This document shows positions 1-64,000 of a stretch of DNA of 64,000 bases, in pieces. Position 1 is the first letter of the stretch. The number at the start of each line of letters is the position of its first letter. A program made the translations under genes and the position numbers. Below the pieces are notes generated by a model. It ran no database searches and had not been told where the DNA came from. It was given only the letters and a program-made list of their open reading frames with translations. The stretch spans positions 496,001 through 560,000 of the forward strand of contig NZ_CP099959.1 in the NCBI RefSeq assembly GCF_040409815.1, written 5' to 3'. This DNA is from Polynucleobacter sp. UK-FUSCHL-C3 (lineage in GTDB: Bacteria > Pseudomonadota > Gammaproteobacteria > Burkholderiales > Burkholderiaceae).

Positions 1-412
1 AAAGACTGCCATTTGTTGTGAGTGTTAGATCGAGAGATTGACCCTTGGGTGTTTTGATCTCGGACAACATGGTAATGAGTTTTTCAATATCTTTACGCAG
101 AAGAGGCTCGCCACCAGTCAAGCGAATTTTCTCAACACCCAGTGTGGCAAAAATATGAGCTAAGCGATAAATTTCTTCAAAGCTCAACAATTCTTGTTGA
201 GCTAGGTACGGATAGTTTTGATCAAAAACCTCTTTAGGCATGCAATAGGTACAACGAAAGTTGCACCGATCGGTCACGGATATGCGTAAGTCTCGCAAAG
301 GTCTATGTCGTAGATCCAAGGTTCGACCATGAGCCTCAGAAAGAGTCTCAGGAATCAATGGCAAAGGACCCTCTCGAGTCTCTTTGCGAATGGGGATTAC
401 GCGTTCAACCAT
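1..412 (-). CDS. moaA: GTP 3',8-cyclase MoaA, N-terminal part (cut by window edge)
   Basis: This is the N-terminal part (about 137 codons) of the radical-SAM enzyme that makes the first intermediate of molybdenum cofactor from GTP. The start is the ATG read at 412-410. The protein begins [11 protein letters not shown] and carries the [10 protein letters not shown] motif, whose three cysteines bind the radical-SAM 4Fe-4S cluster, then a [11 protein letters not shown] stretch typical of MoaA. The C-terminal second cluster lies beyond the window. It follows rne on the same strand after 44 bases with no clear terminator between, so readthrough is possible. No Shine-Dalgarno is visible; a CATAAT hexamer ends 5 bases before the ATG. 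moeA, moaD and moaE of the same pathway lie at 46.9-48.9 kb. Confidence 0.95.
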
Positions 413-456
413 GATGCATTATGGCTTCAAAAGTCTATCTTAGGCGTACGGAAGCT

Positions 457-3033
457 CTAACCATTTTTATCAATGGTTTTTTCTTGGCCACCCGTTTCCA
501 CAAGAACCATAGGCCCTGCAGGGAGATTGGTAGGTGGCTTTGGCTCACGTTGCGCTCTAGGCGCAGGGCTCTCAGACTGAATCTGGTTTTGTACTTCAGC
601 GAGTTTGTTGCTATCGGTACCAACCCAAACCATTCCAGCAGTCTGAATAACATTTTTTAGCGGTTCTTCAGCAAGTGGCGTGAAGGCAACTTTGGGTAGT
701 TCGGGAACAATAATCGGTGCTGTAACTCTAGTCTCCGAAATGCTCTGGCCGCTAGATGTTGGAGTAGGGACGCTCTCACTTTGCACTCTTTGTTCTGGTC
801 TGGGGCTGCGATTAGATCCTGAACGACGCGGTGCAGAACCCTCTCTAAAGCTGCGAGTCAGATCCGATAGCGGCATTGAGGCAGAACGACCACCTAGACC
901 CATTGGAATACCGCTATTTAATTCTTGGGCGGGACTGTCATTGCGCTCAGATCGCTCACCGCGGTTACGACCGCGACCACGACGATTACGACCACGACGC
1001 TGATCCTCGTTACTCACTTCTGAATCGCTTAAGTCAGGCGCTGGACCCTTAGTTTGTTGGGGGGATGCTTGATCGTTACGCTCTTGCTGTTGATTGCGCT
1101 CACCGCGGTTACGTCCCCGACCTGCCTGACGTGGGCGATTCTGGTTTTGCTCACCAGTATCTGCAGCTTTTTCTGGACGATCCGTATTATCGCTACGCGC
1201 AGTTCTGTCTTGACGATTGCGACCGCGATTACGATTATTGTGATCGCCGTTACGTCCCCGACCTTCTGGACGAGCATTAGGTTTGACCTCTTCGGGTTTG
1301 GCGGGGGTAGCAGGAGAGAATATCTTTTTAAAGAATCCGAAGATTCCACCAGAGGATGCCTCACCTGTTTTAGCAGAGGCGCTTTCGCGAGCGGGGCGAG
1401 CACTTGCCATGGGCGCTGGCTGGCTGGGAGTAATGCCCTTGACGGCCGCCTCAGGACGTGTGCGCACTTCTTCATTCTTGCGACCAATCACAGTGTCGGT
1501 CTCAAGCTCACGCGTAGACTCTTCCACCATTACATAGCTAAGCTTTTGTTCATCTAGGCGGGGGTCATCGTGACGTAAGCGCTCTAATTTGTAATGGGGC
1601 GTCTCAAGATGCTTATTTGGAATCATTAAGACATGAACCTTAAAGCGAGACTCAATCTTGATAACCTCAGCACGTTTCTCATTTAAGAGGAAGGCAACGA
1701 CATCGACTGGAACCTGACAGTGGATTGCAGCCGTGTTCTCCTTCATCGCCTCTTCTTGAATAATGCGCAATACCTGAAGGGCAGAGGATTCTGTATCACG
1801 AATATGGCCTGTGCCATTACACCGTGGGCATGTGACATGACTTGCTTCCGATAGGGCTGGTCGCAAACGCTGACGTGATAATTCCATCAAGCCAAACTTG
1901 GAGATCTTGCCGGTTTGAACCCGTGCACGATCATGACGAAGGGCGTCGCGTAAGCGATTTTCAACATCTCGTTGACTCTTCGCTGATTCCATATCAATGA
2001 AATCAATCACGATCAGACCGCCTAGGTCACGAAGACGCATTTGTCTAGCGATCTCATCGGCAGCCTCAAGGTTGGTACGAGTAGCAGTTTCTTCAATATC
2101 AGATCCACGTGTTGCACGCGCCGAGTTGACGTCAACCGATACCAAGGCTTCAGTGTGATCGATAACAATTGCTCCACCAGATGGTAGAGGGACGGTTCTG
2201 GAGTAGGCGGTCTCGATCTGATGCTCAATCTGGAATCGAGAAAACAGGGGCACATCGTCTTGATAGCGCTTAACTCGCGGTAAGTTATCTGGCATCACGA
2301 CCGACATAAATGCCTGAGCTTGCTCATAGATATCATCGGTATCAATCAGGATTTCACCGATATCCGGTTGGAAATAGTCGCGGATTGCACGAATTACCAA
2401 GCTTGATTCAAGATAAATCAATAATGGCGCTGAGTTTCCCTTGACTGCTTCATCAATGGCTTTCCATAACTGCATGAGATAGTTCAGATCCCATTGCAAT
2501 TCAACGGCATCGCGACCAATACCTGCAGTTCTGGCAATAATGCTCATGCCATCAGGCACCTCTAACTGTGCCATCGCCTCACGCAGCTCTTGACGATCCT
2601 CCCCCTCGATACGACGGGATACTCCGCCTCCTCGGGGATTATTGGGCATTAGAACGAGATAGCGACCAGCTAGGGAGACAAAAGAGGTCAGTGCAGCACC
2701 TTTTTGGCCCCGCTCTTCCTTTTCTACCTGAACAATAATTTCTTGACCTTCGCGCAAGGCATCTTTGATCGACGCATTGCGGACATCAATACCTTCCTTA
2801 AAGTAGGTGCGGGCAACCTCTTTAAATGGCAAGAAGCCATGGCGCTCTTCACCATAGTTCACAAAGCAGGCCTCGAGAGAGGGCTCAATGCGGGTAATGA
2901 CACCTTTGTAAATATTGCCTTTGCGCTGCTCGCGTCCGGCGGATTCAATATCGATGTCGATTAATTTCTGACCATCAACAATTGCGACTCGCAACTCTTC
3001 CTGTTGCGTTGCATTAAATAACATGCGTTTCAT
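457..3033 (-). CDS. rne: Ribonuclease E
   Basis: This is the endoribonuclease that starts mRNA decay and processes rRNA and tRNA precursors, and it scaffolds the RNA degradosome. The start chosen gives [20 protein letters not shown], the usual family N-terminus; an ATG five codons upstream is in frame but less likely. The protein is about 858 aa. It has an S1 RNA-binding domain at roughly residues 35-115, the catalytic aspartates in [11 protein letters not shown] and VIDFIDME, and the zinc-link CPRCNGTG. The last 350 residues are low-complexity and Arg/Asn/Gln-rich with repeated RGRNR-type blocks, the expected disordered RNA- and partner-binding tail. It is transcribed alone from a 400-bp intergenic region and may read into moaA. 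Confidence 0.97.
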
Positions 3034-3436
3034 AACACTCTCCTTCATGGGAGGCGCTTTTGTGCGACGCGAAGAGGATGACTAAGATTGTTCTAAGGAA
3101 TAAATCCTCAGACATTAAGAGGTGAGAGAGTCTAAAACATTCCTCTACAGGAAATAACGATCAAACCAAGAATTCCATAGTTTGAATCTCACACCAACGC
3201 TCGCCACAGAGATCTCCTTAAGATCTCAATGTAGGCGCTCGCCTAAAAAAGGTCATCTGCTTCGTGGGTCGCGGCATACATCACGCCAACCCTGCGCCTC
3301 ATTAAAACGGGAGAGGGGCAACCCCGGGAGTCTATTAATGGGCGACTCCAAGCTCCGGAATTCAAATCAATCTGGTAATAAATTACCTAGATCCTTGATT
3401 ATAGGTCACAAAACGAATGACAATGGGGCCTATCAC
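3034..3436. promoter_or_regulatory. Divergent rne/rluC intergenic region with probable long rne leader
   Basis: This 403-bp gap holds no convincing gene. On the minus strand a TATAAT (3403-3398) lies 14 bases after TTGTCA (3423-3418). If used, it would give rne a leader of about 360 nt, close to the length of the autoregulatory rne leader of E. coli. The spacer is short for sigma70, so the promoter is tentative. The stretch 3225-3345 contains several short GC-rich inverted segments (for example GGGGCAACCCC), which suggests RNA structure. A good AAGGAGAG ribosome site for rne lies at about 3045. An in-frame upstream extension of rluC from 3182 is open but not protein-like. Confidence 0.5.
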
Positions 3437-4474
3437 ATGAGGAAAACCATTAATCCCGCCCCAAAAAAGAGCGTTTCTGCCAAGAAATCTAGTAAAACAC
3501 CTGCATTACAGGCTGTTTTTGAGACCATTGGCCAGGATTCTGCTGGCCAGAGGCTTGATAATTACTTACTCCGCTGGGCTAAAGGTGTGCCCAAAAGCCA
3601 TGTTTATCGAATTATTCGCTCTGGTGAGGTCCGCATTAATAAAAAAAGGGCCCTACCGACATCCAGGCTTGTCGAGGGCGATATTGTTCGCCTTCCGCCC
3701 ACTCGGCTAGCCGAAGCCCCAAAAACTGGTGCTGGGATTTCTCAGACGAAGGCAACTGAGCTGGCTGCAAAGATACCCACCCTGTTTGAAGATGATTATT
3801 TGCTCATCATCGATAAACCCTCCGGATTGGCTGTTCATGGTGGATCGGGTGTGAGTTTGGGGGCGATTGAGTTACTCCGGAAGGCAAGACCAGAGAGTAA
3901 GTTCTTAGAATTGGTTCATCGTCTAGACCGTGATACTTCTGGTATTTTGATCTTTGCAAAAAAACGTAGCGCTCTTGTAGAGATGCATCGACAGATCCGT
4001 GAGGGTTTAACGGATAAGCGTTATAGGCTCCTGGCTCATGGTGAGATTTCTCAAGGGGCTGGTACTGCGCAACTTAAGTTTCCCCTACTAAAGTATCTTT
4101 TGGAAAATGGAGAACGCAGGGTTCGGGTTGATCCAAAGGGTCAGGTTAGTCATACCAATCTTCGGGTCACGGAGATTCTAAAAAGTGATCTAGGTAGCAT
4201 TACTCTTGCTGAAGCGCAATTGAAAACGGGTCGTACTCATCAGATTCGGGTGCACTTGCAAAAGATTGGCCATCCCATTTTGGGGGATGATAAATACGGC
4301 ATTGATGATGAAGATAAACGTCTTAAGGTAAAGCATTTGTTCTTGCATGCTCACCTCGCAGTATTTGCACACCCCAAGACTCAGGAAAAAATGCGGATCG
4401 AGGCAGATGTACCAAAGGCATTCAGAGAATGGTTAACTCGGTGGGAGTGCAAGACTCTACCCATGCAAACATAA
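3437..4474 (+). CDS. rluC: RluC-type 23S rRNA pseudouridine synthase
   Basis: This RluA-family enzyme converts specific uridines of 23S rRNA (955, 2504 and 2580 for RluC) to pseudouridine. The protein is about 345 aa from ATG 3437. It has an N-terminal S4 RNA-binding domain (QRLDNYLLRWAKGVPKSHVYRIIRSGEVRIN), then the catalytic motif HRLDRDTSG with its aspartate, and later GRTHQIRVHLQ. The start at MRKTINPAPKK is chosen because translation further upstream is not protein-like. It is followed after 12 bases by a HAD phosphatase and then sppA, a probable three-gene operon, and it diverges from rne as is usual in the order. Confidence 0.93.
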   Translation: MRKTINPAPKKSVSAKKSSKTPALQAVFETIGQDSAGQRLDNYLLRWAKGVPKSHVYRIIRSGEVRINKKRALPTSRLVEGDIVRLPPTRLAEAPKTGAGISQTKATELAAKIPTLFEDDYLLIIDKPSGLAVHGGSGVSLGAIELLRKARPESKFLELVHRLDRDTSGILIFAKKRSALVEMHRQIREGLTDKRYRLLAHGEISQGAGTAQLKFPLLKYLLENGERRVRVDPKGQVSHTNLRVTEILKSDLGSITLAEAQLKTGRTHQIRVHLQKIGHPILGDDKYGIDDEDKRLKVKHLFLHAHLAVFAHPKTQEKMRIEADVPKAFREWLTRWECKTLPMQT

Positions 4475-4486
4475 GAAAGAACTTCA

Positions 4487-5188
4487 GTGAAATACGAAGA
4501 GCGACGCTACGATTTGATTGTCTGGGATTGGGACGGAACCATTATGGATTCGACGCCCACGATTGTGCATTGCATCCAGCAGGCCTGCCGTGATCTTGAT
4601 TTTCCGGTTCCGGATGATTCCATCGCAAGCTATGTGATTGGTTTGGGTGTGCAAGATTCATTACGTCGAGTGGCTCCTTCGGTCCATCCCGCGCGCTTTC
4701 CTGAATTAGTCGATCGGTTTCGTTATCACTATCTCTCTAAAGATCATGAGCTTCACTTATTTGTAGGTATCAGAGAGTTATTAGAGGACTTAAAAAACAA
4801 AGGATTTTTGTTGGGCGTGGCTACCGGTAAGCCAAGGCGAGGGTTAAATCGCTCCTTGGACTTTCATGAACTCAAGCACATCTTTCATGACACTCGCACT
4901 GCCGACGAATCCTTTTCTAAGCCACATCCCGGCATGTTGCTAGACCTATCGGATAGTCTACAAGTACCGGTGCGCAAAATGTTAATGATTGGCGATACCA
5001 CCCATGACCTTGAGATGGCTGAGTCCGCAGGGGTTGATGGAATAGCAGTAAGCTACGGCGCACATCCAGCCGATGCCTTGAGGTCTGCAAAATCTCTCGC
5101 CTGCCTTGATAATGTGGAACAGTTAGCTGCTTGGTTGTACAGTAATTTAGACATTCAGCATCCCACCCCTATTGAGATAAGTAAATAG
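4487..5188 (+). CDS. HAD-superfamily phosphatase, phosphoglycolate phosphatase-like
   Basis: This is a haloacid dehalogenase-type hydrolase of 233 aa. The N-terminal DWDGTIMDSTP is motif I with the nucleophile and acid/base aspartates. ATGKPRRG fits motif II, KPHPGML holds the motif III lysine, and MIGDTTHDLEMAESAG is motif IV. The helical cap between motifs I and II matches subfamily IA. The natural substrate cannot be read from sequence; phosphoglycolate or another small phosphate ester is likely. It sits 12 bases after rluC and 8 bases before sppA, a trio often adjacent in Burkholderiales. Confidence 0.88.
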   Translation: MKYEERRYDLIVWDWDGTIMDSTPTIVHCIQQACRDLDFPVPDDSIASYVIGLGVQDSLRRVAPSVHPARFPELVDRFRYHYLSKDHELHLFVGIRELLEDLKNKGFLLGVATGKPRRGLNRSLDFHELKHIFHDTRTADESFSKPHPGMLLDLSDSLQVPVRKMLMIGDTTHDLEMAESAGVDGIAVSYGAHPADALRSAKSLACLDNVEQLAAWLYSNLDIQHPTPIEISK

Positions 5189-5196
5189 AGTTCACT

Positions 5197-6162
5197 ATGG
5201 ATACAAAGCAAAGCCCTGAATCAGAAAAATCCAACTCTCAATGGGAGCGAAACGCGCTTGAACTGCTCTTGCTTGAGAACTTAAAAGAGAATCGCAAGGC
5301 AAGGCGCTGGAAAGCTCTGTTAAGGATATTGAGTTTGTTTGTGTTGGTGGGCTTAATTTATCAAGTGTTTGATATTCAGTTGCCGGGTAGTGGTGGAAGT
5401 GGAAAACATACCGCCCTCGTGAGCATCGAGGGTGAGATTTCCCCAAACTCTATAGCAAATGCCTTGGATATCAATTCAGCGCTTACCGCAGCCTTTGAAA
5501 GCAAAGAGGCAGTTGGTGTCGTTTTGCGCATTAATAGCCCTGGTGGTTCACCCGTCCAGGCGGGCATGATTAATGATGAGATCAGACGTTTGCGAACCTT
5601 GCATCCTGAGAAACCCTTTTATGTAGTCGTTGAGGATGTATGTGCATCCGGCGGTTATTACATCGCCGTTGCCGGTGACAAGATATTGGTGGATAAGGCA
5701 AGTCTCGTAGGCTCTATTGGCGTGGTCATGGGCGGTTTTGGTTTTACAGGGCTCATGGAAAAAATGGGCATCTCTAGGCGCTTAATCACAGCGGGGTCAG
5801 ACAAAGGTATGTTGGATCCTTTCTCCAAAGAAAACCCCAAACAAGTTGAGATGGTTAAAAAAATGCTTGAGGACATCCATCAGCAATTTATTACAGTGGT
5901 AAAGCAGGGTCGTGGCGAACGCTTAAAAAATGATCCTGACATCTTTACGGGGCGCGTATGGAATGGCGAACAAGCTTTGCAATTGGGACTGGTCGATGGG
6001 TATGGCACGATTGACTCTGTGGCGCGCGATATTTTGAAAGCGCCTGATTTAGTTGACTACACACTCAAAGAGAATTTTGCTGAACGAGTCGCTAAGCGTT
6101 TTGGTGCCGAAACAGGCGCTGCAATTAGCAAAGCACTGATGCGTGGCGCAGAGATGCGCTAA
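5197..6162 (+). CDS. sppA: Signal peptide peptidase SppA, S49 family, short form
   Basis: This is a membrane-anchored serine protease that degrades cleaved signal peptides. The protein is 321 aa, the short single-domain form, not the tandem form of about 618 aa in E. coli. One N-terminal transmembrane helix lies at about residues 41-58. The active-site domain includes RINSPGGSPVQAG and the nucleophile Ser151 in CASGGYYIA. A lysine in SDKGMLDPF (about 203) is at the expected spacing for the catalytic base of the Ser/Lys dyad. It is the last gene of the rluC-HAD-sppA run. Its stop codon overlaps the stop of the convergent methyltransferase gene by 4 bases. Confidence 0.93.
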   Translation: MDTKQSPESEKSNSQWERNALELLLLENLKENRKARRWKALLRILSLFVLVGLIYQVFDIQLPGSGGSGKHTALVSIEGEISPNSIANALDINSALTAAFESKEAVGVVLRINSPGGSPVQAGMINDEIRRLRTLHPEKPFYVVVEDVCASGGYYIAVAGDKILVDKASLVGSIGVVMGGFGFTGLMEKMGISRRLITAGSDKGMLDPFSKENPKQVEMVKKMLEDIHQQFITVVKQGRGERLKNDPDIFTGRVWNGEQALQLGLVDGYGTIDSVARDILKAPDLVDYTLKENFAERVAKRFGAETGAAISKALMRGAEMR

Positions 6163-6944
6163 GCCAGCATTAAAAAAATAGCAGGACGATTTTTTAAAAC
6201 ATCATTCATGCTGGATTGATTGGTAAATCGTTTTTGCCATTCGTTGATAGGGGCCGTCCAAATCCATTCGGTTTCAAGACTTAAGTCGATGGCTAGACAT
6301 AGTTGAGTCTGAGGTAGGAGAGTGGCTAGGCAAGTTTCTAACATCGCCGTATTACGGTAGGGTGTTTCAATCCATAGCTGAGTTTCATGATTTTGTTTGG
6401 AGCGATGTTCAAGCTGTTTGATCTTTTTGGAGCGCTCGACAACATCAACCGGAAGGTAGCCATGAAAACTAAAGCATTGACCATTTAAACCGCTCGCCAT
6501 TAAACCCAACAAGATCGAGCTTGGCCCAACCAAAGGTTTAACCCGTGCCCCCAAATGATGTGCCATATTAATGATCTCTGCACCAGGGTCAGCGACACCT
6601 GGAACCCCCGCTTCTGACATCAGGCCCACATCCTCACCCTGTATTAAGGGTTTTAGTAGTTCGTGGGGTTTAAGACCAGTCTTGTTTTTACTCTGAGGTC
6701 CGCGCCATTCGTTCATTTGCATGCTTTGGAGAGGGTGACTCAAAGGAGTAATTTGGTTGACGGCGTTGAGTAGGGCTCTTGCGGTCTTTGCATCCTCAAC
6801 AATCCAATTTTTGAGAGAGGCCATTTGGCAAAGAGCATCCGGTGGAATGACCCGCGATAATTGTGTCACTCGATCTTCTTCACCGAGGGTATTGGGCACT
6901 AGATATAAACATCCTAAGACGCTTGTATTTGAAGACTTAGACAT
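6159..6944 (-). CDS. SAM-dependent methyltransferase, tetrapyrrole-methylase/RsmI-like fold
   Basis: This 261-aa protein belongs to the tetrapyrrole methylase fold, subgroup related to RsmI (16S rRNA C1402 2'-O-methyltransferase). Visible signatures are LYLVPNTLGEE near the N-terminus, VGLMSEAGVPGVADPGAEII, the SAM-site segment VGPSSILLGLMASGLNGQCFSFHGYLP, and the WIETPYRN segment. The sequence has drifted from classical RsmI, so the rRNA target is not certain. The start overlaps the end of maf by 8 bases, so the two are probably co-transcribed. It converges with sppA. Confidence 0.85.
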   Translation of the reverse strand: MSKSSNTSVLGCLYLVPNTLGEEDRVTQLSRVIPPDALCQMASLKNWIVEDAKTARALLNAVNQITPLSHPLQSMQMNEWRGPQSKNKTGLKPHELLKPLIQGEDVGLMSEAGVPGVADPGAEIINMAHHLGARVKPLVGPSSILLGLMASGLNGQCFSFHGYLPVDVVERSKKIKQLEHRSKQNHETQLWIETPYRNTAMLETCLATLLPQTQLCLAIDLSLETEWIWTAPINEWQKRFTNQSSMNDVLKNRPAIFLMLA

Positions 6945-7524
6945 GAGGAATTACAAAACCCGCTTCGCGTAAAAGGCCAGAGAGTGCAATTAGGGGTAGA
7001 CCAATCAAAGCAGTTGGATCATCACTTTCTATTCGCTCAAGAAGAATGATTCCCATTCCTTCCGACTTGGCGCTCCCTGCACAATCATAAGGTTTCTCAA
7101 TCCGTAAATAATTCTCTAGGCTTTCATCAGGTAGATTACGAAAACGCACAAGCGTGGGAACGCTAAGCGTTTTATATTCTTTTCCCTTAAGAAGACATAA
7201 GGCGGTATGAAAGACGACAGTTTGCCCTTGCATCTGTTTTAGTTGGGCAAGCGCTCGCTCATGATTGCCAGGCTTGCCAATGATTTGGCCATGAAGGTCT
7301 GCGCTTTGATCGGAGCCAATAATCCATGCCTCGGGGAACTGTTTGCTAAGAGCACTTGCTTTTAATTGGGCGAGTCGCCGTGTCATTGTCTCTGGTAACT
7401 CATGCTTTAGGGGGGTCTCATCAACATCGGGAGACGCAATAGTAAATGGCAAACCCAAGCGCTCTAGCAGTTGGCGACGATAAATAGAGCTAGAAGCCAG
7501 AACAAGTTGTTTGGTATTTGCCAT
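6937..7524 (-). CDS. Maf family nucleoside triphosphate pyrophosphatase
   Basis: This 195-aa Maf/YceF-type protein hydrolyses non-canonical or modified nucleoside triphosphates to monophosphates (house-cleaning). The N-terminal LASSSIYRRQLLERLGLPF is the Maf signature that binds phosphate, and IIGSDQSADL carries the conserved acidic residue. The SDQ form suggests the YceF (7-methyl-GTP) subgroup; this is inferred from family knowledge. It is divergent from yceD, an arrangement common in proteobacteria (maf-yceD-rpmF-plsX). The 73-bp gap between them carries a tandem palindrome at 7547-7562. Confidence 0.92.
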   Translation of the reverse strand: MANTKQLVLASSSIYRRQLLERLGLPFTIASPDVDETPLKHELPETMTRRLAQLKASALSKQFPEAWIIGSDQSADLHGQIIGKPGNHERALAQLKQMQGQTVVFHTALCLLKGKEYKTLSVPTLVRFRNLPDESLENYLRIEKPYDCAGSAKSEGMGIILLERIESDDPTALIGLPLIALSGLLREAGFVIPHV

Positions 7525-7546
7525 AAGAAAATTACATTGGGGAATT

Positions 7547-7562
7547 CAATATTGCAATATTG
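7547..7562. repeat. Tandem 8-bp palindrome between maf and yceD
   Basis: CAATATTG occurs twice in a row, so each copy and the whole 16-bp block are self-complementary. It lies in the 73-bp divergent promoter region between maf and yceD and could be an operator or simply AT-rich promoter DNA. No regulator is recognised. Confidence 0.4.
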
Positions 7563-7597
7563 TGGCTTAGTTTCAAGACTCGTTTTAGACTTCTCCT

Positions 7598-8131
7598 ATG
7601 AGTTCTCATTCTGCTAATCCAATCGTTCAGCTGGCAATCACCCCAAAATCCCTTGGGAAGATAGACATATTAGCCCCAGTTTCTTATGTTGGAGAGGGTT
7701 TCCTGAATCTGGCAGATTTCGGCAGATTACGAAATGAGGCCGTACACCTTGATCCCCTCGATGGTTTTTATTGCGAACTACGCAGCCATCATCGAGATGG
7801 AATGCCAGTATTGGAAATTAACCTTAAGGGGCAATTAACACTGTCCTGTCAGCGTTGTTTGCAGCCCTTGGTATTTGAGTTTGGGCAGAAAAAACACTTT
7901 GTTTTTGTGAAAACTGAAGAAGAGGCTGACGATTTCCCCATGGACAATGACGCCGAAGAGGCAATGGTTGCCAGTCACAGCTTTGACCTCTTGGAGGCTA
8001 TTGAGGATGAGATCTTGCTAGCTATCCCCAATGCCCCAAAACACTCCATTGAGGACTGCCAAATTAGCCAAGAGGGAGGGGGTACAGAACCCCAAAATCC
8101 CTTTAAGGTACTGAAAAGTCTGAAGAAATAG
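7598..8131 (+). CDS. yceD: YceD (DUF177) family protein
   Basis: This 177-aa protein is of the DUF177/YceD family, linked to 23S rRNA maturation in bacteria and plants and conserved next to rpmF. It contains the family CxxC pair in LSCQRCLQPL (around residues 87-90) and an acidic C-terminal half ending in a short basic tail. It precedes rpmF by 73 bases, the canonical order yceD-rpmF-plsX. The exact biochemical role is unknown. Confidence 0.9.
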   Translation: MSSHSANPIVQLAITPKSLGKIDILAPVSYVGEGFLNLADFGRLRNEAVHLDPLDGFYCELRSHHRDGMPVLEINLKGQLTLSCQRCLQPLVFEFGQKKHFVFVKTEEEADDFPMDNDAEEAMVASHSFDLLEAIEDEILLAIPNAPKHSIEDCQISQEGGGTEPQNPFKVLKSLKK

Positions 8132-8204
8132 TATTAAATTGGTCACCGAATACGGGTTTTTACCTGTTTCTATGCTAGAATTCTTGCTTGCTTAGGAGTT
8201 CATT

Positions 8205-8384
8205 ATGGCCGTCCAACAGAATAAAAAATCCCCTTCGAAACGTGGCATGCACCGCGCCCATGACTTTTTGACCGCCCCTGCAATTGCGGTTGAGTCCACT
8301 ACTGGTGAGGCGCATTTGCGTCATCACGTTTCTCCAAATGGCTACTACCGTGGTCGAAAAGTCGTTAAGACCAAAAACGACTAA
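8205..8384 (+). CDS. rpmF: 50S ribosomal protein L32
   Basis: This 59-aa ribosomal protein reads [20 protein letters not shown] and ends in [10 protein letters not shown], the L32 pattern (basic N-terminus, [10 protein letters not shown] motif). It is preceded by the ribosome site TTAGGAG at about 8192. An intrinsic terminator follows at 8403-8426. The zinc-binding cysteines found in some L32 proteins are absent, as is common in proteobacteria. Confidence 0.96.
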
Positions 8385-8402
8385 TTTCATATTGCTGGAT
8401 TG

Positions 8403-8426
8403 AAGCGGCTCAAAGCCGCTTTTTTC
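8403..8426 (+). terminator. Intrinsic terminator after rpmF
   Basis: AAGCGGCT and AGCCGCTT form an 8-bp stem with a CAA loop, followed by a T run. It lies 18 bases after the rpmF stop and 33 bases before plsX, so the fatty-acid genes probably have their own promoter or depend on partial readthrough. Confidence 0.85.
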
Positions 8427-8458
8427 TTAGACACAATCCACGTTGCAAACATAAAACA

Positions 8459-9469
8459 ATGAGTGTGACCCTTGCAGTCGATGCTATGGGCGGAGATCAT
8501 GGTGTCTCTGTGACTATCCCAGCCTGCTGCGATTTTTTGCAAGAACATCCTGATGCCATGGTAATAGCAGTAGGTGATCCAAAATTGCTTAATGAAGCCA
8601 TTAAACAATGTAATGCAGAAATGCTTACTCGTTTTGAGATTATTGGCGCCACCGAAATTGTTCTGATGGATGACCCCATTGAGGTGGCATTGCGTCGCAA
8701 AAAAGATTCTTCTATGCGAGTTGCGATTACACAAGTACAGGAAGGTAAAGCAGATGCCGTGATATCTGCAGGGAATACTGGCGCCTTAATGGCGATTTCG
8801 CGCTATCTCCTCAAAACTTTGGATGGTATTGATCGTCCCGCCATTGCAACGGCGATCCCAAATGAGCTAGGTAAGGGCACGACAGTATTGGATTTAGGGG
8901 CCAATGCAGATTGTGAGCCGATTCATCTTCTACAGTTTGCCCAAATGGCCGATGTGATGTTACGTGTCGTGAACGGTAATCCAAGCCCATCCATTGGCTT
9001 ACTGAATATTGGTGAAGAGGTTATCAAAGGCAATGATGTTGTCAAACAAACAGCAGAGCTGTTAAGGCAAAGTAATCTCAACTTCTATGGCAATGTAGAG
9101 GGCAATGATATTTTTAAGGGGACAACTGATATTGTTGTCTGTGATGGCTTTGTAGGAAATGTAGTTTTAAAAGCCAGCGAAGGCTTAGCAAAGATGATGA
9201 GCGGCATGATCCGTGAAGAATTTAGTCGTTCACTGTTAACTAAATTAATGGGCTTGGCAGCACTCTTACCCTTGGGGAGGGTGCGTAAGCGAGTAGACCA
9301 CCGCCGATATAACGGGGCGGTTTTATTGGGATTACGTGGTTGTGTGATCAAGAGTCATGGATCAGCGGATCGTTTTGCATTTAAGATTGCCCTCGACCGG
9401 GCATATGACGCTGCTAAGAACCGGATGGTTGATAAGATTGCAGAAACCTTTGGTATGAGGTCCGCATGA
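8459..9469 (+). CDS. plsX: Phosphate acyltransferase PlsX
   Basis: This 336-aa enzyme converts acyl-ACP and phosphate to acyl-phosphate, the donor for glycerol-3-phosphate acylation by PlsY in phospholipid synthesis. The N-terminal [11 protein letters not shown], the [10 protein letters not shown] segment and [11 protein letters not shown] are PlsX signatures. No good Shine-Dalgarno precedes the ATG, although the start fits the family N-terminus exactly. Its stop overlaps the fabH start in ATGA, so the two are translationally coupled. It heads the fab cluster. Confidence 0.95.
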
Positions 9470-10458
9470 GCGCCGTTCGCTATGCACGCATTGCAGGCAC
9501 GGGCAGTTATTTGCCAGAGCAACGCGTTAGCAACCAAGATCTCGTTGCACGTCTTGCAAAACAAGGTTTGGAGACCAGTGACGAGTGGATTAAAACCCGG
9601 AGCGGGATCTCTGCGAGACATTTTGCTGCAAATCATGAGCTAACGAGCGATTTAGCAGTCAAAGCAGCGCAAGCTGCAATGCAGTCAGCCGCATGCGCTG
9701 TCAGTGATATCGACCTCATTATTTTGGCAACGTCCACTCCTGATCATTTGGGTGGGTTTCCTAGTACGGCTTGCGTGATACAGGATAAATTAGGCGCCAA
9801 GCATGGGTGCGCAGCCTTTGATGTGCAGGCTGTCTGTGCAGGGTTTTCGTATGCCTTGAGCATTGCTGATGCATTTATTCGGGCTGGTGCGCATCAAAAG
9901 ATATTAGTCATTGGCGCAGAAGTGTTCTCCCGTATATTGGATTTTACGGATCGCTCTACCTGTGTATTGTTTGGAGATGGCGCTGGCGCTGTAGTCCTTG
10001 AGGCATCGGATCAACCTGGCATCTTGGCCAGTGCTTTGCATGCAGACGGTAGTCAGCGCAATATTTTGTGCGTGCCTGGACGAGCAATCTGTGGTGGTAT
10101 CGAAGGCTCACCATTTTTGACCATGGATGGTCAAGCGGTTTTTAAATTAGCGGTGAAGGTTTTAGAGCAGGTTGCTAACGAGGTTTTAGAAAAGGCTAAT
10201 ATGACCGCTGATCAAATTGATTGGTTGGTTCCACATCAAGCCAATATTAGGATCATGGAGGGCACTGCGCGCAAAATGGGAATGTCGATGGACAAGGTAA
10301 TTGTGACCGTTGCTGAGCATGGCAATACCTCGGCTGCATCGATTCCATTGGCTTTAGATACTGGCATTCGTTCTGGTCACATTAAGCGCGGACAACACGT
10401 ATTGCTTGAGGGAGTAGGTGGTGGCTTTGCTTGGGGTGCAGTAATCTTGCGCTACTAA
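9466..10458 (+). CDS. fabH: Beta-ketoacyl-ACP synthase III
   Basis: This 330-aa thiolase-fold enzyme condenses acetyl-CoA with malonyl-ACP to start fatty-acid synthesis. The catalytic triad is visible: Cys in [12 protein letters not shown], His in VPHQANIRI and Asn in [10 protein letters not shown]. The C-terminal [13 protein letters not shown] is the typical FabH ending. The start overlaps the plsX stop by 4 bases. Confidence 0.96.
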
Positions 10459-10496
10459 TTGATTAACTCCATATAAAACTATTTCATGAGATTGAT

Positions 10497-11435
10497 ATGA
10501 CATTTGCTTTTGTTTTCCCAGGACAGGGTTCTCAATCGGTAGGGATGCTAAATTCCCTTGCTGCTCGGACTGAGGTTCATGCCACTTTGCAAGAAGCATC
10601 CGATGCTCTTGGTGAGAATATCGGCAAATTAATTGCTGAAGGTCCAGCAGAGGCTTTGGCATTAACCACCAATACCCAGCCAGTGATGCTTACCGCAGGG
10701 GTCGCCTGTTATCGAGCTTGGTTGGCTGCTGGCGGACCAAAACCCAGCGTTATGGCTGGTCATAGTTTAGGCGAGTACTCCGCTTTAGTAGCTTCTGGCG
10801 TTATTAGTTTTAAAGATGCAGTTCCGCTAGTACGTTTTCGTGCTGAGGCAATGCAGTCAGCGGTCCCAGTTGGCACAGGCGGTATGGCGGCAATCTTAGG
10901 TTTAGAAGATACGATAGTTATTGAGGTATGCGCATCTGCTAGTGCGCAATCTGGAATGATTGTGGAAGCGGTTAATTTCAATGCCCCAGGACAAATTGTT
11001 ATTGCAGGTGCATCAGAGGCAGTCACCAAAGCATGCGAGTTGCTAAAAGCAGCCGGAGCTAAACGTGCCTTACCCTTACCGGTATCCGCCCCATTTCATT
11101 CCTCCTTGCTCAAGCCTGCGTCTGAGAAGTTAAAGACATACCTTGAGAATATTGAGTTTCATGTTCCTACCATTCCTGTAATTAACAATGTAGACGTGAG
11201 TATTTTGGATAATCTCGCTGCCATCAAGGACGCCTTGGTGCGCCAGGCTGCCAAACCAGTACGTTGGCAAGAAACAATTCGGGCAATGTCAGCGCGTGGC
11301 GTGGGTCAGGTGGTTGAGTGTGGCCCTGGTAAGGTATTAGCTGGCTTAACGAAACGAATTGACGATCAATTGCAGGGTATGGCATTGATGGATGAGGCCA
11401 GCCTCATGGAAGTCATGCAAACATTAAAATCGTAG
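10497..11435 (+). CDS. fabD: Malonyl-CoA:ACP transacylase
   Basis: This 312-aa enzyme loads malonyl groups onto ACP. The N-terminal FVFPGQGSQSVGM and the nucleophile elbow GHSLGEYSAL (catalytic Ser in HSLG) are diagnostic. The catalytic His is in PVSAPFHSSLLKPA. It lies 38 bases after fabH and 19 bases before fabG in one operon. Confidence 0.97.
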   Translation: MTFAFVFPGQGSQSVGMLNSLAARTEVHATLQEASDALGENIGKLIAEGPAEALALTTNTQPVMLTAGVACYRAWLAAGGPKPSVMAGHSLGEYSALVASGVISFKDAVPLVRFRAEAMQSAVPVGTGGMAAILGLEDTIVIEVCASASAQSGMIVEAVNFNAPGQIVIAGASEAVTKACELLKAAGAKRALPLPVSAPFHSSLLKPASEKLKTYLENIEFHVPTIPVINNVDVSILDNLAAIKDALVRQAAKPVRWQETIRAMSARGVGQVVECGPGKVLAGLTKRIDDQLQGMALMDEASLMEVMQTLKS

Positions 11436-11454
11436 ACCTATTAAAGAGACAAGC

Positions 11455-12198
11455 ATGAATTTAGATCTTAAAAATCAAATTGCTTTAGTAACAGGAGCAT
11501 CCCGAGGTATTGGCCAAGCGATTGCACAAGAACTTGCCGCGTGCGGCGCAACGGTTATTGGAACGGCAACCACAGAGTCAGGCGCACAAGCGATTGCAGC
11601 GCGCCTGCAAGCACATGGCGGTACGGCTAAGGTTTTAAATGTCACCGATAACGCAGCGTGTGAAAGCATTATTGAGAGCATTGTTCAAGAATTTGGTCGC
11701 ATCGACATTTTGGTCAACAATGCGGGGATTACTAAAGATAATTTGGCAATGCGGATGAAGGGTGATGAGTGGACCGATGTCATTTCTACCAACTTAAGTT
11801 CTGTATTTAAACTTTCGCAAGCGGTTATGCGACCTATGATGAAGGCACGAAGTGGCCGCATCATTAATATCACTTCGATTGTCGGACATATGGGTAATGC
11901 TGGACAGGCAAATTACGCCGCTGCAAAAGCAGGTGTAGCGGGAATGACTCGTGCCTTAGCGCGCGAGATTGGTAGCCGCAATATCACCGTAAATTGCGTT
12001 GCTCCCGGCTTTATTGACACGGATATGACGCGTGCGCTGAGTGAAGAGCAGCAAAATAGTCTTAAGGCAAACATTCCCTTAGCCCGTCTAGGCACCCCTG
12101 AGGATGTGGCTCATGCAGTGGCATTTTTGGCCTCCCCAGCCGCTGCCTATATCACCGGAACGACCCTGCACGTCAATGGCGGCCTATATTTAGTTTAA
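11455..12198 (+). CDS. fabG: 3-oxoacyl-ACP reductase
   Basis: This 247-aa short-chain dehydrogenase reduces beta-ketoacyl-ACP with NADPH. The nucleotide-binding GASRGIGQAIA, the NNAG motif (VNNAGITKDNLAMRM) and the catalytic Ser...YxxxK (ITSIVGHMG, then YAAAKAG) are all present. It is followed by a 79-bp gap with a promoter for acpP. Confidence 0.97.
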   Translation: MNLDLKNQIALVTGASRGIGQAIAQELAACGATVIGTATTESGAQAIAARLQAHGGTAKVLNVTDNAACESIIESIVQEFGRIDILVNNAGITKDNLAMRMKGDEWTDVISTNLSSVFKLSQAVMRPMMKARSGRIINITSIVGHMGNAGQANYAAAKAGVAGMTRALAREIGSRNITVNCVAPGFIDTDMTRALSEEQQNSLKANIPLARLGTPEDVAHAVAFLASPAAAYITGTTLHVNGGLYLV

Positions 12199-12211
12199 TT
12201 ATTCTAGTAAA

Positions 12212-12241
12212 TTGAGACATCGGCTAACAAACTGATAAAAT
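12212..12241 (+). promoter_or_regulatory. Candidate sigma70 promoter for acpP
   Basis: TTGAGA (12212-12217) and TAAAAT (12236-12241) are separated by 18 bases. acpP usually needs extra transcription because ACP is very abundant. A strong GGAGGG ribosome site follows at 12267-12272. Only the hexamer match supports the promoter. Confidence 0.5.
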
Positions 12242-12277
12242 CCTGTAATTCGTTTTAACAAGCCCCGGAGGGAATGA

Positions 12278-12520
12278 ATGGACAACATCGAACAACGCGT
12301 TAAGAAAATTGTGGCTGAGCAATTAGGCGTGCCAGAAGCAGACATTAAGAATGAGTCTTCTTTTGTGAATGACCTCGGCGCAGACTCTCTTGACACTGTT
12401 GAATTGGTCATGGCTTTAGAAGATGAGTTTGGTATTGAAATCCCAGACGAAGAAGCCGAAAAAATCACCACTGTTCAGCTTGCGATTGATTTCGCTAAAA
12501 CGAAAGCTGGACAGGGCTAA
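12278..12520 (+). CDS. acpP: Acyl carrier protein
   Basis: This small acidic protein of 80 aa carries acyl chains on a 4'-phosphopantetheine attached to Ser37 in the motif [10 protein letters not shown]. The strong GGAGGG ribosome site 5 bases upstream fits high expression. AcpS, which attaches the prosthetic group, is encoded further down the same strand at 21.3 kb. It sits between fabG and fabF, the universal order. Confidence 0.98.
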
Positions 12521-12541
12521 CATCATTATTTAGGCCAAGTC

Positions 12542-13789
12542 GTGCCCGCATTAAAACAACCACGTCGCGTGGTGGTCACTGGCTTAGGTCTGATTTCACC
12601 AGTAGGCAATTCAGTTGCGACCGCTTGGGATAACCTCATTGCGGGTAGTACTGGTATTGCCACCATAACAAAGTTTGATCACTCTGCACTAAGTGTTCAC
12701 TTTGCTGGGGAAGTAAAAGACTTTAATGTCGAGGAATACGTCTCTGCTAAAGAGGCGCGCCATATGGATACTTTTATCCACTATGGCATTGCTGCTGGCA
12801 CCCAAGCAATTCGTGACAGTGGTATCACGATTAGCGATCAAAATGCGGAACGTATTGGAGTAATGGTTGGCTCTGGTATCGGCGGCCTTCCCATGATCGA
12901 AGATACTAAGTCAGAGTTACTCTCGCGTGGCCCACGACGCATCTCCCCCTTCTTTGTTCCTGGATCGATCATTAATATGATCTCAGGTCATCTCAGTATT
13001 CTGTTTAACCTCAAGGGTCCCAATGTGGCAGCGGTAACCGCTTGCACGACCGGTTTGCATAGCATTGGCTTGGCAGCTCGGTTAATTCAGTATGGGGATG
13101 CTGATGTGATGGTTGCCGGTGGCGCAGAGTCGACTATTTCGCCATTAGGAGTGGGTGGTTTTGCAGCAGCTCGTGCACTCTCAACTCGCAATGATGATCC
13201 TGCGACCGCTTCACGTCCTTGGGATAAAGATCGCGATGGGTTTGTTCTCGGTGAGGGTGCCGGTGTGATGGTGCTAGAAGAGTATGAGCATGCTCGTGCT
13301 CGTGGAGCAAAAATCTATGCAGAGTTATGTGGTTTTGGGATGAGTGGTGATGCATACCATATGACTGCACCCAATATGGATGGCCCAAGACGTTGCATGA
13401 CCAATGCCTTACGAGATGCTGGTTTAAATGCCGATCAAATTCAATATGTCAATGCGCACGGCACGTCCACGCCTTTGGGTGATAAAAATGAAACTGAGGC
13501 AATAAAAGCGGCTTTAGGTGATCATGCTAAAAAAGTAGTTGTGAACTCCACTAAATCCATGACTGGACACCTTTTGGGTGGCGCTGGTGGCTTAGAGTCC
13601 GTATTTACAGTTCTTGCACTGCACCATCAAAAGTCACCGCCTACTATTAATATCTTTAATCAGGACCCAGAATGTGATTTAGACTACTGCGCTAATGCAG
13701 CTAGGGATCTGAGGATTAGCTACGCGGTTAAAAACAATTTTGGATTTGGGGGTACTAACGGTACCTTGATATTTGGGAATACGCCCTAA
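12542..13789 (+). CDS. fabF: Beta-ketoacyl-ACP synthase II
   Basis: This 415-aa elongating condensing enzyme has the active-site Cys in [12 protein letters not shown] and the two His residues in [11 protein letters not shown] and [13 protein letters not shown]. It ends in [14 protein letters not shown]. The start is GTG at 12542, giving [16 protein letters not shown]; no ATG is suitably placed. It ends 46 bases before the Do-type protease; the sigma-E genes that often lie here in Burkholderiales are missing. Confidence 0.96.
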
Positions 13790-13835
13790 TATTGTCAGTA
13801 TTGCAACTACTGGATTGAGTTAAGCTCAATTTCTT

Positions 13836-15296
13836 ATGAAAAAAATCCTATTAGCGGTCTTTTCAGTCTTTAGCTGGGGGGTCCTATCTTTTGCCCCTAT
13901 AACGCAGGCTCAAACACCTCCTCGGGTTGCTTTGCCCGACTTTGTTGATTTAGTCGAAAAGGCAAGCCCTGCGGTTGTAAATATCCGCACCACTGAGAAG
14001 CAAGCTACTCAGCAGGCTCAGGGCGGCGCCCCTGGTATTCCTGATGAGCAAGCTGAATTCTTTCGTCGCTTCTTTGGTGTTCCATTACCTGGAGCGCCGG
14101 GTGGCCCCAAGGGACCACAAAATCGTCGGGGTCAACCTGAAGAGATTGAGCGCGGGGTAGGCTCAGGATTCATTATCGACTCCTCGGGTGTCGTGCTTAC
14201 CAACGCTCACGTGGTTGAAGGTGCGACCACTATTTATGTCACCCTAACTGACAAGCGCGAGTTCAAGGCAAAGTTATTGGGCGCCGATAAGCGAACCGAC
14301 CTAGCCGTTTTAAAGATTGATTCAACTGGTTTACCCAAGTTACCTCTCGGTGACTCGTCTAAGGTGAGAGTAGGTGAGTGGGTTGTTGCGATTGGCTCAC
14401 CCTTTGGTTTAGAAAATACAGTAACAGCAGGTATTGTGTCGGCCAAGAGTCGTGACACCGGTGATTATTTGCCTTTTATTCAGACGGACGTTGCTGTAAA
14501 CCCTGGTAATTCAGGGGGGCCTCTTCTTAATACTGCCGGTCAGGTAATTGGGATTAACTCTCAAATCTTTAGTCGCTCGGGTGGATATATGGGAATCTCT
14601 TTTGCGATCCCCATCGATGAGGCCATGCGCGTTGCTGATCAGCTTCGCACTACAGGTCGTTTAGTGCGCGGTCGAATTGGCGTGGCGATTGGCGAAATCA
14701 ATAAAGAGGTTGCCGAGAGTCTTGGTTTAGGAAAACCTCGTGGCGCATTTGTTCGTAATGCTGAGCCAGGTGCGCCAGCTGCACAGGGCGGTATTGAGGC
14801 CGGTGATGTGATTCTGAGCTTCAATGGTAAAGACATTACTAAGTCTACTGATTTACCCCGTATTGTTGGCGATACTAAGCCAGGCACTAGTGCTACTGTC
14901 AAAGTTTGGCGTAAGGGTACAACCCGTGATCTAACGGTTGTTGTAGCCGATGCCGAACCCGATAAGGCGGTTGCTAAGAAAGTGGAGACCCCAAGTCCAC
15001 AAGCTGGTACTGCAAACAAGTCCCTAGGTATCAGTGTTTCTGATGTCTCGGATGCAAAGAAGAAAGATCTTGGTAGCAGGGGTGGGGTGGAAATTACCAA
15101 TGTTGGTGAGGGCGCAGCCGGTCGAGCAGGCTTACGAGTTGGTGATGTCATCGTGCGGATTGGCGATACTGATATTACTGGCGTAAAACAGTTTGAGTCC
15201 GCAGTAAAGGCGATGGATCCTAATAAATCAGTTCCAGTCTTTGTTCGACGGGGGGATGGCACGATTGTGGTCCCAATTCGACCAGCTCAAAAATAA
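13836..15296 (+). CDS. Periplasmic Do-family serine endoprotease (DegP/MucD-like)
   Basis: This is a secreted HtrA-type quality-control protease and chaperone of 486 aa. A signal peptide is seen (cleavage near ITQAQ-TPP). The catalytic triad is His125 (LTNAHVVEG), Asp155 (RTDLAVLKID) and Ser226 (NPGNSGGPL). Two PDZ domains follow, at about residues 285-375 and 395-480. A Gly/Pro-rich insert (residues 62-100) lies in the LA-loop region before the triad. The position before lepA-lepB-rnc matches mucD of the Burkholderiales rpoE-rseA-rseB-mucD operon, but the three regulatory genes are absent here. Confidence 0.94.
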   Translation: MKKILLAVFSVFSWGVLSFAPITQAQTPPRVALPDFVDLVEKASPAVVNIRTTEKQATQQAQGGAPGIPDEQAEFFRRFFGVPLPGAPGGPKGPQNRRGQPEEIERGVGSGFIIDSSGVVLTNAHVVEGATTIYVTLTDKREFKAKLLGADKRTDLAVLKIDSTGLPKLPLGDSSKVRVGEWVVAIGSPFGLENTVTAGIVSAKSRDTGDYLPFIQTDVAVNPGNSGGPLLNTAGQVIGINSQIFSRSGGYMGISFAIPIDEAMRVADQLRTTGRLVRGRIGVAIGEINKEVAESLGLGKPRGAFVRNAEPGAPAAQGGIEAGDVILSFNGKDITKSTDLPRIVGDTKPGTSATVKVWRKGTTRDLTVVVADAEPDKAVAKKVETPSPQAGTANKSLGISVSDVSDAKKKDLGSRGGVEITNVGEGAAGRAGLRVGDVIVRIGDTDITGVKQFESAVKAMDPNKSVPVFVRRGDGTIVVPIRPAQK

Positions 15297-15314
15297 GCGC
15301 ATAGTTTTAGGTTC

Positions 15315-15344
15315 AAAAAGGGTGTTGAAAGACACCCTTTTTTC
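15315..15344 (+). terminator. Intrinsic terminator after the Do protease gene
   Basis: AAAGGGTGT and ACACCCTTT form a 9-bp stem with a 6-base loop, followed by a T run. It lies 20 bases after the stop codon and separates the fab/protease transcript from lepA. Confidence 0.9.
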
Positions 15345-15490
15345 ATGGGTGCAGGGGTAATATCCCCTTTAGATAAGGAAAATAAGCCCTTTTCCCTATC
15401 CCATTACAATGGAGGAAAGACATCTTATTGCAGCGCATCATTGTGTTGCGTTGCGACAAGGCGTTTTGTACAACACCTATAGAACAGCCA

Positions 15491-17299
15491 ATGGATCACA
15501 TCCGCAATTTCTCCATCATCGCCCATATTGATCATGGCAAATCAACCTTGGCGGACCGAATTATTCAGTTATGCGGGGGCTTATCCGATCGGGAGATGGG
15601 TGAGCAAGTCCTTGATTCTATGGATATTGAGCGCGAGCGGGGGATTACGATCAAAGCCCAAACTGCAGCCCTATCTTATAAAGCCAAAGACGGCAAGACC
15701 TACAACCTTAATTTGATCGATACCCCAGGGCATGTGGATTTCTCTTATGAGGTTAGCCGTTCTTTGTCGGCCTGTGAGGGCGCATTACTAGTGGTTGACG
15801 CCAGTCAGGGTGTTGAGGCCCAAACTGTCGCAAATTGCTATACCGCCACCGAGCTTGGAGTAGAGGTTATTCCTATTCTCAACAAAATTGATCTACCATC
15901 AGCAGACCCAGAGTCGGCCAAGAAAGAAATTGAGGATGTTATCGGTATTGATGCGAGTGATGCGGTAACCTGTTCTGCAAAAACAGGCTTAGGTGTTGCT
16001 GATGTTTTAGAAGAGATGATTCGGCGTGTACCGCCTCCAAAAGGCGATGTTACTAAACCATTGCAAGCTTTAATTATTGATTCTTGGTTTGATAATTATG
16101 TTGGTGTTGTGATGTTGGTTCGGGTAATGAACGGCACCCTCAAACCAAAAGACAAAATTTTGTTAATGGCAACCGGCTCTACCCATTTAGTCGAGCAAGT
16201 AGGTGTTTTTACACCGAAGTCATTAACTCGCAGTGAGCTTTCTGCTGGGCAGGTGGGCTTTATTATCTCCGGCATTAAAGAACTTAAAGCTGCAAAAGTT
16301 GGTGATACTGTGACGCATGCCGCTGGTCAACAAGGCAGGACTCCCGCAGCAGATCCTCTTCCTGGATTTAAAGAAGTTAAACCTCAGGTGTTTGCAGGGC
16401 TTTATCCTGTCGAGGCGAATCAATATGACGCTCTGCGCGAATCTCTTGAGAAACTCAAACTCAATGACGCTTCTTTGCAATACGACCCCGAGGTCTCCCA
16501 AGCTCTAGGCTTTGGATTTCGTTGTGGATTTTTGGGGCTTCTGCATATGGAGATCGTGCAAGAGCGCCTAGAGCGTCAGTTTGACATGAGTTTAATTACT
16601 ACTGCACCAACTGTGGTGTACGAAGTCTTGCAGCGCGATGGCACAACAATCGTGGTTGATAACCCATCCAAGATGCCCGATCCCAGCAAGATTGAAACTA
16701 TCTTAGAGCCTATTGTGACCGTTAATCTCTACATGCCACAAGAGTATGTTGGTTCGGTGATTACTTTGTGTACTGGCAAGCGTGGAGTTCAAACTAATAT
16801 GACCTATTTGGGTCGTCAAGTACAGCTCACCTACGAGTTACCAATGGCTGAAATTGTGTTGGATTTCTTTGATCGCCTGAAATCGGTCTCCCGTGGTTAT
16901 GCATCGATGGATTATGAGTTTAAAGAATATCGTCCGGCTGATGTAGTGAAAGTAGATATTTTGATTAATGGTGATCGAGTGGACGCTTTATCGATCATTG
17001 TTCATCGCAGCAATAGTCAGCATCGAGGTCGTGAGGTGGTTGCAAAAATGCGCGGCATTATTCCAAGGCAAATGTTTGATGTTGCCATTCAGGCAGCTAT
17101 TGGCAGCAATATTATTGCTCGTGAGAACGTCAAGGCATTACGCAAGAACGTTTTAGCTAAATGCTATGGTGGAGATATCTCGCGTAAGCGCAAGTTGCTA
17201 GAAAAACAAAAAGAAGGTAAGAAGCGCATGAAGCAAGTTGGTAATGTGGAGATTCCACAGGAAGCTTTCTTAGCCATTTTGCAGGTAGAGGAAAAATGA
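15491..17299 (+). CDS. lepA: Elongation factor 4 (LepA), ribosomal back-translocase
   Basis: This translational GTPase of about 602 aa has an EF-G-like architecture. The start at 15491 gives [19 protein letters not shown], the family N-terminus with the P-loop; a TTG 21 codons upstream is in frame but adds a non-family stretch. G-domain motifs DTPGHVDF and [11 protein letters not shown] are present. The C-terminal LepA domain ends in [18 protein letters not shown]. Its stop overlaps the lepB start (ATGA). Confidence 0.96.
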
Positions 17300-18099
17300 A
17301 CTTCGCTTTAATTCTATTTACCTTAGTGGTGATTACCGGCATTGCTTGGATTGCCGACAAGCTTTACTTTGCTCCGCAACGCAAAGCTGCGGGAATAGAT
17401 CGCATGCCATTATGGCTTGAGTACTCGGCAAGTTTCTTTCCAGTCATTGTGGCTGTATTTGTCCTACGCTCATTTTTAATTGAGCCTTTTAAGATCCCCT
17501 CGGGCTCAATGATTCCTACTTTACACATAGGTGATTTTATTGTGGTTAATAAATATACCTATGGAATCCGTTTGCCAGTGATCAACAAAAAAGTGCTTGA
17601 TGTAGGTACCCCAAAACGGGGCGATGTGGTTGTCTTTCGATATCCCAAAGATGAGTCGGTCGATTACATCAAACGCGTTATTGCAATTCCGGGGGATGAG
17701 ATCGTATATCAGGACAAAAAAGTAGTTATTAATGGCAAGCCTCTTTTATATGCAGGTGGCACTCCATACCTGGATCCAGAGAGCATGCGTTACGCTAATT
17801 TCTACAAGGAAAGTTTTCCAACGGATTTGGGTGGTAATCAACATGAGATTTTGAACGATCCTGATCGCAGCACAATTTATCAACCCGAGCGTTTTCCAGG
17901 CGCAGAGTTTTGCCAATACATTGGCACTTCGATGAGTTGCAAGGTGCCTCCAGGCCATTATTTTGTGATGGGTGATAACCGGGATAACAGTTTGGATTCT
18001 AGATTCTGGGGATTTGTGCCGGATCAAAATTTAGTAGGGCGAGCCTTCTTTATTTGGCTCAATATGGGCTCCTTGGGACGTATTGGAAGTTTTCAGTAG
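17296..18099 (+). CDS. lepB: Signal peptidase I
   Basis: This membrane protease removes signal peptides from exported proteins. The protein is 267 aa. Two N-terminal hydrophobic segments lie at about residues 3-20 and 45-62. The nucleophile Ser71 is in PSGSMIPTL, the general base Lys126 in [12 protein letters not shown], and [16 protein letters not shown] is the conserved box E. It is coupled to lepA by a 4-base overlap, and rnc starts 2 bases after its stop. Confidence 0.96.
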
Positions 18100-18101
18100 A
18101 T

Positions 18102-18893
18102 ATGAACGCTCGCGCGACTCTTGATCTAGGCCCTCTTCAGGAGCGCTTGGGCTATCCGTTTAAGAAGCCAGAGCTCTTAAATCAGGCTTTAACACATCGA
18201 AGTCATAGCAAAAAGAATAATGAGCGCCTTGAGTTTTTGGGGGACTCTGTATTGAACTGTGCGGTTGCTGAAATTTTGTATGAACGTTATTCAGATTTAG
18301 ATGAGGGCGACCTATCGAGGGTGCGCGCTAATTTAGTCAAGCAGCAGGCTCTCTATGAAATTGCTCAAGGATTGTTGCTATCTGATTACTTAAAGTTAGG
18401 CGAGGGTGAGTTAAAAAGCGGTGGCTTTCGCAGACCATCTATTTTGGCGGATACCTTAGAGGCGATCACAGGCGCAATTTTTATTGATGGTGGTTTTGAT
18501 GCTGCTAAAGCAAGTTTGCGTAAGTTGTATTCGAGCATTTTGCAAAATGTCGATCCTAAAACCTTGGGTAAGGACGATAAAACATTGTTACAAGAATATT
18601 TACAGGGATTTCAGTTACCACTACCTGCATACAAGGTGGTTGGCACATCAGGGGCTGCACACAATCAGCAATTTGAAGTTGAGTGCGCCATTCTGAATCT
18701 GAAGGTAAACGTTAAGGGCGAAGGTGCCTCGCGGCGTGCTGCAGAGCAAGTCGCTGCTAAATTAGCGCTGGCTGCTGTTCAAAAGGCGCTACCGCAAGAA
18801 AGTCGTAAGCCAAAGAAGACCCGCGCTGCCAAGAAAAAAGCAGCAAAAGCCGATACTGGTAAGGGCCAGTTGCCCCTGAAGCTAAAGGATTAG
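18102..18893 (+). CDS. rnc: Ribonuclease III
   Basis: This double-strand-specific endoribonuclease processes rRNA precursors and some mRNAs. The protein is 263 aa from ATG 18102. The catalytic signature [12 protein letters not shown] lies near residue 40 and a double-stranded RNA-binding domain covers about residues 155-225. The C-terminal tail of about 35 residues is very Lys/Ala-rich ([15 protein letters not shown]), beyond the usual length, and probably aids RNA binding. The longer upstream frame overlaps lepB and is not needed. Confidence 0.96.
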
Positions 18894-18895
18894 TG

Positions 18896-19858
18896 ATGTT
18901 TAAATGCGGCACGATCGCATTGGTAGGCAGACCCAATATGGGCAAATCAACTTTGTTGAATGCCTTGGTTGGTCAAAAAATAAGCATTACCTCACGCAAA
19001 GCACAGACCACCCGATATCGCATTGCTGGTGTGCAGACACGCGACAGTGCGCAATTTATATTTATTGATACGCCCGGGTTTCAGACGCGGGTGATGAATA
19101 CCTTAAATCAAACATTGAATCGTACTGTCACAAGCACCTTGAACGATGTCGATGTCATCTGTTTTATTGTGGAGGCAGGGTATTGGGGTGTGGATGATGC
19201 AAAAGTATTACGTTTGTTGCCATCGGATAAGCCAGTTTTATTGATTGCTAACAAATTAGATTTATTTGCATCGCGCTTTGAGATCCCCCAAGATCGTGAT
19301 ACCGCCTTATTTGAGTTTATGGGGATGATGGGTCAAACTTGGGGAGAAATCGCAGCTCAAACCAAGGGTTTTGAGTCCGAAAGTATTTCATCGCCTCTAG
19401 GCGAGTTTGCTGAGATCATCCCGATGAGCGGCAAGAACAAAGATGATATTGGGCGCTTGCTAGATATTATCGAAGAGCATTTGCCAGAGGGTGTGGCTGT
19501 ATATGATGCTGAAACCTTAACCGATCGTAGTGAGCGCTTTATGGCTGCCGAGATTTTGCGTGAGAAGGTATTTCGGTATACCGGCGATGAATTACCCTAT
19601 GCAAGCTCGGTAGTTATTGATCAATTTAAGTTAGACGGTAAGATGCGACGAATAGCCGCGACTATTTTGGTAGATCGCGATAGTCACAAAGCAATGATCA
19701 TCGGTCAAAAAGGCGAGCGATTAAAAAAGATTTCAACCGAAGCCCGCTTAGATATGGAAAAACTGTTTGATGGCAAAGTGTTTTTAGAAACTTGGGTCAA
19801 AGTAAAGCGGGGCTGGGCGGATGATTTGGCAGAGCTACGGGCGCAAGGTCTGGAATAA
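18896..19858 (+). CDS. era: GTPase Era
   Basis: This GTPase is needed for 16S rRNA maturation and 30S assembly. The protein is about 320 aa. G1 is [10 protein letters not shown]3 is DTPGFQ and G4 is NKLD. The C-terminal KH domain includes [26 protein letters not shown] at 18893 that overlaps the rnc stop is an alternative start; ATG 18896 is preferred. A variable insert (residues about 145-170) lies between G4 and the G5 region. recO begins directly after the stop. Confidence 0.95.
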
Positions 19859-20593
19859 ATGGCTGGAACACGTGTCTTAGATGAGCCTGGTTTTGTGCTC
19901 CATAGCATTCCCTACAAGGAAACAAGCCTCATTCTCGATGTATTTACCCGCTCTCATGGCCGGCTTGCCTTAATTGCAAAAGGGGCTAAACGACCTCATT
20001 CTAGTCTGCGCCCAGTATTGCAGCGCTTTCAGCCCTTACTCATTTCTTGGAGTGGCAAGTCAGAACTTCGAACCTTAACGAAATCAGAATGGGTTGGAGG
20101 CTCGCCCGCATTAGTCGGTGATGCACTGTTGTGCGGGTTTTACCTCAATGAGCTTTTAGTGAAGTTCTTGGCGCGAGAAGATGCCTATGAGACGCTCTAT
20201 GATCAGTACGCAAGTACCGTATATGCCTTGTCCCAAATTATGGAGTCAGGCGCAGGTATTGAGCAGACACTGAGGCCCTTTGAGTTAGCATTGTTACGAG
20301 AGACAGGCTATGCAGCCGCTCTCGATCATTGTGTCGAGACCCAAACCAAACCCGTTGCAACAGAACGCTATGTGTATCAACCCGAGAAGGGGATACGCCC
20401 CCTTCAAAGTGATGACCCTGGGCATTGGCCTGTCCTGACTGGATTGGCTTTGGAGGCAATGGCAAATGGGGATTTCTCAGATGCAGAAACCTTGACACAA
20501 AGTAAACAGCTCATGCGTTTCTTATTAGGAATTCATCTGCAAGATCAACAATTAACCACACGCCAAATATTAATTGATCTTAAAAAGATCTAA
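19859..20593 (+). CDS. recO: DNA repair protein RecO
   Basis: This 244-aa recombination mediator loads RecA onto SSB-coated DNA in the RecFOR pathway. The OB-fold N-terminus FVLHSIPYKETSLILDVFTRSHGRLALIAKGAKR and the segment CGFYLNELLVKFLAREDAYE are typical. The start codon follows the era stop with no gap. The era-recO-pdxJ-acpS order is conserved in proteobacteria. Confidence 0.94.
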   Translation: MAGTRVLDEPGFVLHSIPYKETSLILDVFTRSHGRLALIAKGAKRPHSSLRPVLQRFQPLLISWSGKSELRTLTKSEWVGGSPALVGDALLCGFYLNELLVKFLAREDAYETLYDQYASTVYALSQIMESGAGIEQTLRPFELALLRETGYAAALDHCVETQTKPVATERYVYQPEKGIRPLQSDDPGHWPVLTGLALEAMANGDFSDAETLTQSKQLMRFLLGIHLQDQQLTTRQILIDLKKI

Positions 20594-20602
20594 GCGAGAT
20601 TT

Positions 20603-21352
20603 ATGCCTTTAGAATTAGGTATGTCCTCTCTTGAGCTCGGAATCAATATCGATCATGTCGCAACCTTGCGCAATGCGCGTGGTACTTCATATCCAGACCC
20701 TATATTGGCTGCACGTCTTGCCGAAGAGGCTGGGGCCGATCTCATTACCTTGCATTTACGGGAGGACCGTCGACATATTAAGGACGCTGATCTATTTGCC
20801 TTGCGTCCACTAATCAAAACGCGCATGAACTTGGAATGTGCTATCACCCCAGAAATGTTAGAAATCGCAGTGAAGGTTAGACCTCATGATGTTTGTTTAG
20901 TCCCCGAAAAGCGAACTGAGATAACTACAGAGGGTGGGTTAGATGTTATCGGTCATGCTGCAGAAGTTAAATCTGCCATTACTCAATTGACAGAGGCTGG
21001 TATTCGGGTGTCATTATTTATTGATCCTGATAGTGAACAAATCGATGCAGCAAAAGAAGTGGGCGCGCATGTTATTGAACTACATACCGGTGCCTATGCA
21101 GATGCCAATCAGTCTACGCAGACCCAGCAGTTAAAACGAATCCAGGAAGCGGCCCATTATGCAAAGTCATTGGGATTTCGTGTCAACGCTGGTCATGGTC
21201 TAAATGAAGGGAATGTCAAAGCCATTGCTCAAATACAGGAGATTAGTGAGCTTAATATTGGGCATGCCATCGTCGCAGAGGCGGTTTTTAAGGGTTGGGC
21301 TTTGGCTATCCAAGATATGCGCCATTTGATGAATGAGGCTCGCGCACAATGA
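20603..21352 (+). CDS. pdxJ: Pyridoxine 5'-phosphate synthase
   Basis: This TIM-barrel enzyme condenses 1-deoxy-xylulose 5-phosphate with 3-amino-2-oxopropyl phosphate to give vitamin B6. The protein is 249 aa, or 243 if translation begins at the internal MSSLELGIN (ATG 20621). Signatures are [31 protein letters not shown] and the C-terminal [12 protein letters not shown]. The stop overlaps the acpS start by 4 bases. Confidence 0.95.
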
Positions 21353-21783
21353 TCGTCGGAATAGGTGCAGATTTGTTGCAATTAAAACGACTAGAGGCAG
21401 CCTATGAACGGACACAAGGCCGTTTGGCAAAGCGAGTACTCGGGGACGAGGAACTCATTGTCTTTGAGCAAAGGCTAAAACGTAATCACAAACGTGGTAT
21501 TGCCTATTTAGCCACTCGTTTTGCAGCAAAAGAAGCCTTTTCTAAGGCGATTGGCTTGGGAATGCATACACCCATGACCTGGAGGTCCCTACAGACTCTC
21601 AATGAGCCTAGCGGTAAACCTTATACCAAGTACTCGGGCGCATTGGCAGACTTTATGGATGAGAAGCAATGGCACGCTCAAGTAACCGTGACTGATGAGC
21701 AAGATATGGTGATGGCATTTGTGGTGGTGAGTTATGGTACCCCCATTGTTAGTACTTTTGATCCAAGCAACTACATAGGATGA
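21349..21783 (+). CDS. acpS: Holo-ACP synthase
   Basis: This 144-aa phosphopantetheinyl transferase activates the acyl carrier protein encoded at 12.3 kb. The N-terminal [15 protein letters not shown] and [13 protein letters not shown] are the two magnesium- and CoA-binding motifs. It overlaps pdxJ (ATGA) and is followed 9 bases later by nagZ. Confidence 0.95.
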
Positions 21784-21792
21784 TTATTAAGT

Positions 21793-22872
21793 ATGCGGAG
21801 TAATGAGCAAGACAATCGAAATCCAGGCCCCGTTATTTTGGATGTTGAGGGCTTAGAGCTAAGTCGGCGGGATGAAGAACGAATCTCACACCCTTTAACG
21901 GGTGGCGTCATTTTATTTGGACGTAACTTTACATCTCGCTCTCAGCTAATGAAGTTAACTAATCAAATTATGGCAGTTCGTAAAGATGTCTTAATTTGTA
22001 TTGATCACGAAGGTGGGCGAGTGCAACGCTGCAAGACAGATGGCTTTACTCATTTGCCCGCAATGCGAGCTTTTGGAGAACTATGGTCTTCAGGCGAATC
22101 GAGTATAGAGGCTGCGATTGAGGGGATGCAAGCAGCTACGGCATGCGGATATATTCTGGCAAGCGAACTGAGGTCCTGTGGAGTTGATTTCAGCTTTACC
22201 CCAGTCCTTGATCTTGATTATGGAAATAGCAGTGTCATTGGAGACCGCGCATTTCATTCTTTACCTGAAGTTGTGTTTGCACTTGCAAAAAGTCTGAATG
22301 AAGGCTTGCGTTTGGGCGATATGGCAAATTGTGGAAAACATTTTCCAGGGCATGGGTGGGCTAAGGCTGATTCCCATATTGATATCCCTATTGATGATCG
22401 ATCCTTAAAACGTATTGCGCGTGATGATATGAAACCTTATGAATGGTTAGATATTAGTCTGGCATCCGTAATGCCTGCACACGTGGTTTATCCAAAAGTT
22501 GATTCAATGCCCGCAGGATTCTCTAAGATCTGGCTACAAGATATCTTACGCAAAAAGCTTAAATTTGAGGGAGTAATCTTTAGCGATGATCTCTCCATGG
22601 AAGGTGCAAGCATTGCCGGTGATGTTGTACAAGGCGCACACTTAGCTCTTGAAGCGGGTTGCGATGCAGTACTCATTTGCAACCGTCCAGACCTAGCAGA
22701 TCAAATGCTCAGTAAGCTCAAGGTATCAAAGTCAAAACTAGCAGAGTCTGCTAAGCACCTTAATAGACTCTTTCCGAAAGCTGCTGCCCAATCTTGGGAA
22801 TCTCTTCAGACAGAGTCTGAGTATATTCATGCTAAGGCTTTATTAAAAAGCCTTAAGCTGATTACAAATTAA
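21793..22872 (+). CDS. nagZ: Beta-N-acetylhexosaminidase NagZ
   Basis: This cytoplasmic family-3 glycoside hydrolase removes N-acetylglucosamine from recycled muropeptides. The protein is 359 aa. Signatures are [13 protein letters not shown], the [18 protein letters not shown] loop with the catalytic His/Asp, and the nucleophile aspartate in [10 protein letters not shown]. It closes the long plus-strand run and its stop overlaps that of the convergent efp gene. Confidence 0.94.
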
Positions 22873-23429
22873 TTAGCACGACTCCGATATTCGCCAGTGC
22901 GAGTATCGATTTCAATCTTGTCGCCAGTGCTACAGAACAATGGCACTTGGATTTCAAAGCCAGTTGAAATCTTTGCATTCTTGAGTACTTTTCCAGAGCT
23001 GGTATCACCTTTGACTGCTGGCTCTGTGTATGTAATTTCACGGACTACGGAGGTCGGTAACTCAACAGAGATAGCTCTGCCGTCATAGAACACCACTTCT
23101 ACAGCCATGCCTTCTTCTAAATAATTGAGCGAGTCACCCATATTATCTTTTTCAACCTCATACTGGTTGTATTCAGTATCCATGAATGTAAACATCGGAT
23201 CAGCAAAATAAGAATAAGTACATTCTTTCTTGTCTAGGATCACGATATCGAACTTATCATCCGCTTTATAAATGCCTTCATTCGGTGTGGCAGTCAGTAA
23301 ATTTTTGTATTTCATTTTGACCACAGCTGAGTTACGACCAGAGCGGCTGTATTCATGTTTTTGGACGACCATGGGTTCACCATTGATCATAACAACGTTG
23401 CCGACGCGGATTTCTTGAGCGATTTTCAT
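22869..23429 (-). CDS. efp: Elongation factor P
   Basis: This 186-aa factor relieves ribosome stalling at proline stretches. The N-terminal KOW-like domain carries Arg32 in YSRSGRNSA, the residue rhamnosylated by EarP in Arg-type EF-P, rather than the Lys34 of E. coli. The two OB domains end in [29 protein letters not shown]. earP lies 80 bases upstream on the same strand, which fits a modification pair. Confidence 0.97.
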
Positions 23430-23509
23430 AACAGTCCCTAATGTCTTCTATATTGGCTTGGCTCATGAAGCCAAATTAATCAAACCTAGCATTTTAACCT
23501 TTTGTGGCT

Positions 23510-24553
23510 TTAGCTGACAAACCGGAGGAGGCGGGCCGCCAGACCGCCGTCAGCCTGGCCTTCAAGTAGCTGCGTGCGCCATGCTCTGGCATGCTGATTC
23601 CATTGGGAGAGGGCTGTCCACCATAGATCGATGTCAGACCATGCCATGGCTTCAGTAACTGAATTGCTTAAGTCTGGGGGTGCTTCTTTGAGATAGAGGT
23701 CTAGAAATGCACTCAATTTAACCAAGTGCGCACCATCGTCTTGAGGGTAGATATTCCAAATAAAAGGTCTGCCCGCTAGTTGGGCTCGTACAAAAGAGTC
23801 TTCCCCGCGGACAATATTGAAGTCACATTGGGCAAGGAGATAGTCAAAATCATCTTGCGGGATGAAGGGTAGCGAGATTAGTTTTAAGTTCGACCATGCT
23901 TGCTTTTGCAGGTTGAGTAATTCAGCGTTACCAAAAGCCATGAATATATCAACGGGGATATCCAATTGATTAAGCTGAGTAAGCCATTGCTTGATGGGTG
24001 CCCCTGGATAAGAAAAGATACTGATCTTCTTGGCCCCTTCCCGAGATTGGTCCCAAATCGAGGAAAGACTTTTTGGACACATATCTTGTCTGCTTGGGGG
24101 GGTGGGATCCAATAACAGTCCACCAACCTCTTTTTGAAAACCAGGGAAAAAGAAATATTTCTGGAGACCATTATTTTGAGGAGATGCTTTGCCATGAAAA
24201 TCCACAACCCAGGGTTCGGCACTTAAATATTCCAAATGGATCAAGATCGGTTTTTGTGGGGCAAGGATTAAATAATTCAGATAACGTTCGGGTAGGTCGC
24301 AGGAGAAGGCCTGAATCACAACATCGGGAGTTTCTGGCCCTTGTCGTGTATTCGCATAGCTAGCCTCCCATGGCAAAACCTCAATACCTTGGATATCACC
24401 GCTACCCATCATTAATAGTTTGAGGGTATGAAGGTCATCGCAAAATAGGCGTATATTTTGATGGTGTTGAACAGCCAAAGACCGGGCTAGACGCCAGCAA
24501 ATACCAGCATCACCATAGTTATCAACGATTTGGCAGAAAATATCCCAACGCAT
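23510..24553 (-). CDS. earP: EF-P arginine rhamnosyltransferase EarP
   Basis: This GT-B glycosyltransferase transfers rhamnose from dTDP-rhamnose to Arg32 of EF-P. The protein is 347 aa. The N-terminal [22 protein letters not shown] includes the aspartates of the EarP signature, and the C-terminal donor site is [29 protein letters not shown]. The gene directly precedes efp in the transcription direction. Its start codon overlaps the divergent uvrC start codon by 2 bases, so its promoter must lie inside uvrC. Confidence 0.95.
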
Positions 24554-26432
24554 GACAAATTTGCCCCTAGAAACCCTTCAAAAAGATCTAAAACGCGTAC
24601 CTGGTCTCCCAGGTGTGTATCGCTTCTTTGATGAGGCTGGACACATCTTATATGTCGGCAAGGCCAAGGATCTTAAGAAGCGCATATCGAGCTACTTTCA
24701 GCGCACTCAGTTATCGCCCCGTATCGAGCGTATGGTCAAACGGATTCTTCGCTTTGAAATCACTGTAACGCGGACTGAAACAGAGGCATTGATTCTGGAG
24801 AATAACTTAATTAAGGAGCATACCCCGCCATTTAATATTTTATTTCGGGATGATAAGTCCTATCCGTATTTGATGCTGAGTGGCCATGATTATCCTCGCC
24901 TTGCCTCGTATCGCGGCAAGGTCGATCGACGCAATCGGTATTTTGGACCATTCCCCAATTCATGGGCAGTCCGTAATAGCGTACAAATCTTACAAAAGGT
25001 ATTCCGCTTGCGTACCTGTGAGGACCCAGTTTTTAAGAATCGTAGCCGTCCTTGTTTACTGCATCAAATTCACCGTTGTAGCGCACCCTGTGTTGGCATG
25101 TTGAGCAAAGAACAGTATTCGCAAGATGTGCAACAGGCACTGCGATTTCTAGAAGGAAACCATCGGGCTGTATTGGCTGATCTTGAAGTAGAAATGGAAG
25201 AGCATAGTGCTGCGATGGAGTTTGAGATGGCAGCAGTTATTCGGGACCGGATTACGGATCTCTCAAGCGTCTTACAACAACAAGCAATGGATGTCGTCGC
25301 AGAGGGAGAGGGTGATGTCGATATTTTGGCTGCCGAGATCATGAATGGAAACATCTGCGTCAATTTAGCAATGGTACGAGGAGGTCGACACTTAGGAGAT
25401 CGGGCTTACTTCCAAAGAGGGATAAAGGCTAGTTCAGATGCTACCTATAATCCCAGTGAAATTCTGGAGACCTTTATTCAGCAGCATTATCTCGATGTGG
25501 ATGTTAATGCAGAGCCAAGTTCATTGTTACCCTCGGTATTGATTACTAATGTAGCTTTGAAGGGCGAATCAGTTGATGTTTTATTACAAGGTTTGACCGA
25601 GCGCTTATCGCGTAAGGTCCAGTTACTGCATCAACCTCAAGGACAACGAAAGCATTGGCTTTCTATGGCCGAAGGGAATGCCAAAATTGCTTTACTAAGG
25701 CGCATCTCAGAGACTGGTGGGCAATTAGCTAGAGTGAGAGCCCTTGCAGATGTATTAAATCTTGATCTTGAACACTTGGATCAACTTCGCATTGAATGTT
25801 TTGATATCAGCCATACATCCGGAGAGGCAACTCAAGCATCGTGTGTGGTCTTTGCCAAAAATGAAATGCAATCAAGTGAATATCGTCGCTTCAATATCAC
25901 CGGAATTACTGGTGGAGATGACTATGCTGCCATGCGGCAGGTCTTAATCCGGCGTTACTCTAATTATCAAGAAACCCCAGTGGATAAGAACCCCCAAGTG
26001 GTCCTCATTGACGGCGGCAAGGGACAGGTTGAAATAGCTAGGCAAGTCTTTAGTGAGCTAGGCATTGATATCAGTTTGATAGTTGGGGTTGCTAAGGGGG
26101 AGGATCGTAAGGTGGGTTTAGAAACCCTCATCTTTGCTGACGGCAGAAAGTCATTATTCCTCGGTCAGGATAGCCAAGCCCTGATGTTGATTGCACAGAT
26201 CCGGGATGAGGCGCACCGTTTTGCAATTACTGGAATGCGTGCAAAGAGAGCTAAGGCTCGAACGGTCTCACGGCTAGAAGAAATTGAAGGAATTGGTGCA
26301 AGGCGAAGACAGAAGTTGCTGGCCCGCTTTGGCGGCATTAAAGGAGTGGCGAACGCGAGTGTGGAAGAGTTATCTAGCGTAGAAGGGATCTCAAATACCT
26401 TGGCTGAACAAATCTATCGCCAACTTCACTAA
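24552..26432 (+). CDS. uvrC: UvrABC system protein C
   Basis: This nucleotide-excision repair nuclease makes both incisions around a lesion bound by UvrB. The protein is 626 aa. A GIY-YIG domain ([25 protein letters not shown]) is at the N-terminus and a UVR motif lies at about residues 205-235. The RNase H-like endonuclease domain ([20 protein letters not shown]) is followed by two C-terminal helix-hairpin-helix motifs ([13 protein letters not shown]). Its start codon overlaps that of earP. No CTG-N10-CAG SOS box is visible just upstream. Confidence 0.96.
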
Positions 26433-26462
26433 ATAGCATTACGAATCGTTTATTCTCTAAAT

Positions 26463-27032
26463 ATGCCATTTAATCTACCAATTGCATTGACCTGGTTGCG
26501 CGTTGCTGCCATTCCATTATTGGTAGGTATTTTTTATTTACCCAGTAGTTGGCTCAGCATTGAAGAAAAAAATGTATTTGCAACCGCTTTATTTGTCTTC
26601 GCTGCGATTACTGATTGGCTAGATGGATTTCTGGCAAGGCGAATGAAACAAGAGTCTGCCTTTGGAGAGTTTTTAGATCCAGTAGCAGATAAATTAATTG
26701 TGGCGGCTGCTTTATTGGTGCTTCTCAATATGGATCGCGTTCAGGTCTGGGTTGCTCTAGTAATTATCGGACGAGAAATTACTATTTCTGCGCTAAGAGA
26801 GTGGATGGCTCAAGTCGGCGCCTCAAGAAGTGTGGCTGTGCATATGGTGGGGAAGTTAAAGACCACCGCACAATTAATTGCGATCCCATTCCTACTATTT
26901 AACGGGCAGCTATTTGGTATACATAGCGCCCAACTTGGAACCTGGCTTATTTGGGTTGCAGCCTTCCTAACCCTCTGGTCAATGTTTTATTACCTCCAGA
27001 AGGCTTTACCCCAGCTCACAAATAGGCCTTAG
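26463..27032 (+). CDS. pgsA: CDP-diacylglycerol-glycerol-3-phosphate 3-phosphatidyltransferase
   Basis: This membrane enzyme makes phosphatidylglycerophosphate. The protein is 189 aa with about four to five transmembrane helices and the CDP-alcohol phosphotransferase motif DWLDGFLARRMKQESAFGEFLDPVADK (D-G-A-R-G-D-D pattern). There is no Shine-Dalgarno. A TATTCT hexamer ends 6 bases before the ATG, so a leaderless transcript is possible. The order uvrC-pgsA-tRNA-Gly-tRNA-Cys equals that of E. coli. Confidence 0.95.
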   Translation: MPFNLPIALTWLRVAAIPLLVGIFYLPSSWLSIEEKNVFATALFVFAAITDWLDGFLARRMKQESAFGEFLDPVADKLIVAAALLVLLNMDRVQVWVALVIIGREITISALREWMAQVGASRSVAVHMVGKLKTTAQLIAIPFLLFNGQLFGIHSAQLGTWLIWVAAFLTLWSMFYYLQKALPQLTNRP

Positions 27033-27097
27033 CTCACCTATATTTGGGCAATTAAAGCCCTGAACCTGAATCTTTGCTAAACTGTCGATCCTGTAAT

Positions 27098-27173
27098 GCG
27101 GGAATAGCTCAGTTGGTAGAGCGCAACCTTGCCAAGGTTGAGGTCGCGAGTTCGAGCCTCGTTTCCCGCTCCA
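27098..27173 (+). tRNA. tRNA-Gly (anticodon GCC)
   Basis: This 76-nt cloverleaf has a 7-bp acceptor stem GCGGGAA/TTCCCGC, a D arm AGCTCAGTTGGTAGAGC and an anticodon stem CAACC/GGTTG with loop TTGCCAA (anticodon GCC). The T arm contains GTTCGAGCC and the encoded 3' end is TCCA. It is followed by an intrinsic terminator-like hairpin. Confidence 0.97.
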
Positions 27174-27179
27174 TTAATT

Positions 27180-27211
27180 AATGGGAAGCCCGAAAAGCTT
27201 CCCATTTTATT
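27180..27211 (+). terminator. Intrinsic terminator between the two tRNA genes
   Basis: AATGGGAAGC and GCTTCCCATT form a 10-bp stem with a 7-base loop, followed by TTATTT. It lies just after tRNA-Gly, so tRNA-Cys probably has its own promoter or depends on readthrough. Confidence 0.75.
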
Positions 27212-27245
27212 TGGGATGAAGTTTGGTTTGCATCAAACCAACCAG

Positions 27246-27319
27246 GGCGCGTTGGCCGAGTGGTTAGGCAGGAGCCTGCAAAGCTTCGTACGGGGGTTCG
27301 ATTCCCTCACGCGCCTCCA
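27246..27319 (+). tRNA. tRNA-Cys (anticodon GCA)
   Basis: This 74-nt cloverleaf has an acceptor stem GGCGCGT/ACGCGCC and a D arm GCCGAGTGGTTAGGC. The anticodon stem GGAGC/GCTTC has loop CTGCAAA (anticodon GCA). The T arm GGGGGTTCGATTCCCTC is followed by TCCA. It lies 72 bases after tRNA-Gly. The tRNA-Leu that follows in E. coli is not present. Confidence 0.96.
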
Positions 27320-27399
27320 AAATCAGTCTTGACGAATCGGCTTACTTCTCTAAAATGATCCATATTGGCACTAATTTCACTAGAACACATTGAGAAAAA

Positions 27400-27864
27400 A
27401 TGATGAACTGCTTATTTACCCATAAATCTAAATTTCTAGCCTTGATAGCCGCCTTGCTCTTGGGAGCTTGTGCGATGGGTGACAGTCCTACGGGTTCTCA
27501 AGATGAAATCAATCAGATTCAATCGCAGCTGCTAGGCGATATGCCTCTCCCAACAGGCGCCAAGATCATGGGCTCCGACTCTTTAATTATTGGTCGTGGT
27601 GATGGATGGGTTGGTCGTGTCAATATCAGTGCCCTGCAAGGCGCTACCGATGTGTATGCATTCTTTCAGTCAGAGTACCCCAAAGCGGGATGGACAACGG
27701 TGACTGCAACTAAAGCAAAAACAAGTTTCTTGGTATTTACAAAGGGTGATCGTACCTGCGCTGTTGAAATTAACGAGGGCTCGTTAGCCGGTCCCAAATC
27801 AATCATTACGATCACATCCTCGCCGAAGAACGCCAACGTGATTGCGCCGACGCGTAAGCCCTAG
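27400..27864 (+). CDS. Small uncharacterised lipoprotein
   Basis: This is a 154-aa predicted lipoprotein. The basic N-terminus, hydrophobic stretch and lipobox LLGAC near residue 24 predict export and lipid attachment. The mature part is a single small domain with GADVYAFFQSEYPKAGW-like and LVFTKGDRTCAVEIN segments, so it probably alternates strands and helices. I do not recognise the family. The start could be either of two adjacent ATGs (27400 or 27403). It converges with lexA, whose stop lies 13 bases away. Confidence 0.75.
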   Translation: MMNCLFTHKSKFLALIAALLLGACAMGDSPTGSQDEINQIQSQLLGDMPLPTGAKIMGSDSLIIGRGDGWVGRVNISALQGATDVYAFFQSEYPKAGWTTVTATKAKTSFLVFTKGDRTCAVEINEGSLAGPKSIITITSSPKNANVIAPTRKP

Positions 27865-27877
27865 TTAAGAAAAGGAT

Positions 27878-28588
27878 TTAGATACCGTTGGCACGGATCA
27901 AGCCAACGGCTTGTCCCTCAAGGGTAAAGTCAGCCTCAGCCGTAACAATAATGTTTTTGAACTCAGGGTTTTCAGCTTGCAGTTCAATGTAGCTCCCGCT
28001 TGAATCTTTCTTGCGCTGTAAGCGCTTGACGGTTACCTCATCATCAATTCGGGCAACAACGATATCGCCATTCCGCGCCTCAGTAGTTTTCTTCACAGCA
28101 AGATAGTCGCCATCCAAAATTCCAGCATCACGCATACTCATTCCCTTGACGCGTAATAAATAGTCTGCACCTTTACTAAACAGGCTTGGGTCTACGGGCA
28201 CTTGTTTTTCAATATGTTCGATAGCAGTAATGGGGCAACCTGCTGCAACACGTCCAATCAAAGGCAGGGTTAATTGTTGTAAACCGCCGGACGGTAAATT
28301 AAGTTGTCTAAAGTTATTGGCTGACGAGTGATTGTTGGAGTGCGTGATACGGATACCTCGGGATGTACCAGGACTTAATTCGATATACCCTTTTTTGGCC
28401 AGAGCTCGCAAATGCTCTTCAGCCGCATTGGCGGATGCAAAACCTAAGCGGTTTGCAATCTCAGCCCGAGTGGGGGGTAAGCCACTCTCTTCGATAGCTA
28501 GGGTGATGAGACCCAAAATCTCCTCTTGCCGAGCGGTTAGCTTAGGTAGGGTGGTTTCTATCAAGTCATTTACTGTGTTTATGTTCAT
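27878..28588 (-). CDS. lexA: SOS repressor LexA
   Basis: This repressor of DNA-damage genes self-cleaves when RecA is activated. The protein is about 236 aa. The winged-helix DNA-binding domain ([34 protein letters not shown]) is followed by the cleavage site VAAGCPI (Ala-Gly). The catalytic Ser is in [13 protein letters not shown] and the catalytic Lys in [13 protein letters not shown]. The ATG at 28588 adds about 13 residues before the usual start of the domain and is chosen because it abuts the promoter and SOS box. No Shine-Dalgarno is present; an in-frame TTG eight codons later is an alternative. Confidence 0.93.
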
Positions 28589-28589
28589 A

Positions 28590-28605
28590 CTGGGATTGTA
28601 TACAG
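28590..28605. promoter_or_regulatory. LexA operator (SOS box)
   Basis: CTG, 10 bases, CAG: the read on the lexA strand is CTGTATACAATCCCAG, a close match to the proteobacterial LexA consensus. It overlaps the lexA -10 hexamer and ends one base before the lexA start codon, so repressor binding would block RNA polymerase directly. It lies 48 bases from the divergent asparaginase start and could affect that gene too. Confidence 0.85.
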
Positions 28606-28623
28606 TAAAAATTAGCATTTCAA
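28595..28623 (-). promoter_or_regulatory. lexA promoter
   Basis: On the minus strand TTGAAA (28623-28618) and TACAAT (28600-28595) are 17 bases apart. Counting 7 bases past the -10 puts the transcription start at the A of the lexA ATG. The -10 is inside the SOS box. Confidence 0.7.
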
Positions 28624-28646
28624 GAACTTTTGTAAGGCTTGATAAT
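28618..28646 (+). promoter_or_regulatory. Candidate asparaginase promoter, back to back with lexA promoter
   Basis: TTTCAA (28618-28623, the complement of the lexA -35) and GATAAT (28641-28646) are 17 bases apart. The -10 is good and the -35 poor. The predicted start falls on the A of the asparaginase ATG at 28653. Confidence 0.4.
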
Positions 28647-28652
28647 GCAAAT

Positions 28653-29648
28653 ATGACTGATTTATCAAATACACCCTTGATTTTGCTCATTGGCATGGGC
28701 GGCACGATCGCCGGCCTCCAAGTGAACGGGGATGGAAAGGGCTACCTAGCCGGCCAAGTGCCGATCGAGACCCTTTCGGGGCAGATTAAAAGTAAATTAT
28801 CTATAAAAAACAAACAGTTATCTAATATTGATAGCTGTGATATGACCGAGTCTTTATTAACTCAACTGGGTCAGGAGGTCGTTCAAGCGCTTCATGATCC
28901 TCATATTGTCGGGGTGGTGGTTACCCATGGCACAGATACCATGGAGGAAACAGCACTTTTTCTAGAGCTTGTTTGTGGGCATTTAGCAAAGACTGCAGGC
29001 AAAAAAGTGGTGATCACGGGCGCCATGTTGCCGGCGGACCACCCCAAGGCCGATGGCCCAGAAAATCTTAATCGGGCAGTCGCTCTAGTAGAGGATCAGG
29101 ATGGGCCAAGTGGGATTTTTGGGTTGATGGGCGGGAAGGTCTTTCAGGCGAGGAGTATGGCAAAGCGTCATACCTCAAGCTTAGATGCCTTTATGAATAG
29201 CGAGCCAGTTAATTTGGATCTTAGCAGTCAAGTTAGCGAAGACTTACCTATACCATCAATAGATAATTGGCCTAGAGTTGAAATTGTGACCAATCATATT
29301 GGTGCTAAGGGCGACCAGATTGAGGTCTATAAAAAGCTGGGGGTGCTGGGTATTGTCCTGGCTGGAACAGGGGGAGGAACCGTCCATCAAGATCTAGCGC
29401 TCAGCTTGGAAGACTTTATGAAAGATGGCGGGGCTCTAGTTCGATCGTCGCGGGTAGGATTGGGGGTGATTCCGGGTCAATTAGCCAATGCTCGCCTAGA
29501 CGCTTCTATCGGGGCTGGTGATTTGAACCCGCCCAAGGCGCGTATTGCCCTCCAGCTGGCTCTATTCGCTAGTCTCCACCCAAAAGCTAAAGCATTGAGT
29601 TGGCAGGATATTTTTGCTAGAATAGCGATCTTGCCTAATTTTAGGTAA
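28653..29648 (+). CDS. L-asparaginase, type I/II-like
   Basis: This 331-aa enzyme hydrolyses asparagine to aspartate and ammonia. The two catalytic threonines lie in MGGTIAG near the N-terminus and in [11 protein letters not shown], and the mid-protein motif [18 protein letters not shown] is conserved. No signal peptide is present, which favours a cytoplasmic location. The start at 28653 is chosen because it begins the family fold; the longer frame overlaps lexA. It is divergent from lexA and shares its 64-bp control region, an unusual partner for an SOS gene. A promoter for rpsF lies inside its 3' end. Confidence 0.9.
29595..29623 (+). promoter_or_regulatory. Candidate promoter of the rpsF operon
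   Basis: TTGAGT (29595-29600), a 17-base spacer, and an extended -10 TGCTAGAAT ending at 29623 lie within the last codons of the asparaginase gene. Predicted transcription starts at about 29630, giving a leader of about 120 nt before rpsF. Confidence 0.55.
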
Positions 29649-29749
29649 GGCTTTTTACAACTTGTTCCACCCTTGCTGCACTGGTGCTGATTTCTAGACA
29701 GCGGAAATTAGCAAGACGCCTAGGCAGTTTTATCCATAAGGAGTGATTA
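29631..29749 (+). promoter_or_regulatory. Structured leader of the rpsF-priB-rpsR-rplI operon
   Basis: A hairpin TTGCCT/AGGTAA with T-rich 3' flank overlaps the asparaginase stop and may be its terminator. Downstream a longer fold is visible: CTTGCT (29672-29677) pairs with AGCAAG (29710-29715), and inside it ATTTC (29690-29694) pairs with GAAAT (29704-29708). Operons for S6 and S18 are often autoregulated by an S6:S18-binding leader. Whether this fold is that motif is not proven. Confidence 0.45.
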
Positions 29750-30124
29750 ATGCGTCATTATGAAATCGTTTTTATCGTCCATCCGGACCAAAGCGAGCAA
29801 GTACCTGCGATGATCGATCGCTATAAGTCGATTCTTACTACTCATGGTGGTAAGGTGCATCGCATCGAGGATTGGGGCCGTCGTCAAATGGCTTACATGA
29901 TCGACAAACTTGCTAAAGCCCATTACGTTTGCATGAACATTGAGTGTGACCAGAAAACTCTGGAAGAGCTCGAGCATGCATTTAAGTTTAACGACGCCGT
30001 ATTGCGCCACTTGATTGTGAAGTTGAAGAAGGCTGAAGTTGAGCCTTCCATCATGATGAAGGAAGTTCAGCGCGAAGAGGCTCGCAAGGTTGCCCAGGCG
30101 GATGCGCCTGCTGCAGCTTATTAA
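29750..30124 (+). CDS. rpsF: 30S ribosomal protein S6
   Basis: This 124-aa protein starts [25 protein letters not shown] and contains [21 protein letters not shown], the S6 pattern. It binds the central domain of 16S rRNA with S18. An AAGGAG ribosome site lies 9 bases upstream. It is the first gene of the operon with priB, rpsR and rplI. The C-terminal 25 residues form a charged, Ala-rich tail. Confidence 0.97.
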
Positions 30125-30163
30125 TAAAGACGGAGGCTTAAATCTGTAAGCAGTGGTCTGATT

Positions 30164-30472
30164 GTGAAGCGTAGTTCAAACCTTCTCACCCTGACTGCTT
30201 CCTTAATCGCTAAAGACGCCATTCGATATACGCCAGCTGGTTTGCCAGTGATTCATTGTCAGTTACATCATGATGGTGAAGCATACGAAGCAAATCAAAT
30301 GCGCCAAATTCAGATGAATGTCGAAGCAATTGCAATAGGTGAGATTTATAAAAGCCTAGAGCAAATGGATTTAGGGGCAAATGCAGTGTTTGAAGGGTTC
30401 TTGACTCAGAAGACCTTACGAAATGAGCGCCTTGTCTTTCATATAACGAAGATTGAATTGATTGCTAAATAG
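30164..30472 (+). CDS. priB: Primosomal replication protein N
   Basis: This 102-aa single-stranded DNA-binding OB-fold protein works in PriA-dependent replication restart. The start is GTG at 30164 (MKRSSNLLTLTASLIAKDAIRYTPAGLPV). The ending FHITKIELIAK matches the last OB strand. Its place between rpsF and rpsR is the diagnostic context. Confidence 0.92.
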   Translation: MKRSSNLLTLTASLIAKDAIRYTPAGLPVIHCQLHHDGEAYEANQMRQIQMNVEAIAIGEIYKSLEQMDLGANAVFEGFLTQKTLRNERLVFHITKIELIAK

Positions 30473-30481
30473 GAAATTATT

Positions 30482-30763
30482 ATGGCTTTTGGAAAAACAA
30501 ACAAAAAGACAGACTTCAAAAAGAAGCCTGCACAAAACCCACTGTTCAAGCGTAAGCGCTATTGCCGCTTTACGGTTGGCGGTGTTGAGCAAATTGATTA
30601 CAAAGACGTCGAGACCCTAAAGGATTTTGTTGGTGAAAATGCCAAGATTACTCCAGCGCGTTTGACTGGTACCAAAGCTTTGTATCAGCGCCAGTTGGAT
30701 ACAGCGATTAAGCGCGCTCGCTTCTTGGCGCTATTGCCATTCTCTGATCAACATAAGAAGTAA
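30482..30763 (+). CDS. rpsR: 30S ribosomal protein S18
   Basis: This basic 93-aa protein carries the S18 core [23 protein letters not shown] and the conserved C-terminal block [28 protein letters not shown]. It forms a pair with S6 on the small subunit. It lies 9 bases after priB. Confidence 0.97.
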
Positions 30764-30776
30764 TTAGGAGCCCACT

Positions 30777-31229
30777 ATGCAAGTTATTCTGCTTGAAAAA
30801 TTAACCAATCTGGGCAACCTTGGCGATGTTGTGCGCGTTAAGGATGGTTTTGCTCGTAACTTTTTGATCCCTCAGCGTAAAGCGCGTCGTGCTACCGAGG
30901 CTGCGATTGCAGATTTTGCAGCCCGCCGTGCTGAGCTTGAGAATTTGGCTGCTGAGAAGCTTGCCGCCGCTCAAGTGATTGGCGATAAGTTAAAGGGCCT
31001 CGTCCTCGAGATCACTCAAAAGGCTGGTGTAGATGGTCGTTTGTTTGGCTCTGTGACCAATCATGACATTGCTGAAAGTTTGGCAGCTAAAGGCTTCCAA
31101 ATTGAGAAAGCATCTGTGCGTATGCCTACAGGTCCTCTGAAGTTAGTGGGTGATCATCCTGTTGCGATTGCTGTGCATACTGACGTTGTGGTGGATATTA
31201 ATATTCGTGTTATTGGTGATCAAGCCTAG
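30777..31229 (+). CDS. rplI: 50S ribosomal protein L9
   Basis: This 150-aa protein has two globular domains joined by a long helix. The N-terminal [33 protein letters not shown] is the L9 signature; the central helix spans about residues 45-75. It follows rpsR by 13 bases, with a GGAG ribosome site. Confidence 0.97.
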
Positions 31230-31251
31230 TTGACTTCGGTAAACTAGTCGT

Positions 31252-32700
31252 ATGGCTGAATCCCGTAACCGTACTATTTCAATGACCCCGGGAATGTCTG
31301 GGGCAGGGGACGCAGTTGTACAGGCACTTAAGGTGCCACCACATTCCGTCGAGGCTGAGCAATCAGTTCTCGGCGGTTTGCTTTTAGACAATACCGCTTG
31401 GGATCGATTGGGTGGCATTCTCTCCGAAAATGATTTCTATCGACCCGAGCACTCCCTGATTTACCGAGTGGTTCAGCGGCTAATTAGTGATAACCGTCCA
31501 GCAGATGTCATTACCGTTTATGAATCCATTAAAACGGAGCCTGAGGCTGATCTTATCGGCATCGATTATCTCAACTCATTAGCGCATAACACGCCGAGTG
31601 CAGCTAATATCAAAGGTTATGCAGAGATCATTCGTGATCGCAGTATCTTGCGACGCTTAATTCAGGTATCGGACGGGATTGTTAACTCTGCATTCCTGAC
31701 TGAGGGCCGATCGGTTCAAACCTTGCTTGACGAAGCAGAGTCACGCATCTTGCAGATTGGCGAAGAGGGTAATCGTAAAGCGGATTACTTAGAGATTGAG
31801 CCCCTTCTTAAACAAGTAGTTGCCAGAATCGATGAGCTCTATAACCGTGATGGCGGTAGCGATATCACTGGTATTGCGACCGGATTTATTGACCTGGACA
31901 AACAAACAAGCGGTTTGCAAAAAGGTGATTTGGTTATCGTAGCGGGAAGACCTTCAATGGGAAAGACTGCTATGGCACTCAACATTGCGGAGAATGTTGC
32001 CCTCAATGAGGGTTTACCGGTTGTAGTGTTCTCGATGGAGATGTCAGGCGCGCAGTTAGCAACTCGTCTTTTAGGTTCTGTAGGGCGCGTTGACCAAAGT
32101 CGGATGCGCACTGGTAAATTAGGTGATGATGAGTGGCCACGGGTAACCGATGCTATTGCACGTTTAAGTAATACCCAAATTCTGATTGATGAAACTGGTT
32201 CGCTTACCTGCTTAGAGTTGCGTGCACGGGCGCGACGTATTGCTCGTAACTACGGCGGTACCTTGGGTATGGTCGTGGTGGATTATTTACAGTTAATGAG
32301 CGGTAGCACAGGCGGTAGTGGTGAAAACAGGGCTACTGAGATTTCTGAGATCTCACGGTCTTTAAAGTCTTTGGCAAAAGAATTGCAATGCCCTGTCGTG
32401 GCACTTTCCCAGTTAAACCGTGGCTTAGAGCAAAGACCCAATAAACGACCCGTGATGTCAGACTTACGTGAATCGGGTGCTATTGAGCAGGATGCTGACC
32501 TCATTTTGTTTATTTATCGTGATGAGGTCTACCATCCCGACACCACAACCGATAAAGGTATTGCTGAAATAATTATCGGTAAGCAACGAAATGGCCCTAT
32601 TGGAACAGTCCGCTTAAGCTGGCAAGGTCAATTTACAAAGTTTGATAACCTCGCTGCAAATACCGGCGCCTCCTATGGCGGTGGTTTCACACCCTTTTAA
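31252..32700 (+). CDS. dnaB: Replicative DNA helicase DnaB
   Basis: This ring helicase unwinds the replication fork. The protein is 482 aa. The N-terminal domain (PPHSVEAEQSVLGGLLLDN) contacts primase. The RecA-like C-terminal domain has Walker A GRPSMGKTAMAL, Walker B VVVDYLQLMSG and the arginine-finger region. No intein is present. It lies 22 bases after rplI but also has a TAAACT hexamer ending 6 bases before the ATG and no Shine-Dalgarno, so it may have its own leaderless transcript. A start at a later ATG (residue 11) is possible. Confidence 0.96.
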   Translation: MAESRNRTISMTPGMSGAGDAVVQALKVPPHSVEAEQSVLGGLLLDNTAWDRLGGILSENDFYRPEHSLIYRVVQRLISDNRPADVITVYESIKTEPEADLIGIDYLNSLAHNTPSAANIKGYAEIIRDRSILRRLIQVSDGIVNSAFLTEGRSVQTLLDEAESRILQIGEEGNRKADYLEIEPLLKQVVARIDELYNRDGGSDITGIATGFIDLDKQTSGLQKGDLVIVAGRPSMGKTAMALNIAENVALNEGLPVVVFSMEMSGAQLATRLLGSVGRVDQSRMRTGKLGDDEWPRVTDAIARLSNTQILIDETGSLTCLELRARARRIARNYGGTLGMVVVDYLQLMSGSTGGSGENRATEISEISRSLKSLAKELQCPVVALSQLNRGLEQRPNKRPVMSDLRESGAIEQDADLILFIYRDEVYHPDTTTDKGIAEIIIGKQRNGPIGTVRLSWQGQFTKFDNLAANTGASYGGGFTPF

Positions 32701-33246
32701 TTAGTTACCAGTCGTTACGCTAGCCACCCGTCTTGCTTCGGTATAGCGTGAAGCCCAATAGGGTGTATCAATTCGATCTAAGCGAACAGTGCCACCTGCA
32801 CTAGGAGCATGAACAAAGCGACCTTTACCCACATAGATTCCAGCGTGCGAGTAGCGCTCACCCGTAGTGTTAAAGAAGACCAAATCACCCGGTGCTGGGG
32901 CTTGCTGACCAATTCCACGCCCAGCATTACTCATTTGCTGGATGGTGCGTGGCAACTGAATTCCAGAGCTTTTATTGAAGACATAAGCAATTAAACCGCT
33001 GCAATCAAAGCCACCCGCGGGGGTATTACCACCATAGCGATAAGGCACGCCCACAAGCCCAATTGCTGCGATGGAGATGTCTTCACTGCCAACACTCGTA
33101 TCATTTTTGAAGTGTGCAATCCTTGGGCTCGATGAGGCCTCACTGGAAGTACGAGGGCTAAATGTGCTGCAAGCACTGAGCGTTGACACACTCAGTACAA
33201 GCAGGGCAATCCATCGAGCAGAATTTTTACAAAGCTTCAGCAGCAT
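32701..33246 (-). CDS. NlpC/P60 (C40) peptidoglycan endopeptidase lipoprotein
   Basis: This 181-aa cell-wall hydrolase is of the Spr/MepS type. A lipobox STLSAC predicts lipid attachment at Cys26. The catalytic domain (residues about 55-175) has the Cys in GGFDCSGLIAYVF, the His in YSHAGIYVG and the third polar residue in FVHAP. It probably cuts peptide cross-links during wall growth. Its start lies inside the end of phoH (20-base overlap), which suggests translational coupling. It converges tail to tail with dnaB with no gap. Confidence 0.92.
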   Translation of the reverse strand: MLLKLCKNSARWIALLVLSVSTLSACSTFSPRTSSEASSSPRIAHFKNDTSVGSEDISIAAIGLVGVPYRYGGNTPAGGFDCSGLIAYVFNKSSGIQLPRTIQQMSNAGRGIGQQAPAPGDLVFFNTTGERYSHAGIYVGKGRFVHAPSAGGTVRLDRIDTPYWASRYTEARRVASVTTGN

Positions 33247-34894
33247 GGTCAGCTAGTCGCGAACGTTCGCCACGAGCCAATGTAATGTGACCACTATGGC
33301 GCCAACCTTTAAAACGATCAACCACATAGGTGAGGCCCGACGAACCCTCTGTGAGATAGGGTGTGTCGATCTGAGCAATATTGCCCAAACACACAATCTT
33401 GGTGCCCGGCCCAGCTCGCGTTACCAAAGTCTTCATCTGTTTAGGAGTTAAGTTCTGCGCCTCATCAATAATCAGAAACTTACTCACAAAGGTGCGACCG
33501 CGCATGAAGTTCATGCTTTTAACTTTGATGCGTGAACGGATTAACTCCTGAGTAGCAGCACGACCCCATTCTCCTGCACTGTCATCATTGCGATGTAAGA
33601 CCTCAAGGTTGTCATCAAAAGCACCCATCCACGGCTGCATTTTTTCTTCTTCAGTACCTGGCAAGAATCCAATATCTTCCCCAACCGGAACGGTCGCACG
33701 GGTAATGATGATTTCGTTATAGCGTTTGCTGTCTAGAACCTGCTCTAGTCCTGCAGCCAGAGCTAATAGGGTTTTGCCAGTACCAGCCTGACCTAAGAGC
33801 GTCACAAAATCAATATCAGGGTTCATGAGCAAGTTCATGGCAAAGTTTTGCTCACGATTGCGGGCAGTAATGCTCCACACATTATTTTTCTGGTGCGAGA
33901 AATCTTTTAGGGTTTGTAATAAGGCAGTCTTACCGTTAATCTCCCGAACTAATGCATAAAAAGGAGTAGAGCCGTCAGGATTTTCTTGATAGACAAATTG
34001 ATTCACCAACATACTGGGAACAAGTGGCCCAGTCACTCGATAGAACATAGTGCCACTTTTGCCGTCTGCCCAACTTTCCATTGCCTTGCCATGTTTGGGC
34101 CAAAAATCAGCGGGCAGGGTCATGACCCCTGAATACATCAGGTCACGGTCTTCTAAGACTTGATCATTGAAATAATCTTCTGCAGGCAGCCCAAGAGCAC
34201 GCGCTTTGATGCGCATATTGATATCTTTGGAGACTAAGACTACTTCTTGATTGGGCTTCGCCTTTTGCAGGTCGCTTACCACTCCCAGAATTAGATTATC
34301 ACCTTTGCCCTCTGGTAATCCTTCAGGAAGGGGCGTACTTGAGAAATGAGTTTGGAAGAACAGGCGCCCAGTCGCATCCTGATTTCCTAATTTATTCAGC
34401 GGTATACCCTTATCGAGTTGACCGCTAGTACCAGCGATAAGTTGATCTAGGGAGCGACTGACCATACGAGCATTGCGCGCAACTTCACTCATCCCCTTTT
34501 TATGGTTATCCAATTCCTCTAAGGTGGTCATGGGTAAATACAAATCATGCTCCTCGAAGCGGAACAGAGAGGATGGGTCATGCATTAATACATTGGTATC
34601 TAGTACAAAAAGACTGGGGGGGCCGGTACGGATGGTACGCTTAGGCCGTTCATTCTTGGCTTCTAATTTCTTTTCTAAGTATTGTGCTGGTGCATCCGTT
34701 TTGATTCGCTCAAGCGCCTCTTCGGCAGCGGATAGATCGTGTTCCACTTCTTCCACAACATCTCCGTTTTCAACCCAGACTGAGCTAGTAGCTAATTTCT
34801 TGACCTTTTTGGGAGGGTTTTTGAGATCAGGTTGTTTCTGATGACTCAAATTCACTTGGTCAGCAATTTGGGTAGGTAGGGGAGGTAACGGCAT
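33227..34894 (-). CDS. PhoH-family ATPase with N-terminal PIN domain
   Basis: This 555-aa protein fuses a PIN nuclease-like domain (LFVLDTNVLMHDPSSLFRFEEHD, residues about 95-230) to a PhoH helicase/ATPase domain with Walker A GQAGTGKTLLALAAGLE and Walker B FLIIDEAQNLTPKQMK. It resembles PhoH2/YlaK proteins, proposed to unwind and cut RNA. The first 95 residues are charged and probably disordered. Translation begins at ATG 34894 behind a clear AGGAGAA site. Directly before that site is an intrinsic terminator, so expression probably depends on readthrough control in the leader. It is followed by and overlaps an NlpC/P60 gene. Confidence 0.92.
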   Translation of the reverse strand: MPLPPLPTQIADQVNLSHQKQPDLKNPPKKVKKLATSSVWVENGDVVEEVEHDLSAAEEALERIKTDAPAQYLEKKLEAKNERPKRTIRTGPPSLFVLDTNVLMHDPSSLFRFEEHDLYLPMTTLEELDNHKKGMSEVARNARMVSRSLDQLIAGTSGQLDKGIPLNKLGNQDATGRLFFQTHFSSTPLPEGLPEGKGDNLILGVVSDLQKAKPNQEVVLVSKDINMRIKARALGLPAEDYFNDQVLEDRDLMYSGVMTLPADFWPKHGKAMESWADGKSGTMFYRVTGPLVPSMLVNQFVYQENPDGSTPFYALVREINGKTALLQTLKDFSHQKNNVWSITARNREQNFAMNLLMNPDIDFVTLLGQAGTGKTLLALAAGLEQVLDSKRYNEIIITRATVPVGEDIGFLPGTEEEKMQPWMGAFDDNLEVLHRNDDSAGEWGRAATQELIRSRIKVKSMNFMRGRTFVSKFLIIDEAQNLTPKQMKTLVTRAGPGTKIVCLGNIAQIDTPYLTEGSSGLTYVVDRFKGWRHSGHITLARGERSRLADHAAEAL

Positions 34895-34905
34895 GCAAGC
34901 TTCTC

Positions 34906-35058
34906 CTAAATGAAAAAACCGCCTAGCTGATGCTGTGGGCGGTTTAGGGGGGTGCGAGGACTTCGGCGGTATGCACAGATTTTGAGGGGACTGGGACTTG
35001 GGCCCCGTCTAAGGAGACCTAGAAGCTGATTAATCCAATCCCATCGCTTACGGTGCAT
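34906..35058 (-). CDS. Possible leader ORF upstream of phoH
   Basis: This open frame of 50 codons starts at ATG 35058 (MHRKRWDWINQLLGLLRRGP) and is rich in Arg and Pro (PSPSP, RRSPRTP). It runs through the terminator hairpin and stops with TAG at 34908-34906, where the stop overlaps the phoH ribosome site. A promoter predicted at 35094-35067 would begin the RNA about 2 bases before this ATG. Translation through the hairpin could prevent termination and couple to phoH. It may equally be a chance frame over a structured RNA; the protein has no recognised family. Confidence 0.35.
   Translation of the reverse strand: MHRKRWDWINQLLGLLRRGPSPSPLKICAYRRSPRTPLNRPQHQLGGFFI
34911..34945 (-). terminator. 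Intrinsic terminator just before the phoH ribosome site
   Basis: On the minus strand AAACCGCC (34945-34938) pairs with GGCGGTTT (34923-34916), with a 14-base loop, followed by TTTTTT. The hairpin ends about 4 bases before the AGGAGAA site of phoH. Such a position is typical of attenuators and riboswitch expression platforms. It could also end bcp transcripts or an independent small RNA. Confidence 0.8.
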
Positions 35059-35059
35059 A
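34970..35059 (-). ncRNA. Rod-like structured RNA in the phoH leader
   Basis: TATGCAC (35059-35053) pairs with GTGCATA (34976-34970) and, nested inside, GGGATTGG (35042-35035) pairs with CCAGTCCC (34994-34987) with one G-U. GTCT/AGAC forms an apical hairpin. A second ACCGCC (34970-34965) repeats the 5' half of the terminator stem and could compete for GGCGGT. It does not match the conserved cores of SRP RNA, tmRNA or RNase P that I know, and it lacks a clear 6S match. It may be a cis-regulatory leader or a small RNA. Confidence 0.45.
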
Positions 35060-35066
35060 TATCCAT

Positions 35067-35094
35067 ACTGTACCCCAATTTTGTGTCTTTGCAA
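35067..35094 (-). promoter_or_regulatory. Candidate promoter of the phoH leader
   Basis: On the minus strand TTGCAA (35094-35089) and TACAGT (35072-35067) are 16 bases apart. The predicted start is at about 35060. It lies between bcp and phoH, so phoH can be transcribed independently of bcp. Confidence 0.6.
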
Positions 35095-35109
35095 GTACAG
35101 TAAAAATAC

Positions 35110-35577
35110 CTAGTCCAGTTTCTTGGCGGCAGCTAAAACCTCAGCCACATGACCTGTTACCTTGATACCCCGCCACTCTTTTTGCAGAACTCCTTTGCTA
35201 TCAAATAAGAAGGTGCTGCGATCAAGCCCCCGGACCTGTTTGCCATACATATTTTTCATTTTCATGACACCAAAGATAGCGCAAAGCTTTTCTTCAGTAT
35301 CGGCAACCAGCTCAAAGGGTAGATCAAGTTTTTGGCGAAAGTTCTCATGCGAGCGCAGGTGATCTCTCGATACACCAACGACCAAAGCATTCGCTTGATT
35401 AAAGGATTCAATGTGATCTCTAAATTCGCCAGCCTCGACAGTACATCCAGGCGTTGAGTCTTTGGGATAAAAGTACAAGACCAATTTCTTGCCTTGATAG
35501 GCTTTGGGAGAGAAGGTGAGTTGTGATGTTGCTGGGATCTCACAGTACGGTATGGTTTGCCCAATTTTGATAGTCAT
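35110..35577 (-). CDS. bcp: Thioredoxin-dependent peroxiredoxin, BCP type
   Basis: This 155-aa thiol peroxidase reduces peroxides. The peroxidatic Cys45 is in DSTPGCTVEAGEFRD. The nearby second cysteine of E. coli BCP (5 residues later) is replaced, so resolution must use another cysteine or an external thiol. The start at MTIKIGQ (35577) follows an AAGGA ribosome site; five extra upstream codons are less likely. It lies 24 bases after arnD on the same strand. Confidence 0.92.
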   Translation of the reverse strand: MTIKIGQTIPYCEIPATSQLTFSPKAYQGKKLVLYFYPKDSTPGCTVEAGEFRDHIESFNQANALVVGVSRDHLRSHENFRQKLDLPFELVADTEEKLCAIFGVMKMKNMYGKQVRGLDRSTFLFDSKGVLQKEWRGIKVTGHVAEVLAAAKKLD

Positions 35578-35601
35578 ATTACATTCCTTCATTAGTATTC
35601 A

Positions 35602-36534
35602 TTAAAAATCTGTGCTTGTACTAGCCTGCACCATCAACTCGCCACTTCGATTAGCAATACTTCCGTACTTAAATTGCTCAGTCGCTATTTTATCGAGCTG
35701 TCCAGTAGCTGCCCAAGAGCGATGTAATACCCCCATTGTCACAAGTTCATGTCCTTGCTCCAGCCATCCTAGGAGTAGTTTGCGAAAGGCCGGTAGCAGC
35801 TTTTGACCTTCGAGCTCTGCATGCAGAGTAAAGACCTGATCATTGGGATTGCTCTGTGTCATTGCCAGAATTTGTTGTGCAGCTCCAAATGCATCCGTAC
35901 CATCTATACCGATTAGCTCATCAAAAGTAGGTAGAGTGGTGGGGTATTGGACATGTTTACTTTTTTGCTGACCAAACGCGATTCGATAAGGAACCAAATT
36001 TGGGGCAGAGCGACCATCGGAAGCATAGAGCATTCCCCAAGCGTCAATTTGCTCTAAAGCAGCAAGATTCATTTGCCAGCCTGCGGCACCATGGGTTACT
36101 GGAGGGTGACCAAAGATCTCGATAAAACGATCGTAGGCTTTTTGCATCTGCTGACGCGTCCACGAGGCATCACGCTGATGGACATTATCTTGCCAATACA
36201 CATGATCCCATGTATGAATCCCAGTCTCATGTCCCGCTTGATCCACCGCACGCATTTCATTGGCAGCTCGTTTGCCAATGTCAGGAGCAGGCAGTAAAAC
36301 ACCATACAAGAGGGTCTTTATGCCATAGTGCTCAACAACCGATGTGCGCGAAACTTTTTTTAAGAATCCAGGTCTAAATACACGCTTTAGTGCCCAACCC
36401 GTATGATCTGGGCCTAAGCTAAATAAAAAGGTTGCACCCACTCCGAGTTCAGCAAAGAGTTTGGCTAAGTTAGGGGTGCCAACTTGAGTACCCAACAGGG
36501 TATCAACATCGACTTTTAAGGCGATCTTGGCCAT
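35602..36534 (-). CDS. arnD: 4-deoxy-4-formamido-L-arabinose-phosphoundecaprenol deformylase ArnD
   Basis: This polysaccharide-deacetylase-fold enzyme of 310 aa removes the formyl group from undecaprenyl-phosphate Ara4FN at the inner membrane. The N-terminal ALKVDVDTLLGTQVGTPNL with its aspartates and the metal-binding ETGIHTWDHVYWQDN (H-x3-D-H type) are the ArnD signatures. It is the last arn gene of the cluster and precedes bcp. Confidence 0.93.
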   Translation of the reverse strand: MAKIALKVDVDTLLGTQVGTPNLAKLFAELGVGATFLFSLGPDHTGWALKRVFRPGFLKKVSRTSVVEHYGIKTLLYGVLLPAPDIGKRAANEMRAVDQAGHETGIHTWDHVYWQDNVHQRDASWTRQQMQKAYDRFIEIFGHPPVTHGAAGWQMNLAALEQIDAWGMLYASDGRSAPNLVPYRIAFGQQKSKHVQYPTTLPTFDELIGIDGTDAFGAAQQILAMTQSNPNDQVFTLHAELEGQKLLPAFRKLLLGWLEQGHELVTMGVLHRSWAATGQLDKIATEQFKYGSIANRSGELMVQASTSTDF

Positions 36535-36546
36535 CAGGAATAGGAT

Positions 36547-37587
36547 CTAGTCGACGAGATGACGGGCTTTATCAACATCATTGCGATAGGCTTCAAAGAT
36601 TTTGGCAAGAGCGTCTTCCATCGCAGTACTTGGCTTCCAGCCCAGCTCTTGCATCGTATTGCTAATAGCGGGCACACGATTTTGTACATCTTGATACCCA
36701 ATACCGTAATAGGCTTTGGATGTTGTCTCAATCAGCTTTACTTTGTCAGCTGTAACGACGTATTCCGGTATCTTTTTCGCAATCGTTAGCATCATATTGG
36801 CCAATTCTTTGACCGAGTGATTATTCTTTGGGTTACCAATGTTATAGATCTTGCCGTTGGCAATATCATTTTCATTGGCAATGATATGCATTAAAGCGTC
36901 AATGCCATCATCAATATACGTAAAGGCCCGCTTTTGTGAGCCACCATCCACGAGATTGATCGGTTCACCGCGCACAATATGACCTAAGAACTGAGTAACT
37001 ACGCGCGAGGATCCTTCTTTGGGAGTGTAGATACTATCAAGACCTGGCCCGATCCAATTAAAGGGTCTAAATAGTGTGAACCGTAACCCTTCCATACCGT
37101 AACCCCAAATCACACGATCCATTAATTGTTTTGCACACGCATAGATCCAACGTGGTTTATTAATGGGGCCATAGACCAAATTAGATTGTGCTGGATCAAA
37201 CTCGGCATCTTCGCACATGCCATAGACCTCAGAGGTGGATGGGAAGACTAAATGTTTGCCGTACTTGACCGCGGAACGGACGATGGGGAGATTTGCCTCA
37301 AAGTCGAGCTCAAAAACTCGCAGGGGCTGTTGTACATAGGTAGCTGGGGTCGCAATTGCCACTAGGGGCAGAATGACATCGCATTTACGAACATGGTACT
37401 CAACCCATTCGCGATTGATAGTGATGTCGCCTTCAAAGAAATGCATTCTGGGATTGCTGAGCAAATCACCGATTCGGTCGTTTTGCATGTCCATGCCATA
37501 GACCTCCCATGAGGTGGTCTCTAGAATGCGCTTGGATAGATGATGACCAATAAAACCATTCACACCCAAAATGAGGACTTTTTTCAT
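36547..37587 (-). CDS. arnA: UDP-glucuronate oxidative decarboxylase (ArnA C-terminal-type)
   Basis: This extended short-chain dehydrogenase oxidises and decarboxylates UDP-glucuronic acid to UDP-4-keto-arabinose. The protein is 346 aa from MKKVLILGVNGFIGHHLSKRI (NAD-binding GxxGxxG). It has the catalytic FPSTSEVYG and YACAKQLMDR (Tyr/Lys) and ends in a typical ArnA C-terminal helix. In enterobacteria this domain is fused to the formyltransferase; here it is a separate gene. A 39-base gap follows the formyltransferase gene. The same fold makes UDP-xylose, but the arn context decides. Confidence 0.9.
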   Translation of the reverse strand: MKKVLILGVNGFIGHHLSKRILETTSWEVYGMDMQNDRIGDLLSNPRMHFFEGDITINREWVEYHVRKCDVILPLVAIATPATYVQQPLRVFELDFEANLPIVRSAVKYGKHLVFPSTSEVYGMCEDAEFDPAQSNLVYGPINKPRWIYACAKQLMDRVIWGYGMEGLRFTLFRPFNWIGPGLDSIYTPKEGSSRVVTQFLGHIVRGEPINLVDGGSQKRAFTYIDDGIDALMHIIANENDIANGKIYNIGNPKNNHSVKELANMMLTIAKKIPEYVVTADKVKLIETTSKAYYGIGYQDVQNRVPAISNTMQELGWKPSTAMEDALAKIFEAYRNDVDKARHLVD

Positions 37588-37626
37588 AAAACTAATTCCT
37601 TTTGATTGAACTACACCACTAGGCAT

Positions 37627-38529
37627 TCATTGAACTTCTACGGATAGAAGTTCAAGTACTTTGCCATCACCACAGAGGCCGAAGTATCGATTATCGACTA
37701 GATGAAGTCCTGGCGTCGATTTTTTGAGGATCTGAGCAACTTGGGGGCTGAGATCAGTTTCAATAATAAGGGGTAGTGAGCTTTTGGAAAGAATCCATAC
37801 CCTTCCTTGAAACTCGGTAAATGCGCCTGGATAGGGCGGGGCAACGGCCCGAATTAAGTTGTAAATTGTGATGGCAGGCTGAGACCAATCAATACGGCCA
37901 TCCTCAGGTTTGCGGCCCCCGTAATAATTGCCTCGGCTGAGATCATTTGGGCTTCTTGGAATCTCACCCTTCATAAGCTTTGGTAACACTCTTTCTATTA
38001 CTCGCTTAGCTGCATTACTTACCTTATTAAATACATCATGGGCAGTTTCATGGATCTCAATAGAGACTGCAATTTGGTCAACGATATCACCGGCATCAGG
38101 TTTAGCTTCCATCACGTGCAAAGTAGCCCCGGTTTCCACTTCTCCATGCAAAACTGCCCAATTAACGGGGGCGCGCCCACGATACTTTGGTAATAGAGAG
38201 CCGTGCATATTCAGCGCTGCAAGCTTGGGCACTTTCAATAACTCTACCGGAATCATGAAGCGGTAATAGAAGGAAAAAATATAGTCTGGTGATAGCGCTA
38301 TAAGTCGAGGTAAAAGTTTTAGTAATTGATCGCGTTCTACTATTTCATAGGGAATATGATTCTCTTGGCATAGCTTGGCAACACTGCCAAACCAAATATT
38401 TTCATTGGGGTCATCCTCGTGCGTAATGACTAGATCGATATGCATTCCTGCATCGAGCAGAGCCTGCAAACAATATACGCCCACATCATGGTAGGCAAAA
38501 ACAACTGCATGTTGATTGACTTGATTCAA
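37627..38529 (-). CDS. arnA: UDP-4-amino-4-deoxy-L-arabinose formyltransferase (ArnA N-terminal-type)
   Basis: This 300-aa enzyme transfers formyl from 10-formyl-tetrahydrofolate to UDP-Ara4N. The formyltransferase fold shows LNMHGSLLPKYRGRAPVNWAVLHGE (Asn/His/Asp catalytic set), ITHEDDPNENIWFGSVAKLCQ and a C-terminal OB-like domain from about residue 205. It is the stand-alone equivalent of the N-terminal half of ArnA. It lies 4 bases after arnC. Confidence 0.92.
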   Translation of the reverse strand: MNQVNQHAVVFAYHDVGVYCLQALLDAGMHIDLVITHEDDPNENIWFGSVAKLCQENHIPYEIVERDQLLKLLPRLIALSPDYIFSFYYRFMIPVELLKVPKLAALNMHGSLLPKYRGRAPVNWAVLHGEVETGATLHVMEAKPDAGDIVDQIAVSIEIHETAHDVFNKVSNAAKRVIERVLPKLMKGEIPRSPNDLSRGNYYGGRKPEDGRIDWSQPAITIYNLIRAVAPPYPGAFTEFQGRVWILSKSSLPLIIETDLSPQVAQILKKSTPGLHLVDNRYFGLCGDGKVLELLSVEVQ

Positions 38530-38533
38530 GAAT

Positions 38534-39514
38534 CTAGGATTTTGCTTGCTCTAGAACGGCGCTGACCATGTAGCGTGGGCGTTGCCGAACTTGTTGATAG
38601 ATGCGACCAATGTACTCACCAAGCAGTCCAAGCCCAAAGAGCATGACCCCAATAAGGAAGAAAGTAAGCGCAAACAGGGTAAAGACACCCTCGACCTCAG
38701 CGCCTAATACAAAGCGCCGAATCAAGAGTAATAAAAATAGAGAGCCTGCCGCTCCAGCCAACAACATCCCAAGGATAGAAAAAATCTGGAGTGGCATCAC
38801 CGAGAAACCAGTGACCAAATCAAAATTAAGCCGGATGAGTTGATACAAGCTATATTTAGATTCCCCTGCAAAACGTTCTTCGTGTTTGACAGAGATCTCA
38901 ATCGGCTTATTTGCAAAGGTGTAGGCGAGCGCAGGAATAAATGTATTAGCTTCCTCGCACTGTGATACCAAATGAACAATGCGACGATGGTAACCCCGCA
39001 TCATGCAACCCTGATCGGTCATGGTGATCCGAGTCATTTTGTCACGCAGATGATTCATGGCACGCGAGGCACTCTTTCGAAACCAAGAGTCTTGGCGATT
39101 CTCGCGAATGGTGCCAACATAATCATGCCCCTCCTCTAGTTGACGAACAATTTTTCTAATTTCTTCCGGAGGATTTTGCAAATCAGCATCTAGCGTAATG
39201 ACGTATTCACCACGAGCGTATTCAAAGCCAGCCATGATCGCCATATGCTGACCAAAATTATTAGCAAACAGAACTACACGAGTTACATCAGGACGCTTTT
39301 CATACTGCATCGCCAAAATAGCCGCAGAGCGATCTTTGCTTCCATCGTTCACAAAAACAATTTCATACGATAGGGCAAATTGAGAAGTGATTTGATCAAG
39401 CGCGGGATAGAGTCGATCAAACAAAGCATTTAGACCATCTTCCTCGTTGTAGACCGGAATGACCACGCTAAGGCGAGGCGCATCACTGCTAAATTGGATT
39501 GGAGAGTTGTTCAT
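38534..39514 (-). CDS. arnC: Undecaprenyl-phosphate Ara4FN transferase ArnC
   Basis: This family-2 glycosyltransferase of 326 aa moves Ara4FN from UDP to undecaprenyl phosphate. The N-terminal VVIPVYNEEDGLNALFDRLY, the DXD-like TLDADLQNPPEEI and two C-terminal transmembrane helices (about residues 235-260 and 270-300) match ArnC. A related dolichol-phosphate-mannose synthase role is possible by fold alone; the operon favours ArnC. Confidence 0.92.
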   Translation of the reverse strand: MNNSPIQFSSDAPRLSVVIPVYNEEDGLNALFDRLYPALDQITSQFALSYEIVFVNDGSKDRSAAILAMQYEKRPDVTRVVLFANNFGQHMAIMAGFEYARGEYVITLDADLQNPPEEIRKIVRQLEEGHDYVGTIRENRQDSWFRKSASRAMNHLRDKMTRITMTDQGCMMRGYHRRIVHLVSQCEEANTFIPALAYTFANKPIEISVKHEERFAGESKYSLYQLIRLNFDLVTGFSVMPLQIFSILGMLLAGAAGSLFLLLLIRRFVLGAEVEGVFTLFALTFFLIGVMLFGLGLLGEYIGRIYQQVRQRPRYMVSAVLEQAKS

Positions 39515-39547
39515 GTCTACATTTTGCCTGAACAGCGACTTGCGTTA

Positions 39548-40705
39548 TTAGTTCAGGACTTGAGTGAGGGCCTCGACCACGCTATCAATATCGTGTGAGC
39601 TCATGGTGGGGAATAAAGGGATGGTCAGGATAGAGCGACCAATCTCCGCAGCAATGGGGGTGGATTCGGGGCGATAGCCTAATTTACGATAGAGCTCAAA
39701 CCCAGTAATGATGGGGTAATGCACCCCAGTACCAATGCCACGCTCTTTCAGGGTCGTCATCATGTCACCACGAGAGCGTTGCAAGCGAGTCAATGGCAAA
39801 GTAACCTGAAACATATGCCAGTTACTCTGTTCATAGTCAGCTACGGGCAGACCTAAGCCTTTGTTAGCTAAACCGGCTTGAGTAATTTTCTGGAAATATT
39901 CTTTAGCTAACTCGATACGCCTCTTCTGAAATTGATCTAACTGTTTGATCTGATGCAAGCCAATCACGGCATTGATATCGGTTAAATTATCTTTACCGCC
40001 CAAGATGTCCACTTCCATCCCGTCGGGACCGCTGCGAACTAAACCTTGTAATCGTAATTTCTCTGCTAGACGTACTTGGTCTTCGCCAAAACGTTCAGTA
40101 TTAAAAACTAAACAACCACCTTCAATGGTGGTGAGGTTTTTATTTGCCTGAAAACTAAAACTGACTAAATCATGTTTACCTGCATGACCAATTCGGGTTC
40201 CATTCCAGGAAGATCCTAAGGCTTGCGCCGCATCTTCAATCACGCGCAAACCGTGTTGATTTGCCAATGCATATAAAGCATCTACATCAAGCGGTAAGCC
40301 TGCTAGGTAGACTGGCATGATAGCTTTTGTATTTTTACTAATAGCCTTAGCTACTTGATTGAGATCTAGATTACGTGTTTGAGGATCAACATCAACAAAT
40401 ATTGGCTTTGCGCCAACGGCCAGAATGACATTGGACGTGGCTACCCAAGAAATCGGGGTTGTAATTACCTCATCGCCCGGACCAATTCCGGCAACCTGAA
40501 GTGCAATCTTCATTGTGGCTGTACCGTTTGCAAAACAGCGCACAGTTGCGCCGCCCAGATAATCTCCGAGAGCATTCTCAAACTCTAGAACCTTAGGGCC
40601 TGAGGTAATCCAACCTGAGCGTAGAACATCAGCAACGGCAGCAATCGTCGCCTCATCAATCGTGGGTTTGGTAAACGGAATAAATGGCAGGGTGTCTTGA
40701 CTCAT
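39548..40705 (-). CDS. arnB: UDP-4-amino-4-deoxy-L-arabinose aminotransferase ArnB
   Basis: This PLP-dependent DegT/DnrJ/EryC1-family enzyme of 385 aa converts UDP-4-keto-arabinose to UDP-Ara4N. The region VIEDAAQALGSSWNG holds the PLP-binding aspartate, and the Schiff-base lysine is in SFQANKNLTTIEGG. The start gives MSQDTLPFIPFTKPTIDEATI, the family N-terminus. arnT precedes it by 4 bases. Confidence 0.93.
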   Translation of the reverse strand: MSQDTLPFIPFTKPTIDEATIAAVADVLRSGWITSGPKVLEFENALGDYLGGATVRCFANGTATMKIALQVAGIGPGDEVITTPISWVATSNVILAVGAKPIFVDVDPQTRNLDLNQVAKAISKNTKAIMPVYLAGLPLDVDALYALANQHGLRVIEDAAQALGSSWNGTRIGHAGKHDLVSFSFQANKNLTTIEGGCLVFNTERFGEDQVRLAEKLRLQGLVRSGPDGMEVDILGGKDNLTDINAVIGLHQIKQLDQFQKRRIELAKEYFQKITQAGLANKGLGLPVADYEQSNWHMFQVTLPLTRLQRSRGDMMTTLKERGIGTGVHYPIITGFELYRKLGYRPESTPIAAEIGRSILTIPLFPTMSSHDIDSVVEALTQVLN

Positions 40706-40709
40706 TCGT

Positions 40710-42404
40710 CTATTGTCGCAAAGCTGGCGAAGGGTGTCTAACGATTACTCGTCTGGAGTCTCTCCCCAGCTCCTCCATGGGAAGATTCATTTGCTTGAGC
40801 TCCTCATATTGAGAGGGAATCATGACTGCGATTGCTTTGGGGTCTTGGTTCCAGAGGGCGATGAACTCTTGTAAAGAAGGAACCAATTTATGAGGCTCTT
40901 GTTTGGAACCAAAGGTCAGCTCATCGGTAAATTCCACCATGATGGTATTACGCTCTAAGTAAAACGGTAGGGTATGGTCAAGCAGACGCACGGAGTATAT
41001 CTTGGCATCACTAGGTATTTGACCTTTCACCTTTTGGGCAAGGTCATAGCCAGATACCGCACGACCTAGAGTTTCGTGACCGGTGCCGGCGATCGTTGCT
41101 GTTAGGAAAAATCCAAACGCAAACAATCCAATACTGAGCAGGGAATTTCTTTTAGCAAGCAGCGCTGCACAGAGGCTAAAACTGAACAAGCATAGAAGTG
41201 CTACCGTAATCCAAACGGTATAGGCTTGATATGCCTCGACCTCATCGGGTTGACCGTTTCGTCCAACCTCAGACAGAAAGAAAAAGCCGACGATTGCCAG
41301 AACTGCAAAAAAGACTGTTTGTACTCTCCAGCCATTCGATAGACTGGGGTGGGTTTCTAAATAGTCAATGATGGATTTGCTTGCCAAGATAGCGAGCGCT
41401 GGAAATACCGGCATGATGTACCCCGGTAATTTAGAGCGTGACACGCTAAAGAAAAGCAGGATGATGACAAACCATGCCCAGAGCATCCAGCTTGCCGAGA
41501 ATTGACCAAGGCAATACTGCTTGATAGTTTGCCAAGCCGATTGGAAGAACTGAGGCATCCATGGCAGAAAACCAATTATCACTAGGGGCAAGAAGAAGTA
41601 AAAGGGCGCAGTACGCCGATGCGCATCAGCTGTGAAGCGTTCAAAGTGCTCATGAATGAAAAAGAAATGCGCAAACTCTGGATTTTGTATCGATACTGCA
41701 ATAAACCAAGGTGCAGTCACTGCTAGGAAAATGATTAAGCCGCTAACAATGTGAAGCCTAGTCAAAATACGCCAATCCCAGCGAGTGATCATGTATGCAA
41801 ATAACACCATCCCCGGGATCACAACACCAATGAGGCCTTTTGAGAGGGTCGCTAGACCCATTGCTAACCAACAAATCCACATCCAATGTCGCGCTGCGCG
41901 CAGACGATTCTCATTAAAATTATGTTGAGCCAGAAGTAATGAACATAGCGCCAGATTCAAAAAGGCAGACAGTCCCATATCGAGAGCATTAAAGTGCCCA
42001 CCCACCACCCACATTGGACTTGCCAATAAGATGAGTGCTGCAAGATAGCCTGCGAGTGATCCATACAGACGAAATGCAGTAAAGCCCACCAACAGAATAG
42101 TGAAGTAGCTAGTGATGCCACTCCAGAATCGAGCCTGCCACTCTCCTAAACCAAATAATTGAAAGGTGATTGCAGTAACCCAGATGTGAAAGGGCGGCTT
42201 CTCAAAATACTTATAGTCGTTATAGCGAGGCGTAATGTAATCACCGCTCACCATCATTTCACGAGCCATCTGTGCATAGCGACCCTCATCGCTTGGGATG
42301 AGGTGGCGGTAATCAAGTGTGCCAAACCAAAGCAGAGTCGCTAAAGTAAATAATAGCAACAGTGCTGGGGAGCTTAAGGGCGTAATTTGGCGATTGGCGT
42401 TCAT
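40710..42404 (-). CDS. arnT: Lipid A Ara4N transferase ArnT-like glycosyltransferase
   Basis: This GT-C membrane enzyme of 564 aa adds 4-amino-arabinose from undecaprenyl phosphate to lipid A phosphates, which lowers negative charge and protects from cationic peptides. The N-terminal HLIPSDEGRYAQMAREMMVSGDYITPRYNDYKYFEKPPFHIW region has the catalytic acidic residues of the ArnT/PMT family. About 11 to 12 hydrophobic helices follow, then a periplasmic C-terminal domain. It heads the six-gene arn run after the Mth938-like gene (11-base gap). Confidence 0.9.
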   Translation of the reverse strand: MNANRQITPLSSPALLLLFTLATLLWFGTLDYRHLIPSDEGRYAQMAREMMVSGDYITPRYNDYKYFEKPPFHIWVTAITFQLFGLGEWQARFWSGITSYFTILLVGFTAFRLYGSLAGYLAALILLASPMWVVGGHFNALDMGLSAFLNLALCSLLLAQHNFNENRLRAARHWMWICWLAMGLATLSKGLIGVVIPGMVLFAYMITRWDWRILTRLHIVSGLIIFLAVTAPWFIAVSIQNPEFAHFFFIHEHFERFTADAHRRTAPFYFFLPLVIIGFLPWMPQFFQSAWQTIKQYCLGQFSASWMLWAWFVIILLFFSVSRSKLPGYIMPVFPALAILASKSIIDYLETHPSLSNGWRVQTVFFAVLAIVGFFFLSEVGRNGQPDEVEAYQAYTVWITVALLCLFSFSLCAALLAKRNSLLSIGLFAFGFFLTATIAGTGHETLGRAVSGYDLAQKVKGQIPSDAKIYSVRLLDHTLPFYLERNTIMVEFTDELTFGSKQEPHKLVPSLQEFIALWNQDPKAIAVMIPSQYEELKQMNLPMEELGRDSRRVIVRHPSPALRQ

Positions 42405-42415
42405 GAGAGTCCGTT

Positions 42416-42802
42416 TTAAACCAAATTGCTTGTATCTAGAATGATGGCTGCTAATACCTGACGACCCTCGTTCATCAAAATGTTGTACGTGCGGCAGGCT
42501 GCTTGGGAGTCCATCATTTCAAATCCAATTTTGGCTTGTATGAGGGGCTTAATTAACTCTGGTTTCAAGAACTGCTGTTTCTTACCCGTACCAATGATGA
42601 TGAGCTCTGGCTTAAATACGCATAAGCTGGCTAAATTATCTGACGATAGATCCGCAAACGCACTTACGGGCCAGGGGCTTATTTCACCCTCTGGTTGGAC
42701 AATTAGCGCATGTGGATAGACCTTTGAGTTGACCTCGATATAGCCAATTCCGTAGCCTGTGATTGTATTTAGGCTGGATTGGGGGTCAGAATGTAACTTC
42801 AC
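42416..42802 (-). CDS. Mth938-like (DUF498) domain protein
   Basis: This 128-aa protein is of the Mth938/NDUFAF3-like family, which is widespread and poorly understood. Seen features are GYIEVNSKVYPHALIVQPEGEISPW, the LIIIGTGKKQQFLKPEL segment typical of the family, and FEMMDSQAACRTYNILMNEGRQVLAAIIL. It may be the first gene of the arn transcript. It is divergent from the alanine transaminase gene with an 84-base gap. Confidence 0.85.
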   Translation of the reverse strand: MKLHSDPQSSLNTITGYGIGYIEVNSKVYPHALIVQPEGEISPWPVSAFADLSSDNLASLCVFKPELIIIGTGKKQQFLKPELIKPLIQAKIGFEMMDSQAACRTYNILMNEGRQVLAAIILDTSNLV

Positions 42803-42886
42803 GCCGAGGCTCTGTCATAATTAAGGGATTATAGCTAGCAATTTATCCCTAGATTTCAAGAGCTTAACCATTTAGAAGACCTCATT

Positions 42887-44143
42887 GTGAAACCGATCCA
42901 AAAGTCCGACAAACTAAATAATGTCTGTTATGACATTCGTGGCCCCGTTCTGGAGCTTGCTCAGCGCATGGAAGAAGAGGGTCAGAAGATTATTAAGCTC
43001 AACATTGGGAACGTCGGTGTATTTGGTTTTGACCCGCCCGAAGAGATTCAGTTGGACATGATTCGTAATTTAGGTAATGCCTCAGCCTATTCTGACTCAA
43101 AAGGTATTTTTGCAGCTCGCAAAGCAATCATGCAGTACTGCCAAGAGAAGGGTATTCAGGGCGTTACCCTTGACGATATTTATACCGGCAATGGTGCCTC
43201 TGAATTAATTGTGTTGGCCATGAACGCATTGCTAAATAATGGTGATGAAGTGCTCGTACCGGCACCTGACTATCCATTATGGACGGCTGCTGTGTCTTTA
43301 TCGGGAGGCACCCCCCATCATTACTTGTGTGATGAAACTAAAGACTGGGCGCCTGATATGAATAATCTGCGCTCAAAGATTACGCTGCGCACCAAGGCAA
43401 TTGTTGTCATCAATCCCAATAATCCAACGGGTGCTTTGTATTCCAAAGACATTTTGTTGGAAATGATTGCAGTTGCACGTCAACATAATTTAATTCTGTT
43501 TGTTGATGAGATTTATGACAAGATGTTGTTTGATGGTGAGAAACATATTTCTCTGGCATCGCTCTCGACCGATGTCGTCACCATTACCTTTAACGGACTC
43601 TCCAAAAACTACCGTTCGTGCGGGTATCGCTCTGGCTGGATGGTGGTCTCGGGTGATAAGGCGATGGTCGCTGACTATATTGAAGGGCTCAATATGTTGT
43701 CTTCCATGCGTCTATGTGCAAACGTACCTGGACAATATGCGATTCAGACCGCATTAGGGGGTTATCAAAGTATTAATGACTTGGTTGCCAAGGACGGGCG
43801 GCTCGCAAGACAGCGTGATCTTGCGTATAAATTAATGAGCGAGATACCGGGTGTAACGGTTACTAAGCCAAAGGCTGCTTTATATCTGTTTCCAAAATTA
43901 GATCCAGATATGTACCCCATTAAGGACGATCAGCAATTTATTGCTGATTTACTGAAAGAGGAGAAAGTGCTGTTAGTTCAAGGAACTGGATTTAATTGGC
44001 CACACCCAGATCATTTCCGGATAACGTTCTTGCCTCATGAAGATACCTTACGCGAGGCAATTAAGCGTATTGCCCATTTCTTGGAACGGTATCGTAATAA
44101 ACACGCATTAAAAAAGGGTGCTGCGGCGACAGCAAAAGCATAA
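42887..44143 (+). CDS. alaA: Alanine transaminase (AlaA-type PLP aminotransferase)
   Basis: This class I aminotransferase of 418 aa probably transfers amino groups from glutamate to pyruvate. The PLP lysine is in NGLSKNYRSCGYRSGW. NPNNPTGALY and LFVDEIYDKMLFDG are the fold signatures. The start is GTG at 42887, giving MKPIQKSDKLNNVCYDIRGP. It overlaps hom by one base (TAATG), and aminotransferase-hom-thrC is a standard betaproteobacterial order. The substrate is inferred from family. Confidence 0.9.
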   Translation: MKPIQKSDKLNNVCYDIRGPVLELAQRMEEEGQKIIKLNIGNVGVFGFDPPEEIQLDMIRNLGNASAYSDSKGIFAARKAIMQYCQEKGIQGVTLDDIYTGNGASELIVLAMNALLNNGDEVLVPAPDYPLWTAAVSLSGGTPHHYLCDETKDWAPDMNNLRSKITLRTKAIVVINPNNPTGALYSKDILLEMIAVARQHNLILFVDEIYDKMLFDGEKHISLASLSTDVVTITFNGLSKNYRSCGYRSGWMVVSGDKAMVADYIEGLNMLSSMRLCANVPGQYAIQTALGGYQSINDLVAKDGRLARQRDLAYKLMSEIPGVTVTKPKAALYLFPKLDPDMYPIKDDQQFIADLLKEEKVLLVQGTGFNWPHPDHFRITFLPHEDTLREAIKRIAHFLERYRNKHALKKGAAATAKA

Positions 44144-45453
44144 TGAAACCCATTCAAGTAGGACTTCTCGGTATCGGAACCGTTGGTAGCGGAGTATTTA
44201 CTGTTTTAGCTCGCAACCAAGAAGAAATTAAACGCCGCGCTGGCCGCGGTATTCGGATTCATATGGTTGCCGATCTCGATACTAAGCGTGCCCAAGAAAT
44301 GGTGAACGGTCAGGCTGAGGTGGTGGCTGACGCGCGGAAGGTGATTCAGAACCCTGAAATTGATATCGTGGTTGAGTTAATTGGTGGGTATGGAATTGCT
44401 AAGGATCTAGTGCTTGAAGCTATTGCTGCCGGCAAGCATGTCGTCACTGCGAACAAAGCCTTAATTGCTGTTCATGGTAATGAGATCTTTAAGGCAGCCC
44501 ACGCCAAAGGGGTGATGGTTGCCTTTGAAGCAGCGGTTGCTGGTGGCATCCCCATCATTAAAGCATTACGCGAGGGCTTAAGTGCTAACCGAATCGAGTG
44601 GATTGCGGGCATCATTAATGGCACTACTAACTTTATTTTGTCCGAGATGCGTGATAAAGGCTTGGACTTTAATACTGTCTTAAAAGAGGCTCAGCGCTTG
44701 GGCTATGCCGAGGCAGATCCTACTTTTGATATTGAAGGTATTGATGCTGCCCATAAGGCCACGATCATGAGTGCGATTGCATTTGGTGTACCAATGCAAT
44801 TTGCAAAGGCCCATGTGGAAGGAATTACCAAGCTTTCTGCAATCGACATTAAATATGCAGAACAATTGGGGTACCGCATTAAGTTACTCGGTATTACCAA
44901 GAAGACCCCAAGTGGTATTGAGTTACGTGTGCACCCAACCTTAATTCCTACCAAACGCTTATTGGCTAATGTGGAAGGTGCGATGAATGCCGTTCAAGTT
45001 CACGGCGATGCGGTTGGCACTACTTTGTATTACGGTAAAGGCGCTGGCTCTGAGCCAACTGCATCCGCAGTGATTGCAGATTTGGTCGATGTGACACGCC
45101 TACAAACTGCCGATCCAGAAAATCGGGTCCCGCATTTGGCATTTCAGCCCGATGCATTACAAAACACGCCGATTTTGCCAATGGCAGAGGTCACCACAAG
45201 TTATTACTTACGTTTTGCGGTGGCAGACCAGGCTGGTGTTTTGGCTGAGATAACACGTATTTTGGCTGCTCATGGGGTATCCATTGATGCCCTGTTACAG
45301 AAAGAGGCCGCAGAGGGTGAGAGCCAAACGGATCTGGTGATTTTGACCCACGAGACCAAAGAAAAAAATATGATGGCAGCAATCACAGAGATGCAAGCTC
45401 TCAAGACTGTGCTCGGCGAGATTGTCAAGATTCGCCTTGAAAACCTCTCCTAA
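44143..45453 (+). CDS. hom: Homoserine dehydrogenase
   Basis: This enzyme reduces aspartate semialdehyde to homoserine for threonine and methionine. The protein is 436 aa: NAD(P)-binding GLLGIGTVGSGVF at the N-terminus, VTANKALIA, then the catalytic EAAVAGGIPIIKALREGLSANRI, and a C-terminal ACT domain (about residues 350-430, YYLRFAVADQAGVLAEITRIL) for feedback control by threonine. It is monofunctional, not fused to aspartokinase. Confidence 0.96.
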   Translation: MKPIQVGLLGIGTVGSGVFTVLARNQEEIKRRAGRGIRIHMVADLDTKRAQEMVNGQAEVVADARKVIQNPEIDIVVELIGGYGIAKDLVLEAIAAGKHVVTANKALIAVHGNEIFKAAHAKGVMVAFEAAVAGGIPIIKALREGLSANRIEWIAGIINGTTNFILSEMRDKGLDFNTVLKEAQRLGYAEADPTFDIEGIDAAHKATIMSAIAFGVPMQFAKAHVEGITKLSAIDIKYAEQLGYRIKLLGITKKTPSGIELRVHPTLIPTKRLLANVEGAMNAVQVHGDAVGTTLYYGKGAGSEPTASAVIADLVDVTRLQTADPENRVPHLAFQPDALQNTPILPMAEVTTSYYLRFAVADQAGVLAEITRILAAHGVSIDALLQKEAAEGESQTDLVILTHETKEKNMMAAITEMQALKTVLGEIVKIRLENLS

Positions 45454-45467
45454 TTAGAGAGACTTAT

Positions 45468-46910
45468 ATGCGTTATCAGTCGACTCGTGGTGCCAGTCCT
45501 GTGCAATCGTTTCAGGGAATACTGTTAGGGGGCTTGGCCCCAGATGGCGGACTGTATTTACCTAATCAGTATCCCCTGGTAACAACACAGCAACTCGATT
45601 CATGGCGGGGTCTATCGTACGCCGACCTTGCCTTTGAGATTTTGAGTCTCTATTGCGATGACATCCCAGCAGAGGATTTAAAAACCTTATTGCATAAAAC
45701 CTATACCCCTCAGGTTTACTGTAATGGGCGAGCAAGCGATCGGGCGAGTGATATCACCCCCATCCATTGGTTAGGCGAAGAAAAGGGTGCAAAGCTTGGA
45801 CTGCTTTGTTTATCCAATGGCCCAACCTTGGCGTTTAAAGATATGGCGATGCAATTGCTGGGTAATTTATTTGAGTACGCTCTAAAGCGCGCCAATCAAG
45901 ACCTGAATATTTTGGGGGCCACTTCGGGTGACACAGGCAGTGCCGCAGAGTATGCAATGCGGGGTAAGCATGGCATAAAAGTATTTATGCTCTCCCCACG
46001 CGGCAAGATGAGCCCATTTCAGTCTGCACAAATGTATTCCTTGCAAGACCCCAATATATTCAACTTGGCTGTTGAAGGTGTATTTGACGATTGCCAAGAT
46101 ATCGTGAAGGCAGTAAGTAATGATTTGGTGTTTAAAGCCAAATACCGTATCGGCACAGTGAACTCGATTAATTGGGGTCGCGTACTGGCTCAAGTGGTTT
46201 ATTACTTTCAGGGATATCTCCTAGCTACCCAATCAAGCGCCGAGAAGGTCTCCTTTGCTGTGCCCTCAGGAAACTTTGGCAATGTCTGCGCCGGCCACAT
46301 TGCACGCATGATGGGCTTACCCATTGAGCGATTAGTAGTTGCTACCAATGAAAACGATGTGCTCGATGAGTTCTTTAAGACCGGTATCTACCGCGCTCGT
46401 AAATCTGCCGAGACTTTACATACCTCCAGTCCATCGATGGATATCTCCAAGGCGAGCAATTTTGAACGATTTGTATTTGACTTGCTCGGGCAGGATGGTG
46501 CGAGGACCGCCCAGCTATTTAAGCAAGTTGAGACCGAGGGCGGCTTTGATTTGTCGAAGGATGTTGCTTATCAAAGGATTCAGCAATTTGGTTTTGTCTC
46601 GGGTCGGAGTACACATCAAAACCGTTTAGAAACCATTCGTCAGATTGATCAGCAATATGGGGTCATGATTGATACGCATACAGCAGATGGCGTTCAGGTG
46701 GCCAGACATTATTTGCAAGAGGATGTGCCGATGCTCGTTTTAGAAACGGCCTTGCCTATTAAATTTGAAGAGACCATTCAGGAAGCCTTGGGACGTCCTG
46801 CTGAGTGCCCCAGTGCTTTCAAAGACATTAAGGCAAAGCCACAACGGGTTATGAACATGCCAGCCGATACGATGCAGATAAAGCAGTTTATTGAACAACA
46901 CGTCATTTAA
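45468..46910 (+). CDS. thrC: Threonine synthase
   Basis: This PLP enzyme of 480 aa converts O-phosphohomoserine to threonine. The PLP lysine lies in PTLAFKDMAMQLLG and the phosphate-binding loop is GATSGDTGSAAEYAM. The N-terminal MRYQSTRG is typical of the longer (class I) form. It follows hom by 14 bases and precedes moeA by 14 bases. Confidence 0.96.
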   Translation: MRYQSTRGASPVQSFQGILLGGLAPDGGLYLPNQYPLVTTQQLDSWRGLSYADLAFEILSLYCDDIPAEDLKTLLHKTYTPQVYCNGRASDRASDITPIHWLGEEKGAKLGLLCLSNGPTLAFKDMAMQLLGNLFEYALKRANQDLNILGATSGDTGSAAEYAMRGKHGIKVFMLSPRGKMSPFQSAQMYSLQDPNIFNLAVEGVFDDCQDIVKAVSNDLVFKAKYRIGTVNSINWGRVLAQVVYYFQGYLLATQSSAEKVSFAVPSGNFGNVCAGHIARMMGLPIERLVVATNENDVLDEFFKTGIYRARKSAETLHTSSPSMDISKASNFERFVFDLLGQDGARTAQLFKQVETEGGFDLSKDVAYQRIQQFGFVSGRSTHQNRLETIRQIDQQYGVMIDTHTADGVQVARHYLQEDVPMLVLETALPIKFEETIQEALGRPAECPSAFKDIKAKPQRVMNMPADTMQIKQFIEQHVI

Positions 46911-46924
46911 TAAATTTAAGTACG

Positions 46925-48172
46925 ATGCAATCCACTCCAAGTAAGCCACCAATGCTCAGTGCGGTAGAGGCCCTTGCCCATTTATTAAAAAATGCAAGTC
47001 CTGTCAACGAGGAAGAAACGGTTCCAACGCAGGCAGCCTTAGGGCGTGTACTCGCGAAGGATATCGCTAGCCAGGTTGATGTTCCTCCATTGGATAACAC
47101 CTCTATGGATGGCTATGCGGTGCGTTCTTCGGAAATTACGCAGGTTGGAACCGTGCTACGGATGGCCCAGCGTATTCCTGCTGGATCGGTAGGACAAAGT
47201 CTGGAGACAGGGACCATTGCCCGAATTTTTACAGGCGCACCTATTCCTCAGGGAGCCGATGCAGTGGTGATGCAAGAAGATTGCATCGTTCAAGATCAAA
47301 ACGAATTAGTGCAAATCAATAGCGTTCCAAATGCTGGCCAGTGGATTCGTCGACGCGGCGAGGATTTGACCGCGGGCAAGCTTGCTTTAACAGCTGGAAG
47401 CTTACTGAGGCCTCAGCAGTTAGGCGTTGCTGCCTCGGCCGGTTATGCACAATTACCAGTAAAACGCAAAGTACGGGTCGCTGCCTTTTTTACTGGAGAC
47501 GAACTTTCTTTACCCGGCGAGCCATTAAAACCTGGCGGTATTTATAACTCCAATCGGGATACCTTATTAGGAGTGATTCGGAGTTTGGGTTGTGAGGCGA
47601 CGGATTACGGAATTGTCCCCGATCGCCTCGAGGCAACCCGCGCAGCTTTGCGCACTGCCAGCGCTAATCATGATTTGATCATTACTTCAGGAGGGGTCTC
47701 AGTAGGCGAAGAGGATCATATTAAGCCTGCAGTGAATGCAGAGGGTCGTTTAGATCTCTGGCAGATTGGGATTAAACCTGGTAAGCCGCTGGCTTTTGGA
47801 GCAGTTCGTAAACAGCAACAGAGCGATCAGGAGACTTGGTTTATTGGATTACCAGGAAATCCCGTATCGAGTTTTGTAACCTTCCTGCTGTTTGTACGGC
47901 CGTTTATCTTAAAACTACAAGGCCGCTCAGATCTTTCATCACCTTCATATTTAATGAGAGCTGATTTTGATTGGTTAAAACCGGATCGACGCAATGAGTT
48001 CTTGCGGGTGAAGATCAATGCACAAGGTGGCTTAGATTTGTTCCCCAACCAAAGCTCCGGGGTCTTAACCAGTGCTGCTTGGGGCGATGGTTTGCTGGAT
48101 TGTCCTGCTGGTCAGGGATTTAAAAAAGGTGATATGGTGCGCTATATCCCTTTTAGTGGACTTCTAAGTTAA
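46925..48172 (+). CDS. moeA: Molybdopterin molybdotransferase MoeA
   Basis: This 415-aa enzyme inserts molybdate into adenylylated molybdopterin. Visible motifs are LDNTSMDGYAVRSSE, the MPT-binding TGAPIPQGADAVVMQEDC, ITSGGVSVGEEDHIK and GLPGNPVSSFVTFLLF. It starts the molybdopterin part of the transcript (moeA-moaD-moaE), a common appendage to hom-thrC in Burkholderiales. Confidence 0.96.
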   Translation: MQSTPSKPPMLSAVEALAHLLKNASPVNEEETVPTQAALGRVLAKDIASQVDVPPLDNTSMDGYAVRSSEITQVGTVLRMAQRIPAGSVGQSLETGTIARIFTGAPIPQGADAVVMQEDCIVQDQNELVQINSVPNAGQWIRRRGEDLTAGKLALTAGSLLRPQQLGVAASAGYAQLPVKRKVRVAAFFTGDELSLPGEPLKPGGIYNSNRDTLLGVIRSLGCEATDYGIVPDRLEATRAALRTASANHDLIITSGGVSVGEEDHIKPAVNAEGRLDLWQIGIKPGKPLAFGAVRKQQQSDQETWFIGLPGNPVSSFVTFLLFVRPFILKLQGRSDLSSPSYLMRADFDWLKPDRRNEFLRVKINAQGGLDLFPNQSSGVLTSAAWGDGLLDCPAGQGFKKGDMVRYIPFSGLLS

Positions 48173-48182
48173 TTAAGCAAAG

Positions 48183-48440
48183 ATGAAGCTACACCTACGT
48201 TTTTTTGCCTCTATTCGAGAATCACTCGGTCTTTCGCACGAGGATATTGATCTACCAGAACATATTAAGACCATTGATGATCTGCGCACCCATCTCATTG
48301 CACGGGGTCATCCGTGGGCTGAGACCTTGGCGAAGGATAAGGTCTTGCGCTGTGCTCTCAATCAACAAATGGTGAGCGCTGATGCAACCTTGATAGAGGA
48401 TGCTGAAGTCGCCTTCTTTCCTCCAGTTACCGGGGGCTAA
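48183..48440 (+). CDS. moaD: Molybdopterin synthase small subunit MoaD
   Basis: This 85-aa ubiquitin-fold sulfur carrier donates sulfur from its C-terminal thiocarboxylate. The protein ends in the required Gly-Gly (FFPPVTGG). It has the N-terminal LHLRFFASIRESLG and DAEVAFFPP segments of the family. The moaE start lies 1 base after its stop. Confidence 0.95.
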   Translation: MKLHLRFFASIRESLGLSHEDIDLPEHIKTIDDLRTHLIARGHPWAETLAKDKVLRCALNQQMVSADATLIEDAEVAFFPPVTGG

Positions 48441-48441
48441 G

Positions 48442-48897
48442 ATGCCAGTTCGAATCCAAGAACATGACTTTGATCTAACGCAAGAGATTGCTCTTTTGCG
48501 TAAGGATGAGCCGCAAATCGGGGCAGTTGCTATTTTTATTGGAACTGTTCGCGACCTCAATGAAGGTAGTCAAGTAAAAGCCATGACCCTGGAGCACTAT
48601 CCGGGTATGACCGAAAAAGCCCTGCACGATATTGTTGATGAAGCAAAGAAGCGCTGGGACCTAAAGGATGCTTTGGTAATTCATCGAGTGGGCCCTTTGA
48701 TGCCCCTGGATCAAATTGTGTTGGTGGCGGTTACGAGCGCGCATCGGGGCGAGGCATTTGCAGCCTGTGAGTTCATCATGGATTATCTAAAAACATTAGC
48801 CCCCTTTTGGAAGAAAGAGGATACGCCACAAGGAGCTCGCTGGGTTGACGCGAGGGTCTCGGACGATCAAGCGATGGAGCGTTGGGCTAAAAAGTAA
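48442..48897 (+). CDS. moaE: Molybdopterin synthase large subunit MoaE
   Basis: This 151-aa catalytic subunit inserts sulfurs into precursor Z to make molybdopterin. Signatures are GAVAIFIGTVRD, MTLEHYPGMTEKAL, IHRVGPLMPLDQIVLVAV and the catalytic lysine region FWKKEDTPQGARWVDAR. The start at 48442 is preferred to the upstream frame because it begins at the family N-terminus (MPVRIQEHDFDL). Confidence 0.95.
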   Translation: MPVRIQEHDFDLTQEIALLRKDEPQIGAVAIFIGTVRDLNEGSQVKAMTLEHYPGMTEKALHDIVDEAKKRWDLKDALVIHRVGPLMPLDQIVLVAVTSAHRGEAFAACEFIMDYLKTLAPFWKKEDTPQGARWVDARVSDDQAMERWAKK

Positions 48898-48913
48898 TCC
48901 GGCGCGATTTGGG

Positions 48914-49153
48914 TTAATCAAAGAAATCCAGTTTTTTGTGACGCGGCATCCGTTTAATCAGAGCCTCTGCTTTGGAGGCGCTTGAGCGATCCAAATATTC
49001 CTTGCTGGCGAGGAGTTTGACCGGACCCCTGCCGCGGGTATAACGTGCTCCAAGACCAGAGTTATGAGCTTCAATCCGCTCTGGCAGGCGGTTGGTAATA
49101 CCAGCATAGAAACTGCCATCACTGCATTCGAGAAGATAAAGAAACCAAGCCAT
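48914..49153 (-). CDS. GIY-YIG nuclease-domain protein (YhbQ-like)
   Basis: This stand-alone GIY-YIG domain is 79 aa: [41 protein letters not shown] matches the family, with Tyr at the two strand positions, Arg in the helix and a conserved acidic residue absent or shifted in so short a protein. Relatives include YhbQ and UvrC N-termini; a cellular role is not established. It converges with moaE and lies divergent from clpB, whose heat-shock promoter fills the 94-bp gap. Confidence 0.85.
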
Positions 49154-49177
49154 AATTTGTTTTAAATCAAGTGAATA

Positions 49178-49205
49178 CTTGAATATATGCTATTCATCCC
49201 CATAT
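49178..49205 (+). promoter_or_regulatory. Sigma32 (heat-shock) promoter of clpB
   Basis: CTTGAAT (49178-49184) and CCCCATAT (49198-49205) are separated by 13 bases, an excellent match to the RpoH consensus CTTGAAA-N13-CCCCATnT. It lies 42 bases before the clpB start. This predicts heat-shock control of clpB. Confidence 0.9.
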
Positions 49206-49247
49206 TCTATGTAGATTAGTAATTTTGCAAATATATTGAGATAAATC

Positions 49248-51851
49248 ATGCGTATAGATAAATTAACGACGAAGTTTCAGGAGGCGCTAGGAGATGCCCA
49301 AAGCCTTGCTTTAGCTAAAGATAACCAGTTCATTGAGCCAGAACATTTGCTGTTAGCGATGTTACGGCAGCAAGATGGCGGTACCCGTAGCCTCTTAACT
49401 CGGGCCGGGGTAAACGTCACTGGGCTTGAGAAGCTTGCCGAGGCAATGATTAATAAATTACCTCAAGTGCAAGGGACTGGCGGTGATGTGCAAATAGGGC
49501 GCACACTACTCGGTTGGCTTAATCAGACAGAAAAAGAGGCTAGCAAGCGTGGCGATCAATACATTGCGGGCGAACTCTTCTTGCTGGTTTTGGCTGACGA
49601 TAAGGGCGAGCTGGGTAAGGCTGCGCGTGAGAATGGCTTAAGTCGCAAAGCACTTGAGGCAGCCATTGATCTAGTTCGGGGCGGTGAGGCTGTGAACTCA
49701 GCAGATGCGGAAGGTCAGCGCGAGGCTCTGAAAAAATATACACTGGATCTCACTGAGCGTGCCCGCTTGGGCAAACTAGATCCTGTCATTGGGCGAGATG
49801 ATGAAATTCGTCGCACGATACAGATTCTGCAACGCCGAACCAAAAATAACCCAGTTTTAATTGGGGAGCCAGGAGTTGGTAAAACGGCCATTGTGGAAGG
49901 TCTGGCGCAACGTATTGTGAACGGCGAAGTTCCAGAAACACTGAAAGATAAGCGTGTTTTAGTGCTTGATATGGCCTTGTTGCTTGCTGGTGCTAAATAT
50001 CGTGGTGAGTTTGAGGAACGTCTGAAGGCAGTCTTGAACGACATTGCCAAGGATGCAGGTCGCACCATTATCTTTATCGATGAGATTCATACGATGGTGG
50101 GTGCCGGTAAGGCGGATGGCGCAATGGATGCCGGCAATATGCTTAAGCCCGCTTTAGCTCGTGGAGAGCTCCACTGTATTGGCGCAACTACCTTAGATGA
50201 ATATCGTAAATACATTGAGAAAGATGCTGCATTGGAACGTCGTTTCCAAAAGGTCATGGTTGATGAGCCCAGCGTTGAGGCAACGATTGCCATCTTACGT
50301 GGTCTGCAAGAAAAATATGAGCTGCATCACGGTATTGAAATTACAGATCCAGCGATTGTGGCCGCAGCCGAGCTATCACATCGCTACATCACAGATCGTT
50401 TTTTGCCAGATAAGGCTATTGATCTAATTGATGAGGCTGGATCACGCATCAAGATGGAGATTGACTCCAAACCCGAGGTGATGGATAAATTAGATCGTCG
50501 TCTGATTCAGCTCAAGATTGAGCGCGAAGCAGTCAAGAAAGAAAAGGATGACGCTTCAAAAAAACGCCTTGAGTTAATTGAGGAAGAAATCAAGCGCTTA
50601 GGTGCAGAGTATGCTGATCTAGAAGAAATCTGGAAAGCAGAAAAGGGCGCGGCTCTGGGTGCCGCATCGGTCAAAGAAGAGATTGAGCGAGTAAAGGCAG
50701 AGATTACTAAACTGCAGCGCGAGGGTAAGCTTGAGAAGGTGGCAGAACTTCAATATGGCAAGTTACCTGAACTAGAGGCGAAGTTAAAGTCAGCTGCCGC
50801 CGCTGAAGCGAAAGTCCACAACAAGGATGGTCATCGCCCTAGACTATTACGTACCCAAGTGGGTGCGGAGGAGATTGCTGAAGTGGTCTCGCGGGCAACG
50901 GGTATTCCTGTATCCAAAATGATGCAAGGAGAGCGCGATAAATTATTGAAGATGGAGGACCACTTGCACGAGCGAGTGATTGGTCAAGACGAAGCAATTC
51001 GTGCAGTGTCGGATGCGATTCGTCGCTCGCGTGCCGGACTCTCTGAAGAAAATAAGCCTTATGGTTCGTTTATGTTCTTGGGGCCAACCGGTGTTGGCAA
51101 GACTGAGTTATGTAAAGCCCTTGCCGAGTTTCTGTTTGATAGCGATGATCGCTTGATTCGGATTGATATGAGCGAGTTTATGGAAAAGCATAGCGTGGCT
51201 CGCCTGATTGGGGCGCCCCCAGGTTATGTTGGCTATGAAGAGGGCGGTTATCTCACAGAGCAAGTAAGGCGCAAGCCCTATAGCGTTATTTTGTTTGATG
51301 AGATTGAGAAAGCCCACCCCGATGTTTTCAATGTTCTTTTACAAGTGCTAGATGATGGCAGATTAACTGATGGCCAGGGCCGTACGGTCGACTTTAAAAA
51401 CACAGTGATCGTTATGACCAGTAATATTGGCTCGCATTTAATTCAGTCGATGACCGGTAAGAATCAATCTGAAGTTAAGGATGCTGTCTTTGGAGAGCTA
51501 AAGAATCATTTCCGCCCAGAGTTTTTAAATCGGGTGGATGAGATTGTGGTTTTCCATGGCTTGGATCAAAAGAACATTGCAGCTATCGCAAAGATCTTGT
51601 TACAAAACTTGTCTGAACGTTTGGCTCGCATTGATATGCAACTTGATGTCAGTGATGCGGCGTTGAGTAAGATCGCCGAAGTAGGCTTTGATCCTGTATA
51701 CGGAGCTAGACCATTAAAGCGTGCGATTCAACAGCATATTGAGAACCCCGTTTCCAAGATGATCTTGGAGGGTAAGTTTGGGCCACAGGATGTCATACCG
51801 GTCGATGTGGATAAGAAGGGCGACTTTAGCTTCTCCCGCCTAGTCCATTAG
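49248..51851 (+). CDS. clpB: ATP-dependent disaggregase ClpB
   Basis: This Hsp100 chaperone rescues aggregated proteins together with DnaK. The protein is 867 aa. The N domain (residues about 1-145) is followed by AAA+ module 1 with Walker [17 protein letters not shown], a long coiled-coil middle domain (about 410-525) that marks ClpB rather than ClpA, and AAA+ module 2 with [16 protein letters not shown] sigma32 promoter precedes it. Confidence 0.97.
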
Positions 51852-51893
51852 TCCTTTTCCGGAGCAATTCCTGACTGGCGCTAAACTAGTGCC

Positions 51894-53135
51894 ATGTCGG
51901 TAGCTCAAGGTAGCTTGAACCCCAGTGACAATCGGACGATAGGCCTAATCAGCCTAGCGCATGGCACCTCGCATTTTTATCACCTCGTATTGCCACCACT
52001 TTTTCCTTGGCTAAAAATCGAGTTCGCTCTTTCATACGCAGAGCTCGGATTGTTGATGACCATCTTCTTTGTGGTCTCCTGCGTTGTGCAGGCCTCCTCA
52101 GGATTTTTGGTAGATCACAAGGGCGCTCGCCCAGTTTTATTTGCTGGCGTTGGCTTATTAGCTATGTCCGCATTGACCTATGCAGTGAGCTCGAGTTATG
52201 TTGGTTTAGTGATTGGGGCAGTCTTGATGGGTTGCGGTAATGGTGTTTTCCATCCCGTAGATTACACCCTCATGAACCATAAGATCTCGCCCAAGCGTTT
52301 GCCGTATGCGTATTCCTTCCATGGTGTAACGGGTTACCTTGGTTGGGCCTTTGCCCCAGTCTTTATGGTAGCGATTGCAGAGCTAGCAAACTGGCGTACG
52401 GCCATGATGGCCGCTGCCATTTTGGCATTTGTGGTTTTATTCTTCCTTTGGATTAATCGTGAACTTTTAACCGATGACGCCAAGGCCCGCCATGAATCTA
52501 ATCTAGCTAATGCACGTAAGAACGATCCCAATCACACTGCCATAGGTACATTTGATTTCCTAAAATTGCCGGCTGTTTGGTTGTGCTGGATATTTTTCTT
52601 CTTAAGCATGGTAGCAATGGCTGGCATTCAATCGTTTGCTCCCAGTGCTCTTTTAAAGATATACGATATTTCAGTGGCATCAGGTAATTTCTTCCTCACC
52701 CTATTGGCCTTAGGTAGTGCGGGGGGTATGATTTTAGGAGGGTATATTGCCAGTAAGCTAGCTTCGCCAGAGCGTACCGTGGTTATTTGTTTAATGATTA
52801 GCGCCTTCATGGCTGTCATCATTGGTACGGAGTTTGCACCCGCTGCGTTCATACCTAGTCTGTTTGTAGTTATTGGCATTGGTCTTGGAGTTGCTGCCCC
52901 TTCACGTGATTTGATGATTCGTTCGGCAACGCCGCAAGGTGCCTCTGGCCGTGTATACGGCATTGTCTATTCCGGCATTGATCTCGGCGCATCAGTCGGC
53001 CCCTTAGCCTTTGGAATCTTGCTTGATGCAGGCCAACCGAACTGGCTCTTTTTAGGCGTTGCCTTTATTCAATGCCTCATCATCTTCACGGCATTTAAGG
53101 TGGCCAGCAATATCCCAAGCAAGGCTCCTGCTTAA
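51894..53135 (+). CDS. Major facilitator superfamily transporter
   Basis: This 413-aa membrane protein has about 12 predicted transmembrane helices in two six-helix halves, with a charged central loop near residues 190-220 (NRELLTDDAKARHESN). The MFS loop motif after helix 2 is DHKGARPVLFAG. The sequence resembles drug/fosmidomycin-type exporters (GxGNGVFHPVDYTLMNHKISPKRL), but the substrate cannot be told. A TAAACT hexamer ends 6 bases before the ATG and there is no Shine-Dalgarno. It lies 42 bases after clpB. Confidence 0.85.
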   Translation: MSVAQGSLNPSDNRTIGLISLAHGTSHFYHLVLPPLFPWLKIEFALSYAELGLLMTIFFVVSCVVQASSGFLVDHKGARPVLFAGVGLLAMSALTYAVSSSYVGLVIGAVLMGCGNGVFHPVDYTLMNHKISPKRLPYAYSFHGVTGYLGWAFAPVFMVAIAELANWRTAMMAAAILAFVVLFFLWINRELLTDDAKARHESNLANARKNDPNHTAIGTFDFLKLPAVWLCWIFFFLSMVAMAGIQSFAPSALLKIYDISVASGNFFLTLLALGSAGGMILGGYIASKLASPERTVVICLMISAFMAVIIGTEFAPAAFIPSLFVVIGIGLGVAAPSRDLMIRSATPQGASGRVYGIVYSGIDLGASVGPLAFGILLDAGQPNWLFLGVAFIQCLIIFTAFKVASNIPSKAPA

Positions 53136-53450
53136 GTGCATCCTGTCTAGGGCGAAATACTGGAGATTTGGCCACAGCATTTCTTTCCGTATTGTGAAAT
53201 ATTGATTCCACAAGATAAAACCACTCAAAACCATACCTCATAAACCTTTTTCATTCTCTAATCATTGTTTTCGTATTGTGATAATAAGAATACAAATAAT
53301 TGATCTAAATGAATAATATTTTTTTGTTTCACCTCTGACAAATAGGCTCAGTCTTCATATTCCTCTCTAAACTCTTATATAAGACATAAGAGTTGATACG
53401 AACAAACGTTCAATTCTTAAGAGTTTTTATCTTGATATAAGGAGAGCAAT
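53136..53450. promoter_or_regulatory. AT-rich regulatory region upstream of isocitrate lyase
   Basis: No gene is seen in this 315-bp AT-rich gap. CGTATTGTGA occurs twice in the same orientation (53188-53197 and 53272-53281), 84 bases apart, which is 8 helical turns. Each copy sits in an imperfect inverted repeat: TTGTG-N12-CACAA for the first, GTATT-N11-AATAC for the second. A perfect 9-bp inverted repeat AACTCTTAT/ATAAGAGTT with a 7-base loop lies at 53370-53394. The ribosome site is AAGGAGAG at about 53440. These look like operators for carbon-source control of aceA, but the regulator is unknown. Confidence 0.5.
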
Positions 53451-54749
53451 ATGGTGACCCGTAAGGCAGAGGCAGCAACAATACAAAAGGATTGGGATAC
53501 CAATCCACGTTGGCAGGGTATCAAACGTGGCTATAGCGCAGAGGATGTGGTGCGCTTGCGTGGCTCAGTGCGACCCGAGTACACCCTTGCACGACAAGGT
53601 GCCGATAAGTTATGGAATCTTGTCAATAATGAGGCATATGTAAACTGCCTCGGCGCATTAACTGGTGGACAGGCAATGCAACAAGTTAAGGCCGGTGTAA
53701 AAGCCATTTATTTATCGGGATGGCAAGTGGCCGCTGATAACAATAGTTATGCGGCGATGTATCCAGACCAATCTTTGTATCCGGTGGACTCTGTTCCCAA
53801 GGTTGTGGAGAGGATCAATAACACTTTTGAGCGAGCCGATCAAATTCAGTGGTCTAAAGGTATTAACCCAGGCGATCCTGGATACATTGATTACTTTGCG
53901 CCGATTGTGGCTGATGCAGAAGCTGGATTCGGTGGTGTATTAAATGCTTACGAGCTCAGTAAAGCATTAATTAAAAATGGTGCTGCAGGCGTCCACTTTG
54001 AAGATCAATTGTCTTCTGTAAAAAAGTGCGGCCATCTCGGCGGCAAGGTCTTATTACCAACCCAAGAGTCTGTACAAAAATTGATTGCAGCTCGTCTAGC
54101 AGCAGACGTTATGGGCGTGCCAACGATCATCTTGGCAAGAACGGATGCGGAGGCTGCTGATTTAATCACCTCTGATTATGATGAGAATGACCAGCCATTC
54201 TTAACCGGTGAGCGTACCCCAGAGGGCTTTTATAAGACCCGCAAAGGATTAGGGCAAGCTATCTCGCGTGGTTTAGCTTATGCCCAATACGCCGATATGG
54301 TGTGGTGCGAAACAGGTACGCCTGATCTTGAGTTTGCCAAGAAATTTGCAGAAGCAATTCGGGAGAAGTTCCCCGGCAAGATGTTGGCATATAACTGTTC
54401 GCCATCGTTTAACTGGAAGAAAAATCTGGATGACACCACGATTGCCAAGTTCCAACGTGAGCTTGGTGCAATGGGCTATAAGTATCAGTTTATTACCTTG
54501 GCGGGCATTCATTCCATGTGGTACAACATGTTTGACCTCTCACAAGATTACGTCAAGCGCGGTATGACCGCTTATGTTGAGAAAGTACAAGAACCCGAGT
54601 TTGCAGCGCGCGATCGTGGCTATAGCTTTGTATCGCATCAGCAAGAGGTTGGCACCGGTTACTTTGATGATGTAACTACTGTCATTCAGGGCGGTAAGTC
54701 ATCGGTAACGGCATTAACCGGATCTACCGAAGAAGAGCAGTTTCACTAA
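53451..54749 (+). CDS. aceA: Isocitrate lyase
   Basis: This 432-aa glyoxylate-cycle enzyme splits isocitrate into glyoxylate and succinate, which allows growth on acetate or fatty acids. The catalytic loop KKCGHLGGK (Cys nucleophile) is at about residues 185-193, with [25 protein letters not shown] and [11 protein letters not shown] as further signatures. No malate synthase gene is in the window. It is a single-gene transcript, with a long AT-rich control region and a strong terminator (54792-54836). Confidence 0.97.
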
Positions 54750-54791
54750 AGCCATCACTCGCCAATCCGGCGAATAGGCGGGCAGTAAGGG

Positions 54792-54836
54792 AAGCACTTA
54801 AATTATTCCAAAAGGATGACTTAAGTGCTTTTTTGT
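54792..54836 (+). terminator. Intrinsic terminator after aceA
   Basis: AAGCACTTAA and TTAAGTGCTT form a 10-bp stem around a loop of about 18 bases, followed by a T run. It ends 15 bases before the HIT gene. Confidence 0.85.
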
Positions 54837-54850
54837 TTTACATTAAAAGC

Positions 54851-55282
54851 ATGAGCACTAATTGCATTTTATGTAAGGAGGATGGTGGCCAACTAATATG
54901 GCGCGGGGATGATGCGCGCGTTGTCTTGATTGATGATCCCGACCTTCCAGGGTATTGCCGTATTATCTGGAATCGACATGTTGCAGAAATGAGTGATCTC
55001 TCACAAGTAGAGCGAGAGATTTTGATGGCCTTGGTGGATGTTACTGAGTTTGCAATTCGTCGAGTGATGCATCCTCAGAAGATCAATATTGCTTCGTTAG
55101 GCAATCAAGTGCCTCACCTGCATTGGCATGTAATACCTCGTTTTGTAGATGATCCATTTTTCCCGGGATCCATTTGGTCAAGTAAACAGCGCGAGCTCTC
55201 CGATACCACAAGAAAAGCAAGACGAGAAGCTGCTAAAAGTTTGCCTGATGCCATACGCTCCGGTATAGCCGATTTAGCCTAG
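54851..55282 (+). CDS. HIT-family hydrolase
   Basis: This 143-aa protein of the histidine-triad nucleotide-binding superfamily has the motif HLHWHVIPR near residue 88 and a CILCKEDGG N-terminus with a CxxC pair. It probably acts on dinucleoside polyphosphates or nucleoside phosphoramidates. The start at ATG 54851 gives MSTNCILCK; a TTG-based extension is unlikely. A TACATT hexamer ends 6 bases before the ATG. It converges with the Gly/Pro-repeat gene (6-base gap). Confidence 0.88.
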   Translation: MSTNCILCKEDGGQLIWRGDDARVVLIDDPDLPGYCRIIWNRHVAEMSDLSQVEREILMALVDVTEFAIRRVMHPQKINIASLGNQVPHLHWHVIPRFVDDPFFPGSIWSSKQRELSDTTRKARREAAKSLPDAIRSGIADLA

Positions 55283-55288
55283 CACTCT

Positions 55289-55936
55289 TTACTTGAATGG
55301 AGAGGGGGTAATAAACGCATTCCCTGATACCGGACCCGAGTATGAGTTGTTAGTTACAGCTCCAGTTGCACCCGCGACATTTTGTGTGCCGCCAGGTCGA
55401 GTTCCACCAATATTTTGACTAGGACCAGCGAAAGAACCGCCAGGCATACCGGATTTTGACATTCCGCCGCTAGGAACGCCACCACCACCAGGCCCAGCAA
55501 AGGGACCACTAGGCATTCCAGACCCAGGAACGCCACCACCACCTGGGCCTGCAAAGGGACCACTAGGCATTCCAGACCCAGGAACGCCACCACCACCTGG
55601 GCCTGCAAAGGGGCCGCCACGCATTCCACCACTAGGCACCCCGGTATTTTGAGTTTGACCAGATCCCCCTGGCTTTTTTTGAAGTTGCTGCATTTGCTGC
55701 ATTCTCAACATCATTTGTTGGGGGCTCCCTGGGCCTCCACTACCGCTTCCTCCTCCAGGCGGTGGCGGGCAACCGGGTTGGGGTGGTCCGCCTGGATTAC
55801 AACCTGGAGGTGGTCCACTAGGTGGAGGAGGTGGATTTTGTGCAGAAACAGCAAGCGGTAATCCAAGAAGTAAAAGCGTAGTTATTGAATATATAAAGCG
55901 ACTACAGTCATTCAATTTTCTATATACGTTGAACAT
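55289..55936 (-). CDS. Secreted Gly/Pro-rich repeat protein of unknown function
   Basis: This 215-aa protein is not recognised. It has an N-terminal signal peptide (hydrophobic residues about 18-31, likely cleavage at AVSA-Q), then PPPPPSGPPPG with two Cys, a Met/Gln-rich stretch (QQMMLRMQQMQQLQ), and an 18-residue repeat GPFAGPGGGGVPGSGMPS twice in full and once partly (residues 108-155), then a Ser/Thr/Asn-rich tail. It looks intrinsically disordered and adhesive or matrix-like. It is the last of three minus-strand genes with a TolC-type protein, which might export it, but the signal peptide argues for Sec. Confidence 0.7.
   Translation of the reverse strand: MFNVYRKLNDCSRFIYSITTLLLLGLPLAVSAQNPPPPPSGPPPGCNPGGPPQPGCPPPPGGGSGSGGPGSPQQMMLRMQQMQQLQKKPGGSGQTQNTGVPSGGMRGGPFAGPGGGGVPGSGMPSGPFAGPGGGGVPGSGMPSGPFAGPGGGGVPSGGMSKSGMPGGSFAGPSQNIGGTRPGGTQNVAGATGAVTNNSYSGPVSGNAFITPSPFK
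55472..55615 (-). repeat. 54-bp tandem coding repeat
   Basis: Two full and one partial copy of a 54-bp unit (18 codons, GPFAGPGGGGVPGSGMPS) are nearly identical at the DNA level. It is expected to vary in copy number between strains. Confidence 0.85.
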
Positions 55937-55957
55937 ATTAAGATGAAATTAGATAAA

Positions 55958-56257
55958 TTATTTCTGTTTTTGTTCAAGCGGATTGACATAGTCGCCACTG
56001 GATTCGGGCTTGGCTTTTGGAGACACAGGAAGACTATCTTTTCGTTCTTGTTGATTACGAATAGTCCTTGTATTTTGCTCCCTTAGCATTTGTTGGTTAA
56101 CAGAACTAGGGTTTTGGTTATTCATTTGACTTTGTGGATTCTGAGGATTGGTAGCAGGTGGGGGCGAATTTGCATGACGTTCCTCGTTCGCAAAAACAGA
56201 AAACGATAGTAATGCACTAAAAAAAAGAAGCAGAGATTTATTAGGAAGCCAATTCAT
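55958..56257 (-). CDS. Small secreted Asn/Gln/Pro-rich protein
   Basis: This 99-aa protein has a signal peptide (LLLFFSALLSFSVFA, cleavage near FANEE) and a mature part of low complexity (SPPPATNPQNPQSQMNNQNPSSVNQQML), followed by a charged region. It belongs to no family I recognise. It sits 27 bases after the TolC-type gene and 21 bases before the Gly/Pro-repeat gene, so the three form one transcript. Confidence 0.6.
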   Translation of the reverse strand: MNWLPNKSLLLFFSALLSFSVFANEERHANSPPPATNPQNPQSQMNNQNPSSVNQQMLREQNTRTIRNQQERKDSLPVSPKAKPESSGDYVNPLEQKQK

Positions 56258-56284
56258 TAAGAATCCATTTCAAAAAATATAACT

Positions 56285-57508
56285 CTAATTAAATTGAGGA
56301 ATTTCATAGTCACCGCTTACTCTTAGTAGAAAAATTAACGCCTTTGCATGATTCACTTTAGCATCAATTAATTCGGTTGATTTTTCCCGAATCTGTGTAA
56401 TGGACTGAACGGTCCTTGGCTTACTTTTCTCTTGAGATGCTAAAAAATTCTGCTCCGCTATTTTTAACTTTTCTTTAGCAACACTGTATTGCAAAAAGGC
56501 CTGTTTTACTTCAACTGTAACCCTATTTTTTGCATCATTGAAGGCATATTCTGCTTGCATTTTGTTATTAGCTGCGGATACTAAATCTCCATCAAAGCGA
56601 AGCTGTAATGGAATTGGTATTGATACTGAAAACCCATACGAATGGGTAGTTCCATACTGCGTTCCACTCGAAACATACGCTGGAGTAGTCGAGTACCAAG
56701 CGCTTGGTGATAAATCAATATTTCGATTTTTGCTAACCAAATTTGCACCTGCATCTGCTGATTTCACATTATCATTCAGTGCAATTAAATCAACCCGTTT
56801 ACTTAAAGCCTCATTGATAAGATCATTTACTTTCAGATTTCTGGGAAAGGTGTTGATGGTATTGCCTTGGGGAATGAACCCTTCTTCACTCGGTTTGCCG
56901 ACAAATGTGATTAAGCCGTAACCGAAGAATTTAAGATCATTTGAAATGTTATTAAGTGTCGCTGTCAGATCACTAATTGAATTTTGGGCCTCTTTCCCTT
57001 TGATGAGAGACAGCTCATCAATCGCTTTTCGAAAGGCCAGCCAGTTGAGCTTGACCCGTTGCGTATCAAGGTAAGCAAAAATTGCATCGCTTTCAACTGT
57101 TCTTTTTAGGGAGCTTAGTTCAGATTCATTTCTAGCTACTTCGGCATTCGCAAATTCTTCGCGAGCGCCACGCTTTCCCCAGCCTTCCAACGTCCCCGAT
57201 AACGAATAGGTACTTGAAGACGGCGAAACATAAGGTGTATATGGGACCAAAGCGTAATAAGCCCCCTTGCTATAGTTAAAAGAGGGGTTGATATTTCTGG
57301 CTGCCATGGGGGCAACCATTGCCTTAGAGCTTAGCAAAGATAATTGCTTCGAATTAATCGATGCACTATTTTGATGCACTTCTTTGATGTATTCAGCAAA
57401 AGAAATAGTCTTATATTTAAACCCTTCAATATTAAGCTCTGGATCAGATTGGGCAAATGTTAGGTTTGATATGCCAATACTTATAAAAAGTGCAATGATT
57501 ATTTTCAT
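56285..57508 (-). CDS. TolC-family outer-membrane efflux protein
   Basis: This 407-aa protein has a signal peptide (cleavage near TFAQS) and the two-repeat helical architecture of outer-membrane efflux proteins: long amphipathic helices around residues 35-70, 110-190 and 320-400, and beta segments such as GYGTTHSYGFSVSIPIPLQL. TolC proteins form trimeric channels that work with an inner-membrane transporter and an adaptor, neither of which is near. Sequence is AT-rich relative to its surroundings, so recent gain is possible. It is slightly short for the family (usual about 430-480). Confidence 0.8.
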   Translation of the reverse strand: MKIIIALFISIGISNLTFAQSDPELNIEGFKYKTISFAEYIKEVHQNSASINSKQLSLLSSKAMVAPMAARNINPSFNYSKGAYYALVPYTPYVSPSSSTYSLSGTLEGWGKRGAREEFANAEVARNESELSSLKRTVESDAIFAYLDTQRVKLNWLAFRKAIDELSLIKGKEAQNSISDLTATLNNISNDLKFFGYGLITFVGKPSEEGFIPQGNTINTFPRNLKVNDLINEALSKRVDLIALNDNVKSADAGANLVSKNRNIDLSPSAWYSTTPAYVSSGTQYGTTHSYGFSVSIPIPLQLRFDGDLVSAANNKMQAEYAFNDAKNRVTVEVKQAFLQYSVAKEKLKIAEQNFLASQEKSKPRTVQSITQIREKSTELIDAKVNHAKALIFLLRVSGDYEIPQFN

Positions 57509-57543
57509 TTTTAGTTTTAAAAATTATTATTAATAACCCAGCT

Positions 57544-57573
57544 ACGATAGCATATATTTTTTACTTAAATCAA
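57544..57573 (-). promoter_or_regulatory. Candidate promoter of the TolC-type gene
   Basis: On the minus strand TTGATT (57573-57568), an 18-base spacer and TATCGT (57549-57544) with an upstream TG form a possible promoter. It overlaps the end of the DUF1841 gene. Confidence 0.4.
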
Positions 57574-57996
57574 TTTTTTAAGTAATTCAATGTAGTCAGT
57601 CACATCAATTGGCTTACTTTGGTTTTGTGCTTGCCACAAGACTTGTCCCAGGCACTCCATAATTTGATGTTGTGCTTCGTGTTCGGAATCTAATTTTCTA
57701 CTCAACGTATTTGCAATATGCCGAATGCTTGGGGGTTGATCAATTGAAATTTGTTCACTAATGGATAGATGCATGGATAGATGAAGAAAGGGGTTTGTCT
57801 TTCCTTTCTCGGGGGTAAATTCTTGCTCGAGGGCGCCTGATGGATCACACAAGATTTTATGAAACTCTGGATGCTGCTCCATCCACTGACTGGCAATCAT
57901 CTCTAGTGGAGTTAAAACATGCCCATCTTGATGCTTTTGCCAGGTTGAGCAAAAGAATTCTCGGACCTCCTCACGGGATGGATTAAATAGGGCCAC
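57565..57996 (-). CDS. DUF1841 family protein
   Basis: This 143-aa betaproteobacterial family protein has no assigned function. With the GTG start at 57996 it begins VALFNPSREEVREFFCSTW, the DUF1841 N-terminus; a longer frame extends into nth but is not family-like. It contains HPEFHKILCDPSGAL and LHLSMHLSISEQISIDQPPSIRHI, the conserved core. It overlaps the nth stop by 14 bases, so translation is probably coupled. DUF1841 next to nth and the RnfB-like gene is typical of Burkholderiales. Confidence 0.88.
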   Translation of the reverse strand: MALFNPSREEVREFFCSTWQKHQDGHVLTPLEMIASQWMEQHPEFHKILCDPSGALEQEFTPEKGKTNPFLHLSMHLSISEQISIDQPPSIRHIANTLSRKLDSEHEAQHQIMECLGQVLWQAQNQSKPIDVTDYIELLKKLI

Positions 57997-58639
57997 GTAC
58001 TTTTCCAGTGCCAATTTTCTGTTTATACGAACAAAGGGGCTCAACAGCGCAATGTGCACAATCGGGATTGCGGGCTTTGCAGATATAGCGACCATGCAAA
58101 ATCAGCCAATGATGGGCATCGTGTAAAAATTCTTGTGGAACACGTTTCATTAATTTCTTTTCAACCTCCGCTACATTCCTACCTGGCGCCAAACCTGTCC
58201 GGTTGGAGACTCTAAAAATATGAGTATCGACAGCAATGGTGGCCTCACCAAACGCGGTATTTAGAATGACATTGGCGGTCTTACGACCAACTCCCGGAAG
58301 AGCCTCTAGATCTTCTCGTTTTTTAGGAACTTCACCACCATGCTGCTTCATTAATATGCGACAGGTTTCTTGTAGATGCCGCCCCTTAGTTTTATACAGG
58401 CCAATATGTTGAATATAAGGTCGAACACCTGCCTCTCCAAGAGCCAGAAGGGCTGCTGGGGTATTCGCTATTGGGAAGAGCCGTCGTGTCCCTTTGTTTA
58501 CGGAGATATCGGTCGCTTGTGCAGATAAAAGAACGGCTGTTAATAGCTCAAATGGGGAGCTGTATTCCAGTTCGGTACTCGGTTTTGGGTTATTGGCTTT
58601 TAGCTGTTCAAAAAAAGCAATGCGTTCTTCGGCATTCAT
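57983..58639 (-). CDS. nth: Endonuclease III
   Basis: This DNA glycosylase/AP-lyase of 218 aa removes oxidised pyrimidines. The helix-hairpin-helix LPGVGRKTANVILN carries the catalytic lysine and the aspartate is in VDTHIFRVSNRTGL. The C-terminal CKARNPDCAHCAVEPLC binds a 4Fe-4S cluster. It lies 7 bases after the RnfB-like gene. Confidence 0.96.
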   Translation of the reverse strand: MNAEERIAFFEQLKANNPKPSTELEYSSPFELLTAVLLSAQATDISVNKGTRRLFPIANTPAALLALGEAGVRPYIQHIGLYKTKGRHLQETCRILMKQHGGEVPKKREDLEALPGVGRKTANVILNTAFGEATIAVDTHIFRVSNRTGLAPGRNVAEVEKKLMKRVPQEFLHDAHHWLILHGRYICKARNPDCAHCAVEPLCSYKQKIGTGKVRGPI

Positions 58640-58646
58640 AGAAAGA

Positions 58647-59318
58647 CTATTGGCTTGATTGTTTGACGCGCGCTATAGCGGCAGCAATGATGGCGCGCTT
58701 ACGCTCAATTTCATCTAGTTCGGTTTGGGAGCCAGCTTGACTCTCGTTCAGCGCTGCGAGTTTTGCCTTTGCCTTCTTAGCAAGACGCAGCTCATTATCG
58801 CGCTCTTCACGTTCTAGCCGTTCTTGGTGCGTTTGGTAACGCGCTCTCGCAAGATCTGCTTGAGAGCTAGACCATGCATCCCACCCTGTTTGATCGTTTG
58901 TGGTGTTGATCATGGTGATACAGTCCACAGGGCAAGGAGCAACACATAGATCGCAACCAGTACACCATTCTGGTAGGACCGTATGCATTTGTTTAGAAGC
59001 GCCCACGATCGCATCAACTGGGCATGCTTGGATACATAGGGTGCAACCAATACATGCTTTGGGGTCAATCAAAGCAACCGGTCTGGGACGTTCGATGCCA
59101 CATTCTGGATTAATCTGCTTCGTTTTTTCATTGAGCTTGAACTCTAAAATCTGGCTGAGCCGAATGATGCCCTCTTGCCCGCCTGGAGGACAGCGATTAG
59201 GAAGTTCGCCATTGGCCATTGCTTCGGCATAAGCTCGGCAATCTGGATAGCCACACTTCGTGCACTGCGTTTGAGGTAATGTGTCCTCTAATAAGTCAGC
59301 TAGCTTGGTAGAGCGCAT
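58647..59318 (-). CDS. rnfB: Stand-alone RnfB/RsxB-like iron-sulfur protein
   Basis: This 223-aa ferredoxin-like protein has an N-terminal CTKCGYPDCRAYAEAMANGE...RCPPGG cluster-binding region as in RnfB and two 4Fe-4S motifs, CIGCTLCIQACPV and CTGCDLCVAPCPV. No membrane anchor is visible at the N-terminus, and no other rnf genes are near. The C-terminal 70 residues are a charged helix. In betaproteobacteria this protein often sits alone before nth; an electron donor role to Nth or other Fe-S enzymes is possible but unproven. Confidence 0.85.
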   Translation of the reverse strand: MRSTKLADLLEDTLPQTQCTKCGYPDCRAYAEAMANGELPNRCPPGGQEGIIRLSQILEFKLNEKTKQINPECGIERPRPVALIDPKACIGCTLCIQACPVDAIVGASKQMHTVLPEWCTGCDLCVAPCPVDCITMINTTNDQTGWDAWSSSQADLARARYQTHQERLEREERDNELRLAKKAKAKLAALNESQAGSQTELDEIERKRAIIAAAIARVKQSSQ

Positions 59319-59338
59319 TGACTTCGATAGAAACTGAC

Positions 59339-60610
59339 TTAATTTGGGTCTTGATTATTTGGACTGTTAGCATGGTGAGCGCGTATAAAGCTCTGTATCT
59401 GCGGATACACCTTATTACGCCAGCGTCTTCCAGAAAAGATGCCATAGTGCCCAGCGCCGCTTACCTCGTAATGCTGTTTCTTTGACTCATCTATCCCTTT
59501 GCAGAGTTTGTGAGCAGCGCGGGTTTGCCCGCTTCCAGAAATGTCATCCATTTCACCCTCAATGGTGAGTAGGGCAGATTGATGGATATCGTACGGTTTA
59601 ACAAGTTCGTCATTCACCATCCAAGTGCCATTGGGTAATGCGCACTCTTGGAATACAGTTCTGATGGTATCCAGATAGTAGTGTGCATCCATGTCAAGCA
59701 CGGCGTTGTACTCATCATAGAAACGAATATGCGCTTTGGCATCTTGCTCATCACCCCGTACTAAGTTTTGGAAGAAATCCCAATGAGACTGCATATGATT
59801 GCTGGGGTTCATAGCAATAAAACCAAGGTGCTGTAAGAAGCCAGGATAAACACGGCGACCCACGCCAGGATGGGGTGGCGGAACGTTATGTATCGTATTG
59901 GCTTCAAACCATTGAATCGATTTATTTGTGGCCAAGGAGTTGACGGCTGTAGGATGTTTGCGGGCATCAATCGGGCCGCCCATCATAATTAGCGATTTAG
60001 GAGTTGCCTCGCCCCGTGAAGCCATTAAGGAAACTGCTCCCAGCACCGGTACGGTAGGTTGGCATACAGAAATCACATGAAGATTATTAGCGCCAATCAA
60101 GCGAATGAAATCTTCAATGTAGTTAACATAGTCACTTAATCCAAACACCCCTTGGTCATTTGGAACCATCCGCGCATCCACCCAGTCAGTGATATAGACC
60201 TTGTGGTCTTGCAACATTGTGCGCACAGTATCGCGTAATAAAGTGGAATGATGGCCCGAGAGAGGGGCAACAATTAACACAATCGGATCTTGCTTCATTT
60301 TGGTGATGACTTCGACATCATCAGAGAAGCGCTTGAAGCGAACGAGGTTACAAAATGGCTTCGAAAGGGCTGTGATCTCTTGAACCACCACATCTTTACC
60401 GTGGGCTTTGACGCTGCGTATTCCAAACTCGGGTTTTTTGTAATCTTTACCCAGACGGTGTAAGAGTTCGTAGCTAGCTGCAAAGCGTTCTGCGCCTGGC
60501 AACAAGGACAAAGGGTTTGCTGGGTTGATGAAAGTCTCAGAGGTGGTTTTAGCCCAAGATGTTAGGGGTTGTAACAGCGCTTTCTGAAAATCGTATATTT
60601 GATAAAGCAT
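59339..60610 (-). CDS. phaZ: Intracellular polyhydroxyalkanoate depolymerase
   Basis: This 423-aa alpha/beta hydrolase mobilises stored PHB granules in the cytoplasm. It lacks a signal peptide. The nucleophile is a cysteine in VISVCQPTVPVLGA, as in PhaZ1 of Cupriavidus; the Asp/His parts are in EGEMDDISGSG and GAGHYGIFSGRRW. No PHA synthase gene is in the window. It lies 28 bases after the aminotransferase gene. Confidence 0.92.
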   Translation of the reverse strand: MLYQIYDFQKALLQPLTSWAKTTSETFINPANPLSLLPGAERFAASYELLHRLGKDYKKPEFGIRSVKAHGKDVVVQEITALSKPFCNLVRFKRFSDDVEVITKMKQDPIVLIVAPLSGHHSTLLRDTVRTMLQDHKVYITDWVDARMVPNDQGVFGLSDYVNYIEDFIRLIGANNLHVISVCQPTVPVLGAVSLMASRGEATPKSLIMMGGPIDARKHPTAVNSLATNKSIQWFEANTIHNVPPPHPGVGRRVYPGFLQHLGFIAMNPSNHMQSHWDFFQNLVRGDEQDAKAHIRFYDEYNAVLDMDAHYYLDTIRTVFQECALPNGTWMVNDELVKPYDIHQSALLTIEGEMDDISGSGQTRAAHKLCKGIDESKKQHYEVSGAGHYGIFSGRRWRNKVYPQIQSFIRAHHANSPNNQDPN

Positions 60611-60638
60611 TGATTACCCTCCAGATACAGCAAAAACC

Positions 60639-61844
60639 CTATTTTGACACGAGAACCCGAGCGATAGCCTGTGCAACCCGATCTAAATTTTTGGTATTCA
60701 AGGCTGCCACACAGATGCGCCCAGTCGAAAGTGCGTAGATACCGTCTTGCTCTTGTAGTTTGGCAACTTGGTCAGCAGTGAGGCCGGAATAGGAAAACAT
60801 GCCACGCTGGGCTTCAATAAATGAGAAATCCTGTTGCACACCAGAAGCCGCTAATTTTTGGTTGAGGCCATGGCGCATGGCTTTAATGCGCTCACGCATC
60901 TCTGCGAGTTCGTCTTCCCACATCTGCCGTAACGTAGGGGAGTTCAGAACAGTCGCCACAATGGCGGCCCCATGAGTCGGCGGATTAGAGTAATTAGTAC
61001 GAATGACACGCTTTAACTGCGATAAAACTCGGGCAGATTCTTCCTTGCTTTGGGTAACGATCGAAAGTGCGCCAACACGTTCACCATAGAGTGAGAATGA
61101 TTTTGAGAATGAGCTAGACACGAAGAAAGACATTCCGGAGTCCGCAAACATGCGAACTGCAGCGCCATCTTGCTCAATACCGCTAGCAAAACCTTGATAG
61201 GCAATATCCAGAAAAGGAATTAACTGTCGAGTTTGGCAAATAGAAATAATTTTTTTCCATTGCTCTGCTGTGAGATCAGCGCCGGTTGGGTTGTGACAGC
61301 AGGCATGCAGAATCACTAATGTTTTTGCGGGAAAGGACTCTAAAGATTTAACCATGCCATCAAAATCAACACCGCGGGTCTTGGGGTCAAAGTAGGTGTA
61401 CTCCAAGACCTGATAGCCGGCGGATTCAAAAATACCTCGATGGTTTTCCCAACTCGGCGCGCTGATCGCAGCCGGTGCACCAGTATCAAGACGTTTCACA
61501 AAGTCACCGCCTACGCGCAGCGCCCCAGTTCCGCCCAGACACTCTGCAGTCACTACACGGCCCTCTTTAATAAGGGGGGAGTCTGCACCAAACAGAAGGT
61601 TTTGCACAGCTGAGTTATAGGGATTTGGACCTTCAATCGGAATGTAGGCGCGGGGCGATTGTTTGGCAACTACCTCTTGTTCTGCTGCCAATACCGCCTT
61701 TAGTAAGGGCACCTTACCGTCATCGGTGTAATAGACACCAACTCCTAAATTCACTTTACCTGGACGCTGATCGGCAGTGTAGGCTTCAGTGAGGCCAAAA
61801 ATAGGGTCTTTAGGGGCTAATTGGACGGAAGCAAACAGATTCAT
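60639..61844 (-). CDS. Aromatic/aspartate aminotransferase (TyrB/AspC type)
   Basis: This PLP-dependent enzyme of 401 aa transfers amino groups to aromatic 2-oxo acids or oxaloacetate. The N-terminal MNLFASVQLAPKDPIFGLTEAY, the HACCHNPTGADLT segment, and the PLP lysine in SSFSKSFSLYGERVGALSIV identify the class I family. The substrate range is inferred. It is divergent from uvrB. Confidence 0.93.
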   Translation of the reverse strand: MNLFASVQLAPKDPIFGLTEAYTADQRPGKVNLGVGVYYTDDGKVPLLKAVLAAEQEVVAKQSPRAYIPIEGPNPYNSAVQNLLFGADSPLIKEGRVVTAECLGGTGALRVGGDFVKRLDTGAPAAISAPSWENHRGIFESAGYQVLEYTYFDPKTRGVDFDGMVKSLESFPAKTLVILHACCHNPTGADLTAEQWKKIISICQTRQLIPFLDIAYQGFASGIEQDGAAVRMFADSGMSFFVSSSFSKSFSLYGERVGALSIVTQSKEESARVLSQLKRVIRTNYSNPPTHGAAIVATVLNSPTLRQMWEDELAEMRERIKAMRHGLNQKLAASGVQQDFSFIEAQRGMFSYSGLTADQVAKLQEQDGIYALSTGRICVAALNTKNLDRVAQAIARVLVSK

Positions 61845-61979
61845 TTTTATTGAAGTAGTTTATTTGTTGTAAATCAGGTTCTTAGGAATGATTGGTGCAA
61901 TTGGAATAAAAACGGCAAAATTAACGATTGTTGGAAATTTGCTGTGCGATTAAGTTCACAGCTATAAATGATAGCCGAG

Positions 61980-64000
61980 ATGAGTAAGCCCACCCCAAAA
62001 TTAGCCAATGCCAGCCCTAAAAATAAAACGGCTGTGGCTGGTTCAAAAAAAACAGCCAAGGAAGAGGGCGCCATCCTTAATCGGGGTATACAAGACCCTC
62101 CCCTAATTGAGTCTCAATTTATACGTTTCCCAGATTCCCCCTATCAGCTATACCAACCCTTTCCTCCAGCGGGTGATCAGCCCGCAGCGATTGATCAGTT
62201 GTGTGCGGGTATTGATGATGGCTTATCGTTTCAGACCCTTTTGGGGGTGACGGGCTCTGGGAAGACCTTCACCATGGCTAATGTGATTGCGCGAATGGGC
62301 CGACCTGCCATCGTGTTTGCACCTAACAAAACATTAGCCGCACAGTTGTACTCGGAGTTTAGGGAGTTTTTCCCCCGCAATGCAGTGGAGTACTTCGTGA
62401 GTTATTACGACTACTACCAGCCCGAAGCTTACGTCCCGACGCGCGACCTATTTATTGAGAAAGACTCTTCGATCAATGAGCACATCGAGCAAATGCGTTT
62501 GTCTGCTACTAAGAGCTTATTGGAGCGTCGCGATGTGGTGATTGTGGCAACGGTCTCGGCGATCTACGGTATCGGTAACCCAGGTGACTATCACAGCATG
62601 GTCTTAACTCTCAGACCTGGCGACAAGTTGACGCAGCGTGATGTCGTCACACGTTTAATTTCGATGCAATACGAGCGTAATGAACTCGATTTTCATCGGG
62701 GTATCTTTCGAGTTCGGGGCGACACGATTGATATCTTTCCGGCCGAGCATAATGAATTAGCCATTCGGGTCGAGCTATTTGATGATCAAGTAGAGTCCTT
62801 GCATTTCTTCGATCCACTAACCGGTAAGATTAAACAGAAGTTACCTCGCTTCACGGTTTACCCCAGTTCTCACTATGTAACCCCTCGTGAAACGATTCTA
62901 CGAGCGATTGAAACTATTAAGATTGAGTTGCGCGAACGCCTTGATGAGTTTGTCAAAGGCTCTAAATTAGTAGAGGCGCAGCGCCTAGAGCAGCGCACTC
63001 GCTTTGATCTAGAGATGCTCTCCGAGCTAGGCTTTTGTAAAGGAATTGAGAATTATTCACGGCATTTATCCGGTGCAAAACCGGGTGAGGCGCCACCCAC
63101 CTTGGTTGATTATTTGCCACCCGATGCCCTGATGTTTTTGGATGAGAGCCACGTCTTGATTGGACAGCTCAATGGCATGTATAACGGAGATCGCTCGCGC
63201 AAACACACCTTGGTTGAATATGGATTTCGTTTGCCATCCGCAATGGATAATCGGCCACTGAAGTTCCCTGAATTTGAGACCAAAATGCGCCAAGCCATAT
63301 TTGTGTCAGCAACCCCAGCCGATTATGAGAACCAAAAAACGGGGCAGGTGGTCGAGCAATTGGTCCGCCCTACGGGTTTAGTGGACCCTGCTATTGAGGT
63401 ATTGCCAGCGAGCACTCAGGTCGATGATCTTCTGAATCAAATCCACGAACGAGTGAAGGTGAGTGAACGGGTTTTAGTAACGGTTTTAACCAAGCGCATG
63501 GCCGAGCAATTAACCGAGTATCTCTCGGATAACGGGGTGAAGGTCCGGTATGTTCACTCGGACATTGATACGGTTGAACGCGTTGAGATCATTCGTGATT
63601 TGCGACTCGGGGTGTTTGATGTGTTGGTTGGCATTAACTTATTACGCGAGGGTCTCGATATTCCGGAAGTGTCTTTAGTTGCTATTTTGGATGCTGACAA
63701 AGAGGGCTTCTTGCGGGCTGAACGCAGTTTGATTCAAACGATTGGGCGCGCTGCCCGAAATGTCAACGGTAAAGCGATTTTGTATGCCGACCGAATCACC
63801 GACTCGATGAAGCGCGCCATGGGTGAGACCGAGCGCCGCAGAACCAAGCAAGTTGCCTTTAATCTCGAACACGGCATTGAGCCCAAGGGGGTTCGCAAGC
63901 GTATTAAAGACATCATTGATGGGGTGTATGACGTACAAGAGAAGCGTTGTGAGATGCAAGTTGCTCAAAATCGTGCGCATTACGAAAGCATGAGCGAGAA
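61980..64000 (+). CDS. uvrB: UvrABC system protein B (cut by window edge)
   Basis: This excision-repair helicase verifies DNA damage and recruits UvrC. About 673 codons are in the window and the C-terminus is lost at the edge. Walker A is in [16 protein letters not shown]; the beta-hairpin [12 protein letters not shown], the Walker B DESHV and later helicase motifs ([42 protein letters not shown]) are all present. An N-terminal Lys-rich tag of about 35 residues precedes the core. An in-frame ATG 12 bases upstream is an alternative start. uvrC lies at 24.6 kb. Confidence 0.95.

Follow-up and report, generated by a model that had tools for sequence, protein, structure and literature searches.

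A candidate translation-coupled transcription attenuator within the leader of phoH in Polynucleobacter and related bacteria

The window, by which we mean the whole 64-kb stretch of DNA analysed, comes from a freshwater bacterium and carries on its minus strand, in this order, bcp, a 215-nt intergenic stretch holding a leader, phoH and an NlpC/P60 gene (Table 1). The nearest named relatives among the matches returned are Polynucleobacter. PhoH proteins are very widespread and their regulation is poorly known; the product encoded here, which we take to be an RNA helicase-ribonuclease involved in RNA processing, matches the NCBIfam PhoH2 model below that model's cut-off. Further upstream on the same strand, beyond bcp, genes at 35602-42404 resemble an L-Ara4N-type lipid modification cluster (deformylase, UDP-4-keto-pentose synthase, formyltransferase, glycosyltransferase, aminotransferase and ArnT-like), four of the six best matches falling below NCBIfam cut-offs.

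Table 1. Features of the phoH leader and the adjoining genes in the window.
Feature	Position	Strand	Remarks
phoH	33227..34894	-	PIN_4 and PhoH domains, PhoH2 type; ATG at 34894
Leader stop TAG fused to phoH Shine-Dalgarno site (TAGGAGAA)	34901..34908	-	TAG shares two bases with AGGAG
50-codon leader ORF, MHRKRWDWINQLLGLLRRGPSPSPLKICAYRRSPRTPLNRPQHQLGGFFI	34906..35058	-	ATG 35058; TAG 34908-34906 overlapping phoH Shine-Dalgarno site
Putative intrinsic terminator (attenuator) inside leader ORF, AAACCGCC..GGCGGTTTTTT	34913..34946	-	hairpin 34946-34915, -14.8 kcal/mol
Clade-specific rod, ATATGCAC (35060-35053) able to pair with GTGCATA (34976-34970)	34969..35060	-	would cover leader AUG
Middle hairpin GGTCT..AGAC	35006..35019	-	counterpart covaries in other Polynucleobacter
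Predicted transcription start	35057..35061	-	0-3 nt before leader ATG, from the 8-nt gap between -10 box and ATG
Sigma-70-type leader promoter TTGCAA-N16-TACAGT	35067..35094	-	-35 at 35094-35089, -10 at 35072-35067; conserved in genus
bcp-type peroxiredoxin (AhpC/TSA)	35110..35592	-	conserved neighbour upstream of leader and phoH

A preliminary description of this DNA had proposed an attenuator-like leader in which a promoter, a 50-codon frame and a hairpin followed by six T lie ahead of the phoH ribosome site. We find this attenuator reading mostly right, with a mechanism that needs changing. The promoter and the hairpin with its six T (34918-34913) are both present and conserved in the genus, and the TAG of the frame does overlap the AGGAG site of phoH. 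A generic consensus scan listed neither the promoter, which has 8 of 12 consensus bases only, nor the terminator, which was probably missed for having a loop larger than the scan allows. The 50-codon frame is likewise real, but its start is not the one listed: the program's frame (34906-35094) begins at a TTG within the -35 box, whereas the conserved start is the ATG at 35058, which lies 8 nt past the -10 box. Moreover, although leader ORF and terminator both lie ahead of the ribosome site, the ORF spans the terminator instead of preceding it. The window contains 88 ATG starts of ORFs of at least 100 codons (a count that includes alternative ATGs), 9 of them with a terminator in the last 80 nt; among these 88 starts, a leaderless-type ATG frame occurs only at phoH, where it runs through the terminator.

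The spacing of -10 box and ATG predicts an RNA 5' end that coincides with the leader AUG or lies about 3 nt from it at most. Since transcription is predicted to start just before the ATG, there would be no room for a Shine-Dalgarno site serving it. As a check on circularity, we picked starts by frame alone, taking the most upstream ATG of any frame that extends across the terminator to a stop by phoH. Starts picked in this way had a TANNNT or CATAAT box 6-9 nt upstream in 57/57 Polynucleobacter leaders and in 17 of 22 leaders outside the genus, at exactly 8 nt in 15 of the latter. In Polynucleobacter the T-tract and the phoH ATG are only about 15-21 nt apart, leaving no room for a promoter past the terminator. 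Leaderless mRNAs are reported to be numerous in Cupriavidus metallidurans, at 4.67% of primary starts in the available part of PMC7563307.

The promoter spacer of many Polynucleobacter leaders (L015, L027, L032) contains an inverted repeat, CCCCAAAATTTGGGG, which is weak in the window copy, and Cupriavidus-type leaders (L099, L108) have CCGAA..TTCGG or similar at the same place. This repeat is a possible operator.

A DNA search with the leader matched 144 of 186 genus genomes (E<=0.001), mostly in two blocks, one comprising the promoter and leader start and the other the terminator and phoH Shine-Dalgarno site. We read the leaders of 64 loci in 61 genomes, 56 of them from the 144 matched genomes and five added via phoH protein matches (G034, G052, G065, G101, G111). 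Counted from the ATG that follows the -10 box by 6-9 nt, the frame continues past the terminator and stops 8-13 nt before phoH at 60 of the 64 loci, against 0/64 in each of frames +1 and +2. Control frames counted from the ATG are biased, since ATGA closes frame +1 at once, and we therefore counted from codon 4, with starts picked by promoter only. Here 142 loci were given and 129 scored; the 13 dropped were eight duplicates (L116 among them), three leaders without a terminator (L082, L157 and L276) and two without a leaderless ATG (L164 and L167). The Polynucleobacter set, with duplicates removed and seven named loci added, comprised 66 scored leaders. Of these, 62 stay open past the hairpin and reach their stop 0-30 nt ahead of phoH, whereas neither shifted frame does so in any leader; the sequences are related, and this and our other frame counts are not counts of independent events. 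With L082, which has no hairpin, as a 67th distinct leader, 62/67 keep frame and stop. Wherever the stop falls, 64/66 are open past the hairpin versus 2 and 2 in the shifted frames, and none of these shifted frames stops by phoH.

Individual leaders depart from this pattern. L093 has an early stop in the leader frame, the assigned phoH start of L207 lies 125 nt beyond the leader stop, and one extra T in the tract of L039 and L075 (seven T) causes the frame to be lost at the stop; slippage at the seven-T tract could restore it. In G050 (C1:1053362-1054440, leader L082), the only genome where we saw a phoH with internal stops, the leader frame and terminator hairpin are lost as well. These exceptions and a 21-codon subclade apart, leader ORFs of 47 to 53 codons all read the terminator in one frame, and their length changes are therefore multiples of three. 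In the deep 21-codon subclade (L078-L081, L083), the terminator is read in another frame, and the length after the T-tract differs so that the TAG again falls in the phoH Shine-Dalgarno site. Over 52 distinct ORFs, pN/pS is 0.60 for codons 2-20, with a third-position excess, and 0.94 from codon 21 to the terminator; the N-terminal start MHRKR(R/W) is conserved in Polynucleobacter leader ORFs. Taken together, the frame and stop counts and these two ratios indicate that selection preserves the open leader frame far more strictly than the peptide sequence.

The leader arrangement extends well beyond Polynucleobacter. A promoter-based family count, made from the ATG, took in 50 loci and scored all but four of them (the duplicate L116, L157 lacking a terminator, and L164 and L167 lacking a leaderless ATG); the frame ran through the terminator at 43/46 loci and in 20/22 genus labels, against 7 and 14 loci in the shifted frames. 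Counting from codon 4 in Burkholderiaceae other than Polynucleobacter, with named loci added, 41/44 are open past the hairpin versus 12 and 13 in shifted frames, the failures being L100, L154 and L165; the leader stop lies within 30 nt of phoH in 16/44. For 39 representatives at most 80% alike, drawn from Polynucleobacter and other Burkholderiaceae, 36 are open past the hairpin versus 6 and 10, and shuffled leaders gave a mean of 14.1 (sd 2.8, maximum 22, 500 rounds); 23 stop by phoH versus 0 and 1 in the shifted frames. Adding 14 representatives that we call Comamonadaceae-type, a label of our own that follows the taxonomy of the named genera and is applied also to family f48, gives 49/53 versus 18 and 22, with shuffles at 23.9 (sd 3.2, maximum 33). 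The short Comamonadaceae-type leaders make the frame-through test uninformative (open in 18, 17 and 17 of 19 in the three frames), and the one informative measure for them is the stop, within 30 nt of phoH in 13/19 versus 2 and 3.

A survey of named loci returned 80. The frame runs through the terminator in 19/19 Polynucleobacter, Cupriavidus, Pararobbsia, Burkholderia, Paraburkholderia and Mycetohabitans loci, and in 11/13 other named loci with a leaderless-type ATG, including Pelomonas, Caldimonas, Piscinibacter, Roseateles, Sphaerotilus and Aquariibacter. Another 28 of the 80 have at least 60 nt but no leaderless ATG (Herbaspirillum, Massilia, Collimonas and Undibacterium among them), 16 have less room or no bcp found, and in 4 the phoH start was not found. 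Among the loci examined, Oxalobacteraceae such as Herbaspirillum, Collimonas and Massilia showed no leaderless ATG. Even within the family the leader is not universal: eleven further loci (L095, L142, L144, L145, L151, L152, L162 and L168-L171) have <95 nt after bcp or no adjacent bcp and were left unscored. Leader sequence and length vary among genera, with ORFs of 21 to 162 codons, and no peptide common to the leaders of different genera was seen by eye. In Burkholderia/Paraburkholderia-type leaders the frame passes the terminator and the stop mostly lies about 100-240 nt before phoH; coupling to the phoH Shine-Dalgarno site is therefore not general. Overall, these alignments and counts show conservation across genera of promoter position, start codon, frame through the terminator and predicted terminator, and of the leader stop position as well, though less generally beyond Polynucleobacter.

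We next consider RNA folding. The 171-nt window leader folds at -51.2 kcal/mol (z -2.24; 4/200 shuffles as good). Structure alignments took 41 (A1) and 10 (A2) of 56 distinct leaders, leaving out a divergent subclade (L024, L025, L077), L026 with a mis-set start and L082 with its phoH broken by stops. In the alignment of 41 Polynucleobacter leaders, 99.6% of cells preserve the terminator pairing, and terminator pairs vary on one side only. The mid-leader hairpin does covary, as GCCTG..CAGGC or ACCTG..CAGGT in other Polynucleobacter: over the 41 leaders, 3 pairs and 17 cells are changed on both sides versus shuffled means of 0.9 and 5.7, and 0/500 shuffles reach 17 such cells. It is a possible pause hairpin. 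The preliminary description had listed a rod-like fold. That fold exists in the window, but among the aligned leaders it is found only there and in nine near relatives, where its AUG-covering helix is kept (97.5% of cells in the 10 sequences) and no pair has changed on both sides, which argues against the rod as a general sensor. A choice of pairings through duplicated ACCGCC, also proposed, is likewise unsupported: the second copy (34970-34965) makes a duplicate in 1/10 near-relative sequences, and the consensus folds contain no antiterminator common to the leaders. The leader matched no Rfam family, whether at gathering score or with the limit relaxed to E<=1, and the whole window yielded two tRNAs only. 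Relative to the leader AUG, the terminator hairpin of the window begins at +113. That of the 21-codon form begins at +23-26, and that of Comamonadaceae-type leaders at +15 to +54. As to NTP-sensitive pausing of the polymerase ahead of the terminator, a trait of pyrBI-type attenuators, we saw no U-run ahead of the hairpin in the window; some relatives carry CCGTTTTTT upstream of it.

We consider it likely, from the conserved layout, that the leader is a translation-coupled transcription attenuator of phoH, in which a ribosome trailing the polymerase on a leaderless ORF blocks the terminator, a geometry resembling that of E. coli pyrBI. RNA polymerase would start on the leader AUG or no more than about 3 nt from it, and a ribosome would load on the RNA 5' end without a Shine-Dalgarno site. 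Close behind the polymerase, it would cover the hairpin arms as the terminator is made, letting the polymerase enter phoH; on reaching the stop codon on the phoH ribosome site, it may also aid phoH translation start. With a late or absent ribosome, the hairpin would form and transcription would end inside the ORF, leaving a short RNA without a stop codon. If a translating ribosome blocks the terminator, the item conserved should be the open frame through it and not the peptide, and the conserved geometry of early start, frame through the hairpin and stop after it would be what such coupling needs. We infer from this layout the transcription start, actual termination and readthrough, the Shine-Dalgarno coupling, and the direction of control, in which prompt translation of the leader turns phoH on. 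The signal may be how many ribosomes able to start on leaderless RNA are available, or how fast translation proceeds compared with transcription; a single amino acid is disfavoured since the leaders have no codon runs. The preliminary description had offered control of readthrough by either leader translation or a ligand: cross-species conservation speaks for the former, and a riboswitch finds no Rfam match and leaders that differ between genera.

The available part of PMC4824070 describes repression of intrinsic terminators by a closely following ribosome, and non-stop RNA left by termination within an ORF; according to the abstract of PMC4833913, a stop a few nt before a gene may favour reinitiation. 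In E. coli, ribosomes largely fail to repress a terminator that lies less than ~100 bp into an ORF (PMC4824070, in the part available), and leaders with the hairpin less than ~100 bp from the AUG would accordingly need fast ribosome loading or polymerase pausing. A broader and tentative idea, which we hold to be doubtful, is that Burkholderiaceae and Comamonadaceae-type genera share a kinetic-race sensor of leaderless translation, with the terminator ~15-150 nt past the AUG. Readthrough into phoH would then measure the speed with which a ribosome initiates at a 5'-terminal AUG and trails the polymerase; phoH would be tuned to the supply of such ribosomes, and each failed attempt would leave a non-stop leader RNA to be dealt with by ribosome rescue.

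Attenuator ORFs that are leaderless, and terminators suppressed by translation, are each known already. In E. coli pyrBI, the terminator lies within the pyrL ORF, whose stop is just ahead of pyrB. The Corynebacterium ilvBNC leader reportedly has an attenuator ORF without an RBS, and mycobacterial polycysteine ORFs are said to be leaderless attenuator ORFs; the trpL, ilvBNC and polycysteine leader ORFs each sense one amino acid. In contrast to these, the phoH leader has no codon run, and its frame extends through the terminator. Leaderless control of a downstream operon by an attenuator ORF, resembling that proposed here, is described for Sinorhizobium trpL/peTrpL in the available part of PMC7298713. 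At pyrBI, as would be the case at phoH, close translation of the leader ORF prevents an intrinsic terminator, and tight coupling over pyrL is needed for this (PMC5021804, available part). Unlike pyrBI, the phoH leader is predicted to be leaderless, the controlled gene is phoH, no U-run was seen before the window terminator, and in its short versions the AUG and the hairpin are no more than 26 nt apart. We found no description of a phoH attenuator in the open-licence papers searched. Short transcripts arising by processing or attenuation from 82 5'UTRs are reported for B. cenocepacia in the part of PMC5688073 available, and phoH may already figure among them. The Burkholderia RNA ncS35 was considered as the leader RNA and rejected; it sits between BCAM2068 and BCAM2069 (PMC5760752, available part).

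Several other explanations would account for parts of these data. The compact promoter and terminator and the covarying middle hairpin would suit an independent sRNA of ~145 nt, perhaps peptide-encoding, with phoH transcribed by background readthrough or from bcp, and attenuators can give trans-acting RNAs such as rnTrpL (PMC7298713, available part). A non-coding RNA, however, does not need a frame open through its own terminator to the next gene's Shine-Dalgarno site, and between genera the leader sequence differs while the open frame stays, making this unlikely. That the leader encodes a functional small protein, for instance an antitoxin-like PhoH-binding partner, is suggested by the mild purifying selection on codons 2-20 in Polynucleobacter and by mycobacterial phoAT, likewise a short gene upstream of a PIN-PhoH gene, which is co-transcribed with phoH2 and whose product binds PhoH2 (PMC7390352, available part). 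PhoAT is a protein partner; the phoH leader peptide is not conserved between genera, and its frame holds the terminator. We regard a small protein as very unlikely: no cross-genus peptide was seen by eye over lengths of 21 to 162 codons, the later codons are nearly neutral with a C-terminus encoded by the terminator, and Pfam gave no match for the window peptide.

The conserved MHRKR(R/W) start, considered with the covarying hairpin of Polynucleobacter, would fit an attenuator sensing an amino acid or the nascent peptide, in which the ribosome stalls at specific codons, such as the Arg codons CGT-AAR-CGA early in the frame, and termination is set by a pause hairpin or an alternative one. This is distinctly unlikely, as leader translations contain no run of regulated amino-acid codons of the trp/his/ilv type nor a run of any one amino acid, the motif is missing from the other genera read, and consensus folds lack an antiterminator pairing. 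An ordinary bcp terminator lying under a chance open frame is strongly disfavoured, and we give it very little credence indeed: the terminator is just past bcp and can also stop bcp transcripts, and some Oxalobacteraceae have a post-bcp terminator without a leaderless ATG, but chance does not explain the frame and stop-position statistics or a -10 box at nearly fixed distance from the frame-defined start. The coupled attenuator would account for a short ORF and a terminator not covered by RNA-family models. If correct, control of phoH becomes directly testable through a frame-conserved leader across Polynucleobacter, Cupriavidus, Burkholderia and relatives, and the leader would offer a compact natural reporter for leaderless initiation and for the coupling of transcription to translation.

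Some further loci deserve mention. A TTG-start version of the leader may exist in Oxalobacteraceae, as frames reaching the phoH Shine-Dalgarno site can be traced in L119, L121, L124 and L127, though their start is doubtful: the TTG of L124 lies in the likely -10 region. In family f7 (L117, L124, L127), the terminator starts 20-27 nt past the bcp stop codon, and ribosomes finishing bcp translation might themselves control it. Finally, the PhoH proteins encoded on two genome-collection contigs, titled Alistipes senegalensis (L250) and Rhodospirillales (L219), share 71% and 77% identity with the query; each contig has a bcp relative close by, and both are probably misassigned bins.
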